A stretch of DNA of 64,000 nt from Acetobacteraceae bacterium (lineage in GTDB: Bacteria > Pseudomonadota > Alphaproteobacteria > Acetobacterales > Acetobacteraceae), in NCBI GenBank assembly GCA_027482245.1, contig JAIXWG010000066.1, forward strand, positions 1 through 64,000, given 5' to 3'. Positions 1 to 64,000 of this stretch are shown here, piece by piece. Every line of letters begins with the position of its first letter. Within the stretch, counting starts at the first letter, position 1. Made by a program: the position numbers and the translations under genes. Below the pieces are notes generated by a model. The model did not search any database and was not told the origin of the DNA. It was given only the letters and a program-made list of their open reading frames with translations.

Positions 1-2
1 AG

Positions 3-917
3 CGGCTGGCGCGCCATGGGCTCCGCGACTTCTACGAAGGCGGGATTGCGGCCGACATCGCGGCGGATGTCGCGGCGATGGGGGGCGTGCTGTCGGCCGC
101 CGACCTCGCGGGCTGCCGGGGGCGGGCGCTGTGGGGGGTCTCGGTGACCGGGCGGGGGCGGACGCTGCATCTGTCGAATGGGCTGACGGCGACACCGACC
201 TTCCGCGCCGCCATGGAGCGGATGGAGGCGGCGGATTGGTCGGGCGCCGAGCCTTCCTCCGCCTGGCACCTGGCCTTCGCCAAGGCGATGCAGGGCGCCT
301 ATGCGGAGCGGCTGGCGGGGCTCGGCGATGCGGAGCCGAAGGGCGCGGATAGCTGCACCACGCATCTGACCGTCTGCGACGCGGATGGGATGATGGTGGC
401 GATGACGACGACGCTGCTGTCCTCCATGGGCAGCCGCGTCGTGCTGCCGGGGTCGGGCGTGCTGATGAACAACGGCGTCATGTGGTTCGACCCGCGGCCC
501 GGCACGCCCAACGCCATCGGCCCGAACAAGCGGCCGCTGACCAACATGTCGCCGGTGCTGGTCTCCGACGCGCAGGGCGTGCCGGAAATCGCGCTGGGGG
601 CGTCCGGCGGGCGGCGCATCCTGGCGGCGGTGTACCAGACGCTGGCGCTGGTCGCGGGCTTCGGCATGGACCCGGAAGCGGCGGCGCACTTCCCCCGCAT
701 CGACGTCAGCGGGCCAGAAGGCGCCACCGCCGATCGCCGCCTGCCGCAGGCGACGCTCGATGCCCTGGCGGCGATGGGGCCGCTGGAGGTGGTGGAGCAC
801 GCCGTGCTGCCCGTGAACTTCGCCTGTCCCAACCTGATCCGCATCGCCGCCGGCGGCACGCGCCAGGGCATCACCGACGTGATGTCGCCCTGGTCCGCGG
901 CGCTCGCCCAGGGCTGA
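3..917 (+). CDS. Gamma-glutamyltransferase-family protein, 3' part (5' end outside window)
   Basis: The reading frame is open from the first bases of the window, so about 304 C-terminal residues are visible and the N-terminus is missing. The early FYEGGIAADIA stretch and the DSCTTHLTV motif (nucleophilic Thr codon at 357-359) are the hallmarks of the self-cleaving Ntn-hydrolase gamma-glutamyltransferase family; the NAIGPNKRPL and GASGGRRI stretches follow as expected. Where classical GGT has NNQMDDF, binding the glutamyl amino group, this protein has NNGVMWFDP, so the substrate may not be a gamma-glutamyl compound. The family also contains HpxW, an oxamate amidohydrolase encoded beside AtzH-like and amidase genes in Klebsiella; such genes lie at 3690-5248 here. 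Family assignment is firm, substrate unknown. Confidence 0.88.
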   Translation, partial: RLARHGLRDFYEGGIAADIAADVAAMGGVLSAADLAGCRGRALWGVSVTGRGRTLHLSNGLTATPTFRAAMERMEAADWSGAEPSSAWHLAFAKAMQGAYAERLAGLGDAEPKGADSCTTHLTVCDADGMMVAMTTTLLSSMGSRVVLPGSGVLMNNGVMWFDPRPGTPNAIGPNKRPLTNMSPVLVSDAQGVPEIALGASGGRRILAAVYQTLALVAGFGMDPEAAAHFPRIDVSGPEGATADRRLPQATLDALAAMGPLEVVEHAVLPVNFACPNLIRIAAGGTRQGITDVMSPWSAALAQG

Positions 918-922
918 CCGGG

Positions 923-1585
923 ATGGAGGGCGCGCTGACCCTGGCGGAGGAGATCACCCTCCTCTCCCTGGATGACGAGACGGGGCGGCCGGTCGGGCGC
1001 GCGGGCATGGCGCCGGACCGCGCGCTGGCCGGCGCGCTGCTGATGCAGCTGGCGCTGGCCGGCCGGGTGGATACGGACCGGGACCGGCTGATCCTGGTGG
1101 ATGCCGCGCCGACGGGCGATGCGGTGCTGGATGCGGCACTCGCTCGGCTGGCGGCGCCCGGCGCCCCCACCGATGCCCGCGGCGCCATCCCGCTGCTGGC
1201 GCGGGATGCGGCGGAGGCGCGGGCCGTGATCCTGGACCGCCTGGTGGCGCGCGGCATCCTGCGGCGGCTGGACGAACGCTTGCTGTGGATCCTGCCCGAC
1301 CGGCGCTACCCCAAGGCGCCGGGGCGGGCGGAGGTGACGGAAGCCCGCGCCCGGCTCCGCGCCCTGCTGATGCAGGAGGAGATCCCCGATCCGCACGACG
1401 CCCTGCTGCTGGGCCTGGCCCGGGCCGCGGGGCTGCTGCCGCTGATCTTCTCCGCGGCGGAACTGGCGGGCGTGCAGCCCTGGCTGGCCGTGGTGACGCG
1501 GATCGAGAGCCTGAACCGATCGCTCGCCGTTGCGGTCGCGGATATCCGCGGCGTCGGTATCGGGACCACGCAGCGGGAGGTGTAG
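923..1585 (+). CDS. GPP34 (GOLPH3/Vps74-like) protein, copy 1
   Basis: A 220-residue soluble, all-helical-type protein. It opens with the EEITLLSLDDETGRPVG stretch typical of GPP34, followed by the GALLMQLALAGRV helix and a hairpin-like LRRLDERLLWILPDRRYP segment. In eukaryotes this fold binds phosphatidylinositol-4-phosphate and Golgi membranes; the bacterial role is not established. The start ATG lies 5 bases after the stop of the upstream GGT-family gene, so the two are probably co-transcribed. A second copy of the family starts at 2810. There is no signal peptide or membrane segment. Family call is by pattern recognition; cellular role unknown. Confidence 0.8.
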   Translation: MEGALTLAEEITLLSLDDETGRPVGRAGMAPDRALAGALLMQLALAGRVDTDRDRLILVDAAPTGDAVLDAALARLAAPGAPTDARGAIPLLARDAAEARAVILDRLVARGILRRLDERLLWILPDRRYPKAPGRAEVTEARARLRALLMQEEIPDPHDALLLGLARAAGLLPLIFSAAELAGVQPWLAVVTRIESLNRSLAVAVADIRGVGIGTTQREV

Positions 1586-1747
1586 GCCAGCCTACAGGCA
1601 GGTGGCGGCGCCGTCAGGTATACGCGGCGCCGCGGCACGGCGTTTGCCTATCCCGCGGGCAGGTCGGGGGATGCTCAACGGCCCCAGGGTTTGATGCCTG
1701 GAATTTGAGCAGATCCCCGCCCCGGTTTGACCCCTGGGAGCGCATCC

Positions 1748-2737
1748 ATGTTGCAACGTCGTCATCTGCTGGGCCTGACCGCCGGCGCCATCGGCACCCT
1801 TGCCGCCCCCGCCGCGCTGCGTGCCCAGGGCGCCTGGCCGACCCGCGGCACCATCCGCCTGGTCGCCCAGTTTCCCCCGGGCGGGCTGGTGGACACCGTC
1901 GCCCGCCTGATGGCGCCCGCCATGGCGCAGGCGCTGGGCCAGAACATCGTCGTCGAGAACCGGCCCGGCGCCGGCGGCATCATCGGCACCGACCTGGTCG
2001 CGAAGGCGCCGGCGGATGGCTACACGCTGCTGGTCAGCCATGCCTCCGTCCAGGTGTTCAGCACCGCGACACGGCCCAGCCTGCCCTTCGACCCGATCAA
2101 CGACTTCACCCACATCATGCAGCTGGTGGAGGCGCCGAACATCATCCTGGTCCGCGCCAATTCCCCGTTCCAGACCCTGGAACAGCTGGTGACGGCGGCG
2201 AAGACGCGGCCCGTCCGCTATGGCTCCTCCGGCATCGGCTCCGCGCCGCACCTGCTGGGCGCGATGCTGTCGGCGGAGGCCGGTGCCCCCAACCTCGACC
2301 ACATCCCCTATGCCGGCAGCGCGCCGGCGATGCAGGACGTGCTGGCGGGCAACATCGAATGCATGGTGGACCCCATCACCACCAACACGCAGCAGATGCG
2401 CGACGGGTCGCTGCGGGCGCTCGCCGTCTCCACGGCGCAGCGCCTGGCGATGTTCCCGAACGTGCCGACCTTTGCGGAACTCGGCTACCCCAAGCTGACC
2501 TCCGCCCAGTGGCTCGGCCTGTCCGGCCCCAAGGGCCTGCCGGCGCCGATCGTGGAGCGCCTGGCCGCCATCGTCCCGCCGATCCTGGCGCGGCCGGAAC
2601 TGGCGGCGCGCTTCGTCGAACTGCAGACCATGCCGCGCAACCCGCCGCCGCAGGGCGCCGACTTCATCGCGCTGATGCAGCGCGAGATCACCGAATGGAC
2701 CGCCGTCGCCCGGCAGTTCAACATCACCGTCAGCTGA
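1748..2737 (+). CDS. Bug/TctC-type tripartite tricarboxylate transporter substrate-binding protein
   Basis: A 329-residue periplasmic binding protein. The N-terminus (MLQRRHLLGL, then a hydrophobic stretch ending in ALRAQG) is a twin-arginine-like signal peptide. The mature part has the Bug signatures VAQFPPGGLVDTVARLMA, VVENRPGAGGIIGTD and ADGYTLL, and a conserved YGSSGIGSAPHLLG segment. Such proteins deliver carboxylates or similar small molecules to TctAB permeases, or act as orphan receptors; no tctA or tctB is nearby. I chose the ATG at 1748 because it follows a GGGAG ribosome-binding site and begins directly at the signal peptide. It sits between two GPP34 genes and is followed by a strong terminator. 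Ligand unknown. Confidence 0.92.
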   Translation: MLQRRHLLGLTAGAIGTLAAPAALRAQGAWPTRGTIRLVAQFPPGGLVDTVARLMAPAMAQALGQNIVVENRPGAGGIIGTDLVAKAPADGYTLLVSHASVQVFSTATRPSLPFDPINDFTHIMQLVEAPNIILVRANSPFQTLEQLVTAAKTRPVRYGSSGIGSAPHLLGAMLSAEAGAPNLDHIPYAGSAPAMQDVLAGNIECMVDPITTNTQQMRDGSLRALAVSTAQRLAMFPNVPTFAELGYPKLTSAQWLGLSGPKGLPAPIVERLAAIVPPILARPELAARFVELQTMPRNPPPQGADFIALMQREITEWTAVARQFNITVS

Positions 2738-2761
2738 TAACGAGCCTTCGGTGGTGAATCG

Positions 2762-2792
2762 GGGGCGGCCGCCTGACGGCCGCCCCTTTTTG
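2762..2792 (+). terminator. Rho-independent terminator after the Bug gene
   Basis: A perfect 10-bp stem (GGGGCGGCCG, loop CCTGA, then its complement) is followed by a run of five T. It lies 25 bases after the Bug stop codon and 18 bases before the next GPP34 start, so the downstream gene probably has its own promoter or depends on read-through. Confidence 0.85.
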
Positions 2793-2809
2793 TTGCACAC
2801 TCCGCCCCG

Positions 2810-3481
2810 ATGCCCGGGATGGATGCTATGCCGCTCACGATGCCGGAGGAGATCCTGCTCCTCCTCCTCGATGACCAGACGGGCAAGCCCGTGGGGCTGC
2901 CGGGCCCGGCGGGGGACCTGGCGGTGGTCGGCGCCATCCTGATGGAACTGGCGCTGGCCGGGCGCATCGACACGGACCTCGACAGCCTGACGGTGGTGGA
3001 CAGCGCGCCGTTGGGCGATGCGGTGCTGGATGGCGTGCTGGCGCGCCTCGCGGCGCCGGGGCCGGCGCGGACCAGCCGCGGCTGGATCCAGGACATCGCC
3101 AAGGGCGCGGCGCGGCTGCGCACGCAGGTGCTGGAACGCCTGGTGCAGCAGGGCGTGCTGCGGCGGGTGGAGGACCGCTTCCTCTGGGTCTTCCCCGAAC
3201 GCCGCTATCCCAAGGCGGAAGGCCGGGCGGAGGTCGAGGAGGTGCGCGCGCGGCTTCGTCACGTGCTGCTGGATGACAGCATCCCGGAACCCCGCGACGC
3301 GCTGCTGATCGGCGTGGCCCGCGCCACCGCGCTGGTGCCGCTGCTGCTCTCGGCCGAGGAGGCGGCGACGGCGGCGCCGCGGGTGGAGCGGATCGCGGCG
3401 CTGGAGGAATTGTCGCGGTCGCTGGGCGCCGCGACGCGCGACATCTACGCCGCCCTGATGCGCCAGGGCGCCATTCACTGA
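2810..3481 (+). CDS. GPP34 (GOLPH3/Vps74-like) protein, copy 2
   Basis: A 223-residue paralogue of the protein at 923-1585, alignable end to end: EEILLLLLDDQTGKPVG at the start, GAILMELALAGRIDTD, GDAVLDGVLARLAAPG, and the LRRVEDRFLWVFPERRYPK hairpin. Possible starts are ATGs at 2810, 2819 and 2828; the latter two would give a start closer to copy 1. It lies just downstream of a terminator and converges on the AtzH-like gene. No signal peptide. In eukaryotes the fold reads PI4P on Golgi membranes; the bacterial role is unknown, though membrane or lipid association is plausible from the family. Confidence 0.8.
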   Translation: MPGMDAMPLTMPEEILLLLLDDQTGKPVGLPGPAGDLAVVGAILMELALAGRIDTDLDSLTVVDSAPLGDAVLDGVLARLAAPGPARTSRGWIQDIAKGAARLRTQVLERLVQQGVLRRVEDRFLWVFPERRYPKAEGRAEVEEVRARLRHVLLDDSIPEPRDALLIGVARATALVPLLLSAEEAATAAPRVERIAALEELSRSLGAATRDIYAALMRQGAIH

Positions 3482-3517
3482 TACCACCGGCATTATTGAG
3501 TGACCTGCGGCCGGCGA

Positions 3518-3644
3518 AGCTGGCCGAGGCCGCGACGGGTGCCCATGTGCGTTGCTTCGCAACGCTCATGGGGTCCCGGAATGCGGCCCGCGGCCAATGC
3601 CGCGAAGCCAAGCCCGCGGAGCGGGCGCCGGCGATTGAGGCACG
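3518..3644 (+). repeat. Two-hairpin dispersed repeat, copy A (with inserted hairpin)
   Basis: A divergent copy of the element at 51111-51180, 56632-56731 and 61695-61762. It has the conserved GCGAAGCCAAG box at 3602-3612, a second hairpin with arms CCCGC (3613-3617) and GCGGG (3621-3625) around a GGA loop, and the trailing TGAGG at 3636-3640. The first-hairpin region (GAGGCCGCGA) is broken up by an extra long hairpin, CCCATG..CGTTGC-TTC-GCAACG..CATGGG, at 3542-3572. It lies between the convergent ends of a GPP34 gene and the AtzH-like gene. Confidence 0.6.
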
Positions 3645-3652
3645 AAAAGGGA

Positions 3653-3686
3653 ATACCAACGAGTCGCTGCAAGCGGCCGTTGGTAT
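3653..3686. repeat. Inverted repeat between convergent genes
   Basis: The arms ATACCAACG (3653-3661) and CGTTGGTAT (3678-3686) are perfect complements. An inner CGCT-GCA-AGCG stem extends the hairpin. It lies just before the stop of the minus-strand AtzH-like gene and may act as a transcription stop from either side, although no T-run follows. Confidence 0.5.
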
Positions 3687-3689
3687 GAC

Positions 3690-4085
3690 TCAGTAGGCGG
3701 GCGTCGCCTCCGTCACCGACACATGCGCGGAGACGACCTTCCAGCCGAGGTCGGGGAACCGTACCCAGGTCTGGCTCTGCCGGCCCGTGGTGCTCCGGCC
3801 GCGCATGTCGAACTCCAGGTTCACCGTCGCCATGTCGCGGCCGAGCGTGGTGATCACGAGCCGCCGTCGCGCCAGCTTGATGCCGGGGCCGGGCGGCCGG
3901 CGCACGCGATGGGCGTGGATCTCGTCGAAGCCGTAGCCATTCTCATGGATCGCGTAGCGGATGGTGTGCGGGCTGTTCCAGAAGGTGGCGTCCAGCACAT
4001 CGACATCCTTGTCGATCAGCGCCTGCTCGTAGCGTTCGAACAGCGCGCGGATCTCCTCCACCACCTCGGGGATGTTCACTTCCAT
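3690..4085 (-). CDS. AtzH-like (HpxZ-type, NTF2-fold) protein
   Basis: A 131-residue protein of the SnoaL/NTF2 fold, recognised by its EEIRALFERYEQALIDKDVD start, the FWNSPHTIRYAIHENGYGFDEI segment and the closing SQTWVRFPDLGWKVVSAHVS strand. The family (AtzH in cyanuric-acid degradation, HpxZ in oxalurate/hydantoin catabolism) is regularly encoded beside AtzE/HpxY amidases, and here the amidase gene is directly upstream: its TGA and this ATG share one base (TGATG), which implies translational coupling. Probably an accessory or hydrolytic partner in ureide or amide breakdown; the exact role is inference. Confidence 0.8.
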   Translation of the reverse strand: MEVNIPEVVEEIRALFERYEQALIDKDVDVLDATFWNSPHTIRYAIHENGYGFDEIHAHRVRRPPGPGIKLARRRLVITTLGRDMATVNLEFDMRGRSTTGRQSQTWVRFPDLGWKVVSAHVSVTEATPAY

Positions 4086-5248
4086 CACGCGCGCTCCATT
4101 GCCAGTGCCATGCGCACCAGCATGGCATCCGCGCCGCGCGCGGCAAGCAGGCTGAGGCCTATGGGGCGACCATCGACCGTGGCGCCGGGAATGCTGACCT
4201 GCGGATGGCCCGCGAGGCCGCCATGGGCGCAGAGCACGTTGATGGCGGCGCGCACCGAATCCAATGCCGGCAGCGGCAGGCCGGCACGGGGCGCGGCGAA
4301 GGGCGTCGTCGGCATGGCCAGGATCGTGCCCGGCGGCAGCAGGTGCCGCAGGCGCCCGCGCGCCTCCCGCCGCACCAGCGCGGCCCAGCCGCGATCGGCC
4401 TCCGGCGTCATCGCCGCCATCACCAGGCCGCGCGCGACCCCGAAGGCGAAGCGCGGATTGTCGCGCTCCACCCAGGGGCGGAAGGTCTCCCAGGCCTCGA
4501 TGGGTTGCAGGGTGCGCTGGGCGCGGGACCAGGCGGAGAGGCCCTGCGGCGCCATCACCTCCTCCCGCCAATCCGGCACCAGGCGCTTCAGCCGGTCGAG
4601 CATCGGGGCCAGGGCGTCCGCGGCCTCGGGATCGGCGAAGCCGAAGGCGTCCGTCGCGATGACCAGCCGCGTCGGCATCGCATCCCCGATCGCCTCCTGC
4701 AGCAGCACCGCCGAGACGCGCGCGAAGGTCGCGGCATCGCGCGCGAACCAGCCGGTCGTGTCGGATGACGGCGCCTGCGGCATCATGCCCGTCAGGTCGA
4801 GCCGCCCATGCGTCGGGCGGATGCCATGGAGGCCGCAGAAGCTGGCCGGCACGCGCACCGAACCGCCTGTATCCGTGCCGAGCGCCGTGTCGCAGAGCCC
4901 CTGCGCGACCGCGCTGGCGGAGCCAGAGGAGGAGCCGCCCGGCACATGGCCCGGTGCCGCGGGGTTCAGCGGCGTGCCCTCGAAGGCATTCTCGCCGAGG
5001 ATGCCGAGCGAGACCTCGTCCGTGATCGTCTTGCCCATCAGCGTCGCGCCGGCATCGAGCAGCGCCTGCACCGCCCAGGCATGGCGCGTCGGCACCGGGT
5101 TCTGCCGCGCCCAGTCGGGATTGCCGCCGCCGGTCGGGTGGCCGGCAACGTCGAACAGATCCTTGGCCGCGAAGCTGAGGCCGGACAGCGGGCCGCCGGG
5201 GCGGCCCTCGATATAGACGGCGGTGCCGGGAACGAAGGGGGAGGTCAT
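4085..5248 (-). CDS. Amidase-signature family amidase
   Basis: A 387-residue cytoplasmic amidase. The Ser-cisSer-Lys triad is visible: Lys in GLSFAAKDLFDV (about residue 29), the glycine/serine loop PGGSSSGSAS, and the nucleophile in GTDTGGSVRVPA. At 387 residues it is shorter than typical GatA-like amidases (about 460-490) and resembles the compact AMI1/AtzE-like group. It is the first gene of a pair with the AtzH-like gene (one-base overlap) and lies downstream of the binding-protein/TRIC fusion on the same strand. Substrate unknown; the AtzH partner points to a urea- or oxalurate-type amide. Confidence 0.88.
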   Translation of the reverse strand: MTSPFVPGTAVYIEGRPGGPLSGLSFAAKDLFDVAGHPTGGGNPDWARQNPVPTRHAWAVQALLDAGATLMGKTITDEVSLGILGENAFEGTPLNPAAPGHVPGGSSSGSASAVAQGLCDTALGTDTGGSVRVPASFCGLHGIRPTHGRLDLTGMMPQAPSSDTTGWFARDAATFARVSAVLLQEAIGDAMPTRLVIATDAFGFADPEAADALAPMLDRLKRLVPDWREEVMAPQGLSAWSRAQRTLQPIEAWETFRPWVERDNPRFAFGVARGLVMAAMTPEADRGWAALVRREARGRLRHLLPPGTILAMPTTPFAAPRAGLPLPALDSVRAAINVLCAHGGLAGHPQVSIPGATVDGRPIGLSLLAARGADAMLVRMALAMERA

Positions 5249-5260
5249 GCGGGCTCCTGT

Positions 5261-6775
5261 TCAGCCAAGGCGGGGCGGGGCCCAGCGGAAGACAAGGGCG
5301 GCCATGCGCGTCACGACGCAGCCGATGACCACGACGATGACCGCCGGCAGCACCTCGTCGATCTCGATGCCCGGGCCGCGGGCCAGCAGGTAGCCGGTCA
5401 GCGCCAGGCTCCAGATCGCCGCGACCTCGCCGTAGAAGCCGGTGGTGAGGTTGGGTATGCTGCCGCCGCCGCGCAGCACGTCGCGCAGGATGCCGCCGCC
5501 CGCGCCGGTCAGCGTGCCGAGCAGCGGGCCCCAGAGCCAGGCCGGATCGGCGCCCATGCCGAAGGCGACGGTGACGCCGAAGACGGTGAAGGCGCCAAGG
5601 CCGAGGGCATCGGCGAAGTCGAACAGCCAGCGATCCGCGTCGCGCTTGCGCGCCAGGCCAGCGATCCGCGCCGCCCCCTGCACGAGTATCGTCCAGCGCC
5701 GCAGCAGGGGGGCGGCGCGGATCGCCACCCAGACCACGGCAACGGTGGCGAGCACCAGCTGCAGGAACAGGGGATCGCGCAGGATCCCGATGGGATGGCG
5801 GCCCACCAGCAGGTCCCGCAGCACCCCGCCGGCCAGCGCCGTGACGCAGGCGAGCACGATGGTGCCGAACAGCGACCAGCCGCTCTGCCGCGCCGCCAGC
5901 GTCCCTGCCAGCGCGGCCGCGACCGTGCCGATGACCAGCAGCGCCAGGTACCAGCTGCCCTCGATGGAGAGCGACAGCAGGATCGGGAAGCGGAAGCGCG
6001 CCGCGACGCGGTCAAGCGTGCCGTCCTGCGTCAGCTGCCGGATTGCCCCGTCGATGCGCGCCATCAGCTCCGGCGTCGCGACCTCCCGGCTGAAGGCGAG
6101 GTGCAGCGGGATGACGATGCGCATCCGCGCTTCCTCGACCGAGCTCGCGACGCCGAGGCGCGTCAGCGCCAGCGCTCCGGAGAGGCGTTCGGTGATGAAG
6201 CCGTCGATCTCGCCCGCCAGCAGGCGTCGGATATTCGCCTCGTCGCTGCCGGCTGCGCGGATCCGGCCAGGCGCGGGCGGCGCGGCGATGATCGTGTCCA
6301 GCGCGGCGTCGAAGTAGGAGAAGCCCTCCCGCACGCCGAGGCGGAACTGCTGGTCGTCCGCCATGAAGGCGGCGAGGCCACCGGCATCGGCGAAGAGGAG
6401 GGGGGCAGCCTCCCCGCGTCGCACCACCAGCACATTGATGTCGTGCCGGTAGGGCAGGGATAGGGCGTAGCGCTGCGCGCGCTCCGCCGTGCGGGCGATG
6501 CCGGTGGCGACATCCATCCGCCCGGCGGCGACCGCCTCCATCAGGGCGGGGTAGGGCGTGGCGGTGAATCTCACCTCCTCCCCCACCGCCCGGGCGATGG
6601 CGCGCACCATCTCGACGTCGAGGCCCGTCAGCTCCCCTTGGCGGAGGAACTGCTGCGGCTCCCCGGCATACCAGCCCGCCTGCAGCGCGCGGTCCTGCGC
6701 CTGGGCCGCCAGCGGCACCCAGGCGAACAGGGCCAGCAGCAGGGCCAGCAGCAGGCGACGGTCAGCCGCCGCCAT
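5261..6775 (-). CDS. Fusion: family-3 solute-binding domain + TRIC/UPF0126 membrane domain
   Basis: A 504-residue protein with two parts. Residues 1-27 are a signal peptide; residues about 28-264 form a periplasmic amino-acid-type binding domain (SBP_bac_3), seen in the LTGLDVEMVRAIARAVGEEV and GRMDVATGIARTAERA segments. Residues about 272-504 hold seven hydrophobic helices with the duplicated TRIC/UPF0126 motif, GGVLRD (about 316-321) and GGILRD (about 427-432). UPF0126 proteins such as YicG are small stand-alone cation or glycine channels, so a tethered ligand-binding domain suggests ligand-fed or ligand-gated transport; this is inference. I used the ATG at 6775, which overlaps the end of the deacetylase gene by 14 bases, because it starts at the signal peptide. 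There is no frameshift at the junction. Confidence 0.85.
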   Translation of the reverse strand: MAAADRRLLLALLLALFAWVPLAAQAQDRALQAGWYAGEPQQFLRQGELTGLDVEMVRAIARAVGEEVRFTATPYPALMEAVAAGRMDVATGIARTAERAQRYALSLPYRHDINVLVVRRGEAAPLLFADAGGLAAFMADDQQFRLGVREGFSYFDAALDTIIAAPPAPGRIRAAGSDEANIRRLLAGEIDGFITERLSGALALTRLGVASSVEEARMRIVIPLHLAFSREVATPELMARIDGAIRQLTQDGTLDRVAARFRFPILLSLSIEGSWYLALLVIGTVAAALAGTLAARQSGWSLFGTIVLACVTALAGGVLRDLLVGRHPIGILRDPLFLQLVLATVAVVWVAIRAAPLLRRWTILVQGAARIAGLARKRDADRWLFDFADALGLGAFTVFGVTVAFGMGADPAWLWGPLLGTLTGAGGGILRDVLRGGGSIPNLTTGFYGEVAAIWSLALTGYLLARGPGIEIDEVLPAVIVVVIGCVVTRMAALVFRWAPPRLG

Positions 6776-7658
6776 GGTCCTTGCACCATTGCGCGGCCTG
6801 CGCATGGGTCGCGAACCACACGCCCTCATGCTTCTTCATCCGGGTGATGAGCCGGTCGAGCAGCGGCAGGCGCGACCTGTGGCCGATGATGTGCGGGTGC
6901 ATGGTCAGCAGGAACATGCCGCCTTCGGCGTAGGCGCCGTCGAATTCCGCCGTGAAGATCTCCTCCACCGCGGAGGGCGGCGTGTAGGGGCGAAGGCCGC
7001 TGAAGCGGAGCATGTTGAAGTAGACCGCGTCGTCGCGGATCCATTCCGGCGGCAGTTCCACGATGCCGGTGGGCTCGCCCTGATCCAGCAGCTCATAGGC
7101 ATCGTCATCGGCCATGAGCGAGCTGTCGTAGAGCAGCCCCATCTCCTTGATGATCGACAGCGTGTCGATGGAGAAGTCCCAGGACGCCGTGCGGATGCCG
7201 ACGGGGCGCTGGCCCGACAGCTTCTCCAGCATGTCGGCCGATCGCAGCGTCAGGTCGCGCTCCACGCCCTGCGGCAGCTTGGTGTTGGCCTCGTGGATCC
7301 AGGAATGGATGCCGATCTCGTGGCCTTCGTCGGCGACGGCGCGGATCTCCTCGGGGTGCAGCATGGCGCTGACGGCGGGGTAGAAGAAGGTCGCGGGGAT
7401 GCCGTGCTTCGCCATCAGGGCGCGGATGCGCGGGATGCCCTGTCGGCTGCCGTACTGCCCCTGGCTGATGCGCATGGGGCTGTCATCGGAGTCGCGCAGC
7501 GGCCCCGTCTCATGGTCCGCGTCGAAGGACAGCGTCACGCAACACCGCGCGCCGCCGGGCCAGGAGGCCGGGCGCAGGCTGCGGCCGGCGCGGGCGCGGC
7601 CGACGATCTTGCGCCACTCGGGCTCGGTCAGTTCCCAGGGCGGTGTCGGTTCGGGCAT
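6762..7658 (-). CDS. Polysaccharide deacetylase (NodB-fold) family protein
   Basis: A 298-residue enzyme without a signal peptide. NodB-type metal-site motifs are present: TLSFDADHETG near the start, HSWIHEAN (His-x3-His), and the late MHPHIIGHRSRLP segment. This cytoplasmic subgroup, which includes PuuE-type allantoinases, often acts on ring amides or small N-acyl compounds rather than on wall polymers, and the neighbours here are amidases, an FAH hydrolase and an M20 peptidase. The ATG at 7658 is preferred because the upstream in-frame stretch is low-complexity and lies opposite the divergent amidase gene (start 7724). Substrate not determinable from sequence. Confidence 0.85.
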   Translation of the reverse strand: MPEPTPPWELTEPEWRKIVGRARAGRSLRPASWPGGARCCVTLSFDADHETGPLRDSDDSPMRISQGQYGSRQGIPRIRALMAKHGIPATFFYPAVSAMLHPEEIRAVADEGHEIGIHSWIHEANTKLPQGVERDLTLRSADMLEKLSGQRPVGIRTASWDFSIDTLSIIKEMGLLYDSSLMADDDAYELLDQGEPTGIVELPPEWIRDDAVYFNMLRFSGLRPYTPPSAVEEIFTAEFDGAYAEGGMFLLTMHPHIIGHRSRLPLLDRLITRMKKHEGVWFATHAQAAQWCKDHGGG

Positions 7659-7723
7659 CGGGGTTTCCTCGGAGGCTATGGGGCGCCATGCTGCCCGGCA
7701 CCGAGCCCCCCTGGAAGCCCCGC

Positions 7724-9151
7724 ATGACCACACCGACCGATCCCGCGCTGATGACCGCGGAGCAGCTTCTTTCGCTCTACGCCAGGCGTGCCCTGTCGCC
7801 GGTGGAGGCGCTGAAGGCGGTGACGGAGCGGATCGCCCGCTACAACCCCTGGGTCAACGCCTTCGCCGCCATGAATCCCCGCGCCCTGAAGGATGCCGGG
7901 GAGAGCGAGGCGCGCTGGGCCGTGGGCCGCCCGATGGGCATCCTGGATGGCGTGCCCTGCACGGTAAAGGACCTGCTGAACATCGCGGGCTTTCCGACGC
8001 GCCGTGGCAGCCTGGTGACGGACCCCGCACCGGCGACGGAGGACGCGCCGGCCGTGGTCGGGCTGAAGGCGGCGGGGGCCGTCATCATCGGCAAGACGAC
8101 GACGACGGAGTTCGGCTGGAAGACGCCGGGCGACTGCCCGCTGCACGGCATCACCCGCAACCCCTGGAACCCCCAGCGGACGCCGGGCGGCAGTTCCTCC
8201 GGCGCCGGCGCCGCGGGGGCGGCCTGCTTCGGCCCGCTGCATATCGGCACGGATGCCGGTGGATCGATCCGCATCCCCGCCGCCTATTGCGGCCTGGTCG
8301 GCGTGAAGCCGAGCTACGGGCGCATCCCGCAATGGCCGCATGGCGCCTTCTCCGCCGTCGCCTGCGCCGGGCCGATGACGCGGAGCGTGGGCGATGCCGC
8401 GCTGATGATGTCCGCCATGGCGCGCCACGACCTCCGCGACCCCGTCTGCCTGCCGGACGATCCGCGGGACTGGCGGGCGGGCATGGACCAGGGCGTGGCG
8501 GGGCTGCGCGTCGCTGTCGTGCGGCGCCTGGGCTTCGAGCCGCCGCTGGATGAGGAGGGGGAGGCCGCGCTGCAGGTGGCGGCCAAGCTGCTGGCGGAAC
8601 AGGGCGCGATCGTCGAGGAAGCGGATCCCCAGCTGCCCGACACCCGGGCCATCTTCTCCCGCGTCTGGGGCGTCGCCATCGCCCGCATCTGGACCGGCAC
8701 GGCCGAGGAGAAGCGCGGCCTGCTGGATGCGGGGATCGAGGAAGTGGCGCGGAAGATGGGTGACATGGGCGCGGCCGATTTCCTCGGCGCCGACATGCTC
8801 CGCGTGGAATGCGGGCACGCCATGGCGCGCTTCCACCAGCGCTACGACCTGATCCTGACGGCGGCGACGCCGACCGCGGCTCTGGACGCGGATGCACCGA
8901 CCATCCGCCCGGTGGAGGCGCTGTGGCGGGACTGGGCGCCCTGGACCTTCGCCTTCAACCTGACCCGCCAGCCCGCCATCGCCGTGCCGATCGGCCTGGA
9001 CGAGGCCGGCATGCCGCGCGGCGTGCAGGTGGCGGCCGCGCTCTACCGCGACGACCTCGCCTTCCGCGCGGCCCGCGCGCTGGAGACGGCGGCGAGCCTA
9101 CCCCTGGCCAACCCGCCGGATTCCGGGCAGATGCGCGCCAAGCTCAACTGA
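7724..9151 (+). CDS. Amidase-signature family amidase
   Basis: A 475-residue amidase of normal family length. The catalytic lysine is in CTVKDLLNIAG, the cis-serine loop is TPGGSSSGAGAAG, and the nucleophile lies in IGTDAGGSIRIPAAYCG. Hydrolyses a carboxamide to acid plus ammonia in the cytoplasm. It begins a plus-strand run of amidase, FAH-family protein, Bug protein and M20 peptidase that is probably one catabolic operon, transcribed divergently from the deacetylase/fusion/amidase/AtzH run. Start ATG at 7724 chosen at MTTPTDPALM, just ahead of the conserved helical N-terminus. Substrate unknown. Confidence 0.9.
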   Translation: MTTPTDPALMTAEQLLSLYARRALSPVEALKAVTERIARYNPWVNAFAAMNPRALKDAGESEARWAVGRPMGILDGVPCTVKDLLNIAGFPTRRGSLVTDPAPATEDAPAVVGLKAAGAVIIGKTTTTEFGWKTPGDCPLHGITRNPWNPQRTPGGSSSGAGAAGAACFGPLHIGTDAGGSIRIPAAYCGLVGVKPSYGRIPQWPHGAFSAVACAGPMTRSVGDAALMMSAMARHDLRDPVCLPDDPRDWRAGMDQGVAGLRVAVVRRLGFEPPLDEEGEAALQVAAKLLAEQGAIVEEADPQLPDTRAIFSRVWGVAIARIWTGTAEEKRGLLDAGIEEVARKMGDMGAADFLGADMLRVECGHAMARFHQRYDLILTAATPTAALDADAPTIRPVEALWRDWAPWTFAFNLTRQPAIAVPIGLDEAGMPRGVQVAAALYRDDLAFRAARALETAASLPLANPPDSGQMRAKLN

Positions 9152-9167
9152 CCGGGGGACCCGCGCG

Positions 9168-10037
9168 ATGCGGCTGGTGACGTTCAAGGATTCCAAGGGC
9201 ACGCGCGTCGGCGCGCTGGATGCGGCGGGTCAGGTGCTCGACATCACCGCCGTCGATGCGGGCCTGCCCAAGGACATGATCGGGCTGATCGCGGCGGGTG
9301 CCCTGGCGGCGGCGCAGGCCGCGGCGGCCAAGGTGCCGGTCGTGGCGGGTGCCAAGCTGCTCGCCCCCATCCCGCGCACGCCCAAGAACATCTTCTGCGT
9401 GGGCAAGAACTATCACGAACACGCGAAGGAATTCGCCGGATCGGGCTTCGATGGCGGCGCCAAGGATGTGGTGCCCCCGTTCCCCGTCGTCTTCAGCAAG
9501 CCGCACACCAGCATCATCGCGAATGGCGAGGCGATCCTGAGCGCGATGGACCCGACAGGGGGCCTCGACTACGAGGGCGAACTGGGCGTCGTCATCGGCA
9601 CGGGCGGGCGCGGGATTGCGAAGGCTGACGCGCTGAAGCACATCTTCGGCTACACCATCGTCAACGACGTGACCGCGCGGCACCTGCAGAAGCGCCACAG
9701 CCAGTGGATCCTGGGCAAGGGCCTCGACACCTTCGCGCCCATGGGCCCGGCCATCCTGACGGCGGATGAGTGCCCGGACCCGACGAAGCTGGTCCTGACC
9801 ACCTGGCTAAACGGGGAGCAGCGGCAGCACGCTCCTGTCTCCGACCTGATCTTCGACATCCCGACCCTGGTGGAGGCGATCAGCGCCGCCATCACGCTGG
9901 AGCCGGGCGATGTGATCGCGACCGGCACGCCCGCCGGCGTCGGCATCGGCTTCAACCCGCCGAAGTTCATGAAGGCGGGAGACGTGGTGCGGATCGAGGT
10001 GCCGGGCATCGGCATCCTGGAAAACCCCGTCGCCTGA
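9168..10037 (+). CDS. Fumarylacetoacetate hydrolase (FAH) family protein
   Basis: A 289-residue FAH-fold enzyme. The conserved VGKNYHEHAKEF, FSKPHTSII and LDYEGELGVVIG motifs are present; the acidic residues of the last bind the divalent metal. It continues with TIVNDVTARHLQ and GKGLDTFAPMGP. Members cleave C-C bonds or hydrate/isomerise ring-opened dioxo acids (fumarylpyruvate, 2-hydroxyhepta-diene-dioate). It starts 16 bases after the amidase stop behind a GGGGGA ribosome-binding site and is followed by a Bug gene, which suggests uptake and degradation of a carboxylated or amide substrate. Confidence 0.92.
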   Translation: MRLVTFKDSKGTRVGALDAAGQVLDITAVDAGLPKDMIGLIAAGALAAAQAAAAKVPVVAGAKLLAPIPRTPKNIFCVGKNYHEHAKEFAGSGFDGGAKDVVPPFPVVFSKPHTSIIANGEAILSAMDPTGGLDYEGELGVVIGTGGRGIAKADALKHIFGYTIVNDVTARHLQKRHSQWILGKGLDTFAPMGPAILTADECPDPTKLVLTTWLNGEQRQHAPVSDLIFDIPTLVEAISAAITLEPGDVIATGTPAGVGIGFNPPKFMKAGDVVRIEVPGIGILENPVA

Positions 10038-10045
10038 ATGACTCT

Positions 10046-10071
10046 CCCTCCCCCGCGCTGGCGGGGGAGGG
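10046..10071. repeat. G/C-tract hairpin between FAH and Bug genes
   Basis: The arms CCCTCCCCCGC and GCGGGGGAGGG are perfect 11-bp complements around GCTG. There is no T-run, so it is more likely a repeat-type hairpin or mRNA stabiliser than a classical terminator. A similar pyrimidine/purine hairpin occurs at 49641-49667. Confidence 0.6.
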
Positions 10072-10099
10072 GGCTGCGACACCACCGGGAGGAACAAGA

Positions 10100-11074
10100 A
10101 TGATGATCGACCGCCGCAGCCTGCTGGCCGCTTCCGCGCTCGTCCCCTTCGCCGCCCAGGCGCAAGGCACGGACTACCCGACCCGCCCCATCAACCTCAT
10201 CGTGCCCTTCCCCCCGGGCGGCCAGGCCGATCTCGCCGCCCGGCCCGTGGCCGCGGCACTGGAGAAGATCCTGCGGCAGCCGGTGGTGGTGCAGAACCGC
10301 GGGGGCGCGGCGGGCGCCATCGGCAACGGCTTCGTCGCCCGCAGCGCGCCGGATGGCTACACGCTGGTGATGGCCCTGTCGTCCCTGGCCGTGATCCCGG
10401 AGGCGGAGCGCCTGTTCAACCGCGCGCCGCCCTACACCGCCGATCAGTTCGCGCCTGTCGCGCTGGTGAATGCGGACCCGACCATGCTGGCCGTGCCGGC
10501 CTCCGCGCCCTGGCGCACGATGGAGGAGTTCATCGCCGCCGCGCGCGCCAATCCGGGCAACATCCCCTACGGTTCTTCCGGCACCTACGGCACGCTGCAT
10601 GTGGCGATGGAGATGCTGGCGGCCTCCGCCAATATCCGCCTGCTGCACGTGCCCTTCACCGGCGCGGGGCCGGCCATCACGGCGCTGCTCGGCGGCCAGA
10701 TCCAGGCGCTGGCCTCGGCACCCGGCACGCTGACGCAGCATGCGCGGGATGGCCGCATCCGCGTGCTGGGCTGCTGGGGGAGGGAGCGCGTCTCCGCCTT
10801 CCCCGATGTGCCGACCTTCTTCGAGAGGGGATTCGGCGACGTCGAGTTCTACATCTGGGCCGGCATGTTCGCTCCCGCCGCGACGCCGGCGGCGGTGATG
10901 CAGAAGCTGCGCGACGGGATGCGGGAGGCGGTGCAGGATCCGCAGCTGGTGCAGGCCTTTACCGCCGCCGGCGCGCCGGTGCGGTACATGGACGCGCCCG
11001 AATTCGCCGCCTTCTTCGCGGAGGACAGCGCGCGGCTCGTGCGCGCCGTGCAGCGTATCGGAAGGGTCGAGTAG
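10100..11074 (+). CDS. Bug/TctC-type substrate-binding protein
   Basis: A 324-residue periplasmic binding protein. A short signal peptide with a DRRSLL twin-arginine-like start ends at AQAQG. Bug signatures: LIVPFPPGGQADLAARPVA, VVVQNRGGAAGAIGNGF, APDGYTLVMA and IPYGSSGTYGTLHVAME. GGGAGG at 10087-10092 precedes tandem ATGs at 10100 and 10103. The position after the amidase and FAH genes and before the M20 peptidase suggests it supplies their substrate; no TctAB permease is encoded here, so either one elsewhere is shared or it is an orphan receptor. Confidence 0.92.
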   Translation: MMIDRRSLLAASALVPFAAQAQGTDYPTRPINLIVPFPPGGQADLAARPVAAALEKILRQPVVVQNRGGAAGAIGNGFVARSAPDGYTLVMALSSLAVIPEAERLFNRAPPYTADQFAPVALVNADPTMLAVPASAPWRTMEEFIAAARANPGNIPYGSSGTYGTLHVAMEMLAASANIRLLHVPFTGAGPAITALLGGQIQALASAPGTLTQHARDGRIRVLGCWGRERVSAFPDVPTFFERGFGDVEFYIWAGMFAPAATPAAVMQKLRDGMREAVQDPQLVQAFTAAGAPVRYMDAPEFAAFFAEDSARLVRAVQRIGRVE

Positions 11075-11131
11075 CTTCCGCTCCCCAGCGGGAGGCGCTT
11101 GAATGCGCCCCCCGCTGACGGAGAGCACCGC

Positions 11132-12304
11132 ATGTCGTCCGAGACCGAGATCCTCGCCTGGTTGTCGCAGCAGCAGGAGGCGATGGTCGCGACACTGCGG
11201 GAGATGGTCGATACCGATGGCGGCAGCTACGACAAGGAAGGCGTCGATCGCGTTGGCGCCCAGGTGCGCCGCTTCATGGAAGCGCAGGGCATTCCCACGG
11301 AAGTCCTGCCCCAGCAGAAGCACGGCGACTGCATCCGCGCCATCGTCGAAGGCGGTGACCTGACGCGCGGCGGCAATGCCCGCGAAAACATCGTGCTGAT
11401 GGGCCATCGCGACACCGTCTTCCCGAAGGGGGAGCCGGAGCGGCGGCCCTTCCGGATCGAGGGTGGCCGCGCCTATGGCCCCGGCGTCGCCGACATGAAG
11501 GCGGGCCTCGTCATGAACATGTTCGTCCTCGCCGCCTTCCGGAAGTTCGGCGGCGCGCCGGGCCCGCTGGTGGCGCTGTTCACGGGTGACGAGGAGATCG
11601 GCAGCCCCGAAGGCCGCCCGGTGATCGAGGCCGAGGCCCGGGCCGCGCGCGTGGTCTTCAACTCGGAACCCGGGCGCCCGACCGGCGGCATCGTCACGGG
11701 CCGCAAGGGCGGCGTCTTCTCCGTCTTCGACATCGAGGGCAAGGCCGCCCATTCCGGCGGCAACTTCGAGGCCGGCATCAGCGCCATCGGCGAACTCGCC
11801 GCCAAGATCACGGCGATCCATGCGCTGACGGACCTCAAGCGCGGCATCACGCTGAATGTCGGCCTGGTCAGCGGCGGGCAATCCGTCAACACCGTCGCGC
11901 CCTGGGCGCAGGGCCAGATCGACCTGCGCTACGTCGAGCCCGCCGACCGCGACGAGGTGATGGCGAAGATCGAGGCCATCATCGCGAAGAGCTTCGTCCC
12001 CGGCACGCGCGCGACGCTGACCATCAAGGGGGAGTTCCTGCCGCTGACGCAGTCGCCGGAGGCGAAGCGCCTGTTCGACCTGTACCGCGACGCGGCGCGG
12101 GAGACGGGCTTCGTGCCGGAAGGCGAGTTCAGCGGCGGCTGCGCCGATAGCGGCTTCACCGCGGCGATGGGCGCGCCGACGCTCTGCGCCGTCGGGCCCG
12201 TGGGAGGCCGGGCGCATACGCCGGAGGAGTACCTGGAGGTTGGCAGCCTGGTGCCGCGGGCCCAGGCCATGGCGCGGGCGATCCTCCGCCTCGGCCCGGG
12301 GTGA
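11132..12304 (+). CDS. M20 family metallopeptidase (CPG2/ArgE-like)
   Basis: A 390-residue cytoplasmic zinc hydrolase. Metal ligands are seen in order: MGHRDTVF (His, Asp), GVADMKAGL (bridging Asp), FTGDEEIGSP (Glu pair), FNSEPGRPTGG and the C-terminal GGRAHTPEEYLEV (His). The dimerisation domain lies around GKAAHSGGNFEAGI. The pattern fits glutamate-carboxypeptidase-like (CPG2) enzymes, which release an amino acid from an N-acyl conjugate. GGAGAG precedes the ATG at 11132. It closes the amidase-FAH-Bug operon, consistent with stepwise hydrolysis of an amide-linked compound. No signal peptide, unlike Pseudomonas CPG2. Confidence 0.92.
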   Translation: MSSETEILAWLSQQQEAMVATLREMVDTDGGSYDKEGVDRVGAQVRRFMEAQGIPTEVLPQQKHGDCIRAIVEGGDLTRGGNARENIVLMGHRDTVFPKGEPERRPFRIEGGRAYGPGVADMKAGLVMNMFVLAAFRKFGGAPGPLVALFTGDEEIGSPEGRPVIEAEARAARVVFNSEPGRPTGGIVTGRKGGVFSVFDIEGKAAHSGGNFEAGISAIGELAAKITAIHALTDLKRGITLNVGLVSGGQSVNTVAPWAQGQIDLRYVEPADRDEVMAKIEAIIAKSFVPGTRATLTIKGEFLPLTQSPEAKRLFDLYRDAARETGFVPEGEFSGGCADSGFTAAMGAPTLCAVGPVGGRAHTPEEYLEVGSLVPRAQAMARAILRLGPG

Positions 12305-12337
12305 GATACCGCCCGGCGGATGTTTCCACTGGACAGT

Positions 12338-12387
12338 TGTCAAGCGCGCTTGCCTTCCGCGTAAGGAATCGTAAAGTCAGCTTGACA
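12338..12387. promoter_or_regulatory. Inverted repeat with embedded 12-bp palindrome
   Basis: The palindrome CAAGCGCGCTTG (12341-12352) is perfect. In addition TGTCAAGC (12338-12345) is complementary to GCTTGACA (12380-12387). The stretch has lower GC than its surroundings and carries a TTGACA box (12382-12387). It lies upstream of a doubtful small gene; regulator binding is inference. Confidence 0.35.
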
Positions 12388-12397
12388 GCCGTGCAGG

Positions 12398-12655
12398 ATG
12401 GCGATCGTGGGCGCTTGGTGGGTGATGTTCGAAGGACGCGCCCCAGGGTGCGTCCTGGCGCCAGACGAGGATGAAGCCCTCTGCATCGCGGAGGAGGAGA
12501 CGGGTGCGCGGCCCCGGGCCGCGCAGCCGCTTCGCCAGCCCAGCTTCCCGCTGCTGAACTGCGCCGGCGCCATGCAGCGCGGCGGCATGATCGGTCGCTG
12601 CCTGGCAGGCCAGGCGGACCATTGCTCCCAGGATTGCGCCCTCCGTCATCGCTGA
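12398..12655 (+). CDS. Hypothetical small protein (85 aa), uncertain
   Basis: An 85-residue open frame in an otherwise sparse stretch. Its first half looks protein-like (WWVMFEGRAPGCVLAPDED, then EALCIAEEETGARP), while the C-terminal half is rich in Cys and Arg and less convincing. The ribosome-binding site is weak, and GTGs at 12407 and 12422 are alternative starts. I do not recognise a family. If it is not a gene, 12305-12727 is a 423-base intergenic region holding only the inverted repeat at 12338-12387. Confidence 0.4.
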   Translation: MAIVGAWWVMFEGRAPGCVLAPDEDEALCIAEEETGARPRAAQPLRQPSFPLLNCAGAMQRGGMIGRCLAGQADHCSQDCALRHR

Positions 12656-12727
12656 CGCCGCGCGTGGGGGGCACGCCGGGGGCGATCGTTCACACTCTGA
12701 TGCGGTGCGGGTGCTACGCGTGAGGGC

Positions 12728-12979
12728 ATGGCCATGAACCCTCGCCTGATGACTGCCGAAACCCGCCTGGCTGCGATGCGGGCCGCCGATGCCGCGCGCC
12801 GCGCCGCCGTGAAGGTCTGCGCCGAGGCGCCGATCGGCAGCCCCTCCTACAAGGCCGCGGCGCGCATCCTGGATGCGTTGTGCGACCTGGCGAAGGCGCT
12901 GTCGCAGGCAACCATCACGCCGTCCCCGCAGGCGCCCGCCGATGACGGCATCGGCACCCCCCGCCCCGGGATGCACTGA
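12728..12979 (+). CDS. Hypothetical small protein (83 aa)
   Basis: An 83-residue frame starting MAMNPRLMTAETRLAAMRAA. The middle (SPSYKAAARILDALCDLAKAL) would form amphipathic helices, and the C-terminus is a proline-rich tail. A GTGAGGGC stretch lies just upstream; the ATG at 12734 is an alternative start. No family recognised and no signal peptide. It lies close to the tRNA-Ser gene with no functional neighbour. Confidence 0.45.
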   Translation: MAMNPRLMTAETRLAAMRAADAARRAAVKVCAEAPIGSPSYKAAARILDALCDLAKALSQATITPSPQAPADDGIGTPRPGMH

Positions 12980-13208
12980 CGCCCACAGCCCGGCCGTGTG
13001 ACCACTTCGGGGCGTTTCGATCGCGCCAAGCGCTTGGGATGACGGTGGAGGCCCGGCAGCCGAAGCCGTGCAGGGCGACGCCATGACTGGCTGCCCCGCG
13101 GCGCCGGACCGCCAAGGCACCCTGCCGCCCGCCTCCTGCGCCGAACTGGTCGGCGTCGAAGCGGCACGGCTTGGTCGCCGCTGTCCATGCTCGATGGGGG
13201 AGGGATGC

Positions 13209-13298
13209 TGGCGGACAGGGTGGGATTCGAACCCACGAGACGCTTTCGCGCCTACACACTTTCCAGGCGTGCGCCTTCGACCGCTCGGCCACCTGTCC
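13209..13298 (-). tRNA. tRNA-Ser (anticodon GGA)
   Basis: Read on the minus strand, the 90-base gene begins GGACAGGTGGCCGAGCGG and ends with the matching CCTGTCC, discriminator G and an encoded CCA. The anticodon loop is CTGGAAA (anticodon GGA, decoding UCC/UCU). A long variable arm (GGCGCGAAAGCGTC) and the T-arm GTGGGTTCGAATCCCAC mark it as a class II serine tRNA. Confidence 0.97.
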
Positions 13299-13462
13299 TA
13301 CGCGGCCGCGTTCTAGCCAGCCCGGAGCGGGGCGGCAACCCCGGCGGCCGGGAAATGCGGCAACTCATTGACGACTGCGGGGGCGCATAGGACCGTTCGC
13401 CGCCACCCGACGGAACGCCCCGCCATGCCGCCACGCCTTGTCCCGCTTGAGCCAGCCCGCTG

Positions 13463-14545
13463 ATGGCCAGGCTCAGCTTCTCGGACTACCTCGACGCCGT
13501 GCCGAAGGTGGAACTTCATCTGCACATCGCCGGCGCCATACGGCCGGAGACGCTGGACGAGCTGGCGGTGCTGAACGAGTTGCGGCTGCCGAAGCCGGCC
13601 GCCGAGCTCTACCGGTTCGAGACCTTCTACGATTTCCTCGAGATCCTGCGCCTGGCGGCGCTCGCCATGGCGACGCCGCAGGATTTCGCCCGCGTCGCCT
13701 TCGAATGCATCGAGGACCTGCACCGCCACGGCACCACGCGGCACGCCGAGATCTTCTTCAACCCGCACTACGCGACGCCGACCGGCATCGGATACCCGGA
13801 ACTCGTCGATGGCCTGATCGAGGGCCTGGCGCGGGCGGAGCGGGCCTATGGCGTCTCCTCCCGCCTCATCGCCTGCATCGACCGCAGCGTCTGCCTGCCG
13901 TCGGAGGCGCTGCAGATGCTGGACTGGATGGCGCAGCACCCGCGGCCGGAGGTGGTGGGGATCGGGCTCGATGGGGCGGAGCGTGCCGGCCCGCCGCTGG
14001 TCTGGGTGGAGGCCTGGCGCCAGGCCGGCCGCGCCGGCTACCGCCGCACCGCCCATCTGTGCGAGGACAACCAGGCGCCGTTCGAGGCGCCGCCCACGCA
14101 TTTCACCCATTGCCGGGACGCGCTGGGCTGCGACCGGCTGGACCACGGCTACGGCATCCTGGCCGACCCGCTGGTGGTGGCGCGGGCGCGCGCGGAGCAG
14201 GTGCCCTTCACCATGGCCTGCTGGTCCGGCATGCCCTTCAACCGCGCGCCGCGCCGCCAGCGGATCAAGGCCATGCGCGATGCCGGGCTGAACCTGGTGC
14301 TCGGCACCGACGATCCCGCCATCTTCGGCACGACGATGGGCCATAGCTGGCGCACCGTCTTCGCCGACCTCGGCTGGGGCGTGGCGGAGGCGCGGGCGCT
14401 GTCGCTGGCGGGGGTGGAGGCGAGCTGGCTGCCGGCGGCGCGCAAGGCCGCGCTGCGGGCTGCCTTCACGGAGGCGCTCGATGCGCTGGAGCGGGACCTC
14501 GATCCCGAGGACCGCACGCTGGACCTCTCCGTCACCCGCTGCTGA
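13463..14545 (+). CDS. Adenosine deaminase-family protein (divergent)
   Basis: A 360-residue TIM-barrel hydrolase of the adenosine/AMP deaminase superfamily. The metal site starts with VELHLHIAG (His19, His21) and ends with LGTDDPAIFGT (Asp pair). Two usually fixed motifs are changed: HAGE is replaced by AHLCED, which keeps the glutamate, and the RIGHG segment reads RLDHGYG. The CPxSN loop is replaced by ACWSGMPFNR, so the substrate may not be adenosine; adenine and aminofutalosine deaminases are related options. It converges on a Bug gene, separated by a GC hairpin. Confidence 0.8.
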   Translation: MARLSFSDYLDAVPKVELHLHIAGAIRPETLDELAVLNELRLPKPAAELYRFETFYDFLEILRLAALAMATPQDFARVAFECIEDLHRHGTTRHAEIFFNPHYATPTGIGYPELVDGLIEGLARAERAYGVSSRLIACIDRSVCLPSEALQMLDWMAQHPRPEVVGIGLDGAERAGPPLVWVEAWRQAGRAGYRRTAHLCEDNQAPFEAPPTHFTHCRDALGCDRLDHGYGILADPLVVARARAEQVPFTMACWSGMPFNRAPRRQRIKAMRDAGLNLVLGTDDPAIFGTTMGHSWRTVFADLGWGVAEARALSLAGVEASWLPAARKAALRAAFTEALDALERDLDPEDRTLDLSVTRC

Positions 14546-14551
14546 AACAAG

Positions 14552-14580
14552 AAGGGGCGGCCCCCTCGGACCGCCCCCTT
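14552..14580. terminator. GC hairpin between convergent genes
   Basis: AAGGGGCGG (14552-14560) pairs with CCGCCCCCTT (14571-14580) with one bulged C. It lies between the convergent deaminase and Bug genes, so it may stop transcription in both directions, although neither side carries a strong T-run. Confidence 0.6.
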
Positions 14581-14655
14581 CGTGACGTCAACGCTGGCAC
14601 CGGCTGCGACGGGAGGCCGCCCCGCCTCGCAGCCGCTCCGCGGCAAGCCGACGAA

Positions 14656-15639
14656 TCAATCGGCGAACTGGCCGGCGGCCTGGATCAGGGGGCGCCACTT
14701 GGCGATGTCCGCCTGCCAGAAGGTGCGGTGGACTTCCGGCGTCGCACGCTCGATCGCGACGGGCGCGGTGCCGAGTTCGGCGAAGCGGCGGGCGATGGTC
14801 TCGTCGCGCAGCGCGTTGACCAGGGCGCGGTTCAGGCGATCCACGATCGGGCGCGGCGTGGTGCGCGGCGCGTAGAGGCCGTGCCAGACGCTGACGTCGA
14901 AGCCGGGCAGGCCCGCTTCCGCCGCCGTCGGCAGTTCGGGCAGGGAGGCGACGCGCGCCGGCGTGGTGACGGCATAGGCGCGGATGGTGTTGCCGCGGAT
15001 CTGTTCCGTCGTGCTCGTCGTCTGGTCGCACATCAGGTCCACCGTGCCGGCCACCAGGTCGTTCATGGCGGGGCCGGTGCCGCGATAGGGCACCGTCGTC
15101 ATCGGCGCGTTGATCGCATGCATGAAGAGCAGGCCGCAGAGGTGGCTGGCCGCGCCGATGCCGGCATTGGCGTAGTTCAGCTTCTCCCGGTCCCGCTGGA
15201 TCACCTGCACCAGTTCCTGCAGGTTGTTGGCGGGGAAGTTGCGGCGGGCGACGAGCGTCATCGGCACGTCGGTCACCAGGCCCAGAGTCTCGAACCCGTT
15301 GATCGCGTCATAGGGCACGCGGCGGTAGAGGGTCGGGATGGTGGCCATGCCGATGTGGTGCAGCAGGATCGTGTAGCCATCGGGCCGCGCCTGCGCGACG
15401 CGCTGCGCGCCGAGCGTGCCACCGGCGCCGCCGACATTCTCCACCACCACGGGCTGGCCGAGGTCATTGCCCATGGTCTGCGCGATCAGGCGGCCGACCG
15501 TGTCCGTCGGGCCGCCGGCCGCGAAGGGGATGATCATGGTGATGGGACGGGTGGGGTAGGGGGCCTGCGCCAGGGCGGGCGCGGACAGCATGGCTGCCGC
15601 CGCAAGCCCCATCAGGGCGCGCTTGCCGAAACCGATCAT
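14656..15639 (-). CDS. Bug/TctC-type substrate-binding protein
   Basis: A 327-residue periplasmic binding protein with a Sec-type signal peptide (MIGFGKRALMGL, cleavage after ALAQA). Signatures: MIIPFAAGGPTDTVGRLIA, VVVENVGGAGGTLGAQRV, RPDGYTILLHH and the pocket segment NYANAGIGAASHLCG. It is transcribed divergently from a second Bug gene at 15880, with a 240-base shared upstream region. No transporter membrane subunits nearby; ligand unknown. Confidence 0.92.
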   Translation of the reverse strand: MIGFGKRALMGLAAAAMLSAPALAQAPYPTRPITMIIPFAAGGPTDTVGRLIAQTMGNDLGQPVVVENVGGAGGTLGAQRVAQARPDGYTILLHHIGMATIPTLYRRVPYDAINGFETLGLVTDVPMTLVARRNFPANNLQELVQVIQRDREKLNYANAGIGAASHLCGLLFMHAINAPMTTVPYRGTGPAMNDLVAGTVDLMCDQTTSTTEQIRGNTIRAYAVTTPARVASLPELPTAAEAGLPGFDVSVWHGLYAPRTTPRPIVDRLNRALVNALRDETIARRFAELGTAPVAIERATPEVHRTFWQADIAKWRPLIQAAGQFAD

Positions 15640-15828
15640 TGCGGTGCGTCTCCTCGTGGTGAAAAGGCTGGTCCGAGGCCGAACAGGGCCGGACCCTTGA
15701 TGACCCGTCTATGTCATCCGTTTACAGGGCGCCAGTTCCGTTTTGCGGCACGGACGGCGCGCGAAGGCTGATGCAACCAGGGCGCGATGGCCACGGCGGT
15801 TTTTTTCGCGCGGCCTCTTGAACGCAAC

Positions 15829-15861
15829 TTTGTGGATGAAAAGTTACGCGAACTCCACAAA
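15829..15861. promoter_or_regulatory. Candidate operator in the divergent Bug-Bug intergenic region
   Basis: TTTGTGGA (15829-15836) and TCCACAAA (15854-15861) form a perfect 8-bp inverted repeat whose arm centres are 25 bases apart. It lies 19 bases upstream of the Bug start at 15880, within a locally AT-richer stretch between two divergent genes. The binding factor is unknown. Confidence 0.4.
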
Positions 15862-15879
15862 TAAACAGGGAAGCATCCA

Positions 15880-16869
15880 ATGACGCGTCTGAACCGCCGC
15901 GCCGTCCTGGCCGGCGTTGCCACCATGGCTGGCCTGAAGCTGGCCTCGCCTGCCATCGCGCAGACCGCGATGCCGGACCGCCCGGTCCGCATCATCGTCC
16001 CCTACAATGCCGGCGGCATCACGGATGTGATCAGCCGCGGCATGGCTGTCGGGCTGCAGTCCGCGCTCGGCCAGCCCGTCGTGGTGGATAACCGCCCGGG
16101 GGCGAATGGCACGGTCGGCACGCTGGCCGCGGCGCGGTCCGCCCCGGATGGCACGACCATCACCATGGGCATCACCGACACCTTCGCCATCAACCGCTCC
16201 ACCTTCCCGACCCTGCCCTACAACGACGAGGCCGATTTCGCGCCGATCTCCATGGTCACGCGCGTGCCCTTCGCGCTGATGATCGGCGCGCATCGGCGGG
16301 AGATCACGGATTTCGCCAGCTTCGTGCGCGAAGCGAAGCGGGAAGCCGGGCGCCTGTCGCATGCCTCCTGGGGCGTCGGCTCCTCCTCCCACCTCGCCTT
16401 CGAATTCGTCGCGCGGTCGCAGGGCTTCCAGAAGCTGCACGTGCCCTTCGCCGCGCAGGCGCCGGGCATGCAGGCGGTGGCGGCCGGGCAGGTCGATTCG
16501 ATGATGCTGCCGGTCGGCGGAGCCGAAAGCCTGGCGCGCGACAACCGCGCCCGCATCATCGGCCTGGCGCATGCCAACCGTATCGACCTGACGCCGGGTG
16601 TGCCGACCTTGGCGGAACTGGGCGTGCCGCTCTCGACCGGCCTCTGGCTCGCGCTCTACGCGCCGGCGCGGACGCCGCCGGCCGTCATCGCCCGGCTGAA
16701 CGAGGCCGTGCGCCAGGGCATGCGGCATGAGACGACGCAGTCCGTGTTCCGCCAGCAGGCCGGCGTGGCCGAGCCCTCCACGCCGGAGGAACTCGCCGCC
16801 TTCGCGCGGGCCGAGCGTGCGCAGTGGGCGCAGCTGGTGCGGGAACAGAACATCCGCGTCGAGGCTTGA
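15880..16869 (+). CDS. Bug/TctC-type substrate-binding protein
   Basis: A 329-residue periplasmic binding protein. The signal peptide begins MTRLNRRAVLAG (twin-arginine-like) and ends at PAIAQ. Signatures: IIVPYNAGGITDVISRGMA, VVVDNRPGANGTVGTLAA and the variant APDGTTITMG in place of PDGYT. The pocket segment is SHASWGVGSSSHLAFE. It is divergent from the Bug gene at 14656, and a possible operator precedes it. It converges on lepA across a GC hairpin. Confidence 0.92.
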   Translation: MTRLNRRAVLAGVATMAGLKLASPAIAQTAMPDRPVRIIVPYNAGGITDVISRGMAVGLQSALGQPVVVDNRPGANGTVGTLAAARSAPDGTTITMGITDTFAINRSTFPTLPYNDEADFAPISMVTRVPFALMIGAHRREITDFASFVREAKREAGRLSHASWGVGSSSHLAFEFVARSQGFQKLHVPFAAQAPGMQAVAAGQVDSMMLPVGGAESLARDNRARIIGLAHANRIDLTPGVPTLAELGVPLSTGLWLALYAPARTPPAVIARLNEAVRQGMRHETTQSVFRQQAGVAEPSTPEELAAFARAERAQWAQLVREQNIRVEA

Positions 16870-16875
16870 TGGGAA

Positions 16876-16914
16876 CCGGGGCGGCGCCCTCCATGACGGA
16901 ATGGGCCGCCCCGG
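16876..16914. terminator. GC hairpin between Bug gene and lepA
   Basis: CCGGGGCGGC (16876-16885) is the exact complement of GCCGCCCCGG (16905-16914), with a 19-base loop. It lies between the convergent ends of the Bug gene and lepA. No T-run is present, so its terminator activity is presumed from position. Confidence 0.55.
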
Positions 16915-16923
16915 ATGCTTGGA

Positions 16924-18729
16924 TCAGGCGTCCATCTTGAGCGCGGCGATGAAGGCGCTCTGCGGGATTTCCACCTTGCCGAACTGGCGCATGCGCTTCT
17001 TGCCCTCCTTCTGCTTGTCGAGGAGCTTGCGCTTGCGGCTGATGTCGCCGCCGTAGCACTTGGCGGTCACGTCCTTCGACATCGCGCTGATGGTCTCCCG
17101 CGCGATGACGCGGCCGCCGATGGCGGCCTGGATCGGAATCTTGAAGAGCTGGCGCGGGATCAGCTCCTTCAGCTTCTCGCAGATCTGCCGGCCACGACGA
17201 TCCGCCTGGCTGCGGTGGGCCATGAAGGACAGCGCGTCCACCGGCTCCGCATTCACCAGGATGGAGATCTTCACCAGGTCGCCGGCGACGTAGTCGTCCA
17301 CCGTGTAGTCGAAGCTGGCATAGCCGCGGCTGATCGACTTCAGGCGGTCGTAGAAGTCGAACACCACCTCGTTGAGCGGCAGGCGATAGACCGCCATGGC
17401 GCGGGCGCCGACATAGGTCAGCTCCAGCTGCTGCCCGCGACGCTCGCTGCACAGCGTCAGCACCGGGCCGAGGTATTCGTCCGGCACCATGATCGTCGCC
17501 TTGATCCAGGGCTCCTCAATCTCATCGATCACGGAGGGGTCCGGCATGTCGGCGGGGTTGTGCAGCTCGCTCACCACGCCGTTGGTGCGGCGGATCTTGT
17601 AAACGACGGAAGGCGCCGTCGCGATCAGGTCGAGGTCGAACTCCCGCGACAGGCGTTCCTGCACGATCTCCAGGTGCAGCAGGCCGAGGAAGCCGCAGCG
17701 ATAGCCCATGCCGAGCGCCGCGCTGTGCTCGGCCTCGTAGTGGAAGCTGCTGTCGTTCAGGCGGAGCTTGCCCACGCTTTCCCGCAGCTTCTCGAAGTCG
17801 TCGGCATCCACGGGATACAGGCCGCACCACACGACGGGGACGCTGGGCTTGAAGCCGGGCAGGGCCTCGCTGGCGGGGTTGCGGTCCTCGGTCAGCGTGT
17901 CGCCGACATTGGTGTCGGCGACCGTCTTGATGGCGGCGGTGACGTAGCCCATCTCGCCCGGGCTCAGGTAATCCACCGGCACCATCTTCGGCGTGAAGAC
18001 GCCGACCTGCTCCACCGTGTGGGTGGAGCCGTTCGACATCATGCGGATCTTCTGGCCCTTGCGCAGCACGCCATCCTTGATGCGCACCAGCACGACGACG
18101 CCCAGATAGGCATCGTACCAGCTGTCCACCAGCAGCGCCTTCAGGGCCGCGTTCGGGTTGCCGGAGGGCGCGGGCAGCCGCGTGACGATCGCTTCCAGAA
18201 CGCCCTCGATGTTCAGACCGGTCTTGGCGCTGATCATCACGGCGTCGGAGGCATCGATGCCGATCACATCCTCGATCTGCTGCTTCACCCGGTCGGGCTC
18301 GGCGGCGGGCAGGTCGATCTTGTTGAGGACGGGGACGATCTCGTGATTCGCGTCGATGGCCTGGTACACATTGGCCAGCGTCTGCGCCTCCACGCCCTGG
18401 GAGGCATCGACGACGAGGAGGCTGCCCTCGCAGGCCGCGAGCGACCGGCTGACCTCATAGGCGAAGTCCACGTGGCCGGGCGTGTCCATCAGGTTCAGCG
18501 TGTAGGTCAGCCCGTCCTGCGCCTTGTAGGCCAGGCGGACGGTCTGCGCCTTGATGGTGATGCCGCGCTCCCGCTCCAGCTCCATGTTGTCGAGGAGCTG
18601 TTCCTTCATGTCGCGCAGCGCGACCGTGCCCGTGGTCTGGATCAGGCGGTCGGCGAGCGTCGATTTCCCATGGTCGATATGGGCGATGATGGAGAAGTTG
18701 CGGATGCGGTCGAGGGGTACGTCGGTCAT
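16924..18729 (-). CDS. lepA: Elongation factor 4 (LepA), back-translocating GTPase
   Basis: A 601-residue ribosome-associated GTPase, full length for LepA. G-motifs: [13 protein letters not shown] (P-loop), DTPGHVDF and NKIDLPAA. The LepA-specific C-terminal domain carries KAKCYGGD-like and [17 protein letters not shown] stretches (here [15 protein letters not shown]). It acts on stalled or mistranslocated ribosomes. It is monocistronic as far as visible, with its 3' end facing a Bug gene and the MFS gene upstream on the same strand. Nothing unusual. Confidence 0.98.
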
Positions 18730-18789
18730 GGGGGGCCTGCGGGTTTGAGGCTCACATAGGGGTTGTGTGGCGCGGAGGAAAGCTTTGGC

Positions 18790-19947
18790 TTAACGCGCCG
18801 CCAGCAAGGGCCGCAGCTTCAGCATCGCGATGGCCCCCAGCAGCGGCCCCGGCGCCAGCACCGCGAAGGCCCAGTCCCAGCCAAGCCAGCCCACCGCGGC
18901 CGGCACCAGGAAGATGGTGAAGGCCGTCAACAGGAAGCCGAGGCTGGTCTGCACCGTCAGCATGGTGCCGACATAATCAGGCGGCGAGAGGGTGACGATG
19001 CAGGCCGAGAACTGCGCCGAATCCGCCACCACCGCGAAGCCCCAGACCAGCGCGAGCGCCAGCACCACCACCGGCCCCAGCGCCGCCACCGGCCCCGCCA
19101 GCAGGGCGCAAGCACCAGAGACGAGCATGCAAAGCGCGGCCACGCTCGCCCTGTTCCAGCGATCCGCCAGCAACCCCGCCGCCACGCAGCCCAGCGCACC
19201 GGACGCCACCACCGCGAAGGTCCAGGGCCCCGCCTGGCCGCCCAGCACGCCAGCCAGGAACAGCCCGACCCAGGCCCACATGGCATAGAGCTCCCACATA
19301 TGGCCGAGATAGCCGAGGTTCGCCAGGCGCAAGCCCTTGTTCCGCCAGGCCTCCAGCGCCTGGGCGGGGCGGAAGGGCGGGCGGGTGCCCATGATGGGGC
19401 CGGGCGTGAAGGCCAGGATGAGCAGGCCGCCCGCCGCCGCCAGCACCCCCGCGCCGAGATAGGCCGCCTGCCAGCCAAGTCCGGCCAGCAGGGTCGGCGC
19501 CAGATGGGGCAGGGCGGAGCCCAGCGTGACCGCGCCGACCAGCAGCCCGATCAGTAGGCCAAGGTCCCCCTTCGCCCAACTCGCCGCCAGCTTCATCCCC
19601 ACGGGGTAGACCCCGGCCATCGCTGCCCCCGCCACGAAGCGCAGCACCAGCGCCAGGGCGCCGGAGGGCTCCACCTGCGTCTGCGCCAGCGTCGCGGCCG
19701 AGGCCAGCAGGGCGGAGGCCAGGAACAGAAGCCGCGGGTCGCGCCGGTCCGCCAGCGACAGCACGGCGGAGACCAGCGTGCCCGCCACGAAGCCCAGCTG
19801 CACGGCCATGGTGAGGGACCCGGCGCGGGCCGGCGCGATCAGCCCCTCCGCGATCAGCCGCGGCACGGCGGCGGTACCGGCGAACCAGACGGAGAGCACC
19901 AGCACCACCGCCAGGCACAGCACCGCCAAATGCCGCGTCTTGCCCAT
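18790..19947 (-). CDS. MFS transporter
   Basis: A 385-residue, largely hydrophobic inner-membrane protein with about 12 predicted helices, for example HLAVLCLAVVLVLSVWFAG at the start and LLTAFTIFLVPAAVGWLGWDW near the end. The loop SLADRRDPRLLFL after the second helix matches the MFS DRxGRR motif region, and a central loop separates two six-helix bundles. I used the ATG at 19947 (MGKTRHLAVL); an upstream in-frame extension adds only non-hydrophobic sequence. Substrate unknown. Confidence 0.85.
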   Translation of the reverse strand: MGKTRHLAVLCLAVVLVLSVWFAGTAAVPRLIAEGLIAPARAGSLTMAVQLGFVAGTLVSAVLSLADRRDPRLLFLASALLASAATLAQTQVEPSGALALVLRFVAGAAMAGVYPVGMKLAASWAKGDLGLLIGLLVGAVTLGSALPHLAPTLLAGLGWQAAYLGAGVLAAAGGLLILAFTPGPIMGTRPPFRPAQALEAWRNKGLRLANLGYLGHMWELYAMWAWVGLFLAGVLGGQAGPWTFAVVASGALGCVAAGLLADRWNRASVAALCMLVSGACALLAGPVAALGPVVVLALALVWGFAVVADSAQFSACIVTLSPPDYVGTMLTVQTSLGFLLTAFTIFLVPAAVGWLGWDWAFAVLAPGPLLGAIAMLKLRPLLAAR

Positions 19948-20072
19948 CACCCGCCTCCACCCATGCCGGCCAGGGTGCCGCAGATCGGCCGCGGCGTCAG
20001 GCCCGGGGAAGGCACTTGCCATCCACACGGCATAACTTTACCAATCGGTTCAGTAATTGAGGGAGGCACGCG

Positions 20073-20477
20073 ATGCCCGTCCAACCCTACCTGTTCTTCG
20101 AAGGCCGGTGCGAGGAAGCGCTGGGCTTCTACCGTGACGCGCTGGGCGCGGAGGTCGTCGCCCTGATGCGCTTCCGCGACAACCCGGACGGCCAATACGG
20201 CCCGCCGGGGTCGGAGGAGAAGATCATGCATGCCGAGATCCGGATCGGCGATGCCAGCGTCATGGCCTCCGACGGCGGCTGCACGGATGGCGCGCGCTTC
20301 AGCGGCTTCGGCCTGGCGGTGACCCTGCCGGACGAGGCGACGGTGGACCGCCACTTCACGGCGCTGGCGGAGGGCGGGGAGGTTCGGATGCCGCCGGGCC
20401 GGACCTTCTTCTCGCCCCGCTTCGGCGTCGTGGTGGACCGCTTCGGGGTGCAGTGGATGCTGATGGTCGCAGGCTGA
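20073..20477 (+). CDS. VOC family (PhnB-like) protein
   Basis: A 134-residue vicinal-oxygen-chelate fold protein. The opening PYLFFEGRCEEALGFYRDALGAEV and the central IMHAEIRIGDASVMASDG are typical of the PhnB/DUF1428-like subgroup; the late FGVVVDRFGVQWML strand completes the second beta-alpha-beta module. Members bind a metal and small ligands, and some are glyoxalase or antibiotic-resistance proteins. GGGAGG precedes the ATG. It lies just upstream of the PadR operator region, and a common function is not evident. Confidence 0.85.
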   Translation: MPVQPYLFFEGRCEEALGFYRDALGAEVVALMRFRDNPDGQYGPPGSEEKIMHAEIRIGDASVMASDGGCTDGARFSGFGLAVTLPDEATVDRHFTALAEGGEVRMPPGRTFFSPRFGVVVDRFGVQWMLMVAG

Positions 20478-20481
20478 GTTA

Positions 20482-20556
20482 CATATCGTCGATATATCTT
20501 ACTAGAGTCTGCCGACTGGACTTCGATATATCGGACTTCAGATATATCGGAGTTCA
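20482..20556. promoter_or_regulatory. Tandem GATATATC palindromes upstream of padR-like gene
   Basis: Three perfect GATATATC palindromes lie at 20491-20498, 20525-20532 and 20541-20548, plus an ATATCG half-site at 20483-20488. The last two sit in a 16-base direct repeat (ATATATCGGA, one variable region, TTCA). This AT-rich island in a GC-rich genome ends 12 bases before the regulator start, so autoregulation by the His-rich PadR protein is the simplest reading. Confidence 0.75.
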
Positions 20557-20568
20557 ATCGGAGAGCCC

Positions 20569-21126
20569 ATGTTCCATCACCATCACCGCCATGAGGGCCG
20601 TCGCTTCGGCCATGGCTTCGGCCGCGACGGCCACGGCCCGCACCACCATCACCGCCGCGGCGGCTTCGGCGGCCGCATGTTCGGCCAGGGCGATCTGCGC
20701 TTGGTCATCCTCGCCCTGATCGCGGAGAAGCCGCGCCATGGCTACGAGATCATCAAGGCGATCGAGGAGCGCCTGGCCGGCACCTACACGCCGAGCCCCG
20801 GCGTCATCTACCCCACGCTGACCCTGCTGGAGGAGATCGGCCAGGTCACCGCCGCCGCGGAGGGCAGCCGCAAGCTCTACACGCTGACGCCGGAGGGCGA
20901 GCAGGCGCTGGCCGAGAACCGGGCCATGGTGGATGCCATCCTGGCCCGCATGACCCAGGCCGGCGGCGATGAGGGCGTTGCCGCGACCCTGCAGATCCGC
21001 CGCGCCATGGAGAATCTGAAGCTCGCGCTGCGCATGCGCATGGGCCAGGGCCCGATCGACGCCGCGCATCGCCAGCGCATCGCCGACGCCATCGATGCCG
21101 CGGCCCGCGTGGTGGAGCAGGGGTGA
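20569..21126 (+). CDS. PadR-family regulator with His-rich N-terminus (YqjI-like)
   Basis: A 185-residue transcription factor. Residues 1-36 are an extended His/Gly/Arg tail (MFHHHHRHEGRRFGHGFG, then a second HHHH cluster) that can bind metal. Residues about 40-115 form the PadR winged helix (LRLVILALIAEKPRHGYEI, then YTPSPGVIYPTLTLLEEIG). The C-terminal helices would dimerise. In E. coli, YqjI has the same architecture and is a nickel-responsive repressor linked to iron homeostasis. Upstream lie GATATATC palindromes; downstream, overlapping or 5 bases away, is a DUF2218 gene, a domain elsewhere linked to siderophore-interacting proteins. A metal-responsive role is inferred from architecture and context. 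Confidence 0.88.
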   Translation: MFHHHHRHEGRRFGHGFGRDGHGPHHHHRRGGFGGRMFGQGDLRLVILALIAEKPRHGYEIIKAIEERLAGTYTPSPGVIYPTLTLLEEIGQVTAAAEGSRKLYTLTPEGEQALAENRAMVDAILARMTQAGGDEGVAATLQIRRAMENLKLALRMRMGQGPIDAAHRQRIADAIDAAARVVEQG

Positions 21127-21131
21127 GCGCC

Positions 21132-21413
21132 ATGAGGACGATCGCCCGCGTCGAGATCGCGACCCCCGGCCGCTATCTCGGCCAGCTCTGCAAGCATTTC
21201 GGCCACCGCATCCCGGCAACGCATGACGAGACGCAGGGCCGCATCGAGTTCCCCGGGGCGCTCTGCGAGTTGCAGGCGGAGGAGGGCGCGCTGGTCATGC
21301 GCCTCACCGCGAGCGATGAGGCGGTGATGGCGCGGATGCAGAAGGTGGTCGCCGACCACCTGCTGCGCTTCGCCTTCCGCGACCCGCCGCAGGTGGTGTG
21401 GCAGGAAGGCTAG
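21132..21413 (+). CDS. DUF2218 domain protein
   Basis: A 93-residue protein starting MRTIARVEIATPGRYLGQL, with the DUF2218 signature CKHFGHRIPA and LCELQAEEGALVMRLTA. In other bacteria this domain is found alone or fused to FAD-binding siderophore-interacting proteins, suggesting a role in iron release, though its biochemistry is unclear. A GTG at 21123, overlapping the regulator stop (GTGA), is an alternative start. It is co-transcribed with the PadR gene, and its last bases overlap the convergent pheT end by 4 bp. Confidence 0.8.
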   Translation: MRTIARVEIATPGRYLGQLCKHFGHRIPATHDETQGRIEFPGALCELQAEEGALVMRLTASDEAVMARMQKVVADHLLRFAFRDPPQVVWQEG

Positions 21414-23884
21414 CCGCGGAGGATCGCCCCCGTCGCCTTGGTGACGGCGGCGACGATCTTCTGCGACGCGGCCTCGATCTCCGCATCCGTCAGGGTGCGC
21501 TCCCGGGGCTGCAGCGTGACCTGGATGGCCAGGCTGATCTTGCCATCCGCCACCTTCTCGCCCGCATAGCGGTCGAACAGCACGGCATCCGTCACCAGCG
21601 CCTTGTCGGCGTTGCGGGCGGCGCGGAGCACCGCGTCGGCCGAGACGCCGGCATCGGCCAGGAAGGCGAAGTCGCGGCGCAGCGGCTGGAAGGCCGGCAG
21701 GTCCGGCACCGCCTTCTTGCGGCGCTTGGGCTCCGGGATGGCATCCAGGAACACCTCGAAGGCCACGGCGGGGCCGGCCAGGTTGATGTCGCGGCGGAGC
21801 TTCGGATGCAGCTCCCCGAAGGTCGCCAGCACCACCTTCGGGCCCTGCCGCACCACGCCGGAGCGGCCGGGGTGGTAGAAGCTTGGCGCATCGGTGGTGA
21901 CGGACACGGCCGCCATCGGCACGCCGAGCGCCGCCAGCACCGCCAGCGCATCGCCCTTCGCGTCCATCGCATCGACGGGCCGCGCGGGCGCCGCCCAGTT
22001 CGGCGCCGTCATGCCCGTGCGGACACCGGCGGCCAAGGCCAGCTGGCTGTGGCCCACCGCCGGGTCGCGATAGGCGCCGCCGATCTCGGCGAGGCCCACA
22101 TCCGCGAAGCCCCGCGCCGCGTTGCGCGCGGCGGCCAAAGCGAGCGAGGCCACCGGCGTCGGCCGCATCTGGTCGAGGTCGCTGGCGATGGGGTTCTCCA
22201 GGTGCAGGTTGGCCGGCACCTCCCCGAACAGCGCCGCCTGGTCCTTGGCCAGGAAGCCATAGGTCACGCAGTCCAGCAGCCCGCGCGCGGCCAGCACGCG
22301 GCGCGCGAGCGCGGCGCGGGACTGCTTGGGCGACAGCGCCGGGCGCGGCACCGGGCTGGCCACGGGCAGCGAGACGGCCGGCACGGCATCCAGCCCGCCG
22401 AGGCGCAGCACCTCCTCGACCAGGTCGCATTCCGGCTCGATCGCGGCGCAGCCCTCGGCCGCGGCCTGGGCGCGGGCGGCGGGCAGGGACGGGTCCTGCG
22501 CCAGCGCGCCGGCGCCGGCGATGTCGTTCCGCCAGGGCGGCACGGCGACCGTGACCGAATGCTCGTCCCGCTTCACCGGGCAGAAGCCGAGCCGCGTCAG
22601 CCGCTCCACCGCGAGGTCCGGCGCGATGTCGAGGCCGCCGAGGTCGCGGATGCGGGCGAAGCGCAGCGTCGCCTCCCGCGCCCAGGCGGGCTCGGCGCCG
22701 GCGGCGGAGACCTCGGAGGCCTCGCCACCGCACAGCTCCATGATCATCCGCGTGGCGGCATCAAGCGCCTTGGGCAGCAGCGAGGGGTCGATGCCGCGCT
22801 CGAAGCGGGACCGCGCATCGGTGCGGACATCATGCCGGCGGCCGGACAGCGCGATGCGCACGGGGTCGAAGAGCGCGCATTCGATGAAGCATTCGGTGGT
22901 GGCTTCGTCGCAGCCGGAATGCTCGCCGCCGATGACGCCGCCGAGGGCTTCCACGCGGGCTTCGTCGGCGATGACGCCATCCTCGCTGGTCAGTGCGTAG
23001 GTCTTGCTGTTGAGGGCCAGCAACTCCTCGCCATCCTTCGCCATGCGCATGGACAGCGTGGTGCCCGCGACCTTGCTGGTGTCGAAGACATGCAGCGGGC
23101 GGCCGACGGCGAAGGTGAAGAAGTTCGTGACGTCCACCAGCGCGTTGATCGGGCGCAGCCCGATCGCCACCAGGCGGTCCTGCAGCCATTGCGGGCTCGG
23201 CCCGTTCTTCACGCCGCGGACGGCGCGGCCGAGCACCCAGCTGCAGGCGCGCGGATCCTCGATGGTCCAGGTGAGCGGGGAGGGATAGGCGGCCGCGACC
23301 GGCTCCACCTCCCACGGCTTCAGCGTGCCGAGGCCAGCTGCCGCCAGATCCCGTGCGATGCCGCGGACGGAAAGCGCGTCGCCGCGGTTCGGCGTGACCT
23401 TGATCTCGATGATCGGGTCGTCGAGCCCGGCGTAATCGACGTAGCGCGTGCCGACCGGGGCATCGGCGGGCAGGTCCACGATGCCGCTATGGTCGTCGCC
23501 GAGCCCCATCTCCCGCGACGACAGCATCATCGCTTCCGACTTCACGCCACGGATTTCCCCCACTTTCAGCGTGATGCCGGTGCCGGGGATGAAGCTGCCG
23601 GGAAGGGCGGCGACGCCGACCATGCCGGTGCGGGCATTGGGCGCGCCGCAGACGACGGAGTATTCGCGCCCATCGCCGAGATCGACGCGCAGCGCGCGCA
23701 GGCGATCGGCGTTGGGGTGCTGTGTCGCCTCGATCACGCGCGCGATGCGGAAGCCGGAAAGGGCGGCGGCGCGATCCTCGATGCCCTCCACCTCGATCCC
23801 GATGGCGGAGAGGGTGGTGCTGATCTGGTCGAGCGTCGCCTCGGTCTCGAGGTGCTCACGCAGCCAGCTCATCGTGAACTTCAT
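21410..23884 (-). CDS. pheT: Phenylalanine--tRNA ligase beta subunit
   Basis: An 824-residue subunit of the alpha2-beta2 enzyme that charges tRNA-Phe. Domains in order: the N-terminal helix-rich start MKFTMSWLREHLETEA, a tRNA-binding OB domain (VVCGAPNARTGMVGVA), B3/B4 editing region, B5, the catalytic-like core and the FDX-ACB anticodon-binding domain (FQPLRRDFAFLADAGV to the end). In B5, between PPWRNDIA and ECDLVEEVLRLGGLDAV, there is an Ala-rich insertion of about 30 residues that E. coli PheT lacks. It follows pheS by 4 bases. Confidence 0.97.
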   Translation of the reverse strand: MKFTMSWLREHLETEATLDQISTTLSAIGIEVEGIEDRAAALSGFRIARVIEATQHPNADRLRALRVDLGDGREYSVVCGAPNARTGMVGVAALPGSFIPGTGITLKVGEIRGVKSEAMMLSSREMGLGDDHSGIVDLPADAPVGTRYVDYAGLDDPIIEIKVTPNRGDALSVRGIARDLAAAGLGTLKPWEVEPVAAAYPSPLTWTIEDPRACSWVLGRAVRGVKNGPSPQWLQDRLVAIGLRPINALVDVTNFFTFAVGRPLHVFDTSKVAGTTLSMRMAKDGEELLALNSKTYALTSEDGVIADEARVEALGGVIGGEHSGCDEATTECFIECALFDPVRIALSGRRHDVRTDARSRFERGIDPSLLPKALDAATRMIMELCGGEASEVSAAGAEPAWAREATLRFARIRDLGGLDIAPDLAVERLTRLGFCPVKRDEHSVTVAVPPWRNDIAGAGALAQDPSLPAARAQAAAEGCAAIEPECDLVEEVLRLGGLDAVPAVSLPVASPVPRPALSPKQSRAALARRVLAARGLLDCVTYGFLAKDQAALFGEVPANLHLENPIASDLDQMRPTPVASLALAAARNAARGFADVGLAEIGGAYRDPAVGHSQLALAAGVRTGMTAPNWAAPARPVDAMDAKGDALAVLAALGVPMAAVSVTTDAPSFYHPGRSGVVRQGPKVVLATFGELHPKLRRDINLAGPAVAFEVFLDAIPEPKRRKKAVPDLPAFQPLRRDFAFLADAGVSADAVLRAARNADKALVTDAVLFDRYAGEKVADGKISLAIQVTLQPRERTLTDAEIEAASQKIVAAVTKATGAILRG

Positions 23885-23888
23885 GAGG

Positions 23889-24980
23889 TCAGATCCCCTC
23901 GTGCAGGGAGGCGGGGGCGAGCGGGTCGGCGGCGTAGTGGCGCAGCCAGCGGAGGTCGCTTTCGTAGAACGGACGCAAATCCGGCATGCCGTGCTTCAGC
24001 ATGGTGATGCGCTCGATCCCCATGCCGAAGGCGAAGCCCTGCCATTCCCGCGGGTCGAGCCCGCAATTGGCCAGCACCTTCGGGTGCACCATGCCGCTGC
24101 CGAGGATCTCCAGCCAGTCGCCGCCGCCGCCGAGTTCGCCGGTCTTCCGGTTCCAGCCGATGTCCACTTCCATGCTGGGCTCGGTGAAGGGGAAGTAGGA
24201 GGAGCGGAAGCGCACGGGCAGGTCGCTGATTCCGAAGAAGCTGCGGAGAAAATCGATGAGGCAGCCCTTGAGGTGGCCGAGCGTGATGCCGCGGTCGATC
24301 ACCAGGCCCTCCACCTGGTGGAACATGGGCGAATGGGTCGCGTCATGGTCGGCGCGGTAGGTGCGGCCGGGGGCGATGATGCGGATGGGCGGCGCCTCGC
24401 CCAGCATGGTGCGGATCTGCAGCGGCGAGGTCTGGGTGCGCAGCACGCGGCGATGGCCGTTGGCATCCGTGCCCGGCATGTAGAAGGTGTCGTGGTCCTG
24501 CCGCGCCGGGTGGTGGTCCGGGATGTTGAGGGCGCCGAAATTGTGCCAGTCGCTCTCGATGTCGGGGCCTTCGACGACCTTGAAGCCCATGGCGCCGAAG
24601 ATCGCGGTCAGTTCCTCGATCGTGCGGCTGATCGGGTGGATGCCGCCCTCGGCGGCGGTCGCCGGCGCGAAGGGGCGGGGCGGGAGCGAGACGTCGATGC
24701 GCTCCGCCTTCAGCCGCGCATCCAGCGCCGCTTCCTCCAGCGCCGTGCGGCGCGTTTCCAGCAGCGCCTCGATCTCGTTCTTCAGCCGGTTCAGCGCCGC
24801 GCCGCGTTCCTTGCGGGCCTCGGCGGGCACCTGGCCCAGGCCCTTCAGCAGGGCCGAGAGGCTGCCGGACTTGCCGAGCACCGCGACACGCACGGCATCC
24901 AGCGCGCGAAGGTCGGGGGCGCCGGCAAGGGCGGCCTCGGTCTCGGCCCGCAGGGCGGAAAGGTCGTCCGTCTCAGTCAT
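23889..24980 (-). CDS. pheS: Phenylalanine--tRNA ligase alpha subunit
   Basis: A 363-residue catalytic subunit. An N-terminal coiled coil (residues 1-90, with LPDLPSTATR-like antisense absent; sense reads SLSALLKGLGQVPAEARKER) is followed by the class II core: motif 2 RFRSSYFPFTEPSMEVDIG and motif 3 GFAFGMGIERITMLKHG. The start ATG overlaps the stop of an unknown gene by 4 bases, and pheT follows 4 bases downstream. Regulation may come from the upstream rpmI-rplT transcript, but a terminator follows rplT. Confidence 0.97.
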   Translation of the reverse strand: MTETDDLSALRAETEAALAGAPDLRALDAVRVAVLGKSGSLSALLKGLGQVPAEARKERGAALNRLKNEIEALLETRRTALEEAALDARLKAERIDVSLPPRPFAPATAAEGGIHPISRTIEELTAIFGAMGFKVVEGPDIESDWHNFGALNIPDHHPARQDHDTFYMPGTDANGHRRVLRTQTSPLQIRTMLGEAPPIRIIAPGRTYRADHDATHSPMFHQVEGLVIDRGITLGHLKGCLIDFLRSFFGISDLPVRFRSSYFPFTEPSMEVDIGWNRKTGELGGGGDWLEILGSGMVHPKVLANCGLDPREWQGFAFGMGIERITMLKHGMPDLRPFYESDLRWLRHYAADPLAPASLHEGI

Positions 24981-25438
24981 GATGCTGGCTTTCCTGCATG
25001 GGGCCCCGCGAGGCGCTCTCGCAAGATCGGCGCGGGCGGCAAGAGGTGGAGGCTGCCGACCAGTTCGTCCAAGGTCAGCGGGCAGTGCTGAATAAGGTCA
25101 CCCAGCCGTCCTGGCCAGGGGGCGCTTGGCGGCTCGCCCGGCGTGGCGAGGTGGCCGGTGACGGGGCCTAGGGCCGATGATGTGTTCGCTCGCTCGATCA
25201 TGCACTCGACGTTGCGCATCGCCTGGAGCCAGAGCGCATCGAGATCATGCTCGACCAGCGGTCGCATCGTGGCCTTGAAGCGCTGATCGAGGTCGGCCGC
25301 GACGTAGCAGAGATCGTCCCACGTCCTCCATGGATCAGCGTCCCGATCCGTGACGAACCATTCGATCAGCACTTCCATCAGGTCCGTGAGTCGTTCACGG
25401 GCGAACAGCGTGTCCTCCGCCGCGGCATCATCGCTCAT
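24977..25438 (-). CDS. Unknown protein encoded between rplT and pheS
   Basis: A 153-residue acidic protein (MSDDAAAEDTLFARERLTDL) rich in aromatic residues in its first half (EVLIEWFVTDRDADPW, TWDDLCYVAADLDQRF), predicted soluble and helical. I do not recognise a family. Its stop overlaps the pheS start by 4 bases, indicating translational coupling with the tRNA synthetase. The ATG at 25438 is preferred because sequence upstream of it contains the rplT terminator. It could be a clade-specific factor or a horizontally acquired gene; a role in translation is only suggested by position. Confidence 0.7.
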   Translation of the reverse strand: MSDDAAAEDTLFARERLTDLMEVLIEWFVTDRDADPWRTWDDLCYVAADLDQRFKATMRPLVEHDLDALWLQAMRNVECMIERANTSSALGPVTGHLATPGEPPSAPWPGRLGDLIQHCPLTLDELVGSLHLLPPAPILRERLAGPHAGKPAS

Positions 25439-25455
25439 CGTCGCACCCGGATACG

Positions 25456-25484
25456 AAAAAGGCCGCCCCCTGCCGGGAGCGGCC
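25456..25484 (-). terminator. Rho-independent terminator after rplT
   Basis: On the minus strand GGCCGCTCCC pairs with GGGGGCGGCC around a GGCA loop (10 bp with one T-G wobble), followed by five T. It lies 37 bases after the rplT stop and just upstream of the unknown gene start, so expression of the downstream pheST run would need read-through or its own promoter. Confidence 0.85.
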
Positions 25485-25520
25485 CTCTTGTCTTCGATCA
25501 GCCTGGCGCCCGGAAGGGGC

Positions 25521-25886
25521 TCAGGCCTGCGCGGGGAGGGCGCCCTTCGCCTTTTCGACGATGGCGGCAAAGCCCGCCGCGTCGTCATAGGCGACGGCGG
25601 CCAGCACCTTGCGGTCCATCTCGATCCCGGCGGCCTTCAAGCCCGCGATGAAGCGGGAGTAGGTGATGCCGTGCTCGCGGACCGCGGCGTTGATGCGCTG
25701 GATCCAGAGGCCGCGGAACTCGCGCTTCTTGTTGCGGCGGTCGCGGTAGGCGTATTGCAGCGCCTTCTCGACCCGCTCAAGCGCGGGACGATAGGCGGTG
25801 GAGGACCGGCCGACATAGCCCTCGGCCAGCTTCAGGATCTTCTTGTGACGGGCGTGCTTCGTAACGCCCCGCTTCACACGTGCCAT
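25521..25886 (-). CDS. rplT: 50S ribosomal protein L20
   Basis: A 121-residue basic protein that binds 23S rRNA early in large-subunit assembly. The start [21 protein letters not shown] and the [21 protein letters not shown] segment are invariant L20 features. It lies 15 bases downstream of rpmI. In other bacteria L20 represses its own operon by binding the leader; no clear leader pseudoknot is visible here. A strong terminator follows. Confidence 0.98.
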
Positions 25887-25901
25887 GCTCGCGCGCTCCC
25901 C

Positions 25902-26108
25902 TTACCGTGCCGCACCGTAGGGCATCCACTGCTTCACAGTGTCGCCGTCCTGCTTCCGGAGCACGAAGGTGCCGCGATTCTGCAGCTTCATCTTGTTGGT
26001 CTTGGCCGTCAGCATGTGGCGCTTGTTGCCCACGCCAGCCTTGACCTTGCCGGTCGCCGTCAGCGTGAATCGCTTCTTCACGCTGGACTTCGTCTTCATC
26101 TTGGACAT
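25902..26108 (-). CDS. rpmI: 50S ribosomal protein L35
   Basis: A 68-residue basic ribosomal protein. [20 protein letters not shown] and the [18 protein letters not shown] segment identify L35. The ATG at 26108 is preceded by AGGAGGTCCG. It starts the rpmI-rplT pair; infC, often upstream in this operon, is not adjacent here, because the next gene upstream is on the opposite strand. Confidence 0.97.
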
Positions 26109-26344
26109 TTCGGACCTCCTGGTCGGGTCGGGCACGTCCCACCTTGCACCCTACATCCCTCGCGGGGTTCGGGGCCGCACCATGCGGCGGGGACGCGTAT
26201 CCACGGCCAGGCATGTCCAACACAAGGCCTGGCGCGCGGAGGGCGCCTCATAGCGGCGGGTGCGGCCGGGCGCAATCCCCGGGTATAAGGACGCGGCAGA
26301 ACGGTTGCCTGACCGGCGGCGTTGCAACGGCGGAGGAGAGACCG

Positions 26345-26554
26345 ATGACCGACACCTACATGCAGGAACAGGCCGAGGCGCTGGCCGCGAAGCTCAAGCT
26401 GAACGACGGCAAGACCGGCTATGTGGAGGCGACCGCGGATGGCTTCGCCGTCTACACCCGCCGGAAATGGCCGGGCAAGCAGATCACCAGCTGGGACGGG
26501 CTGCCGGTGGAGTGGCATGAGAATGTCGGTACCAACAAGGCCGCGAACCGGTAG
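26345..26554 (+). CDS. Small conserved-looking hypothetical protein (69 aa)
   Basis: A 69-residue soluble protein (MTDTYMQEQAEALAAKLKLN), followed by a beta-rich stretch (GKTGYVEATADGFAVYTRRKWPG). GGAGGAGAG lies just before the ATG, which supports translation. No family recognised. It lies upstream of a small secreted protein and divergent from rpmI. Confidence 0.65.
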   Translation: MTDTYMQEQAEALAAKLKLNDGKTGYVEATADGFAVYTRRKWPGKQITSWDGLPVEWHENVGTNKAANR

Positions 26555-26564
26555 GGCGGCCCGC

Positions 26565-26906
26565 TTGCGTCCCGCCATCCCCCTGGTCCTGGCCGCGCTC
26601 GCCCTGCCGGCGCAGGCGCAGCCGCAGGACCTTCGCCCCCACAACATCTACGCCTCGCTCGACCCCGATGCGCCGGACCAGGCGACGCTGCGGCGGGTGC
26701 AGGGGGCGCTGACGCGCTGCGGCATCGCCAATGAACAGGATTCCTCGGGCGCCTATGTCGGGCTGCGGACCGGCGTCTACATGGTCATCACCGGGCCGCA
26801 TGCCTCTCCGGCCGCGGCGGCGGCGGAGCTGGCGCGGGCCAAGGGCTGCGGGGTGGAGGGCTATACCCGCCTGGCGCGGCGCCGGCCGGGGGTGATGGAG
26901 GACTGA
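26565..26906 (+). CDS. Small secreted protein, possibly SPOR-like
   Basis: A 113-residue protein if translated from the TTG at 26565, giving a compact signal peptide (MRPAIPLVLAALALPAQAQ) 10 bases after the previous stop and behind AGGGCGG. An upstream ATG at 26523 would overlap the previous gene by 32 bases and lengthen the n-region. The mature part has a SPOR-like pattern: one strand-helix unit around CGIANEQDSS and the VYMVITGPHASPAAAAAELARAKG segment. SPOR domains bind septal peptidoglycan, but the match is weak. No family firmly recognised. Confidence 0.6.
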   Translation: MRPAIPLVLAALALPAQAQPQDLRPHNIYASLDPDAPDQATLRRVQGALTRCGIANEQDSSGAYVGLRTGVYMVITGPHASPAAAAAELARAKGCGVEGYTRLARRRPGVMED

Positions 26907-26989
26907 CGTCCTCAACAATACAGCGCGCTAACCCTCTTTGCACTTTTAGCACCGATTCCAGGGGGTGTTCCGCCCCGCATCCGCCCATG

Positions 26990-27026
26990 AAAAACCCGCC
27001 CTCCACCCGTTCGGGCAAAGGACGGG
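26990..27026 (-). terminator. Rho-independent terminator after the ATP-grasp gene
   Basis: On the minus strand CCCGTCCT pairs with AGGGCGGG (8 bp, one T-G wobble), with an internal CCCGAACGGG in the loop, followed by five T. It lies about 50 bases after the stop of the gene at 27078-28049. Confidence 0.75.
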
Positions 27027-27077
27027 CGCGTGATGTGGAGAACATAACACGAACGCAAGCGCCGTGCCACGGCTTTC

Positions 27078-28049
27078 TCAGGCCGCCTGGGCCAGCACGT
27101 CCCGGCGCAGCAGCGCCGTCAGGTGGGCGGCGATGGCGCCCATGCCGGTCTGCGCGCCCGTCCGGCCCGCGCGGCGCTCCGCATCCCCGTTGTAGTTGGT
27201 GTTGGTGTTCACGTCGTAGGCGAAGGTGTTGCCGTCCCGGTCCGTGATGAACTCGATGGCGCCGACGCCGATGCCGTTGGCCAGCAGGAAGGCCTCCATC
27301 CGGTGGATCAGCGGGTGGCTGAAGCCCTCCCGGATGCTGAACTTGTGCGTCGGCGCCACGGCCGGGCACACGGCACCCTCGCCGATCGCGCAGACATCGG
27401 CGGGGCAGAGCTCGAAGCCCTCGCTCGTGTCCACGCGCACAGCGTAGAGGAAGCGGCCGCCGACGAACTCGGCCCGGGTGATGAAGGGCTCCGGCGCCTC
27501 GATATAGCGCTGCACCAGCCAGATGCCGTCGCGCGGATGCGCCTCCGGATCGCCGGTGATGTCGAGCAGCGCCAGCGCTTCCCGCAGCCCGGCCTCGCTG
27601 TTCACGAGCCGCACGCCGAGCCCCTTGCCGGCACGGTTGTGCTTCAGGATGACGGGGTAGCCGAGCTTCGCCGCGGCTTCCGGGATGTTCTGGCGGCCGA
27701 CCACGGCGATGGTCGCCGGCGTCGGGATGCCATGCGTCGCCAGCGCCTGGTACTGCGCGACCTTGCTGAGTTCCAGCTGCAGCGCGCGGCGGCCATTCAC
27801 CAGCGGGCGGTTGTGGCGTTCCAGCACCTCGATCACCGCGCCGGCGTATTCGGGCGCGTAGAGGTGGCCGCGGGTGTGCGAGGAGGCGCTCATCCGGTTG
27901 TAGAAGACGCCGGCCGGCGGCGGGCGCGTCAGGTCCACGATGCCGGTGTCGAGGAACCATTCCTCATAGGGGGTGCCGAGCGCGTCGAAGGCCGCGCGCA
28001 GCGGCTCCACCCAGGCGTCGTTCTCGTGGATGACATGGACCTTGGTCAC
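27078..28049 (-). CDS. ATP-grasp ligase (RimK/glutathione-synthetase-like)
   Basis: A 323-residue ATP-grasp enzyme that should join a carboxylate to an amine through an acyl-phosphate. Seen are the N-terminal RMSASSHTRGHLYAPEY region, the glycine-rich loop GYPVILKHNRAGKGLGVRLV and the metal-binding end DVNTNTNYNGDAE. A GTG at 28049 (GTGACCAAGGTC) is the best start, with GGAAAG upstream. The next genes upstream encode a metallophosphoesterase and an oligopeptide-binding protein on the same strand, which hints at peptide or amino-acid-conjugate metabolism. The product is unknown. Confidence 0.8.
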   Translation of the reverse strand: MTKVHVIHENDAWVEPLRAAFDALGTPYEEWFLDTGIVDLTRPPPAGVFYNRMSASSHTRGHLYAPEYAGAVIEVLERHNRPLVNGRRALQLELSKVAQYQALATHGIPTPATIAVVGRQNIPEAAAKLGYPVILKHNRAGKGLGVRLVNSEAGLREALALLDITGDPEAHPRDGIWLVQRYIEAPEPFITRAEFVGGRFLYAVRVDTSEGFELCPADVCAIGEGAVCPAVAPTHKFSIREGFSHPLIHRMEAFLLANGIGVGAIEFITDRDGNTFAYDVNTNTNYNGDAERRAGRTGAQTGMGAIAAHLTALLRRDVLAQAA

Positions 28050-28203
28050 GGGCTCGGTCTTTCCCTGCGGCGGCGTTTCGGCCCCAGAGAAGATGATTTT
28101 TCTTCCGCTCCGCAATACCTGCCCGTGCAAAAGAATTTTCTTCCCAAATCTTGGCCGCGGCAGTGAAAACGCTTGCTCCGCGGGGTGGTTGCCCGAGAAG
28201 GGC

Positions 28204-29076
28204 TCACTCCGCCGCGGGCCGGCCTGCCGGCTCCGCCGCGGGCGGGCTTTCCGGCATGTCCCGCAGGAAGCGGTAGCGGCCATGGCCCTTGATGGCGGCC
28301 AGGTCGTGCGGCGCCAGCGGCGGCACGGCGAGCGGCATGACGCTGGCCTCGGCCCCCGCGAAATCCACCACCACGGCGCCGACCGCCGGGCGCCCGCCAT
28401 GGTCCCCGCTGCCCAGGAAGGCCAGCGCCGGCAGCCAGAGGTGCCGGATGCCGCCCACCACGCGGTCGCGTTCCGCATGCAGGTGGCCGCTGACGACCAT
28501 CGTAACGCGGTGCCGGCGCAGCAGCGCCAGCAGCGCGGCGCGGGGCCCGGGGGTGATGCAGGACGCGGTCTCGGCCGTCTCACCCTCATCCTCGATGAAC
28601 AGCGGCTTGTGCAGCACCAGCGCGATGCGGCGGTAGGAGGAGGCGATGAGGCGCCCCTCCAGCCAGTCCCACTGCTCCCGTTCGCGGTCGAGGCCCGATC
28701 CGAAGAGCTGGGCGTTCACACCCAGCAGCCGCCAGGCGCCGGCATCGAGGGCGAAGCGGTCCGTGCCGAAGCGCGCATCCCAGCGATCCAGCCGCGCCTC
28801 GTTCACGAGCTGCGCGGGGTCCTGGCCCGGCGGTTCGTCGCCGACATCGTGGTTGCCGGGCAGCGCCAGGACAGGGGTGCGGAGCCTGGCCAGCGCGGCG
28901 CGGGCGAAATCCATCTCCGCATCGCTGTCGGGGCCGTTGATGCAGAGGTCGCCGTTCACGACGACGGCCTCCGCCCCCGCCGCATCGGCGGCGTCCCGCG
29001 CCAGCCGGAAATTCTCCCAGAAGAAGCCATGCGTCGGGGAGAGGTGGAGGTCGGAAAGGAAGACGATCCTGCTCAT
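28204..29076 (-). CDS. Metallophosphoesterase
   Basis: A 290-residue calcineurin-like phosphoesterase. The di-metal site is complete: SDLHLSPTHG, VVNGDLCIN, LALPGNHDVGD, LVLHKPLF and SGHLHAERD. No signal peptide, so cytoplasmic; substrates of such enzymes range from cyclic nucleotides to phospholipid headgroups. The C-terminal tail (MPESPPAAEPAGRPAAE) is low-complexity. It starts 8 bases after the stop of the binding-protein gene, so the two form one transcript. Confidence 0.9.
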   Translation of the reverse strand: MSRIVFLSDLHLSPTHGFFWENFRLARDAADAAGAEAVVVNGDLCINGPDSDAEMDFARAALARLRTPVLALPGNHDVGDEPPGQDPAQLVNEARLDRWDARFGTDRFALDAGAWRLLGVNAQLFGSGLDREREQWDWLEGRLIASSYRRIALVLHKPLFIEDEGETAETASCITPGPRAALLALLRRHRVTMVVSGHLHAERDRVVGGIRHLWLPALAFLGSGDHGGRPAVGAVVVDFAGAEASVMPLAVPPLAPHDLAAIKGHGRYRFLRDMPESPPAAEPAGRPAAE

Positions 29077-29084
29077 GGTGGTCC

Positions 29085-30635
29085 TCAGGCGAAGGAGAGC
29101 TGGGAGGCGCGGAAATCCATGAAGTAGAGCGGCGGGTGGCTCCACCGGATGGATCGCCGCTTCGCGAGGTATTCGCGGACGGGGTAGAGGATCAGCGCCG
29201 GGGCCTCGGCCTCGAACTCGTCCATCAGGGCGAGGAAGAGGCGCCGGCGCTCCGCGGGATCGGCCGCGACGCGCAGCGCATCGACGATCTCGTTGAAGCG
29301 CACGGGCTGCCAGAAGCCGGCCTGCTGCAGGGAGTAGTCGCGGGCGAGATGCACGGCGAGGCCGCCGCCCAGCGGATCGGGGAAGCGGAAGGCGATGGAG
29401 GTGGGGCGGATATCGGCGCCGGGCTGGGTGATCAGCGCCAGATTCTCCCGCGTCTCCAGCTTCGTGTTGATGCCGACGGCCAGCCACATCTGCTGGATCA
29501 CCTGCACGGCCTGGAGCATCTGCAGGTAGTAGCCCGGCGCGATGCGGATGATGAGTTCCTCCCCCCGGTAGCCCGCTTCCCGCAGCAGGCGGCGGGAGAG
29601 GTCGGGGTCGAAGGCGAAGCCGCGGCGGTTGGCGTCATACAGGTCGCCGAAGGCCGGGATCTGCAAGGCGCGCATCGGCCGGAAGGAGGGGCCCCAGAGG
29701 CTGCGGCCCAGGCTTTCGGTATCGACGGCGTGGTTCAGCGCGCGCCGCACCCGCGCATCCCGCAGGAAGGGGCGGCGGGTGTCGTAGTAGAGGATATGCG
29801 CGAAATCGAGCGCGACATCGACGCCCTCGATCGTCGGGTTCCGGTCCAGCCCCTCGATCTGCTCGGGCAGCAGGTTGGTGACGATGTCGTAGTCCCCGGC
29901 GCGCAGGCCGGCGAGGCGGGAGGAGGCTTCGGGCACCACCGTGAACACGACCTGCTTCGCCGGCGGGCGGCCGCCCCAATACTCGTCATGGGCGTCGAGC
30001 GTCACGCGCTGGTCGCGCTGGAAGCCCGCGACGCGGTAGGGGCCGGTGCCGATGGGGCGCGCCCGCATCCCCTGCAACCCGCTCTCCACATAGGCGGCCG
30101 CGCTGTGGATCCAGCCGCCATAGGCCGCGAGCCGCTGGGGCATGACGGCGTCGGGCGTGCGGGTGCGGAACACCACGCGGTGCGGGCCATTGGCATCGAC
30201 GCCGGCCAGGTGGCCGAAGTTCACGCGGCCCTCGAAGGTCTGCACCTGCGGGCCCCACATGCGCTCCGCCGAGAAGGTGGAGAGCACGTCGGCGCTGGTC
30301 ATCAGCCCGCCATCATGCAGCCGGGCATCGGGGCGAAGCGTCGCGACCCAGGTGAGGGGATCGCGCTGTTGCAGGGTGGTGGCCAGGAAGGGCGCCAGGC
30401 GCTGGCCGCCATCCCGCGCCTCGGCCGCGAAATCCCGGCGCCAGAGCGTGTCGAAGACGTTGCCGGTGACGCGCAGCCCGACATTGGAGATGGCCTCCAG
30501 CGGCTCCAGCGTTGGCGGCAGGGCCTGCACGGCGACGCGCAGCACGGGGCGCGTATCGGCCTGCGCGCCGGCCACGCGCGGCAGCAGGGCGGGCAGGGCC
30601 AGGGAGGCCTCGAGAATCGCGCGGCGGGTGGGCAT
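29085..30635 (-). CDS. ABC transporter substrate-binding protein, family 5 (oligopeptide type)
   Basis: A 516-residue periplasmic binding protein. The signal peptide MPTRRAILEASLALPALLP (TRR, twin-arginine-like) ends near AGAQA. Family-5 features: an early LEPLEAISNVGLRVTGNVFDTL, the VSEAERMWGP-like region (here SAERMWGPQ) and RARPIGTGPYRVAGFQRD. It binds peptides, nickel complexes or sugars in other bacteria. Its permease and ATPase genes are absent here, so it is an orphan or works with a distant transporter. It is first in a run with the phosphoesterase. Confidence 0.9.
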   Translation of the reverse strand: MPTRRAILEASLALPALLPRVAGAQADTRPVLRVAVQALPPTLEPLEAISNVGLRVTGNVFDTLWRRDFAAEARDGGQRLAPFLATTLQQRDPLTWVATLRPDARLHDGGLMTSADVLSTFSAERMWGPQVQTFEGRVNFGHLAGVDANGPHRVVFRTRTPDAVMPQRLAAYGGWIHSAAAYVESGLQGMRARPIGTGPYRVAGFQRDQRVTLDAHDEYWGGRPPAKQVVFTVVPEASSRLAGLRAGDYDIVTNLLPEQIEGLDRNPTIEGVDVALDFAHILYYDTRRPFLRDARVRRALNHAVDTESLGRSLWGPSFRPMRALQIPAFGDLYDANRRGFAFDPDLSRRLLREAGYRGEELIIRIAPGYYLQMLQAVQVIQQMWLAVGINTKLETRENLALITQPGADIRPTSIAFRFPDPLGGGLAVHLARDYSLQQAGFWQPVRFNEIVDALRVAADPAERRRLFLALMDEFEAEAPALILYPVREYLAKRRSIRWSHPPLYFMDFRASQLSFA

Positions 30636-30765
30636 GGCGGCCTCCTTCGTCGGCGCGGTTTGTAGGGGAGGCCCGCGACAGGCCGATGACGGGTCGCGGT
30701 CGGGCGCGTGACGGCGGGACGGCCGGGTTCCAACAGGGGTGGGGGCGCTCTATATGCGATGCGTG

Positions 30766-31596
30766 ATGATCCCCTTCCGCAAGATGCATGGCCTGGGCAA
30801 CGACTTTGTCGTGTTGGATGGGCGTGACCGCGACCTGGGGCTGACGCCGCGCCAGGCGGCCGGGATCGCGGACCGGCATTTCGGCATCGGCTGCGACCAG
30901 TTCATCGTCATGGAGCCGCCGCCGCCGGGCTCCGATGTATTCATGCGCATCCGCAACCCCGATGGCAGCGAGGCCGGGGCCTGCGGCAATGCGACGCGCT
31001 GCATCGCCTCCCTCGTCGCGGACCAGTTGGGCAAGGACCGCGTCGTCGTCCGCACCATCGCCGGCGAATTGCCGGTGGAGCGCCTGCCGGGCGGGCTCTG
31101 GCGCGCCGACATGGGCCCGGCGCGGCTCGGCTGGCAGGACGTGCCGCTGGCGCAGGAGGCCGACACGCTGCATGTGCCGCTCGCCCTCGGCCCGGTCGCT
31201 GACCCGGCGGCGTGCTCCATGGGCAATCCGCACGCGACCTTCTTCGTGGACGACCTCGACGCCATTCCGGTGCGGGAGATCGGGCCGCGGCTCGAGACTC
31301 ACCCGATCTTCCCCGACCGCGCCAATATCGGCTTCGCGCAGGTACTGTCGCCGGACCACATCCGGCTGGTGATCTGGGAACGCGGTGCGGGGCTGACGCT
31401 GGCCTGCGGGTCCGGCGCCTGCGCCACCATCGTCAACGCCCATCGCCGCGGCCTGACGGGCCGGCGCGCCACCATCACCATGCCGGGCGGCGATTTGGTG
31501 ATGGAATGGCGGGACGGCGACGGCCACGTGCTGATGACCGGCCCCGTCGCGACGAGCTTCACGGGCCAGCTGGACCCCGCGGCCTTCGGCGCATGA
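30766..31596 (+). CDS. dapF: Diaminopimelate epimerase
   Basis: A 276-residue cofactor-free epimerase converting LL- to meso-diaminopimelate for lysine and peptidoglycan synthesis. Both catalytic cysteines are visible, in [10 protein letters not shown] and [10 protein letters not shown], with the [13 protein letters not shown] start. I used the ATG at 30766 (MIPFRKMHG); an ATG at 30754 would add four residues. Its stop shares bases with the next gene's start (ATGA), so it is coupled to mtaB. Confidence 0.95.
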
Positions 31597-32828
31597 TGCC
31601 GGAGGTCCTGACCTTCGGCTGCCGGCTCAACGCGTATGAATCGGCCGCCATGCGGGGGCTGGCCGCGCAGGCGGGGCACGGGGAGGGTACCGTGCTGGTC
31701 AACACCTGCGCCGTGACGGCGGAGGCGGAGGCGCAGGCGCGCCAGGCGATCCGCCGCGTGGCGCGCGAACGCCCCGGGTCCCGCATCATCGTCACCGGCT
31801 GCGCCGCGCAGATCGCCCCGGATGCCTGGGCCGCGCTGCCGGGCGTCGTGCGCGTGATCGGCAATGGGGAGAAGCTGAAGCCCGAGGCCTGGGCCGCCCC
31901 CGCCGGGCCGGTGCCCGCCCTCGATGCCGCGCCGCTCGCCCCGCCACTCGTCACGGAATTCGCGGGGCGCGCGCGCGCCATGCTGCAGGTCCAGCAGGGC
32001 TGCGACCATCGCTGCACCTTCTGCGTCATCCCCCAGGGGCGGGGGCCGTCGCGCTCCGTGCCGCTCGGCGCGCTGGTGGAGCAGGCGCGGGCGCTGGTGG
32101 CGGCGGGGTACCGGGAGGTGGTGCTGACCGGCGTGGACATCGCGAGCTACGGGCCGGACCTGCCGGGCCGGCCGACGCTCGGCCAGGCGGTGCGGCGGCT
32201 GCTGGCGCTGGTGCCGGAACTGCCGCGGCTGCGGCTGTCTTCCATCGATCCCGCGGGGATGGATGACGACCTCTGGCGGCTGCTGGCGGAGGAGCCTCGG
32301 CTGATGCCGCATCTCCACCTCTCCCTCCAGCATGGGGATGATTTGATCCTGAAGCGCATGCGCCGCCGGCATTCGCGTGCCGATGCGCTGGCGCTGGCGC
32401 GGCGGGCGCGGGAGCTTCGGCCGGGCATTGCGCTCGGCGCCGACCTCATCGCCGGCTTCCCGACGGAGGACGAGGCGCAGTTCGCGCGGATGCTGGCGCT
32501 GGTGGAGGAGGCCGACCTCTCCTTCCTCCATGTCTTCCCCTATTCCGAACGTCCCGGCACCGCCGCCGCGCGCATGCCGCCGGTGCCCGTGCCGGTGCGG
32601 CGGGAACGGGCGGCACGGCTTCGGGAAGCGGGGCGGCAGGCGGCGCGGCGCTTCCACGCCGGCCGGCTGGGGGCGGAGGAGCGCGTGCTGTTCGAGGCCT
32701 CCGGCCGCGGGCATTCCGAGCATTTCGCGCCGGTGCGCCTGGCGGAGGGGCGCGGGATGGCCGGCGAACTGCGCCGGCTCCGCGTCGTTGGCGTGGACGA
32801 CCAGGGCCTGATCGCGGAGGCGGCGTAG
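31593..32828 (+). CDS. mtaB: tRNA (N6-threonylcarbamoyladenosine37) methylthiotransferase MtaB-like
   Basis: A 411-residue radical-SAM enzyme that adds a methylthio group to t6A37 of tRNA. The N-terminal UPF0004 cluster cysteines lie in [22 protein letters not shown] and VTGCAAQ; the radical-SAM motif is [19 protein letters not shown] short C-terminal TRAM-like region follows. It overlaps dapF by 4 bases, and ftsY follows 5 bases downstream. The order dapF-mtaB-ftsY fits a housekeeping operon of alphaproteobacteria. Confidence 0.93.
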
Positions 32829-32833
32829 CATCC

Positions 32834-34108
32834 ATGGCACTCAAGGGCCTCTGGGACCGCATCCGCGGCAAGGAACCGGCACCCACGCCGCCGCCGGAAC
32901 AGCCGGGGCATCCGCCGCAGCTCTACCCGCCGGGCAATGCGGTGCCGGAGCAGGCGCCGGTGCTGCCCGTGCCCGCCGTGCCGCCCGCCGCCGGCACCGC
33001 GCCGGATTTCGAGGCACGGCTGCCCGAGCCTGCCGCGCCGCCCCCGGTGGTGGAGACGCCACACGTCGCGCCCACCGACGACGGCGCCGCGCTGCGGGAG
33101 GCGCTGGCGCGCAGCGTGCCGGAGACGCAGCCCGAACCCGAACCTGCGCCCGAACCTCAGGCGGCGCCGGAGCCGGAGGAGGTTGCGAAGGGCGGCTGGT
33201 TCTCCCGCCTCAAGGCCGGGCTGTCGCGCTCCACCGCGCGGCTGACGGACGCCATCACCACGGTCTTCCGCAAGCGCCGCCTGGATGAGGAAGCGCTGGA
33301 GGAGCTGGAGGAGACGCTGATCGCCGCCGACCTCGGCGTGGCGGCATCGCGCCGCATCGTGGAGGGCTTCCGCCGGACGCGCTTCGGGCGCGAGGTGACG
33401 GATGAGGAGGTGAAGGCGGCGCTGGCGGAGGCGATCGCCGAGATCCTGGTCCCCGTCGCGCAGCCGCTGGCGATCGATCGCGGGCACGCCCCGCATGTCG
33501 TGCTGATGGTCGGCGTGAACGGCACGGGCAAGACGACGACCATCGCCAAGCTCGGCCAGCAGTATCGCGACCAGGGGCTGAAGGTGATGTTCGCCGCCGG
33601 CGACACCTTCCGCGCCGCCGCGGTGGAGCAGCTGCAGATCTGGGGGGATCGCACGGGCTGCGCCGTCGTCGCGCCGGCGAAGCAGGGCGCCGATGCCGCG
33701 GGCCTCGCGCATGACGCGCTGGCGCGGGCGAAGGCCGAGGGCGTCGATGTGCTGCTGGTCGATACCGCCGGGCGGCTGCACATCAAGTCGGCGCTGATGG
33801 AGGAGCTGCGGAAGATCATCCGCGTCATGCGCAAGCTCGACCCGACGGCGCCGCATTCCGTGCTGCTGACGCTGGACGCGACGACGGGCCAGAACGCGAT
33901 CCAGCAGGTGCGCATCTTCAAGGAGATGGTGGAGGTCTCCGGCCTGGCGGTCACCAAGCTCGACGGCAGCGCCAAGGGCGGCGTGGTGGTGGCGCTGGCG
34001 CAGGAGATCGGGCTGCCGGTGCACATGGTGGGGGTCGGGGAGAAGGCGGCCGATCTCCGCCCCTTCACGGCAAGGGATTTCGCGCGGGGGCTGGTCGGGC
34101 TGGGCTGA
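32834..34108 (+). CDS. ftsY: Signal recognition particle receptor FtsY
   Basis: A 424-residue GTPase that docks SRP-ribosome complexes at the membrane. Residues 1-120 are a proline- and glutamate-rich, probably disordered A domain (EPEPAPEPQAAPEPEE). The N domain begins near GWFSRLKAGLSRST; the G domain has GVNGTGKTTTIAKLG, VDTAGRLHIK and TKLDGSAKGGV. Last gene of the dapF-mtaB-ftsY run. Ordinary except for the length of the disordered tail. Confidence 0.97.
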   Translation: MALKGLWDRIRGKEPAPTPPPEQPGHPPQLYPPGNAVPEQAPVLPVPAVPPAAGTAPDFEARLPEPAAPPPVVETPHVAPTDDGAALREALARSVPETQPEPEPAPEPQAAPEPEEVAKGGWFSRLKAGLSRSTARLTDAITTVFRKRRLDEEALEELEETLIAADLGVAASRRIVEGFRRTRFGREVTDEEVKAALAEAIAEILVPVAQPLAIDRGHAPHVVLMVGVNGTGKTTTIAKLGQQYRDQGLKVMFAAGDTFRAAAVEQLQIWGDRTGCAVVAPAKQGADAAGLAHDALARAKAEGVDVLLVDTAGRLHIKSALMEELRKIIRVMRKLDPTAPHSVLLTLDATTGQNAIQQVRIFKEMVEVSGLAVTKLDGSAKGGVVVALAQEIGLPVHMVGVGEKAADLRPFTARDFARGLVGLG

Positions 34109-34285
34109 GCCTGCCCACTCCCATGGCAGTACTCACGGAAACGCGAGAATAATGACGGCGGCGACACTCAACCGTTCGTGAAAATCCGCACAACTGTTTC
34201 GCCTTGTTCATGGTCCCACAGCGCGCGAAACAGCGGGAGATATTCGCGCCTGACGAGAGAGGGCGCGTCAGGGGATCGCCGTCTC

Positions 34286-35092
34286 ATGCTTCTTGGTCTG
34301 CTGTGCCGTGGGGTGCGTCTCGCGCTGCTTGGCGCGTTTCTTGCCCTGGTGATGATGCCCGCCGCGCGGGCGCAGACGGGCAATCCGCTGCACGACCAGC
34401 TGGCGGGGATGGAGGAGACGGCCCGGCGGGCGGAGGTCTTCCGCCTCATCACCGGCAGCGGTGCCGGCTGCCAGGCGATCATCGCCATGGCCTTCTCCGG
34501 CTTCGACGGCGCGCGCACCGCCTATTGGGACAGCCGCTGCCGGGAAGGGGCGATGTACCGCATGGCCCTGCCGGCGCAGCGCAACGGGCGGCCGAGCCTG
34601 GCAGTCTGCGGCGCCAGCACGGGCAGCATCGCCTCCGGCCCCTGCTTCCAGCCGGTCGGCACTGCCGCCGCCGCGGTGGCGGCGAATGACGGGCGGGGGG
34701 TCGCGGCCGGGGCCTCGGCCGCGCCGCCGCCGGGCAGCCGCTTCGGGGCGATCTACGCGACGGATGCGCCGATGGCGGCCTGGGGCTTCGGCAACGGGCT
34801 GCCGGACCGGCTGGCGGTGAACACCGCTGCGGTGCGGTCCTGCCAGACCATGGCCGGCCGCGTGCCCTGCAAGTTCGTGGAGGAGCTGGTGAACCGCTGC
34901 GGCGCGCTGGTGCAGGCGGTGTCCCGCCACCCCAGCGCCGTCGCCATGACCAGCGACCTCAGCACCATGGTGCTGAACCGCAACTTCACCGCGACGGCCG
35001 AGAGCGCCCAGGCGGCGGAGGCCGCGGCGCTGGAATCCTGCCGCCGCCTGCCGGGCGGCGCCACCTGCCGCGTCGTCGCCACCGGCTGCTGA
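34286..35092 (+). CDS. Secreted DUF4189-like protein
   Basis: A 268-residue exported protein with signal peptide LALLGAFLALVMMPAARAQ. The C-terminal half has the DUF4189 pattern: AIYATDAPMAAWGFGNGLP, then paired cysteines (RSCQTMAGRVPCKF, NRCGALV, ESCRRLPGGATCRVV) and an alternating Ala-rich helix. Six of the cysteines probably form disulfides. The ATG at 34286 begins directly at the signal peptide; the upstream in-frame extension is not export-like. It precedes two binding-protein genes by short gaps and may share their transcript. Function unknown. Confidence 0.75.
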   Translation: MLLGLLCRGVRLALLGAFLALVMMPAARAQTGNPLHDQLAGMEETARRAEVFRLITGSGAGCQAIIAMAFSGFDGARTAYWDSRCREGAMYRMALPAQRNGRPSLAVCGASTGSIASGPCFQPVGTAAAAVAANDGRGVAAGASAAPPPGSRFGAIYATDAPMAAWGFGNGLPDRLAVNTAAVRSCQTMAGRVPCKFVEELVNRCGALVQAVSRHPSAVAMTSDLSTMVLNRNFTATAESAQAAEAAALESCRRLPGGATCRVVATGC

Positions 35093-35102
35093 GGGCATCG
35101 CC

Positions 35103-36113
35103 ATGATCCGCCATGTCCTGGCCGCGCTGCTGCTGGCCCTTCCCGCGGCGGCGCAGACCGCCAGCCCGACACTGACCGACATCCGCGCCCGGGGCGAGTT
35201 GCGCTGCGTGGTGAACGGCGCGCTGCCCGGCTTCTCCGCCCCCGATGCGGGCGGCGCGATGCGCGGGATGGATGCCGATTTCTGCCGCGCCGTCGCCGCC
35301 GCCACGCTGGGCGACGCGGCCAAGGTCCGCTTCGCCACCGCCGCCACGGTGGCGGAGGCGCTGGGCGCGCTGGAAGGCGGCACCGCCGACCTAGTCGTCC
35401 GCAACGCGACGCGGCTCTACCTGCGCGAAGCCGGGCGGCCGGTTGCCTCCGCTGGCACGCTCTATTTCGACGGGCTCGGCTTCCTGGTGCCGGAGGCATC
35501 GCCCGCGACCCTGCCGGGGGATCTGGCGGGACGGCGGCTTTGCATCAGCGCCGCCGGCGGCACCGCGACGCGGGAGGCGCTGGAATCGACGATCGGCGCT
35601 GCCACGATCGTCGAGGCGCCGGACGGCACCGCCATGATGCGCGCGCTGGAGGCGGGGGAGTGCGATGCCGCGGCGTCCGATGCCTCCCAGCTCATGGTGC
35701 GCCGCGTCAGCGACCTGGCACGCCCCGCGGGCTTCCGGATGCTGGCGACCGTGGTGACGCGGGAGCCGCTCGGCCCCTTCGTGCGGGCGGGGGACGCCGC
35801 CTGGCGCAGCATCGTCTTCTGGACCCTGCAGGCGATGCTGGAGGCGGAGGAGCTGGAGGCCGCGAGCAGCAACCTCGTGGCCGTGATGCAGCGGAACGAG
35901 CCCGCGCTGTGGCGGCTGCTGGGCGTGGAGCCCGGCATCGGCGCGGCGCTCGGCCTTTCGGAGGATTGGGTGCTGCAGGTCATCGCGCAGGTCGGCAACT
36001 ACGCGGAGGTCTTCGACCGCAACCTCGGCGCCGGCAGTGCCTTCAGGCTGGACCGCGGGCTCAACGACAACTGGAACCGCGGCGGGCTGCACTACCCGAT
36101 GCCGTTGCGCTGA
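35103..36113 (+). CDS. Amino-acid ABC transporter substrate-binding protein (AapJ/BztA-like), copy 1
   Basis: A 336-residue periplasmic binding protein with a signal peptide ending AAAQTA. AapJ-like features: RARGELRCVVNGALPGFSA, GMDADFCRAVAAATLGDAAK, a late GNYAEVFDRNLG and a closing RGGLHYPMPLR. AapJ binds general L-amino acids, but the partner genes aapQMP are missing here. It is followed 16 bases later by a close paralogue, so the pair arose by tandem duplication. Confidence 0.88.
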   Translation: MIRHVLAALLLALPAAAQTASPTLTDIRARGELRCVVNGALPGFSAPDAGGAMRGMDADFCRAVAAATLGDAAKVRFATAATVAEALGALEGGTADLVVRNATRLYLREAGRPVASAGTLYFDGLGFLVPEASPATLPGDLAGRRLCISAAGGTATREALESTIGAATIVEAPDGTAMMRALEAGECDAAASDASQLMVRRVSDLARPAGFRMLATVVTREPLGPFVRAGDAAWRSIVFWTLQAMLEAEELEAASSNLVAVMQRNEPALWRLLGVEPGIGAALGLSEDWVLQVIAQVGNYAEVFDRNLGAGSAFRLDRGLNDNWNRGGLHYPMPLR

Positions 36114-36129
36114 CGCGGAGGACGACGCC

Positions 36130-37137
36130 ATGCGCAAGCTGATCGCATCCCTGATCCTGGCGCTGCCCGTCGCGGCGGCTGCCCAGCCTTCCACCCTGGA
36201 CGCCGTGCGCGCGCGGGGCGAGGTGACCTGCGCCATCCATACCGGCCTGCCCGGCTTCGCCATGGCGGCGCCCGACGGGCGCGTGGCGGGGATCGATGCC
36301 GATACCTGCCGCGCCGTCGCCGCCGCGGTGCTGGGCGATGCGGGCAAGGTGCGCTTCGTGCCCGGCAGCATGGGGGACAGCCTGGCCGCCACGGCCGCGA
36401 GGCGCGTGGACCTGTTGGCCCGCGCCGCCACCCAGACCATGCTGCGCGACACGGCGCAGGGCCTGGCCGCGGCCGGGGTGACGGTGTTCGACGGCCAGGG
36501 CTTCGTCGTGCGCCGCGCCTCCGGCATCGAGGACCTGGCCGGGCTGGATGGCCGGACCGTCTGCGTCACCGCCGGATCAACCAACGAACTTGGCCTGGCG
36601 GATGCCGTGAAGCGCGCCGGCATCGCCGTCACGCCCCTGCCGCTGCCGACCCTGCCCGAGCTGGTGGCCGCCTATGGGGAGGCGCGGTGCGAGGCGCTGA
36701 GCGCGGACATGGTGCCGCTGGCCGGGCTGGTCGCGACCCGCTTCGGCACGGCGGACCACCGAATGCTGGCCGACGTGATCAGCCGGGAGCCGCTCGGCCC
36801 CTTCGTCCGCGACGGCGACCGGCAATGGGAACAGATCGCCTTCTGGACGGTGAATGCGCTGGTCGAGGCGGAGGCGATGGGCATCACCGCCGCCAATGCC
36901 GCAACATTGCGGGACAGCGGGCCGCCGCGCGTCCGGCGCCTGCTGGGCGGGCTGCCCGGCATCGGTGCGCCGCTCGGCCTGGCGGATGACTGGGTGTTCC
37001 GCGTGGTGACGCAGGTCGGCAACTACGCGGAGGTCTATGAGCGGAACCTCGGTGCCGCCTCGCCGATCGGCCTGGCGCGCGGGTTGAACCAGCTCTTCGA
37101 CCGCGGCGGCCTGCTCTACCCGATCCCCATGCGCTGA
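36130..37137 (+). CDS. Amino-acid ABC transporter substrate-binding protein (AapJ/BztA-like), copy 2
   Basis: A 335-residue paralogue of the preceding protein, alignable throughout: RARGEVTCAIHTGLPGFAM, GIDADTCRAVAAAVLGDAGK, VVTQVGNYAEVYERNLGA and RGGLLYPIPMR. The signal peptide is MRKLIASLILALPVAAAAQ. Differences cluster in the middle (the ligand-pocket lobes), so the two may prefer different amino acids. No permease or ATPase gene follows; the next gene is on the opposite strand. Confidence 0.88.
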   Translation: MRKLIASLILALPVAAAAQPSTLDAVRARGEVTCAIHTGLPGFAMAAPDGRVAGIDADTCRAVAAAVLGDAGKVRFVPGSMGDSLAATAARRVDLLARAATQTMLRDTAQGLAAAGVTVFDGQGFVVRRASGIEDLAGLDGRTVCVTAGSTNELGLADAVKRAGIAVTPLPLPTLPELVAAYGEARCEALSADMVPLAGLVATRFGTADHRMLADVISREPLGPFVRDGDRQWEQIAFWTVNALVEAEAMGITAANAATLRDSGPPRVRRLLGGLPGIGAPLGLADDWVFRVVTQVGNYAEVYERNLGAASPIGLARGLNQLFDRGGLLYPIPMR

Positions 37138-37152
37138 GGCGCGGCGCGAAGG

Positions 37153-37629
37153 TCAGTCCAGCGGGATGCGAAGCCGCGCGCCCGGCGCGATCTCGTTGAA
37201 CAGGCGGTCCTGGCGGTCCGGCAGGTGCTCGCGGCCGAAGGTGAAGCCGCGCCGGCGCTCCATGGGCTCGATGATCGCGGGTTCCAGCGTGGGGCGCGGC
37301 GGGCGGGCGAAGCGGTCGGGCGGTGCCTCGATGCTGCGGTTCGGCACCGGCGCGGCATCCCAGCCGGCATAGGGCGTCAGCACGGGCGGCGCCGGCGGCG
37401 GCGGCAGGGGCAGGGGTTCCCCGGGCCGCGCCATGCGCGGGCGTTCGGGGCGCGCCACCTCGGGCTTGGGCACCTCGGGCTGCGTCACGGCGGGGCGCGT
37501 CACCACCGGGCGGGCGACGGTGGCGCGGGGCAGCATGATGGTCTCGGTCGTCGTGACCGGCGTGCCCTGCGCGGCGGCGGGCAGGCTCAGCAGGACGGCG
37601 AGCGGGATGTGGAACGTCCGGGTCCTCAT
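37153..37629 (-). CDS. Secreted proline-rich protein, unknown
   Basis: A 158-residue protein with a signal peptide (MRTRTFHIPLAVLLSLPAAAQG). A repetitive V/P/E/R stretch follows (VARPVVTRPAVTQPEV and PEVARPERPRMARP), recalling the rigid spacer of TonB, then a short C-terminal segment (REHLPDRQDRLFNEIAPGAR). No folded domain recognised. Its start overlaps the end of the NUDIX gene by 4 bases, so the two are coupled. It may be an envelope-spanning or cell-wall-associated protein. Confidence 0.7.
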   Translation of the reverse strand: MRTRTFHIPLAVLLSLPAAAQGTPVTTTETIMLPRATVARPVVTRPAVTQPEVPKPEVARPERPRMARPGEPLPLPPPPAPPVLTPYAGWDAAPVPNRSIEAPPDRFARPPRPTLEPAIIEPMERRRGFTFGREHLPDRQDRLFNEIAPGARLRIPLD

Positions 37630-38180
37630 GCGCCCTCCGTCAGGCCCGCGGTGCCGCGCCGGTCCTCCCGCGGGTTGGTCCGCGGCGCGCCGAGCGGGCC
37701 GTCGCCCACCTCCCGCCACGCCTTCAGCACCCAATGGACGGAGGGGAAAGCGAGGTCCCCCCAGGGGATCTCGTCCCAGTCGAACAGCCGCACCTCCAGG
37801 CTCTCCGTCCCCGGCGCGAAGCCCGGCGTGGCCAGGCGGGCGCGGAACAGGATTTGGACCTGGCCGATGCGGGCGATGGAATAGACGGCCAGGATGCCGT
37901 CCAGCGCCAGTTCGGCGCAGGCTTCCTCCCGCGCTTCCCTGATGGCGGCTTCCTCCACCGTCTCGTCTAACTCCATGTAGCCGGCGGGGATGGTCCAGAA
38001 GCCACGCCGCGGCTCGATGGCGCGGCGGCAGAGCATCACCTTGCCATCCACCACGACAACGGAGCCGGTGACGATCTTCGGATTCTCGTAGGCGATGTAG
38101 CCGCAATCCGCGCAGGTCAGCCGTTCGCGATCCTCCCCTTCCGGGGTTCTGCGGACGAAACGGGTTGCCGTGCTGGACAT
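37626..38180 (-). CDS. NUDIX hydrolase
   Basis: A 184-residue enzyme. The NUDIX box is complete: G-x5-E-x7-REAREEACAEL beginning at GYMELDETVEEAAIREARE. A CADCG half of a zinc ribbon and YENPKIV precede it, as in the NudC-like and ADP-sugar-pyrophosphatase groups. It cleaves nucleoside-diphosphate-linked compounds; which one is not evident. The last 4 bases overlap the start of the secreted protein gene downstream. Confidence 0.9.
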   Translation of the reverse strand: MSSTATRFVRRTPEGEDRERLTCADCGYIAYENPKIVTGSVVVVDGKVMLCRRAIEPRRGFWTIPAGYMELDETVEEAAIREAREEACAELALDGILAVYSIARIGQVQILFRARLATPGFAPGTESLEVRLFDWDEIPWGDLAFPSVHWVLKAWREVGDGPLGAPRTNPREDRRGTAGLTEGA

Positions 38181-38337
38181 GACCGAAGGGTGGCCCCTCG
38201 GCGAGCCGGGAGCAAGACATTCGGCGATGCTGGAATGGTGTGGGGGCGCCGAGTCGCGCGAAGATCAGCCCCGCGCACCGGCGGTGCGACTCCGGCCCGC
38301 GCACCAGGCCGGTGGGATCACCGCGGGGCGGGTCGTG

Positions 38338-38613
38338 TCAGACGCGAAGGTCGAGCAGGGAGCCGCGGGGCGTCGGGCTGGTCGGCATGCTCGGCAGACT
38401 CTCCAGCTTGCGCTGGGGCGCTTCGCCATTGCTGGGCTGGCCCTGCTGGCCGGTGACGCCGCGGACCTGCGCGAGGCCCGGCATCCGCGAGACCTCGGCC
38501 GTGAAGGCGGCCAGGGAGTTCATGCTGATCATGCGGACCACCATGGGACGAAGGTCTGAACGCTTCGTGAAGCGGCCAGAGGAAATCGCGGAGGTGGGGC
38601 GGACGATGCGCAT
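38338..38613 (-). CDS. Small conserved-looking protein (91 aa)
   Basis: A small protein whose C-terminal two-thirds look conserved in Acetobacteraceae-type genomes (from memory, unverified): MNSLAAFTAEVSRMPGLAQV near residue 32 and a QRKLESLP...RGSLLDLRV end. The middle is Gln/Gly/Pro-rich and probably disordered. The start is uncertain: ATGs at 38613, 38532 and 38523 are all possible, and none has a strong ribosome-binding site. No known domain. An inverted repeat lies upstream at 38668-38712. Confidence 0.5.
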   Translation of the reverse strand: MRIVRPTSAISSGRFTKRSDLRPMVVRMISMNSLAAFTAEVSRMPGLAQVRGVTGQQGQPSNGEAPQRKLESLPSMPTSPTPRGSLLDLRV

Positions 38614-38667
38614 AGGGGGAGCGTGCCGCCCCCCGCCGTTAACATTCTAGCAACCGCCGGTAGCAAC

Positions 38668-38712
38668 CCCGACATTTCTTCAAAAAGGATGAAGATTGTC
38701 GGGAAATGTCGG
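38668..38712. promoter_or_regulatory. Nested inverted repeat between pgk end and a small gene
   Basis: CCGACATTTC (38669-38678) is complementary to GAAATGTCGG (38703-38712). The core CCCGACA (38668-38674) also pairs with TGTCGGG (38697-38703). An AT-richer loop (CTTCAAAAAGGATGAAGA) separates the arms. It could be a terminator for pgk on the minus strand or an operator for the downstream small gene. Confidence 0.45.
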
Positions 38713-38757
38713 AGTGCCTGGCAGTAGGAACCCCCCGCTGGTGGGGCGGGCTGCCGG

Positions 38758-39951
<1,194 letters not shown>

Positions 39952-40007
39952 GGGGCCGATCATCCTGCCGAGAGAAACGCTGCCCAGGGCTGGGCTGGAG
40001 GTGACGA

Positions 40008-40394
40008 ATGATCCGATGGATCGCGGTTTTCGGACTCTTTCCGGTCCTAGCATCGGCCCAGGAAGGCTTCCAGTTGCCCTCCGGCAATATCCGTTGCCAG
40101 GTGTGGGAGGGGGCGGTCCGCTGCGAGATCGTGAACTTCAGCTTCCCACGGCCGCCGTCGCCCGATGAGTGCGACAGCGACTGGGGCCACGCCTATGGGC
40201 TGGCGGCACGGGGTGCTTCCAGCGTGCTCTGCGCGGGGGATCTGATCGTGGACCCGCGTCTGCCGGTGCTGGGCTATGGGGCGCGCTGGAACCGCGTCGG
40301 GGTGACCTGCACCGCCAGCCAGGCCGGGCTGCGCTGCGGCAATGCGGAGGGGCGGGGCTTCGAACTGTCCCGCGGCAGGCTGAACCGGTTCTGA
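40008..40394 (+). CDS. Secreted DUF6636-like protein
   Basis: A 128-residue exported protein: signal peptide [19 protein letters not shown], then the pattern [21 protein letters not shown], a [17 protein letters not shown] loop, VLCAGD and [15 protein letters not shown]. Six cysteines are spaced for three disulfides. Family recognised by pattern, not proven; function unknown. It is encoded on the plus strand between gap and pgk, and is followed by a strong GC hairpin. Confidence 0.75.
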
Positions 40395-40402
40395 GTCGCG
40401 AT

Positions 40403-40427
40403 CGCCCGGCCCCGCAGGGGCCGGGCG
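40403..40427. terminator. Perfect 11-bp GC hairpin
   Basis: CGCCCGGCCCC and GGGGCCGGGCG are exact complements around GCA. It lies between the convergent DUF6636 gene and gap, so it can act on both. No T-run follows, so activity is presumed from position and stability. Confidence 0.6.
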
Positions 40428-40437
40428 ACGGCGGATA

Positions 40438-41460
40438 TCAAAGGCTGCCGAACAGCGCTGCCGTGTCGGACATGCGGTTCGAGAAGCCCCACTCGTTGTC
40501 GTACCAGGACATCACGCGCACCAGGCCGCCATCGACCACCTGGGTCTGGGTGGCGTCGAAGGTGCTGCTGTGCGGGTCGTGGTTGAAGTCGATGCTGACC
40601 AGCGGCGCCGTGTTGTAGCCGAGGATGCCCTTGAGCGGGCCGGACTCGGAGGCGGCCTTCATCACCGCGTTGATCGCTTCCTTGGTCAGGCCTTCCGTCT
40701 TCGCGGGCACGAAGTCGAGGCTGACGAGGGAGACGTTCGGCGTCGGGATGCGGATGGCGGTGCCGTCCAGCTTGCCCTTCAGCTCCGGCATCACCAGGCC
40801 CACGGCCTTCGCGGCACCCGTCGAGGTCGGGATGGCGGAGACAGCGGCCGCGCGGGCGCGGTGCAGGTCCTTGTGCAGCGTGTCGACCGTGTTCTGGTCG
40901 CCGGTATAGGCGTGGATCGTCACCATGTAGCCGCGGACGATGCCGAAATTCTCATGCAGCACCTTGGCGATCGGCGCCAGGCAGTTGGTGGTGCAGGAGG
41001 CGTTGGAGATGACCGTCATCTCCTTCGTCAGCGTCTGGTGGTTCACGCCATAGACGATGGTCGCATCGGCGTTGTCGCCGGGCGCGGAGATGACGACCTT
41101 GCGGGCACCCGCGGTGATCAGCGCGGAGGCCTTCTCCTTGCTGGTGAAGATGCCGGTGCATTCGAGGGCGACGTCGACGCCCTGGAAGGGGACCTTGGTC
41201 GGGTCACGCTCGGCGCTCACGACGATCGGCGCGTAGGTGCGGCCGTTGGCGGTGATGATGATCTTGTTGCCATCGACGGCGACTTCCCCGGGGAAGCGGC
41301 CATGCACGCTGTCGTAGCGGAACAGGTGGGCATTCGCCTCCACGCTGCCGAGGTCGTTGATGGCGACGCACTCGACATCCGTGCGGTTGCTCTCGATCAT
41401 CGCGCGCAGCACCAGGCGGCCGATGCGCCCGAAGCCGTTGATGGCGACCTTCACTGCCAT
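40438..41460 (-). CDS. gap: Glyceraldehyde-3-phosphate dehydrogenase, type I
   Basis: A 340-residue NAD(P)-dependent dehydrogenase. The Rossmann start [15 protein letters not shown], the active-site Cys in [15 protein letters not shown] and the C-terminal [13 protein letters not shown] identify it. It converts glyceraldehyde-3-phosphate to 1,3-bisphosphoglycerate, the substrate of Pgk. It follows tkt by 19 bases on the same strand. The run tkt-gap-pgk resembles the cbb-derived layout of other alphaproteobacteria. Confidence 0.97.
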
Positions 41461-41479
41461 TACCCGATCTCCCCTTTTC

Positions 41480-43525
41480 TCAACCCAGTCGCTTCTTCAC
41501 GGCGGCCACCGTGGCCTCCGCGGTGATGCCGAAATGCCGGAACAGCTCCTCGGCCGGCGCGCTGGCGCCGAAGCCCTGCATGCCGATGAAGATGCCCTCC
41601 GGCCCGAGCCAGCGATCCCAGCCGAAGGGGAGCGCTGCCTCGATGCCCACGCGCAACGCGCTGCCGAGCACCTGGCTGCGATACAATTCGTCCTGGAGGG
41701 CGAAGAGTTCCCAGCACGGAAGCGAGACGACGGCGGTCGGCACGCCATCGGCCTCCAGCGCATCCCGCGCCGCCATGGCCAGGCTCACCTCGGACCCCGT
41801 GGCGATCAGCGTGGCGCGGCGTTCGCCGGACGCCTCCGCCAGGACGTAGCCGCCGCGGGAGGAGCGGTTCTCCCCGCTATCGGTGCGCAGCGCCGGCAGG
41901 TTCTGGCGAGTGAGCGCGAGGACGGAGGGGCCATCGGCGCGCTTGACCGCGAGTTCCCAGCATTCCGCCGTCTCCAGCGCATCGGCCGGGCGGAAGACGC
42001 AGACATTCGGGATGGCGCGAAGGCTCGCCAGCGTCTCGACGGGCTGGTGCGTGGGCCCATCCTCGCCGAGGCCGATGCTGTCATGCGTCAGCACATGGAT
42101 GACGCGCTGGCGCATCAGGGCGGCGAGGCGCAGCGCGGGGCGGAGGTAGTCGGCGAAGACGAGGAAGGTGCCGGAATAGGGGATGATGCCGCCATGCAGC
42201 GCCATCCCGTTCATCGCGGCGGCCATCCCGTGCTCCCGCACGCCCCAGTGGACGTAGCGGCCGGCGAAGTTGCCGGGGCTGATGGCGGGGATGCCCTTCA
42301 CGTTGGTGTTGTTCGACCCCGTGAGGTCGGCGGAGCCGCCCACCATCTCCGGCACCGCCGGCACCAGGGCCTCCAGCGCGCGCTGGCTGGCGATGCGGGT
42401 CGCGATCTTGGGCTTGTCCTCGGCCTGCTTCGCGCGCAGCGCTGCCAGGGGCTCGTGCCAGGCTTCGGGCAGGCGGCCGGCCATGGCGCGGTCGAACTCG
42501 TCCCGGCTGGCGTGGTTGGCCAGGCGCTTGAGCCAGGACCGGCGGGTGCCGGCGCCGCGGCGGCCGGCGGCCTCCCAGCGTTCCTTCAGCCCCTCCGGCA
42601 CCTCGAATGGCCCGTGGTTCCAGCCCATCGCCGCCTTGGCGGCGGCGGCTTCCTGGGCGCCGAGCGGGCTGCCATGGCTGGCGGCGGTGCCGGCCTTGGT
42701 GGGGGCGGCGAAGCCGATGATGGTGCGGCAGGCGATCAGCGTCGGCTTGCGGCTGCGCATCGCCCAGGCGATGGCGCTGGCGACCTGTTCATGGTCATGC
42801 CCATCGACGCGGCGCGTCGCCCAGCCATAGGCCTGGAACCGCTTCAGCGCGTCATCCGACAGGGAGATCGCGGTGTCGCCATCGATCGAGATGTTGTTGT
42901 CGTCGTAGAGGACACAGAGCCGATCGAGCTTCAGGTGGCCGGCGAGGGAGGCGGCCTCATGGCTGATGCCCTCCATCAGGTCGCCGTCGGAAGCGATGAC
43001 CCAGGTGCGGTGGTCGACCAGGGACTTGCCGAAGCGCGCGGCCAGCATCCGCTCCGCCAGCGCCATGCCGACCGCGGTCGAGATGCCCTGGCCGAGCGGG
43101 CCGGTCGTCGTCTCGATCCCCGGATGCTCGCCATATTCCGGGTGGCCGGCGGCGGGGGAGTGCAGCTGGCGGAACTTCTTCAGGTCCTCGATGCCCATGC
43201 CGGCACCCGTCAGGTGCAGCAGGGCGTAGAGCAGCATGGAGCCGTGGCCGGCGGAGAGCACGAAGCGGTCGCGGTCCGGCCAGCGGGGGTCCGCCGCGTC
43301 GTATTTCAGGAAGCGGGTGAACAGCACCGTCGCGACATCGGCCATGCCCATGGGCATGCCGGGGTGGCCGGACTTCGCCTGCTCCACCGCATCGATCGCG
43401 AGGGCGCGGATGGCGTCGGCCATCCGGCGCTCCTCCGTCGCGGGGCGGGCGAGCAGCAGGGCCTGGGCGGCCTGGGCCGGGGTCGGCTCCGCGCGCGGCT
43501 GGGTATCGGGTTCGGTGCTGGCCAA
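41480..43525 (-). CDS. tkt: Transketolase
   Basis: A roughly 681-residue thiamine-diphosphate enzyme of the pentose phosphate pathway. Seen are [38 protein letters not shown]-type (here [15 protein letters not shown]), and the pyrimidine domain [19 protein letters not shown] with [15 protein letters not shown]. The start is unclear: TTG at 43525 keeps a Pro/Ala-rich N-terminal extension, while the ATG at 43423 ([13 protein letters not shown]), behind GGAGGAG, begins near the E. coli start. It heads the tkt-gap pair. Confidence 0.95.
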
Positions 43526-43608
43526 GGGAAAAGGGACCTCGTACGCGGGGGGTGTCGCGGGCGCCGACCCTATAAAGGGGGGGGAGGCGAGCGGCAACCG
43601 GCCGCGGT

Positions 43609-44685
43609 TCAGGGGACGAAGACCAGGAACAGCCAGGCCAGCCCCAGCGTCAGGTGCACCGCGCCCTGCAGCACCGTGGTCCGCCCGGCGCCCAGCGTCA
43701 GGACCGAGAGCAGGAAGGTCGTCGCCAGCAGGACCATGCCCGAAGGCGGCAGGCCCAGCACCAGCGGCTTGCCCAGCAGCAGCGCCACCACCACCACGCA
43801 GGGCACGGTGAGCCCGATACAGGCGAGGACGGAGCCGAGCGCCAGGTTCAGCGCGGTCTGCAGCCGGTTGGCCCGCGCCGCGCGGATGGCGGCGACGGAT
43901 TCGGGCATCAGGATCAGGCAGGCGATGACGACGCCGACGGCCGCCGCCGGCGCGCCGGCCGCATCCAGCGCGCCCGTCACCGCGGGGGTCAGCGACTTCG
44001 CCAGCAGCACCACCGCGACCAGGGAGGCGCAGAGCAGCGCCAGCGCGAACCAGGTGTCGCGCAGCGAGGGCGGCGCGGCATGCGCGCCTTCCGAATCATC
44101 CTCCGGCAGGAAGTAGTCGCGGTGGCGGAGCGTCTGGACGAAGACGAAGACGAGGTAGAGCGCGAAGGCGGCGATGCCGACGAAGGCCATCTGCGCGGGC
44201 GTCAGCAGCGGCCCCGCGGCGCTGATGGTGGTGTTCGGCACCACCAGCACCAGCGTCGCCAGCACGACGGTGACGGAGAGGAAGGCGGAGGCGCTGCGCG
44301 CCTGGAAGCCCTGTTCGTGATGCCGCGCGCCGCCCAGCAGCAGGCAGAGCCCGACCAGCAGGTTCAGCACGATCATCACCGCGGCGAACAGCGTATCCCG
44401 CGCCAGCGCCGCCTGGCCCTCGGGGTCCGAGACCATGAGGGAGACGATGAGTGCGACCTCGATCACCGTCACCGCGATGGCGAGGATCAGGGTGCCGAAG
44501 GGCTCGCCCACGCGGGCGGCCACGACCTCCGCATGGTGGACCGCGGCGAAGACGGTGCCGCCGAGCAGCGCCGCCATGGGCAGCGCCAGCCAGCCGCCGG
44601 CCCCGAAGAAGGCGGCCAGCACGCCGCCGGCGGCGAGGGGGAAGATCCAGGACCAGGCGGGGATGGGCGCGTGGGGGGATGCCAT
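43609..44685 (-). CDS. Calcium/proton antiporter (ChaA-like, CaCA family)
   Basis: A 358-residue inner-membrane protein with about 11 helices. The two CaCA alpha-repeats are visible, in [20 protein letters not shown] and in [20 protein letters not shown], the acidic residues being the ion ligands. ChaA-type exchangers extrude Ca2+ or Na+ against protons. The short acidic loop [11 protein letters not shown] separates the halves. It starts 39 bases after the neighbouring esterase stop on the same strand. Nothing unusual. Confidence 0.9.
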
Positions 44686-44724
44686 CCCGTCCCTGTGAAG
44701 GACCGGGGGCGGAATGACAACCCG

Positions 44725-45750
44725 TCAGCGCATCAGTCCGCGCCGCTCCATCCACGCGTTGATCCGCGCGGCGACGTCGTCGCTGTTGGTGTCCATCATG
44801 ATCATGTGGCTGTTGCCGCGGACACCCTCCGCCGGCATGTCGAGCGTGTCGGCCACGCCGCCCGCCGTGCGGATTTGCGCCTGCCAGCGGTCGATATTGG
44901 CGCGGATGCGCTGCCAGAAGGGGTTGTCGGCCGTGTAGTCGCCCCAGACGACGAGGTGCGGGATGTCCTTCAGCGCCGCCGCGTCCTGGCTTTCGGGCGG
45001 CGCGCCGGAGGGTTCGACGGCGATGACGGCGCGGATCTTGTCTGGCGCGTTGAGCGCGGCGCGGAAGCCGAAATTGCCGCCCTGGCTGTGCACCAGCAGC
45101 ACGCAGGGGCAGATTTGCTGCACCAGCGCGTCGTAGCCCGCCTGGATCTGCCGGTCCGTCGTCACCCAGCGCGGCACCGCCTGCATCATGAACTGGTTCC
45201 AGGCGCCGGCGGGGAAGCGGCTGTCGGGGAAGGCGCGGCGCTGCGCGGGATCGGCGTTCCAGCCATCCTGCGGGCCGATGCGGAACAGGCCCCAGCCTTC
45301 GCCCATGGTGCGGAAGACGGGTTCGCCCTGGAACACCTGCGGGAATCGCGCCCAGCCGGCGCGGCCACGCTCCACCGCATCGGTGACGAAGACGTCGTGG
45401 CCGGCGCGGAGGAAGGCCATCTGCCAGCCGGGCCGGCCATCCGGCGTCGTCTCATAGGTCACGCCGGTCAGGCCGCCGCCATGGGCCAGGATCAGCGGGT
45501 AGCGCGCGCGGGGCTCGGCCAGGCGCACGTACTGCGCGTACATCTGCTCCACCTGGAACTGGCCGTTGGGATTGATGCGGAGCGGCGGCGCGCCGGGGCT
45601 GAAGGTGATCTCCTGCTCCGGCAGGCTGCTGATCTCCGCGACCCGTCCGCCGACATGCAGGCTGCCGATCTCCCGCACCTGGAGCGGCTGCGCGGTGGCG
45701 GCCGCGGCGATGGTCAAGGACAGCAGGCCAGCGATGGCGATGCGACGCAT
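44725..45750 (-). CDS. Secreted alpha/beta-hydrolase (esterase-like)
   Basis: A 341-residue exported hydrolase. The signal peptide MRRIAIAGLLSLTIAAAATAQ is followed by a fold with an oxyanion loop ILAHGGGLTG, the nucleophile elbow LVHSQGGN (Ser) and a C-terminal His near NSHMIMMDTNSDD. The start ATG at 45750 follows GGGAGGGA on the minus strand. Substrate unknown; related proteins hydrolyse esters in the periplasm. It is upstream of the Ca/H antiporter gene on the same strand. Confidence 0.85.
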   Translation of the reverse strand: MRRIAIAGLLSLTIAAAATAQPLQVREIGSLHVGGRVAEISSLPEQEITFSPGAPPLRINPNGQFQVEQMYAQYVRLAEPRARYPLILAHGGGLTGVTYETTPDGRPGWQMAFLRAGHDVFVTDAVERGRAGWARFPQVFQGEPVFRTMGEGWGLFRIGPQDGWNADPAQRRAFPDSRFPAGAWNQFMMQAVPRWVTTDRQIQAGYDALVQQICPCVLLVHSQGGNFGFRAALNAPDKIRAVIAVEPSGAPPESQDAAALKDIPHLVVWGDYTADNPFWQRIRANIDRWQAQIRTAGGVADTLDMPAEGVRGNSHMIMMDTNSDDVAARINAWMERRGLMR

Positions 45751-45847
45751 TTGCAGGTCCCTCCTCGGGTTTCGCGAATCATGCCAGAGCCGTGTGGCCC
45801 GCGGGAAGGGCGTGACGCGGGGCGCGACGGGCCTGTAGTCTCGCGCC

Positions 45848-46597
45848 ATGCAGGATGTCTTGACCCCCCCGGTGCTGGCCGAGCCGTCGCGAGACGGCCT
45901 GCCGCCCATGCCGCCCGGCCCGCCGCACGAGGAACGCCATTTCGGGCAGGATGGCGCGGGGCGGGACCTGGTGGTGGGGGCGGCGCAGGGGCTGCCGCTG
46001 CCCTTCGCGCTGGCCGCCGCGCTGGCGGGCGCGGGCGTCGCGCCGGGCGTGATCGTCACCGCGGGGCTGGCGGCCGTCGCGGCCTCCTCCGTCGCCAGCG
46101 CGCTCGGCAGCTGGGCGCAGGCGCGGGAGGAAGCGGCGCATTACGCGCTGGAACGGGGGCGGGAGGAGGAGGAGAGCCAGCTCTACCCCGACCGCGAACG
46201 CTGGGAGGTCGCGGCGATCCTGCACCGCTACGGCGTGAAGGGCGACGTGCTACGCCAGGCGGTGGAGGCGATTGCCGCCGATCGCCGGAAATGGGTGGAC
46301 TTCATGATGCGGTTCGAGCTCGACCTCAGCGAGCCCGACCCGTCCCGCGCCGCCCGTTCCGCGCTGACGACGGGGGTGGCGGGCATCGCCGCCGGGCTGC
46401 TGCCGCTGCTGCCCTTCATGGCGGCGGACCGCCCGCTGCTGGTCTCCGCCCTGCTGACCGCGCTGGCGATGCTGGGCCTTGGTGCCATCCGGGCGCGGGC
46501 CAAGGGGCTGCCGGCGGCGGGTGGCGCCGTCCAGGCGCTGGCGGTGGGTGCCGCCGTCGCGGCCATCGCCTGGTTCGTCGGCCGCCTGGCCGCGTAG
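45848..46597 (+). CDS. VIT1/CCC1-like membrane protein
   Basis: A 249-residue protein with four to five hydrophobic segments (LVVGAAQGLPLPFALAAALA, VIVTAGLAAVAASSVASALG, ALTTGVAGIAAGLLPLLPFM and two more). A charged, helical cytoplasmic linker between segments 2 and 3 (REEEESQLYPDRERWEVAAIL) resembles the metal-binding domain of the VIT family (Fe2+/Mn2+ export). N-terminal residues 1-40 are Pro-rich. Iron or manganese transport is inferred from fold only. Confidence 0.78.
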   Translation: MQDVLTPPVLAEPSRDGLPPMPPGPPHEERHFGQDGAGRDLVVGAAQGLPLPFALAAALAGAGVAPGVIVTAGLAAVAASSVASALGSWAQAREEAAHYALERGREEEESQLYPDRERWEVAAILHRYGVKGDVLRQAVEAIAADRRKWVDFMMRFELDLSEPDPSRAARSALTTGVAGIAAGLLPLLPFMAADRPLLVSALLTALAMLGLGAIRARAKGLPAAGGAVQALAVGAAVAAIAWFVGRLAA

Positions 46598-46614
46598 CGC
46601 CAATCCCCGGCGGT

Positions 46615-46636
46615 CCAGGGTCCCCCCGGACCCTGG
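46615..46636. repeat. 9-bp inverted repeat upstream of terminator
   Basis: CCAGGGTCC and GGACCCTGG are exact complements around CCCC. Together with the adjacent terminator-like hairpin at 46648-46673 it makes a 60-base block of two hairpins after the VIT-like gene, resembling an intergenic repeat rather than a simple terminator. Confidence 0.55.
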
Positions 46637-46647
46637 CGAGGGGGTCC

Positions 46648-46673
46648 AAGGGGGAGCAGCGCTCCCCCTTTTT
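46648..46673 (+). terminator. Rho-independent terminator after the VIT-like gene
   Basis: AAGGGGGAGC and GCTCCCCCTT are exact 10-bp complements around AGC, followed by a T-run. It also lies just past the stop of the convergent coiled-coil gene and may serve both. Confidence 0.85.
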
Positions 46674-46678
46674 GTCCC

Positions 46679-48337
46679 TCAGTTCGGCGCCGGCGCGCGC
46701 GCCGCCTCGCTCGCCCGCTGCTCCGCGTCGCGCAGCCGGCGCTCGGCCTCCGCGATGGATTGCTGCAGCCGGGTCAGGTTCGCCTCGCTGGCGCGGGTGC
46801 GCTGTTCGGCTTGGCGGGCCTGGTCGGCCAGCGCCGCCACGCGGCGCTCCGCCGCCGTCACGTCATTCGCGACCGCCGAGGCGCGCTGCGCCGCCTGCTC
46901 GATCGCCGTGCGGCGCTCCGCCAGCGTCGCCTCCGCCTGCCGCGCCTGGGTGGCGAGGGTCGCGGCCTGCTGCTCCGCCTCCGTCACGCGGCGGCGCCGT
47001 TCCTCCAGCGCCGCTTCGGCCTGGGTCACCTGCTCCCGCAGCGCGGCAAGGCGCCGTTCCTGGTCCTGGGTGCCGGCGGCCAGCGTCTGCAGGCGCTGGT
47101 CGGCGGCGGTGGCGCGGGTGGCCTGTTCCGCCTGGCGGGCCTCGGCCTGCTGCGCGGCGCGGGCGGCTTCGTCGCGGGCGGCGGTCAGGCGGGCGATCTC
47201 CGCCTGGGCGCGTTCCGCGGCCTGGCGGCGTTCGTCCCGCTGCTGCTCGGCCTGGGTCGTCTCCGCACGCAGGGTGGCAAGGCGCGACTGCGCCTCCCCG
47301 GCCGCGGTGGTGGCGCGGGCGATCTCCGCCTGGGTGGCGGCGAGGCGGCTTGCGACCTGTTCGGCGCCCTGCGTCGCCTGGTCGAGGCGCGTCTGCGCTT
47401 CGGCCAGCGCGGCGCGGCGGGTGTTGAGGTCCGCCTCCCGCAGCGCGACCTCGTCATTCAGGCCGCGCAGGCGCTGTTCGATGCTGGCGACGGCGGCTTC
47501 GCGGGTGGTCAGGGCTTCCTGGGCGCGGCCCGTCTCGGCCGTCAGGCTGGCCAGCCGCGCTTCCGCGGCCTGCACGCCGGCGGAGGCCTGGGCGAGGCGC
47601 GCTTCCAGGTTGCGCAGCGCCTCCGCCGTCGAATCGCGGCTGGCGGCCAGGCGCGTCTGCTCGGCTTCCGCGGCGCGGGCGGCTTCGGTGCGGCGCGCCA
47701 CCTCCTGCTCCGCCGCCTGCACGCCCTGGGTCAGCTCGGCGAGGCGGGCTTCCGACTGGCCGATGCCGGCGGCGAGTTCGCTGGCGCGCGCGGTCGCGGC
47801 CTCGGCCTCCCGCGTCCGGGCCTCGAGGTCCGTGCGCAGCGCGGTGGTGCGGGTCTCGGCCTCGGCGCGGGCGGCCTCGGCCTGGGTGCGGGCTGCTTCG
47901 GCCTGGGTGCGCGCGGCTTCCGCCTGCTGGGCCCGGGTGCGGATGGCGGCGAGGTCGCCATTGGCGCGGCGTTCCTCCGCCAGGTTGGTCTCCAGCGCGA
48001 TGCGCCGTTCCTCGATCCCGCGGGCGCGGGCGTTGGCGTCGCGGATGTCGCCGCCGCGGCTGATGGCGAAGACCCAGCCCACCAGGGCGAGGAGGAGGAG
48101 AAGGCCGGCCGTGACCTGCGCGGCGCGCGGCCAGAGCATCGGGTTCAGCGTCGGGTTCATGGTGCTGCGTCGCTCGCTGCTGCTTGGGACGGAAGAAGCC
48201 ACCGGCGGCGCGACCGTGCCACTCACGGAAGGGTTGGAAGCCTTCACGGTTGCGGCAGGGCGCGCCGGCGTGGCGGGCTTCCGCGGGGAGCGCGGCGGAC
48301 GCGGCGGGGTTCCCCGCCCCCGGTCCCGGCGCGCCAT
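46679..48337 (-). CDS. Membrane-anchored long coiled-coil protein
   Basis: A 552-residue protein with a basic, Pro/Ser-rich N-terminus (residues 1-70), one transmembrane helix (QVTAGLLLLLALVGWVFAIS, about residues 75-95), then some 450 residues of Ala/Glu/Arg/Gln-rich coiled coil with near-perfect heptads (TQAEAAR three times) and a short Pro-ending tail. Its ATG shares one base with the stop of the upstream carbamoylase gene (TGATG). An ATG at 48160 (MNPTLNPML) would start just before the TM helix. No enzymatic domain. A structural or scaffold role at the inner membrane is likely; partners unknown. Confidence 0.82.
   Translation of the reverse strand: MARRDRGRGTPPRPPRSPRKPATPARPAATVKASNPSVSGTVAPPVASSVPSSSERRSTMNPTLNPMLWPRAAQVTAGLLLLLALVGWVFAISRGGDIRDANARARGIEERRIALETNLAEERRANGDLAAIRTRAQQAEAARTQAEAARTQAEAARAEAETRTTALRTDLEARTREAEAATARASELAAGIGQSEARLAELTQGVQAAEQEVARRTEAARAAEAEQTRLAASRDSTAEALRNLEARLAQASAGVQAAEARLASLTAETGRAQEALTTREAAVASIEQRLRGLNDEVALREADLNTRRAALAEAQTRLDQATQGAEQVASRLAATQAEIARATTAAGEAQSRLATLRAETTQAEQQRDERRQAAERAQAEIARLTAARDEAARAAQQAEARQAEQATRATAADQRLQTLAAGTQDQERRLAALREQVTQAEAALEERRRRVTEAEQQAATLATQARQAEATLAERRTAIEQAAQRASAVANDVTAAERRVAALADQARQAEQRTRASEANLTRLQQSIAEAERRLRDAEQRASEAARAPAPN
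47872..47934. repeat. 21-bp tandem repeat coding a heptad (3 units)
   Basis: Units at 47872-47892, 47893-47913 and 47914-47934 share most bases and encode TQAEAAR-like heptads on the minus strand. This is a coding repeat inside the coiled-coil gene, probably from slipped duplication, not a CRISPR-like array. Confidence 0.75.
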
Positions 48338-49584
48338 CAGCCCGGCACCCGGTTGGCGCGGGCGACCACCGCCTCGAACAGCACCTGGCAGCCGGCCTCG
48401 GCCTCCTCCGGCTCGATGCTCTCGGCCTCGTTGTGGGACAGGCCGTCCTTGCAGGGGGTGAAGATCATCGCGGCGGGCATGCGCCGGGCGACATAGACGG
48501 CATCGTGCCCGGCGCCGGAGACGACCTTCCGCGCGGGGTAGCCGAGGCGCTTCGTCGCGGCCTCCACCAGCGCCACGCATTCGGCATCGAAGGGCTGTGC
48601 GTCGTAATGCAGCACGGGGGTGAGGGTGAGCGTGCAGCCGGTGGGGGCGACGGCCGCCTGTGCCATCGCGGGGAAGTCGCGGGCCAGCACCGCGATGGCG
48701 GCGCTGTCGGGGTGGCGGAACTCGATGCTGAAGCTGACCTCGCCCGGGATGACGTTGCGGCTGTTGGGCTCCACCTTGAGGAAGCCGACGGTGCCGCGGC
48801 CGTCATCGCCCCGCTCCCGCATCAGGCGGTCCACCAGGGTGATGACCTGGGCGCTCGCGACCAGGGCGTCCTTGCGGGCGTAGGGGGGTGTGGTGCCGGC
48901 GTGGCTGTCCTGGCCGGTGATGCGGGCGTCCCACCAGACCTGCGCCTGCGCGCCGGTGACGATGCCGATCCGCGCGCCGTCGCGCTCCAGGATCGGGCCC
49001 TGTTCGATGTGCAACTCGAAATAGCTGTCGGCGGGGAAGGGGGCGGCCTCGTGCTCGCCCTGGTAGCCGATGTCGCGCAGCGCGGATTCGACGGTGGTGC
49101 CCTCGATGTCCCGCAGGGCGTAGCTGCGCTCGATCGGATAGACGCCCGCCCAGGTGCCGCTGCCCATCAGGCTGAGGCCGAAGCGGCTGCCTTCCTCATC
49201 CGTCCAGTTCACCAGCTCCAGCGGCGCTTCGGTGGTGATGCCGAGGTCGTGGAGCGTGCGCATCACCTCCATCCCCGCCATCACGCCGAGCGCGCCGTCG
49301 AACTTCCCGCCCGAGGGCTGGCTGTCGAGGTGGGAGCCGAGGAGGACGGGCAAGCGTGTCGGGTCGCGGCCCTCACGCCGGGCGAACATGTTGCCGATGG
49401 CGTCCACGCGGACGGTGAGGCCGAGGCTTTCGCATTGCTGGCGGAAATCGTCGCGGGCGGCCTTGTCGATGGCGGTCAGCGTCAGGCGGCGGACGCCGCC
49501 CTTGGGCGTCGCGCCGTACCGGGCCATGGCCATGAGGCTGTCCCACAGCCGCTTTCCGTCGATGCGCTGGTTGCTGCCGGTCAT
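48337..49584 (-). CDS. Hydantoinase/carbamoylase-family amidase (M20-type)
   Basis: A 415-residue Zn/Mn-dependent amidohydrolase. The metal site runs LGSHLDSQPSGGKFDGALG, VNWTDEEGSRFG and ELHIEQGPILE, closing with SGAGHDAVYVARRM and PCKDGLSHNEAES. Family members split N-carbamoyl-amino acids or allantoate/ureidoglycolate, fitting a ureide theme seen elsewhere in this window. It overlaps the coiled-coil gene by one base (TGATG). The start at MTGSNQRIDGKRL is standard. Confidence 0.92.
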   Translation of the reverse strand: MTGSNQRIDGKRLWDSLMAMARYGATPKGGVRRLTLTAIDKAARDDFRQQCESLGLTVRVDAIGNMFARREGRDPTRLPVLLGSHLDSQPSGGKFDGALGVMAGMEVMRTLHDLGITTEAPLELVNWTDEEGSRFGLSLMGSGTWAGVYPIERSYALRDIEGTTVESALRDIGYQGEHEAAPFPADSYFELHIEQGPILERDGARIGIVTGAQAQVWWDARITGQDSHAGTTPPYARKDALVASAQVITLVDRLMRERGDDGRGTVGFLKVEPNSRNVIPGEVSFSIEFRHPDSAAIAVLARDFPAMAQAAVAPTGCTLTLTPVLHYDAQPFDAECVALVEAATKRLGYPARKVVSGAGHDAVYVARRMPAAMIFTPCKDGLSHNEAESIEPEEAEAGCQVLFEAVVARANRVPG

Positions 49585-49640
49585 GCCGTCGGGTCCCCTG
49601 TCCTGGCGCGGAGATTACGTCGGGAGCCCCCCTCACCCAA

Positions 49641-49667
49641 CCCTCTCCCCCCGGTGGGGGGAGAGGG
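49641..49667. repeat. Pyrimidine/purine hairpin (12-bp stem)
   Basis: CCCTCTCCCCCC and GGGGGGAGAGGG are exact complements around GGT. It is an intergenic element of the type common in high-GC alphaproteobacteria and resembles the hairpin at 10046-10071. It lies between the carbamoylase start and the AhpD-like gene end. No T-run. Confidence 0.65.
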
Positions 49668-49675
49668 CTTGGCGG

Positions 49676-50245
49676 TCAGCCGCGGCCGATCGTCTGGAAC
49701 TCGGCGTTGGGCTTCAGGTCGATGGCGTTGGCGAGCCGGTTCGACATGGAGAAGAAGGCGGCGATGGCGGCGACGTCCCAGGCCTCGTCCTCCGAGAGCC
49801 CGGCGTCCCGCAGCGCGGCGCGATCCTCCGCTGTCACGAGATGCGCCTCGGCGGCCACCTTGGTCGCGAAGGCCAGGATGGCGCGGCCGCGGGCGCCGAT
49901 CGGGGCCTTGCGCCAGTTCGCCCCTACCAGTTCGCTGATCGCGGGGTCCTTGGCGCGGACGCGGAGGATCGCGCCATGCGCCACGACGCAATACTGGCAC
50001 TGGTTGGCGGCGGAGATGGCGACGACGATCATCTCCCGCTCCGCCGCCGTCAGACCCTCCCGCTTGTTAATCAGCGCGTCGTGGTAGGCCATGAAGGCGC
50101 GGAACTCCTCCGGCCGCCAGGCGAGGGCCAGGAAGACATTGGGGACGAAGCCCGACTTCTCCTGCACCGCCAGGATGCGGGCGCGGACATCCTCCGGCAG
50201 CGTCTCGATCTCGGGGACGGGGAAGGCGCTGATGGATGTGGTCAC
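49676..50245 (-). CDS. Peroxidase-related (AhpD-like, carboxymuconolactone decarboxylase fold) protein
   Basis: A 189-residue all-helical protein. The redox-active pair is in NQCQYCVVAHGA (CxxC plus His), as in AhpD-like peroxidase-related enzymes. The N-terminal region carries FVPNVFLALAWRPEEF, typical of the uncharacterised peroxidase-related family. It would reduce peroxides or recharge a peroxiredoxin. Probably a single gene with its own promoter, divergent from the class II aldolase gene. Confidence 0.88.
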   Translation of the reverse strand: MTTSISAFPVPEIETLPEDVRARILAVQEKSGFVPNVFLALAWRPEEFRAFMAYHDALINKREGLTAAEREMIVVAISAANQCQYCVVAHGAILRVRAKDPAISELVGANWRKAPIGARGRAILAFATKVAAEAHLVTAEDRAALRDAGLSEDEAWDVAAIAAFFSMSNRLANAIDLKPNAEFQTIGRG

Positions 50246-50313
50246 GGCGTTGTCCTCCTTGCCGGATCGGTGCCGGCTTGCGATGCATGGGGCCTTGATG
50301 GAGGAACATCCCC

Positions 50314-51102
50314 ATGGCCCATGCCCTTGGCGGCGCCGCGGCGCCGGCCGTGCTGCGCAATAGCGCGCTGGATGCGGAAGCCGTGAGGCAGGCGCGGGTC
50401 GACCTCGCCGCCTGTTTCCGCATGGCGGCGCGGCTTGGCCTGCATGAGGGCATCTGCAACCACTTCTCCTTCGTCGTGCCTGGCCGCGACGACCTGTTCC
50501 TGGTCAACCCCTATGGCTGGGCCTTCAGCGAGGTCACGGCATCCCGCCTGCTGGTCTGCGACTTCGCGGGCAACGTGATCGCCGGAGAGGGTGTGCCGGA
50601 GGCGACGGCCTTCTTCATCCATGCCCGCATCCACAAGAACGTCCCGCGCGCCAAGGCCGCCTTCCACACCCACATGCCGAACGCGACGGCGCTGGCGATG
50701 ACGGAGGGGCCGCCGCTGCTCTTCGCCGGGCAGTCCGCGCTGAAGTTCTATGGCCGCACCGTGGTGGACGAGGACTACAACGGCCTGGCGCTAGACACCG
50801 ATGAAGGCGACCGCATCGCGGCCTCCATCGGCAATGCCGACATCGTCTTCATGAAGAACCACGGCGTGATGGTGGTGGGCCCGACCATCGCGGAGGCGTG
50901 GGACGACCTCTACTACCTCGAACGCGCGGCGGAGGCGCAGCGGCTCGCGCTGTCCACCGGCCGCCCCCTGAAGCAGGTCCGCCCCGACATCGCCGCCAAG
51001 ACCGCCGCGCAGATGCGGGAAGGGGACCGGGAGAGCGCGCGCCTCGCGCTGGAGAGCGTGAAGCGCATCCTCTCCCGCGAAGAACCTGATTTTCTCGATT
51101 GA
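50314..51102 (+). CDS. Class II aldolase/adducin-family protein
   Basis: A 262-residue enzyme of the class II aldolase fold. The zinc-binding His pair is in AAFHTHMPNATAL and a third His in FMKNHGVMVVG; the early ARLGLHEGICNHFSF segment binds the substrate phosphate or carboxylate. Such enzymes act on phosphorylated sugars or as decarboxylases. The substrate cannot be assigned from sequence. It is followed by a repeat copy and an EamA transporter gene. Confidence 0.88.
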   Translation: MAHALGGAAAPAVLRNSALDAEAVRQARVDLAACFRMAARLGLHEGICNHFSFVVPGRDDLFLVNPYGWAFSEVTASRLLVCDFAGNVIAGEGVPEATAFFIHARIHKNVPRAKAAFHTHMPNATALAMTEGPPLLFAGQSALKFYGRTVVDEDYNGLALDTDEGDRIAASIGNADIVFMKNHGVMVVGPTIAEAWDDLYYLERAAEAQRLALSTGRPLKQVRPDIAAKTAAQMREGDRESARLALESVKRILSREEPDFLD

Positions 51103-51110
51103 TATCATGA

Positions 51111-51180
51111 CCCTCAGACGGCGGGCGCCGGCTCCGCCGGCTTGCCTTCGCCACATCGGTGGCGGCGCCCGTTCGGGCGC
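51111..51180 (-). repeat. Two-hairpin dispersed repeat, copy B
   Basis: Read on the minus strand, the first hairpin is GCGCCCG-AA-CGGGCGC (51165-51180), followed by a GCGAAGGCAAG box, the second hairpin GCCGGC-GGA-GCCGGC (51127-51141) and a CCGTCTGAGGG tail. The 41 bases 51111-51151 are identical, in the opposite orientation, to 56691-56731. It fills the gap between the aldolase and EamA genes. Confidence 0.85.
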
Positions 51181-51210
51181 TCGGACCGGTCGAGTGACCG
51201 GTCCGCCACC

Positions 51211-52095
51211 ATGACAACGCCCCCCACGCGCCCCGCCCCCGCGGGGCTCCTGCTGCTGCTCGCGACCGTCACGGGCTGGGGCTTCAACTGGCCGGCGATG
51301 AAGCTGCTGCTGGTGGAGGTGCCGCCCTTCTCCATGCGGGTCGTCTGCGCGATGGTCGGCATCGCGCTGCTGGCGGCCATCGCCCGGGCCTGGGGCGAAT
51401 CGCTCGCGGTGCCGCGGGGGCTCTGGCCGCGGCTGATCGTGGCCTCGCTGCTCAACGTCACGGCCTGGATGGGCCTTGCCTCCTTCTCCCTGGTCTGGCT
51501 GGCGGCGGGGGAGGCGACGATCGTCTGCTACACCATGCCGGTCTGGGCCTCGATCTTCGCCTGGCTGGTGCTGGGGGAGAGGCTGACGGCGCGGCGCCTG
51601 CTGGCGCTCGGCGTCGGGCTGACGGGCCTCGCCGTGCTAGTGCTGGCGCAGGGGGTGGAGGCCGGGGTCGGCAAGCTGCCCGGCGTCGGCTTCGCGCTGG
51701 CGGGGGCGATCCTCTTCTCGCTCGGCACCGTCGTGACCAAGCGCTGGCCGCTCGGGCTGCCGCCGGCGTCCTCCGTCATCTGGCAGATGGGGCTGGGGAC
51801 GCTGCCGCTGCTGGCGGGCGCGCTGCTGGTGGAGCATCCGGACTTCCCCGCGGTGACGACGCAGGGCTGGCTGCTGATCCTCTATGGCGGGGTCGGGCCG
51901 CTCGGCCTCTGCTACCTCGCCTGGTTCGGGGCGCTGAAGCGCCTGCCGGCCTCCGCCGCCGCGGCGGGGACGCTGCTGACGCCGGTGGTGGGGGTGGTGA
52001 GCGCCGCGCTGATCCTGGGGGAGCCGCTGGGGCTGCGGGAGGTGGCGGCGCTGTCCCTGACCGTCAGCGGGGTGGTGCTGGCGGTGCGCGGTTAG
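51211..52095 (+). CDS. EamA/DMT-family transporter
   Basis: A 294-residue membrane protein with ten predicted helices and an internal EamA duplication: first half LLLLLATVTGWGFNWPAMKL onward, second half from LPGVGFALAGAILFSLGTVV. The conserved acidic/Gly ends of helices (LVLGERLTARRL, LILGEPLGLRE) are in place. The ATG at 51211 follows the repeat copy; an in-frame ATG at 51142 would extend into the repeat. Substrate unknown (metabolite exporters are typical). Confidence 0.88.
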   Translation: MTTPPTRPAPAGLLLLLATVTGWGFNWPAMKLLLVEVPPFSMRVVCAMVGIALLAAIARAWGESLAVPRGLWPRLIVASLLNVTAWMGLASFSLVWLAAGEATIVCYTMPVWASIFAWLVLGERLTARRLLALGVGLTGLAVLVLAQGVEAGVGKLPGVGFALAGAILFSLGTVVTKRWPLGLPPASSVIWQMGLGTLPLLAGALLVEHPDFPAVTTQGWLLILYGGVGPLGLCYLAWFGALKRLPASAAAAGTLLTPVVGVVSAALILGEPLGLREVAALSLTVSGVVLAVRG

Positions 52096-52114
52096 GCAGG
52101 GCATTAGGCCCCGC

Positions 52115-53299
52115 ATGACCGACCGTCCCCTCATCCGCCTGGCCCCCGGTGGCGACCGCCGCGTGAAGGCGGGGCACCCCTGGGCCTTCTCCAACGAGAT
52201 CGCCATGACCCCGGCGCTCCGCGCCCTGCCGCCGGGCAGCGTCGTGCGGCTGGAAGGCGATGACGGCTGGCGCCACGGGGCCTGGCACTTCAACCCGCAC
52301 AGCCTGATCGCCGCGCGGCGCCTGGACGCGAACCCCGACGCCCCCTGCGACGCCGCCTGGTACAAGGCGCGGATCGGCGCCTGCCTGACCCTTCGGGAGC
52401 GCCTGTTCGACACGCCCTTCTACCGCCTGGTGCATGCGGAGGCCGATGGCCTGCCGGGCCTCATCATCGACCGCTACGGCGATGCCGTCGCGATGCAGGC
52501 CAACACCGCGGGGATGGAGGCGGCGACGCCCCACATCCTGGCCGCGCTGCGGGACCTGTTCGACCCGCGCGTCGTCGTGGCGCGGAACGACAGCGCCGTG
52601 CGCAAGCTGGAAGGGATGGAGGAGGCGGTGACGCTGCTCCATGGCACCGACGGCACCGCGACGGTCGAGGAACACGGCCTTCGCTTCCCCGTGGACCTGC
52701 TCGGCGGGCAGAAGACCGGGTGGTTCTTCGACCAGCGGGCGAACCGGGCGATGGTGGCGCGCTTCTGCGCCGGGCGGACGATGCTCGACGCCTTCTGCCA
52801 CACCGGCGGCTTCGGCCTGGCGGCCGCGGCGGCGGGGGCGAAGGAGGTCACGCTGCTGGACCGCAGCGAGCATGCGCTGGACCTGGCGATGCAGGCGGCG
52901 CGGCTGGCCGGCTTCGGCGGTCGCGTGACGCCTCTCAAGGCCGAGGCGCTGGACCAGCTGGAGAAGATGGCCGCGAGCGGAAGGCGGTTCGAGGTGGTGG
53001 TGACGGACCCGCCCGCCTTCGCCAAGACGCGGAAGGACCAGCCCGCGGCCTTGCGCGGCTACGCCAAGCTGGCGCGGCTGGCGGCGGGGCTCGTGGCGCC
53101 CGACGGCATCCTGTTCATCGCCTCCTGCTCCCACCACGTGGCCCCGCCCGATTTCGCGGAGGCCGTGACCTGGGGCGTGCACAAGGCGCGGCGGGAGGCG
53201 CGGATCCTGGCCAGCGTCGGCGCCGGCGCGGACCATCCCGTGCATCCCGCGCTGCCGGAAAGCGCTTACCTCAAGGGGCTGCTGCTTCACCTGGGGTAG
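52115..53299 (+). CDS. RlmI-like 23S rRNA (cytosine-5) methyltransferase
   Basis: A 394-residue class I SAM methyltransferase. A PUA-type N-terminal domain (RLAPGGDRRVKAGHPWAFSNEI) precedes the catalytic domain with MLDAFCHTGGFGLAAAAAGA (SAM site), VVVTDPPAFAKTRKD (catalytic loop) and the SCSHHVAPP segment characteristic of RlmI/RlmK-type enzymes. The exact cytosine modified is not derivable here. It is followed by a DUF3293 gene. Confidence 0.9.
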   Translation: MTDRPLIRLAPGGDRRVKAGHPWAFSNEIAMTPALRALPPGSVVRLEGDDGWRHGAWHFNPHSLIAARRLDANPDAPCDAAWYKARIGACLTLRERLFDTPFYRLVHAEADGLPGLIIDRYGDAVAMQANTAGMEAATPHILAALRDLFDPRVVVARNDSAVRKLEGMEEAVTLLHGTDGTATVEEHGLRFPVDLLGGQKTGWFFDQRANRAMVARFCAGRTMLDAFCHTGGFGLAAAAAGAKEVTLLDRSEHALDLAMQAARLAGFGGRVTPLKAEALDQLEKMAASGRRFEVVVTDPPAFAKTRKDQPAALRGYAKLARLAAGLVAPDGILFIASCSHHVAPPDFAEAVTWGVHKARREARILASVGAGADHPVHPALPESAYLKGLLLHLG

Positions 53300-53303
53300 G
53301 ACG

Positions 53304-53687
53304 ATGCTGACGCCGAAGCTGCTGCGGGCCTTCCGCACCACACGATACGAGGCGGAGGGGTTGCCGATTCGCATCGGGCGTCGATCGCACGCGCTCGATG
53401 CGATGCTGGCGGCGCATGGGATGCGGGAGGCGGCGCTGGCCACGGCATGGAACCCCTTCAGCCACGCCATGCCGCGCGGCTGGAACGACGGCATGCAGGA
53501 CAGGCTGCGCCAGCATGCGCGCGGGCGCGTGATCGGGCAGGGCTGGGGGCGCGGGCGGGATTGGGCGGAGCATCACCTGCTCATCGCCGGAGATCCTCGC
53601 CGCACGGTGGTGCTGGCCCGGCGGTTCCGGCAACTCGCCATCATCATCCTTGCCCGCGGACAGGCGCCAAGGCTGCTGGTGGCGTAA
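53304..53687 (+). CDS. DUF3293 protein
   Basis: A 127-residue protein with the DUF3293 pattern: an early [19 protein letters not shown], then [20 protein letters not shown] and [12 protein letters not shown]. Function unknown. It starts 4 bases after the RlmI-like stop and likely shares its transcript. Confidence 0.8.
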
Positions 53688-53745
53688 CGGCCTGCAACCG
53701 GCGCTGTCACGCCCCGTTGCCCCCCAGACATCAAGGGAGGCGGCG

Positions 53746-54918
53746 ATGCGCGCGATCTGCTGGCACGGCAAGGGCGACATGCGGGTGGATACGGTGCCCG
53801 ACCCGCGGATCGAACAGCCGGGCGATGCCATCATCCGCATCACCGCCACCGCGATCTGCGGCAGCGACCTGCACCTGTATGACGGCTACGTGCCGATGAT
53901 GAAGTCGGGCGACATCATGGGCCACGAGCCCATGGGCATCGTCGAGGAAGTGGGGCCGGAGGTCACGCGGCTGAAGAAGGGGGACCGCGTGGTGGTGCCC
54001 TTCGTCATCGCCTGCGGGTCCTGCTTCTTCTGCGAGAAGTCGCTGTTCAGTTGCTGCGACACCACCAACCCCGACGCCGCCGCGCTGGCGGAGATGCAGG
54101 GCCATGCGGGGGCGGGGCTCTTCGGCTACAGCCATCTCTATGGCGGCTATCCCGGCGGCCAGGCGCAGTACCTCCGCGTGCCGCATGCCGATGTCGGGCC
54201 CGTGGTGGTGCGCAGCGACCAGCCGGACGACAAGGTGCTGTTCCTGTCGGACATCCTGCCGACGGGCTGGCAGGCGGCGGAGCAGGGCAACATCCAGCCC
54301 GGCGACACCGTTGCCGTCTGGGGCTGCGGCCCGGTCGGGCAGATGGCCATCATCTCAGCGTGGCTGATGGGCGCCGGCCGCGTCATCGCGATCGACCGGG
54401 TGCCGGAGCGGCTGGAGATGGCGCGCATGCACGGTAAGGCGGAGGTGATCGACTTCTCCAACGCGGATGTCTACGACCAGCTCCAGACCATGACCAAGGG
54501 CCGCGGCCCCGATGTCTGCATCGATGCCGTGGGGGCGGAGACACATGGCCTCGGGTCGGTCGACGCGGTGCTGGACAAGGCCAAGGCGGCGGTGGGCCTG
54601 ACGACGGACCGCATCCATGCGCTCCGCCAGGCCATCAATTGCTGCCGCAAGGGCGGCACCGTCTCCGTCCCCGGCGTCTATATCGGCTTCCCCGACAAGT
54701 TCCCGATGGGCGCCGCCTTCGGCAAGGGGCTGACGATGCGCATGGGCCAGACCCACGCGCAACGCTTCCTCCAGCCGCTGCTGGACCGCATCGACAAGGG
54801 TGAGATCGACCCGAGCTTCGTCATCACGCACAAGCTGTCGCTGGAGGAAGGCCCCGCGGCCTATGAGACCTTCCGCGACAAGAAGGATGGCTGCATCAAG
54901 GTCGTGCTGACGCCGTAG
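53746..54918 (+). CDS. Zinc-dependent alcohol/formaldehyde dehydrogenase-type enzyme
   Basis: A 390-residue medium-chain dehydrogenase. The catalytic zinc site has [10 protein letters not shown] and [12 protein letters not shown], the structural zinc lobe [20 protein letters not shown], and the NAD-binding [10 protein letters not shown]. The lobe and length match the glutathione-independent formaldehyde dehydrogenase-like group. Strong AAGGGAGG precedes the ATG. Probably oxidises a small aldehyde or alcohol; substrate is inference. Confidence 0.9.
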
Positions 54919-54924
54919 GAGGTT

Positions 54925-55299
54925 TCAGCGCTTGTAGAGCGACCAGCCGCCGACGACGATCCGCAGGATGCCGCGGAAGCGGATCGTCTCACGCCCGATG
55001 GTGAGGCGGCCGCAGACCCGCTGGACATCGACGGCGCCGGTGCCGAGCACCGGCGTCGCGCTGCGCGACTCTGTCACGATGGCGGCGCGCACCTGGTCCA
55101 GCGTCCAGCCGGTATCTTCCAGCTGCAGCGTCTCCACCCCATCGGCCTCCGTCAGCCGCAAATCGCCATCCCCGGGGTGCCAGACCTGCACGGGGTTGCG
55201 GGCGCGGAGCCGCGTGTGGATGGGGCCGGTGCGCCAGCGGCTGAAGTGGGGCGGTTCCTCGGCCTCGCAGGCCCAAGAATGGGGGGCTGTCCTGTCCAT
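54925..55299 (-). CDS. Unknown protein (124 aa)
   Basis: A 124-residue protein starting MDRTAPHSWACEAEEPPHF, with a beta-rich body (RNPVQVWHPGDGDLRLTEADG, QRVCGRLTIGRETIRFRG). I do not recognise a family. The ATG at 55299 is chosen because GAGAGGAG precedes it; an ATG at 55320 is in frame but contains that site. It converges on the dehydrogenase gene with a 6-base gap. Could be a small dehydrogenase-associated factor; no evidence. Confidence 0.6.
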   Translation of the reverse strand: MDRTAPHSWACEAEEPPHFSRWRTGPIHTRLRARNPVQVWHPGDGDLRLTEADGVETLQLEDTGWTLDQVRAAIVTESRSATPVLGTGAVDVQRVCGRLTIGRETIRFRGILRIVVGGWSLYKR

Positions 55300-55470
55300 C
55301 GCCGAAGCTCCTCTCCGCATCGTTGTTCGATGCGAGGATGAAGCACGGGCGTGCGTCTCGCGGCCAATCCGAAGGGCCTGTGGGGGCGATAGGGATTGCC
55401 TTTGTTGCAGGCGGGGACTGCAAGAAAGGGAAGGGTGGTGGCGGCGCCTATGGCGGCGATAGGCGATGCC

Positions 55471-56577
55471 TCAGAGAAACCGCTCCCGGATATCCACGCT
55501 GCTTTCCCGCCCCAGCTTGTCGAAATGCTCGCGCAGCCAGAGGTCCGCGGCCTCGCGCCCGTAGCGCTTGAGCGTGGACAGGAATTCCCAATCGCCGTTC
55601 AGCTTGGTCGACAGGCGGAACTCCCGCATCCGCGGCTCGTCCTCGATGCAGTGGATGAACAGGCGCCGGTAGCGCGGCTGTTCGAGGCGGCCGGCATCCA
55701 GCAGGCGCTGCACGAAATCGATCGCGCGCATCTCCGCCATCAGGGATGCGTTGAAGCTGATCTCGTTCAGGCGGTTCACGATCTCCGTCGGGCGCGTCGG
55801 CAATTCGTCGCGGACGATGGGGTTGAGCTGCACCAGCACGATGTCGGGCGCGCCGCCCTGCTCGTAGAGCGGCCAGAGCGCGGGATTGCCGAGGTAGCCG
55901 CCATCCCAGTAGGGCTCGCCATCGATCTCCACCGCCTTGAAGAATTGCGGCAGGCAAGCGGAGGCGAGGATGGTGTCCACCGTCACCTCCTCCTTCGCGA
56001 AGACGCGCGGCTTGCCGGTGCGGACGGAGGTGGCGGAGATGTAGAGCTTCGGCCCCTTGCCCTGGCAGAGCACCACCGGATCCACCGCTTCCTCCAGCAC
56101 CTGGCGGAGCGGGTTGAAGTCGTAGGGCGTGGGATTCATCTGGTAGGGGGAGAGCACGCGGGTCAGCGTCTCGAAGGCCTGGTAGGCGAAGGACCAGGTC
56201 AGGTCGTGGCCCCAGATCGCCTTCTCGATCGGCGTGTTCTGCAGCGGGCTGGTCGCCATGCGCGCCGCCGCGCCACGCCAGAAGCGGTCGAGCGCCGCGA
56301 TGGCGCCGTCGCGCCCGCCCTCGCAGAGACCCTGCACGAAGACGACGGCGTTGACCGCGCCGGCGGAGGTGCCGGAGACGGCCTCGAACTCCAGCCGCTC
56401 ATCCTCCAGCAGCCGTTCCAGCACACCCCAGGTAAAGGCGCCATGCGTGCCGCCGCCCTGGAGCGCCAGGTTGATGCGGCGGGTGGCGCGCTGGGGGCGG
56501 ATGTTGGGCCTCGGCGCCTGGGTGGCGCCAGGGACGGCGAGGGTGTCGGCGGCTTCGCGCTTGAATTCGTCGATCAT
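55471..56577 (-). CDS. Patatin-like phospholipase
   Basis: A 368-residue serine lipase without signal peptide. The oxyanion loop LALQGGGTHGAFTWGV, nucleophile VSGTSAGAVNAVV and Asp motif WDGGYLGNPALWP are complete. Hydrolyses membrane phospholipids or similar esters; the beta-hydroxybutyrate dehydrogenase gene upstream suggests a link to fatty-acid or storage-polymer turnover. A repeat copy lies between them. Start ATG at 56577. Confidence 0.9.
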   Translation of the reverse strand: MIDEFKREAADTLAVPGATQAPRPNIRPQRATRRINLALQGGGTHGAFTWGVLERLLEDERLEFEAVSGTSAGAVNAVVFVQGLCEGGRDGAIAALDRFWRGAAARMATSPLQNTPIEKAIWGHDLTWSFAYQAFETLTRVLSPYQMNPTPYDFNPLRQVLEEAVDPVVLCQGKGPKLYISATSVRTGKPRVFAKEEVTVDTILASACLPQFFKAVEIDGEPYWDGGYLGNPALWPLYEQGGAPDIVLVQLNPIVRDELPTRPTEIVNRLNEISFNASLMAEMRAIDFVQRLLDAGRLEQPRYRRLFIHCIEDEPRMREFRLSTKLNGDWEFLSTLKRYGREAADLWLREHFDKLGRESSVDIRERFL

Positions 56578-56631
56578 GGGAGGAAGGGCACGACCGCGCC
56601 GTCCGCGATGGCGGCCCGCTTGGCGGGCCGA

Positions 56632-56731
56632 GGCCGCGAACGCGGCCCGCGCCCAGACCAACCGCCGGGCGCGGTGCGGCAGTGCAGGGCGCGAAGGCAA
56701 GCCGGCGGAGCCGGCGCCCGCCGTCTGAGGG
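56632..56731 (+). repeat. Two-hairpin dispersed repeat, copy C
   Basis: First hairpin GGCCGCG-AA-CGCGGCC (56632-56647); GCGAAGGCAAG box from 56691; second hairpin GCCGGC-GGA-GCCGGC (56701-56715); TGAGG tail at 56726-56730. A spacer of about 43 bases separates the hairpins. Its 3' 41 bases equal those of copy B. It sits between patatin and 3-hydroxybutyrate dehydrogenase genes. Confidence 0.85.
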
Positions 56732-56737
56732 CAGGAA

Positions 56738-57532
56738 TCACTGCGCGACCCAGCCGCCGTCGATGGACAGGGCGGTGCCGTTGATGGAGCCGCTGTTGGG
56801 GCCGGCGAGGTAGAGGGCGCCTTCCGCGATCTCCTCCACCTCCACCCAGCGCTTGTTGGGCTGGCGCTCCAGCAGGAAGTCGGTCAGGGCCACTTCCTCC
56901 GACACGTTGTGCTTGGCGGCCAGCGGCGCGACCTGTGCCTCCGCCAGCGGCGTGCGGACGAAGCCGGGGCAGATGGCGTTGCAGGTCACGGGCGTGCGCG
57001 CGACTTCCAGCGCCACCGACTTGGTCAGCCCGACCACGGCGTGCTTGGCGGAGACATAGGCCGTCTTGAAGGGGCTCGCGACCAGGCCGTGGGCGCTGGC
57101 GACATTGATGATGCGCCCGAAGCCCTTCGCCTTCATCGCCGGCAGCGCCGCCTTGATGGCGTGGAAGTTGGAGGCGAAGTTGATCGCGATGATGCGGTCG
57201 AACTGCTCGTCCGGGAATTCCTCGACCGGGGAGACGTGCTGGATGCCGGCGTTGTTCACCAGGATGTCGAGCGAACCGAGTGTCGCCTGGCATTCCACGA
57301 CCATGGCGCGGATCTCGGCGGGCTTCGACATGTCCGCGGCGGAGTAGGGCGCTTCCGCGACCCCCATGGCAGCGCCGACCTTCGCGCGCGCTTCCGCGAT
57401 CGCTTCCGGCTTGCCGAAGCCGTTCAGCAGCACCTTCGCCCCCTCCGCCGCATAGGCCAGCGCGATGGCGAGGCCGATGCCGGAGGTCGAGCCCGTCACC
57501 AGGGCCACCCGGCCCTCCAGCTTCCTCGTCAT
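56738..57532 (-). CDS. 3-hydroxybutyrate dehydrogenase (SDR)
   Basis: A 264-residue short-chain dehydrogenase. The TGSTSGIGLAIALAYA cofactor loop, the NNAGIQHVSPVEEFP segment typical of D-3-hydroxybutyrate dehydrogenases, catalytic YVSAKHAVVGLTK and the QPNKRWVEVEEIA end fit that enzyme, which oxidises D-3-hydroxybutyrate to acetoacetate in storage-polymer and ketone metabolism. Assignment is by pattern; other SDRs are possible. Start ATG at 57532. Confidence 0.88.
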   Translation of the reverse strand: MTRKLEGRVALVTGSTSGIGLAIALAYAAEGAKVLLNGFGKPEAIAEARAKVGAAMGVAEAPYSAADMSKPAEIRAMVVECQATLGSLDILVNNAGIQHVSPVEEFPDEQFDRIIAINFASNFHAIKAALPAMKAKGFGRIINVASAHGLVASPFKTAYVSAKHAVVGLTKSVALEVARTPVTCNAICPGFVRTPLAEAQVAPLAAKHNVSEEVALTDFLLERQPNKRWVEVEEIAEGALYLAGPNSGSINGTALSIDGGWVAQ

Positions 57533-57615
57533 GGGTCGATCCTTCGTTCGCAAGAGATTGCCGCTCCGCGGCGGGGAATGGGCATGTTGCAGCGCGGCAA
57601 GTGGGGAAGGGTTGC

Positions 57616-59070
57616 TCAGGGCAGCCGCTTGAGCAAGCCGACTACGCGCTTGACCAGCGGCGACATCAACTTCGGCGCGTAGAAATCGCCCGCCGCCCGC
57701 TTGGCGGCCTCGGCCAGCGTCGGATAGGGCAGCACCAGGCCCGCCAGCGCCGAGAGCTTCATCTTTCGCCCGATCATCAGCGCGAAGGTGCCGGCCATCT
57801 CCCCGGCATGGGGGGCCAGGATGCCGGCGCCGAGCAGCCGCCCGGACTTCGTCGCCACCAGCTTGACCAGGCCGTGGCGCACGCCCTCGGTCACCGCGCG
57901 GTCCGTTTCCGGCACGGGGAAGCGAAGGATCTGGACATCATGGCCGGCTTTCCGCGCCTCCTCCTCCGTCATGCCGATCTGGGCGAGTTCCGGGTCGGTG
58001 TAGGTCACGCGCGGCAGGGCGGCGTAGTCCACCTTGGCGGGCAGGCGGAACAGCATGGCGCGGGCCAGCACGCCGGCATGCTGGGACGCCACATGGGTGA
58101 AGGCGCGGGGGCCGATGCCGACGGGGTCCGCGATGTCCCCCACCGCGAAGACGCGGCGGTTGGTGGTGGATCGCAGCCCCGCATCGGTGGTGATGCCCGC
58201 CTTGGTATGCGCGACCTGTCCGGCGGTGAGGTCGAGCCCCGCGAGCCGGGGCGTGCGGCCGACGGCCAGCAGCAGGTGCGTGCCGCCGATGCGCCGCCCA
58301 TCCTCCAGCACCGCGACCAGGCCCGGGGTGCCGTCCTCCGCCGGGTCGGGCTCCACCCGCGCCAGCTTCGCCCCTTCCAGCAGCGTGACGCCGTCCGCCG
58401 CCAGCACGCGGCGCAGCCCGTCCGCGAGTTCCGGGTCGTCGCGGCCGGCGATGCGCCCGGCCTCGATCACCGTGACGAGGCAGCCGAGCCGCGCATGGGC
58501 CTGTGCCATCTCCAGCCCGATCGGCCCGCCGCCCAGGATGATCAGGTGGCCCGGCGGTTCCTCCAGGTCGAAGATCGTCTCGTTGGTCAGCCAGGGGACG
58601 GGGCCGAGGCCGGGGATGTCCGGCACCACGGCTTGGCTGCCGGCGGCGATGACGCAGCGGCGGAAGGTCAGGCGCCGGCCGCCGGCCTCGATCACGTCGG
58701 GCGCCGCGAAATGGGCGGAGGCGCGGATCACCTCCACCCCCATGGCCCTGAACCGGGCCTCGCTATCCGTCGGCGCGATGTGGTCGATGGTGCCGCGGAT
58801 ATGGGCGCGGAGCGCCGCCCAGTCGATCTCGGGCGCGGGCAGGCGGATGCCGAAGCGGTGGGCGTTGCGGGCACTGGCCGCGGCGTGGGCGGCGGCGAGC
58901 ATGGCCTTGGAGGGGACGCAGCCGAAATTCAGGCAGTCGCCCCCCATCACCGCCCGCTCGACCAGCGCGACCTTCAGGCCGAGGCCCGCCGAGAAGGCGG
59001 CGGTGGAAAGCCCGGCGGCGCCGGCGCCGATCACCACCACATCGAAATCAGGCGTGCTGCCGAAGGCCAT
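57616..59070 (-). CDS. FAD-dependent pyridine-nucleotide disulfide oxidoreductase
   Basis: A 484-residue flavoprotein. GAGAAGLSTAAFSAGLG (FAD), the redox disulfide GGDCLNFGCVPSKAM and the NAD site GGGPIGLEMAQAHARLG place it with dihydrolipoamide dehydrogenase/mercuric reductase-like enzymes. The usual C-terminal HPHPT (catalytic His-Glu) is replaced by PYPTLAEAAKRAAGDF, so the electron acceptor is probably not lipoamide. No 2-oxoacid dehydrogenase genes are nearby. Start at 59070. Confidence 0.87.
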   Translation of the reverse strand: MAFGSTPDFDVVVIGAGAAGLSTAAFSAGLGLKVALVERAVMGGDCLNFGCVPSKAMLAAAHAAASARNAHRFGIRLPAPEIDWAALRAHIRGTIDHIAPTDSEARFRAMGVEVIRASAHFAAPDVIEAGGRRLTFRRCVIAAGSQAVVPDIPGLGPVPWLTNETIFDLEEPPGHLIILGGGPIGLEMAQAHARLGCLVTVIEAGRIAGRDDPELADGLRRVLAADGVTLLEGAKLARVEPDPAEDGTPGLVAVLEDGRRIGGTHLLLAVGRTPRLAGLDLTAGQVAHTKAGITTDAGLRSTTNRRVFAVGDIADPVGIGPRAFTHVASQHAGVLARAMLFRLPAKVDYAALPRVTYTDPELAQIGMTEEEARKAGHDVQILRFPVPETDRAVTEGVRHGLVKLVATKSGRLLGAGILAPHAGEMAGTFALMIGRKMKLSALAGLVLPYPTLAEAAKRAAGDFYAPKLMSPLVKRVVGLLKRLP

Positions 59071-59139
59071 GGGCCGCGTCCTCTGCCAACCGGCTCCGGC
59101 AATGAAGCGTGGCGCGGCCGGGGGCAAGCCCCGCGCCGA

Positions 59140-60090
59140 TCACTCCGCCCGGGCGCCCACCGCACGGGCGATCTCCGCCCATTTGGCGATCTCGCCGCGC
59201 TGGAAGCTGGCCAGTTCCTCCGGCGTGCTGCCAACGGGCTCCGTCCCCGCATTCCGCATGCGCTCCTGCACCTGCGGGTCGCGGAGCGTCGTGACCAAAG
59301 CGCGGTTGAGGCGGGCGATGGTGTCGGGGGCTGTGCGGGCGGGGGCGAAGATGCCGTGCCAGGCGGTTCCCTCCACGCCGGGCAGCGTCTCCGCGATGGT
59401 GGGCAGGTCCGGCAGCACGGCGCTGCGCCGCGCCCCGGCCACCGCCAGGCCGCGCAGCCGCCCGGCGCGGACATGGGGCGAGAGGCCCGCGACATCGGCG
59501 ATCGCGACCTGCACATGGCCGGCCGTCAGGTCCAGAAGCAGCTGCCCGCCGCCGCGGAAGGGGACGTGTTCGATCGCGATGCCGCCGGCCGCGCGCTTCA
59601 GCATCTCCGTCACCAGGTGGGGCAGGCTGCCCGACCCGGCGGAGGCATAGGAGAGGCGCGCCGGGTTGGCGCGGGCGAAGGCGACCAGTTCCGCCACGCT
59701 CCGCGCCGGCACCTCCGGATGCACGGCCAGCATGAACTCGACATGCGCCACCAGCGTCACGGGGGCGAAATCCGCGACGGGGTCGTAGGGCATCCGCTCA
59801 TAGACAGCGGGGTTGATGGAATGGGTTGCGATGTTGCCGGCGACCAGCGTGGCGCCATCGGGGGCGCTGCGAGCCACGGCCTCCGTCCCGATCATGCCGC
59901 CGGCGCCGCCGCGGTTCTCGATGACGACGGCGTGGCCCAGCGCGTCCTGCAGCCGGGGTTGCAGGATGCGGGCGACGATGTCGACGGACCCGCCGGGCGG
60001 GAAGGGCACCACGAGGCGGAGCGGCGCCGCCTGCGCCAGGGCGGGGCTTGCGATGCCAAGGGCCAGCACGGCCCTGCGGGTGATGCGCAT
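59140..60090 (-). CDS. Bug/TctC-type substrate-binding protein
   Basis: A 316-residue periplasmic binding protein, the fifth of its kind in the window. The signal peptide MRITRRAVLALGIASPALAQA is twin-arginine-like. Signatures: LVVPFPPGGSVDIVARILQP, VVIENRGGAGGMIGTEAV, APDGATLVAG (Ala in place of the usual Tyr) and the pocket segment SYASAGSGSLPHLVTEML. No TctAB gene; ligand unknown. Confidence 0.92.
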   Translation of the reverse strand: MRITRRAVLALGIASPALAQAAPLRLVVPFPPGGSVDIVARILQPRLQDALGHAVVIENRGGAGGMIGTEAVARSAPDGATLVAGNIATHSINPAVYERMPYDPVADFAPVTLVAHVEFMLAVHPEVPARSVAELVAFARANPARLSYASAGSGSLPHLVTEMLKRAAGGIAIEHVPFRGGGQLLLDLTAGHVQVAIADVAGLSPHVRAGRLRGLAVAGARRSAVLPDLPTIAETLPGVEGTAWHGIFAPARTAPDTIARLNRALVTTLRDPQVQERMRNAGTEPVGSTPEELASFQRGEIAKWAEIARAVGARAE

Positions 60091-60153
60091 GGTGTTCCCC
60101 CCAACCTGTCTCGTTGGGGGGAGGCTAGAGGTGGTCGCCCTCGGCGGGAAGCC

Positions 60154-60408
60154 TCAGTGGACCGAGGCCGGTTCCATGTCGTGCTGGCGGATGGCGGCGG
60201 CGGCCAGGCTGGCGCTGGGGGCGGCGCCGATCGGCGTGCCGTCCGCGGCGTGGATGCTGAAGGCGACCGCGCCGTTCATGACGACAGGGCGGAGATAGGC
60301 GACGTGGTCGGCGCCGAGCTGCGCGAAATCGCGGTTCGACAGGCTGCGGAGCATCTGGCTGCTGAGGAAGCTCGGGGCTTCGTCGGCGTGGCTGTCATGG
60401 TCGTTCAT
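60154..60408 (-). CDS. DUF1150-family protein
   Basis: An 84-residue protein found in alphaproteobacteria next to small heat-shock genes. The core LGADHVAYLRPVVMNGAVAFSIHAADGTPIG is the conserved DUF1150 stretch. AAGGAGAAG precedes the ATG. It lies 64 bases downstream of the hsp20 stop on the same strand, so they are probably co-expressed under heat stress. Function unknown. Confidence 0.82.
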   Translation of the reverse strand: MNDHDSHADEAPSFLSSQMLRSLSNRDFAQLGADHVAYLRPVVMNGAVAFSIHAADGTPIGAAPSASLAAAAIRQHDMEPASVH

Positions 60409-60472
60409 GGTCTTCTCCTTCCGGCACGTCCCGAAGGCCCGTGCGGGTCTAACGCGGCAGGGGTATCCGGGA

Positions 60473-60970
60473 TCACCCCTCCCTGTTGCGGAATCCGTTC
60501 ATCGGCGCGGGCGGCAGGTCACCCACCTGGCTGACGACGGGGCGTTGCGGCGCGCCGTTGCCGCGCGTCGCGATCTGGATGGTCTTCACGCGCACCTCCG
60601 GCACCGGCCGGCGGAGGTCCACATGCAGCAAGCCATTGTCGAGCCAGGCACCCTCCACCTCGATTCCCTCGGCCAGCACGAAGGCGCGCTGGAACTGCCG
60701 GGCGGCGATGCCGCGATGGAGGAAGATGCGCCCTTCCGAATCGTCGCGCTGCCGGCCGCGGATGACGAGCTGGTTGTCTTCCTGCGTGATCTGCAGGTCG
60801 TCCATCGAGAAGCCGGCCACCGCCAGCGTGATGCGCAGCCGCGTCTCGCCCGTCTGCTCGATGTTGTAGGGGGGGTAGCCGTCGGCCGATTTCTGCACGC
60901 GGTCGAGCATCTGTTCCAGATGGTCGAAGCCGAGGAAGAGCGGCGAGCCGAACAGGGAAGGGCGTGACAT
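60473..60970 (-). CDS. Hsp20-family small heat-shock protein
   Basis: A 165-residue alpha-crystallin-type holdase. The core strands include YNIEQTGETRLRITLAVAGFS, QLVIRGRQRDD and the LDNGLLHVDLRRPVPE end of the domain, with a C-terminal tail (PAPMNGFRNREG). N-terminus SPLFLGFDHLEQMLDRV matches the HspA/IbpA class. The leader upstream carries a ROSE-like hairpin that would hide the ribosome-binding site at normal temperature. DUF1150 follows. Confidence 0.92.
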   Translation of the reverse strand: MSRPSLFGSPLFLGFDHLEQMLDRVQKSADGYPPYNIEQTGETRLRITLAVAGFSMDDLQITQEDNQLVIRGRQRDDSEGRIFLHRGIAARQFQRAFVLAEGIEVEGAWLDNGLLHVDLRRPVPEVRVKTIQIATRGNGAPQRPVVSQVGDLPPAPMNGFRNREG

Positions 60971-61045
60971 GGTCTAGTCTATGCCTCCTCGCATAGGAGC
61001 GAAGCGTTGGTCCGCGGGGCCCCAAGGCACCCCGTAGGCCCTGAT
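60971..61045 (-). promoter_or_regulatory. ROSE-like RNA thermometer upstream of hsp20
   Basis: Read on the minus strand, UCGCUCCU (60995-61002, the U-Y-G-C-U motif of ROSE elements) can pair with the AGGAGG Shine-Dalgarno (60984-60989) and following GC, with one bulged G, masking it. The stretch upstream forms a GC-rich hairpin (CGGGG and CCCCG). An alternative stem, CUAUGC (60991-60996) with GCAUAG (60979-60984), would put the same site in an open loop. ROSE thermometers of this design control small heat-shock genes in other alphaproteobacteria; the match here is by motif and position. Confidence 0.65.
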
Positions 61046-61123
61046 TTTGGCGGTAGCGGGCGCCGTTGCAAGGGGGGCGGGCCGGGGCTACCTGTGCCCG
61101 CCCCGCCGCCACCAAGGCCCGCC

Positions 61124-61657
61124 ATGTCCGCTGATCCCGCGCTGATGCCCATTCTCTACGTCCCGGACCCCCGGCTGCGCGCCAAGGCCAAGCCCGTGAC
61201 CGCCGCGGGGCCGGAGATCGCGGCGCTGTCGGAGCGCATGCTGGCCACCATGTACAAGGCGCCCGGCATCGGCCTGGCCGCGCCGCAGGTGGGCGAGTTG
61301 CTGCGCCTGGTCGTGATCGACCTGCATGAGAACGACATCCGCGCGCCGCTGGTGATGGTGAACCCCTCCATCGTGGCGGAGAGCAAGGATCTGGCGACGC
61401 GGGAGGAGGGGTGCCTGTCCCTGCCGAACCAGTTCGCGGAGGTGACGCGGCCGGCGCGGGTGAAGGTGGCCTACCAGGATCTGACGGGCGCGAAGAAGGA
61501 AGTGGAGGGGGACGGGCTGCTGGCCGCCTGCCTCCAGCATGAGATCGATCACCTCGATGGCGTGCTGTTCGTGGACCACCTCTCCGCGCTGAAGCGCAAC
61601 ATGCTGCTGCGCAAGCTGGCCAAGGAGCTGAAGGCCAAGGCGGCGGAGAAGGAATGA
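61124..61657 (+). CDS. def: Peptide deformylase
   Basis: A 177-residue metalloenzyme removing the formyl group from nascent proteins. The three motifs are intact: [20 protein letters not shown] (metal Cys) and QHEIDHLDG. The start at 61124 is [16 protein letters not shown], normal for the family. Its stop overlaps the fmt start (ATGA). Confidence 0.97.
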
Positions 61658-62682
61658 GCGGCGCCAGCGCCTGGCGGCCGCCGGAGGCGGACGAGGCCGC
61701 GAACGCGGCCCGCCGGCAGTCCGGCGAGCCAAGCGGCCGGAGGCCGCGCCCGGCGCTTGAGGGCACGAAGCTAAGAATCGCGTTTATGGGCAGCCCGGAT
61801 TTTTCCGTGCCGGCGCTGCGGGCGCTGCATGGGGCGGGGCACCACATCGTCGCGGTCTACACCCAGCCGCCGAAGCCCGCCGGGCGCGGGCAGAAGGAGA
61901 CGCCCTGCCCGGTACATCGCGCGGCGCTGGAGCTGGGGCTGGCGGTGCGGACGCCAGCGCGGGTGCGGCGGGACGAGGCGGCGCACGAAGCCTTCCGCGC
62001 GCTCGACCTGGATGTGGCGGTGGTCGCGGCCTATGGGCTGATCCTGCCCAAGGCGATGCTGGACGCGCCTCGGCGGGGGTGCCTGAACATCCATGCCTCC
62101 CTGCTGCCACGCTGGCGCGGTGCGGGGCCGATCCAGGCGGCGATCCTGGCCGGGGACAGCGAGACCGGCATCACCATCATGCGGATGGAGGAGGGGCTGG
62201 ACACCGGCCCCATGCTGCTGCGGCAAAGCGTGCCCATCGGGCCCCGCATGACGACGCCCGAACTGCACGACGCCCTGGCCGCCATCGGCGGTCCCCTGGT
62301 GCTGCGGGCGCTCGACGAAATCCCGGAGCCGGTGCCGCAGCCGGAGGATGGCGTGACCTATGCCCCCAAGCTCGCCAAGCCCGATGGCCGCATCGACTGG
62401 TGGCAGGATGCCGTGGCGCTGGACCGCCGCATCCGCGCCATGAACCCCTGGCCCGGCTGCTTCTTCCAGGCGGGGGAGGAAGTGATCCGCGTGCTGGCGG
62501 CGGAACCCGTGGAGGCCGGGGGCCTGCCCGGCACGGTGCTGGACGGCGCGCCTACCATCGCCTGCGGCAGTGGCGCCATCCGGCTGCTCCGCCTGCAGCG
62601 CGCGGGCAGGGCAGCGATGCCGGCGGCGGATTTCCTGCGCGGCTTCCCGATGCCGGTCGGCACCGTGCTCGCGCCCGCCTGA
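61654..62682 (+). CDS. fmt: Methionyl-tRNA formyltransferase with repeat-derived N-terminal extension
   Basis: A 342-residue enzyme formylating initiator Met-tRNA. The core is typical ([70 protein letters not shown]). Unlike E. coli Fmt, which has about four residues before the first strand, here about 40 Arg/Ala/Pro-rich residues precede LRIAF, and this stretch is encoded by copy D of the two-hairpin repeat. No ATG, GTG or TTG lies in frame between the overlapping ATG (61654) and 61786, and the ATG at 61786 would cut off the first strand, so the extension is most likely translated. The overlap with def (ATGA) is kept. Confidence 0.95.
61695..61762 (+). repeat. Two-hairpin dispersed repeat, copy D (inside fmt)
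   Basis: First hairpin GGCCGCG-AA-CGCGGCC (61695-61710), as in copy C; GGCGAGCCAAG box at 61723-61733; second hairpin GCGGCC-GGA-GGCCGC (61733-61747); TGAGG at 61758-61762. The stem of hairpin two differs from copies A-C but its pairing is kept. The copy is read in frame as codons of the Fmt N-terminal extension, where its TGA is out of frame. Confidence 0.8.
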
Positions 62683-63443
62683 TGCCGCGCTACGCGCTGC
62701 GCCTGGAATATGAGGGTTCGGGCTTCTGCGGCTGGCAGCGGCAGGGCGACCTGCCCTCCATCCAGAAGGTGCTGGAGGAAGCCTGCGCCTTCCTGAACCA
62801 CGGCGTGCTGCCGACCGCGACGGCGGCGGGGCGCACCGATGCCGGCGTCCATGCCGAAGCCGCTGTCGCCGATGTGGAACTGGCGCAGGACCTGCCGCCG
62901 CACCGCATCCGGGATGCCATCAATTTCCGCACTTTGCCGCACCCCGTCGTCGTCACCGCCGCGGCGCGGGTGGCCGCTGACTGGTCCGCGCGCTTCGACT
63001 GCATCGGCCGTGGCTACCGCTACCGCATCCTCAACCGTCCCTCCCGCCCCGCGATGGAGCCGGGGAAGGTCTGGCATGTGAAGCGGCGCCTCGATGCAGG
63101 GGCGATGCATGAGGCCGCGCAGGGGCTGCTGGGGCGGCACGACTTCTCCGCCTTCCGCGCCGCCTCCTGCCAGGCGAAGTCGGCGCTGCGGACGCTGGAC
63201 CGGCTGGACGTGTCGCGGGTGGGGGAGGAGGTGGTGATCGTGGCGGAAGCGCGATCCTTCCTGCACCACCAGGTCCGCAACCTCGTCGGCACGCTGGTCG
63301 AGGTCGGCGACGGGCGGCGGCCCGTTATCTGGCCACGGGCGCTGCTGGAGGGGCGGGACCGCACCAAGGCGGGGATGACGGCGCCGCCGGACGGGCTCGT
63401 CTTCCGCTACGCGAAGTACGAGCCCGAGCCGGAGTGGGTGTAG
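62682..63443 (+). CDS. truA: tRNA pseudouridine(38-40) synthase TruA
   Basis: A 253-residue pseudouridine synthase. The catalytic aspartate is in TAAGRTDAGVHAEA, with the YEGSGFCGWQRQ start and the closing SFLHHQVRNLVGTLVEVGDG. Its start shares one base with the fmt stop (TGATG). Order def-fmt-truA is normal for alphaproteobacteria. Confidence 0.96.
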   Translation: MPRYALRLEYEGSGFCGWQRQGDLPSIQKVLEEACAFLNHGVLPTATAAGRTDAGVHAEAAVADVELAQDLPPHRIRDAINFRTLPHPVVVTAAARVAADWSARFDCIGRGYRYRILNRPSRPAMEPGKVWHVKRRLDAGAMHEAAQGLLGRHDFSAFRAASCQAKSALRTLDRLDVSRVGEEVVIVAEARSFLHHQVRNLVGTLVEVGDGRRPVIWPRALLEGRDRTKAGMTAPPDGLVFRYAKYEPEPEWV

Positions 63444-63447
63444 CGCC

Positions 63448-64000
63448 TCAGGCCCGCGCCTCGATGATCCAGAAGGCGCCAGGCAGCACCACGCCCTCGG
63501 GCGTCGCGAAGCTCTCGAAGTAGCGGGCCAGCCTTTCGCGGATCTCCGCGCCGTGGCGGTCCAGCACGTCGCCCGGCGCGCGGGTCAGGGGGCCGACCTG
63601 CAGGGCGAAATCGACGGCTTCCGGCACGCCGCCCTCTGCGGCGAAGACAAGGGGCAGGTCGACCGGTGTCATCGCCACGTCGCTGAAGCCCGCGGCACCG
63701 AGCAGCGCGCGGACCCGGGCGGGGTCGGACCAGCTGAACATGCCGGGGCCGTCCGGTGCTGGCGGGGCGGTGGGGGGCAGCAGGTCCCTCAGCGTCGCCA
63801 TGGGGGCGGCGGGCCAGGGGTTCTCCTTCGCGGTGCGGAAGACGCCGAAGCCGATGCGCCCGCCGGGCTTCAGCGCCCGGTGCACATTGGCCAGCGCCGC
63901 CACCGAATCGCCGAAGAACATCACGCCGAGCTGCGAGAAAGCCAGGTCGAAGCCCGCCGCCGGGAAGGGATGCGCGGCGACGTCGGCGCAGACCAGCGAG
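63448..64000 (-). CDS. Class I SAM-dependent methyltransferase, 5' part outside window
   Basis: The C-terminal 183 residues of a methyltransferase are visible; the N-terminus lies beyond 64000. The FPAAGFDLAFSQLGVMFFGD stretch (motif with the Asp of the substrate/SAM loop) and HRALKPGGRIGFGVFR follow the ubiquinone/menaquinone methyltransferase-like (UbiE/Methyltransf_11) pattern. It ends just after truA, convergent with it. Substrate unknown. Confidence 0.85.
   Translation of the reverse strand, partial: SLVCADVAAHPFPAAGFDLAFSQLGVMFFGDSVAALANVHRALKPGGRIGFGVFRTAKENPWPAAPMATLRDLLPPTAPPAPDGPGMFSWSDPARVRALLGAAGFSDVAMTPVDLPLVFAAEGGVPEAVDFALQVGPLTRAPGDVLDRHGAEIRERLARYFESFATPEGVVLPGAFWIIEARA

Follow-up and report, generated by a model that had tools for sequence, protein, structure and literature searches.

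Why does the methionyl-tRNA formyltransferase (Fmt) encoded in this Falsiroseomonas-type genome of 6.39 Mb begin with a long stretch that its close relatives lack, and is that stretch a translated copy of a mobile repeat? The window, the whole 64,000-nucleotide piece of DNA analysed here, is the first part of a 173,734-base contig, and it carries fmt directly behind def, the gene for peptide deformylase. The explanation that we favour, at a probability of roughly 0.82, is that the fmt insert belongs to a dispersed family of non-autonomous, MITE-like palindromic repeats, lies in frame in the def-fmt overlap, is translated and is tolerated.

The repeat within the fmt reading frame

A first-pass annotation had placed a palindromic repeat between the coupled fmt start codon and the first beta strand of Fmt, and a repeat core was located there, behind the ATGA overlap of def and fmt and ahead of residues 41 to 46, which form the strand (Table 1). 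The extent it gave, 61654-61790, does contain the repeat but, by ending at 61790, reaches into conserved Fmt sequence; both core and net insert are shorter. From the def stop to the FMGSPDF motif, 125 nt were counted in the window genome (G000) versus 20 nt in Falsiroseomonas stagni (G004), Roseomonas (F.) ponticola (G006) and F. algicola (G013). The insert is preceded by ATG AGC GGC GCC, which is host-like, and followed by CTA AGA ATC. The repeat was predicted to fold better than all of 200 shuffled sequences (200/200, z -3.15).

Table 1 Features of the def-fmt locus and copies of the repeat core in the window
Feature	Position	Strand	Remarks
def, peptide deformylase	61124..61657	+	TGA stop overlapping fmt ATG (ATGA); good family match
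fmt, methionyl-tRNA formyltransferase, 342 aa	61654..62682	+	residues about 5-39 insert-encoded; good family match
net inserted DNA, 105 bp (35 codons)	61666..61770	+	from comparison with relatives; boundaries by eye, uncertain by a few nt
repeat core, about 94 nt	61673..61766	+	four hairpins, fmt copy
hairpin 1 of fmt core	61675..61693	+	arms 61675-61682 and 61686-61693, one mismatch in fmt copy
hairpin 2 of fmt core	61695..61710	+	arms 61695-61700 and 61705-61710
hairpin 3 of fmt core	61711..61726	+	arms 61711-61716 and 61721-61726
hairpin 4 of fmt core	61728..61754	+	outer arms 61728-61730 and 61752-61754, inner arms 61734-61737 and 61743-61746
codons CTA AGA ATC GCG TTT (LRIAF, first beta strand)	61771..61785	+	possible remnant of the A-rich tail of the repeat
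partial core copy	3574..3640	+	
core copy, intergenic	51110..51195	-	
longer core copy, intergenic	56610..56733	+	

The two codons directly behind the fmt core are rare in the genome, CTA making up 0.29% of leucine codons and AGA 0.17% of arginine codons. F. stagni has CTC CGC at this place, with the residues L-R-I-A-F identical, and AAGAAT is common to the site and to the consensus of the repeat tail, cgAAAagaatacC. The first strand of Fmt may therefore be partly encoded by the repeat tail, or synonymous change may have been fast.

About 40 residues had been estimated to lie ahead of the Fmt domain, a figure that the profile matches bear out: they begin at residue 41 (Pfam) and 40 (TIGR00460), and chain position 3 of 1fmt, an entry named methionyl-tRNA formyltransferase which we take to be the E. 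coli enzyme, aligns to residue 39. In an AlphaFold2 model (28 sequences, mean pLDDT 85.5) residues 41-46 form the first strand and residues 1-39 are of low confidence, as is expected because the relatives are without that part. The extension, about 35 additional residues, is arginine- and alanine-rich, has no Pfam match and is probably disordered. As annotated earlier, no alternative start precedes residue 45, in-frame ATG, GTG or TTG codons occurring in the first part of fmt at residues 1, 45 and 52 only; residue 45 falls within the first strand of the model, most of which would be lost with a start there. Since the genome yielded just one full-length fmt-like match, the coupled ATG is the only ordinary route to a complete Fmt, and we infer that the repeat is translated from it as the N-terminal peptide of the enzyme.

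That the repeat instead stays untranslated, as a spacer or a regulatory hairpin with fmt starting downstream of it, appears improbable. It would agree with the remark in PMC3733652 that repeats annotated as N-terminal may in many cases be extragenic, and with the finding that of the 46 frames with coding sequence downstream of a copy, 27 offer a start codon within the 10 codons after the repeat and 38 within 20. In fmt, however, the start codons and the strand described above argue against it, as does the retained overlap with def (ATGA in G000; ATGA or GTGA in seven coupled relatives). The folding predicted for the region from -35 to +130 was -90.3 kcal/mol with the insert versus -77.1, -83.3 and -84.8 kcal/mol for three empty alleles, a difference only modest, and a strong block of initiation by the insert was rejected on this ground.

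Gain of the insert and other putatively translated copies

The def-fmt junctions of 15 genus genomes fall into four kinds. Ten are without insert and have only a few residues ahead of the conserved Fmt motif; in seven of these the start is coupled (ATGA or GTGA) and 17-23 nt separate the end of the def stop from the FMGSPDF motif, and three have a short uncoupled gap. F. oryziterrae (G005), G007 and F. bella (G009) hold a reversed repeat between def stop and fmt ATG (L023, L013 and L015, respectively), one genome (G011) has another repeat family in frame, and G000 has the present repeat in frame; the repeat model matches the fmt loci of G000, G005, G007 and G009 and none of the other 11. The three reversed copies end at or a few codons ahead of the conserved motif, the coupling to def is gone, and visual inspection of these junctions revealed no ribosome binding site. 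The G011 junction (L020:1504-1612) contains 99 extra nucleotides in frame, compared with 105 in G000. They belong to a second family of dispersed repeats, seated at the position of fmt where G000 has its own insert. A search of 20 genomes matched this family 21 times in G011 and no fewer than twice in every one of the 12 genus genomes among them.

The best 80 of 87 GTDB fmt loci, some of which come from the 15 genus genomes, comprised 75 with a recognised start motif and five without a readable one; no in-frame copy was present in these 80, and the repeat was found at two, reversed in both (F. bella and F. oryziterrae). In a tree of def plus Fmt, G000 groups with G004, G006 and G013 (support 100/99), and all three are empty; 7 of the 15 inner branches of this tree are weak, the branch of the G000 clade not among them. 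Because the three closest relatives are empty and the clade is well supported, the 105-bp insertion was gained on the G000 branch. By this sequence comparison the in-frame insert, known from one draft assembly only, is a derived gain of 35 codons. The extension is thus not shared among relatives, and the derived insert with its filled and empty sites fits the proposal of the first-pass annotation that the element can be mobile and is tolerated as a peptide; we regard both transposition and tolerance of the Fmt peptide as inferred from these comparisons.

That two species have accepted different repeats, both in frame and at one position of fmt, could also mean that the extra residues have been domesticated and improve or regulate Fmt. 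We consider this very improbable for a low-confidence, arginine- and alanine-rich stretch that matches no Pfam family, although low confidence would be expected in any part missing from relatives.

Other translated copies were sought among 164 distinct copies, 56 of them from G000; most of the others had been picked by a match to the Fmt-frame peptide, and a long open frame was the reason for choosing many of them. The 155 copies that cover enough of the model were read in all six frames, and domain starts were set by eye unless a profile is cited. In queC of F. stagni (L173/L293) the repeat is in frame, and the next possible start, a GTG, falls three residues into the QueC profile; G004 alone of 13 loci has the repeat at this place, and it is absent from QueC of 12 other genus genomes. 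An opgC-like gene of F. ponticola (L159/L306) is less strict as a case than fmt and queC, because its first later start, a TTG, lies only two residues inside the OpgC profile. Here the repeat occurs in G006 only of 13 loci and is absent from the 11 other readable ones (L318 being unreadable). All three starts, of fmt, queC and the opgC-like gene, overlap the stop of the upstream gene. Among 125 copies compared, the opgC copy is the closest to the fmt copy (98% identity by BLAST; 96.7% over 91 nt), followed by a copy at 93.5%.

The three copies are read in the same frame, but a frame preference was rejected as evidence since the queC and opgC cases came from searches with the peptide of that frame. 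No copy among 82 was contained in a called gene, and in none of 155 did a coding signal run into the repeat through an open frame. In G009 a copy and the 3' end of a called gene have 89 nt in common (L163:4511-4603), a possible C-terminal translated case.

The repeat family: location, structure and ends

The description of the element as a dispersed repeat was well founded: matches were obtained in all 15 genus genomes, with 43 in G000 (40 of 433 candidates scored), and an iterative nucleotide profile (95-position model) detected four core copies in the window. At the site orthologous to the copy at 56610-56733, the repeat is present in G006, G007 and G011 and not in G009; in the stretches of G004 and G013 the model finds no repeat and the alignments break there. 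Judged from this site, some copies look old. Around the partial copy at 3574-3640, inverted ends that agree when two mismatches are allowed, each bordered by TGA, delimit 204 nt (3482-3685), possibly a longer full-length form, although end-scoring chose a left end other than 3482. Tandem core units occur in G000 (C5, 3893 and 3996).

Stretches of G000 totalling 2.04 Mb contained 60 copies, 58 of them between genes, one reaching 1 nt into a gene and one being that in fmt. These consist of 56 copies in 1.25 Mb chosen partly for holding copies and four in 783 kb chosen otherwise, all four intergenic. An early density of 20 copies in 654 kb of repeat-rich contigs was discarded as too high in view of the latter stretch, and roughly 80 copies per genome is the likelier figure by extrapolation. 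Genes were called by our own codon-usage caller, which placed the fmt start at residue 45, and the fmt copy was therefore reassigned by hand as genic; by the calls themselves, 55 of the 56 copies lie outside genes (fmt among them through this truncation) and the remaining one shares 1 nt with a gene, the gene coverage of the stretches examined being 84-94%. The genes flanking the 56 copies are convergent in 19 cases, tandem in 34 and divergent in 3, compared with 167, 821 and 169 for all adjacent pairs, and 53 of the 56 copies are faced by at least one gene 3' end. Within 50 nt of a copy lie 55 of 72 facing 3' ends versus 18 of 40 facing 5' ends.

Four stem-loops are common to 73 canonical copies from G000 and other genus genomes. 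Fully paired stems were counted in 57 (H1), 68 (H2), 70 (H3) and 59 (H4) of the 73, against shuffle means of 12.6, 34.9, 31.3 and 11.4 and shuffle maxima of 21, 46, 42 and 19, a contrast whose certainty the shuffles overstate, as related copies are not independent. With 20, 6, 5 and 14 different fully paired arms in H1 to H4, what the stems conserve is pairing and not letters. It would be natural to ask whether the repeat mainly works as an RNA or DNA structure that selection maintains, such as an mRNA-stabilising or terminator-like 3' element, with a regulatory role in the def-fmt operon. The pairing far beyond shuffles, the position next to gene 3' ends and the reversed copies at the def-fmt junctions of three other species speak for such a role. 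We nevertheless hold it to be unlikely, since the closest relatives are without the repeat at def-fmt, compensatory pairs could also stem from a mobility mechanism, and no match was found in Rfam, by which a known RNA family was likewise rejected.

Many copies have a hairpin at each side of the core. The full-length form typically spans 158 nt, with the inverted ends TACCAACGGC (left) and GCCGTTGGTA (right). Most copies are without good ends, both ends matching at 8/10 or better in 18 of 163. Thirteen of these 18 are flanked by identical 3-mers, all of the form TNA (TGA, TCA or TAA; shuffle mean 4.5, maximum 10), and in the other five the 3-mers differ; with looser ends (7/10 at both), 18 of 37 have equal 3-mers, again all TNA (shuffle maximum 15). 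Full-length copies thus have the appearance of a MITE that duplicates a 3-bp target, TNA. Within the IS5 family, target duplications of this form are made by the IS1031 group.

At the fmt and opgC inserts, inverted ends and a TNA duplication were looked for and none were seen, and the queC copy has a weak left end at most; for these three copies transposition is only a candidate route of entry. The fmt copy may be a core that has lost its ends, or a core spread in a separate way. Mobilisation by RAYT is unsupported for these genomes, Y1 transposases having been found in none of the 15 genus genomes by a search that was positive in 5 of 14 known genomes used as control. IS5-like transposases are present, and 30 of 70 matches were examined. 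Ends were found for two elements (L390 and L404, about 940 nt each, with TNA duplications), whose termini, GAGCCC... and GAGTCG..., differ from those of the repeat; neither could be adopted as partner, and no cognate transposase or autonomous partner with the ends of the repeat was found among the 15 genomes (Y1) or these 30 matches.

The favoured explanation of the fmt insert would run as follows. Repeat copies would settle or survive mainly just behind gene stop codons, and in pairs with overlapping stop and start (ATGA, GTGA) the place behind the stop coincides with the opening codons of the downstream gene; insertion into such an overlap would survive only with the frame kept. In the def-fmt overlap of the G000 lineage this would have added 105 bp, with the coupled ATG retained and about 35 residues gained by Fmt, the fmt core presumably having come by the same transposition route as the full-length copies before losing its ends. 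TGA is a stop codon as well as a TNA, which fits the position of copies right behind genes. A broader version, on which the TNA target is often the TGA stop itself and coupled pairs (ATGA, GTGA) recurrently gain in-frame N-terminal repeat peptides, in essential genes too, is a tentative proposal that we put forward with considerable doubt. Such a target choice would explain why the peptide is N-terminal and its gene translationally coupled, and, if true, TNA/TGA targeting would be a general route to new N-terminal peptides.

Comparison with known systems

In-frame palindromes are a known phenomenon, and protein-coding ones are best known from Rickettsia. This repeat family appears to be undescribed in the literature searched: titles and abstract openings retrieved for Roseomonas, Falsiroseomonas, Acetobacteraceae, Azospirillum, Rhodospirillales and translated palindromes do not describe it. 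The reading of the stop codon as target is original to this analysis. With filled and empty sites in close species of a Roseomonas-related genus of large genomes, the route from repeat to protein becomes directly testable.

Related repeats, 80-81% identical over part of the core, occur on Azospirillum replicons (7 records), and Azospirillum ramasamyi has full-length copies on three other replicons that are 98-100% identical to a copy on its plasmid (L377); four Azospirillum full-length copies read by eye are flanked by TCA/TCA or TGA/TGA. Their terminal hairpins differ, however, and the hosts belong to another family of bacteria. On the plasmid, a full-length related element lies in frame inside a 628-aa hypothetical protein (L377:345-2231). 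This protein has no Pfam match and no full-length relative in the plasmid collection, and the case was not used as evidence.

REP elements (GTAG, CGTC) are extragenic near gene 3' ends, mostly between convergent or tandem genes, with some inside ORFs, according to PMC3733652, which also reports CGTC repeats to be missing from Acetobacteraceae. The present repeat resembles them in being extragenic and near gene 3' ends, but its core of about 94 nt with four hairpins contrasts with their 20-40 bp, and RAYT-type Y1 transposases are missing from all 15 genomes. With TNA-duplicating MITEs it shares the 158-nt form, the inverted ends and the 3-bp TNA duplication (not at the fmt copy), whereas no autonomous partner with the same ends was found and most copies lack good ends. 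The enterobacterial RU elements and the Coxiella MITEs with reading frames (PMC2759123 and PMC5896051), which come from other bacteria, are likewise described as small mobile repeats that occur inside genes or contribute to proteins.

The resemblance to Rickettsia palindromic elements (RPEs) that had been noted at the outset stands for the dispersed palindromes and their in-frame insertion into genes of unrelated proteins, here in fmt, queC and an opgC-like gene whose relatives are without the insert. In PMC10969869 and PMC3733652, proteins with an N-terminal RPE-1 are reported as expressed. The resemblance does not extend to location and terminal tag: nearly half of RPE copies lie inside ORFs according to PMC10969869, compared with 1 of 60 G000 copies here (the 1-nt overlap uncounted), and the terminal CGTC tag described for RPE-4 and RPE-6 in PMC3733652 was not seen by eye in a core alignment of 34 copies. 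The putatively translated copies found of the falsiroseomonad repeat, moreover, sit behind overlapping start codons, and inverted ends with a TNA duplication mark its full-length form. By mode of insertion the repeat works like an RPE, but it looks like a different family.
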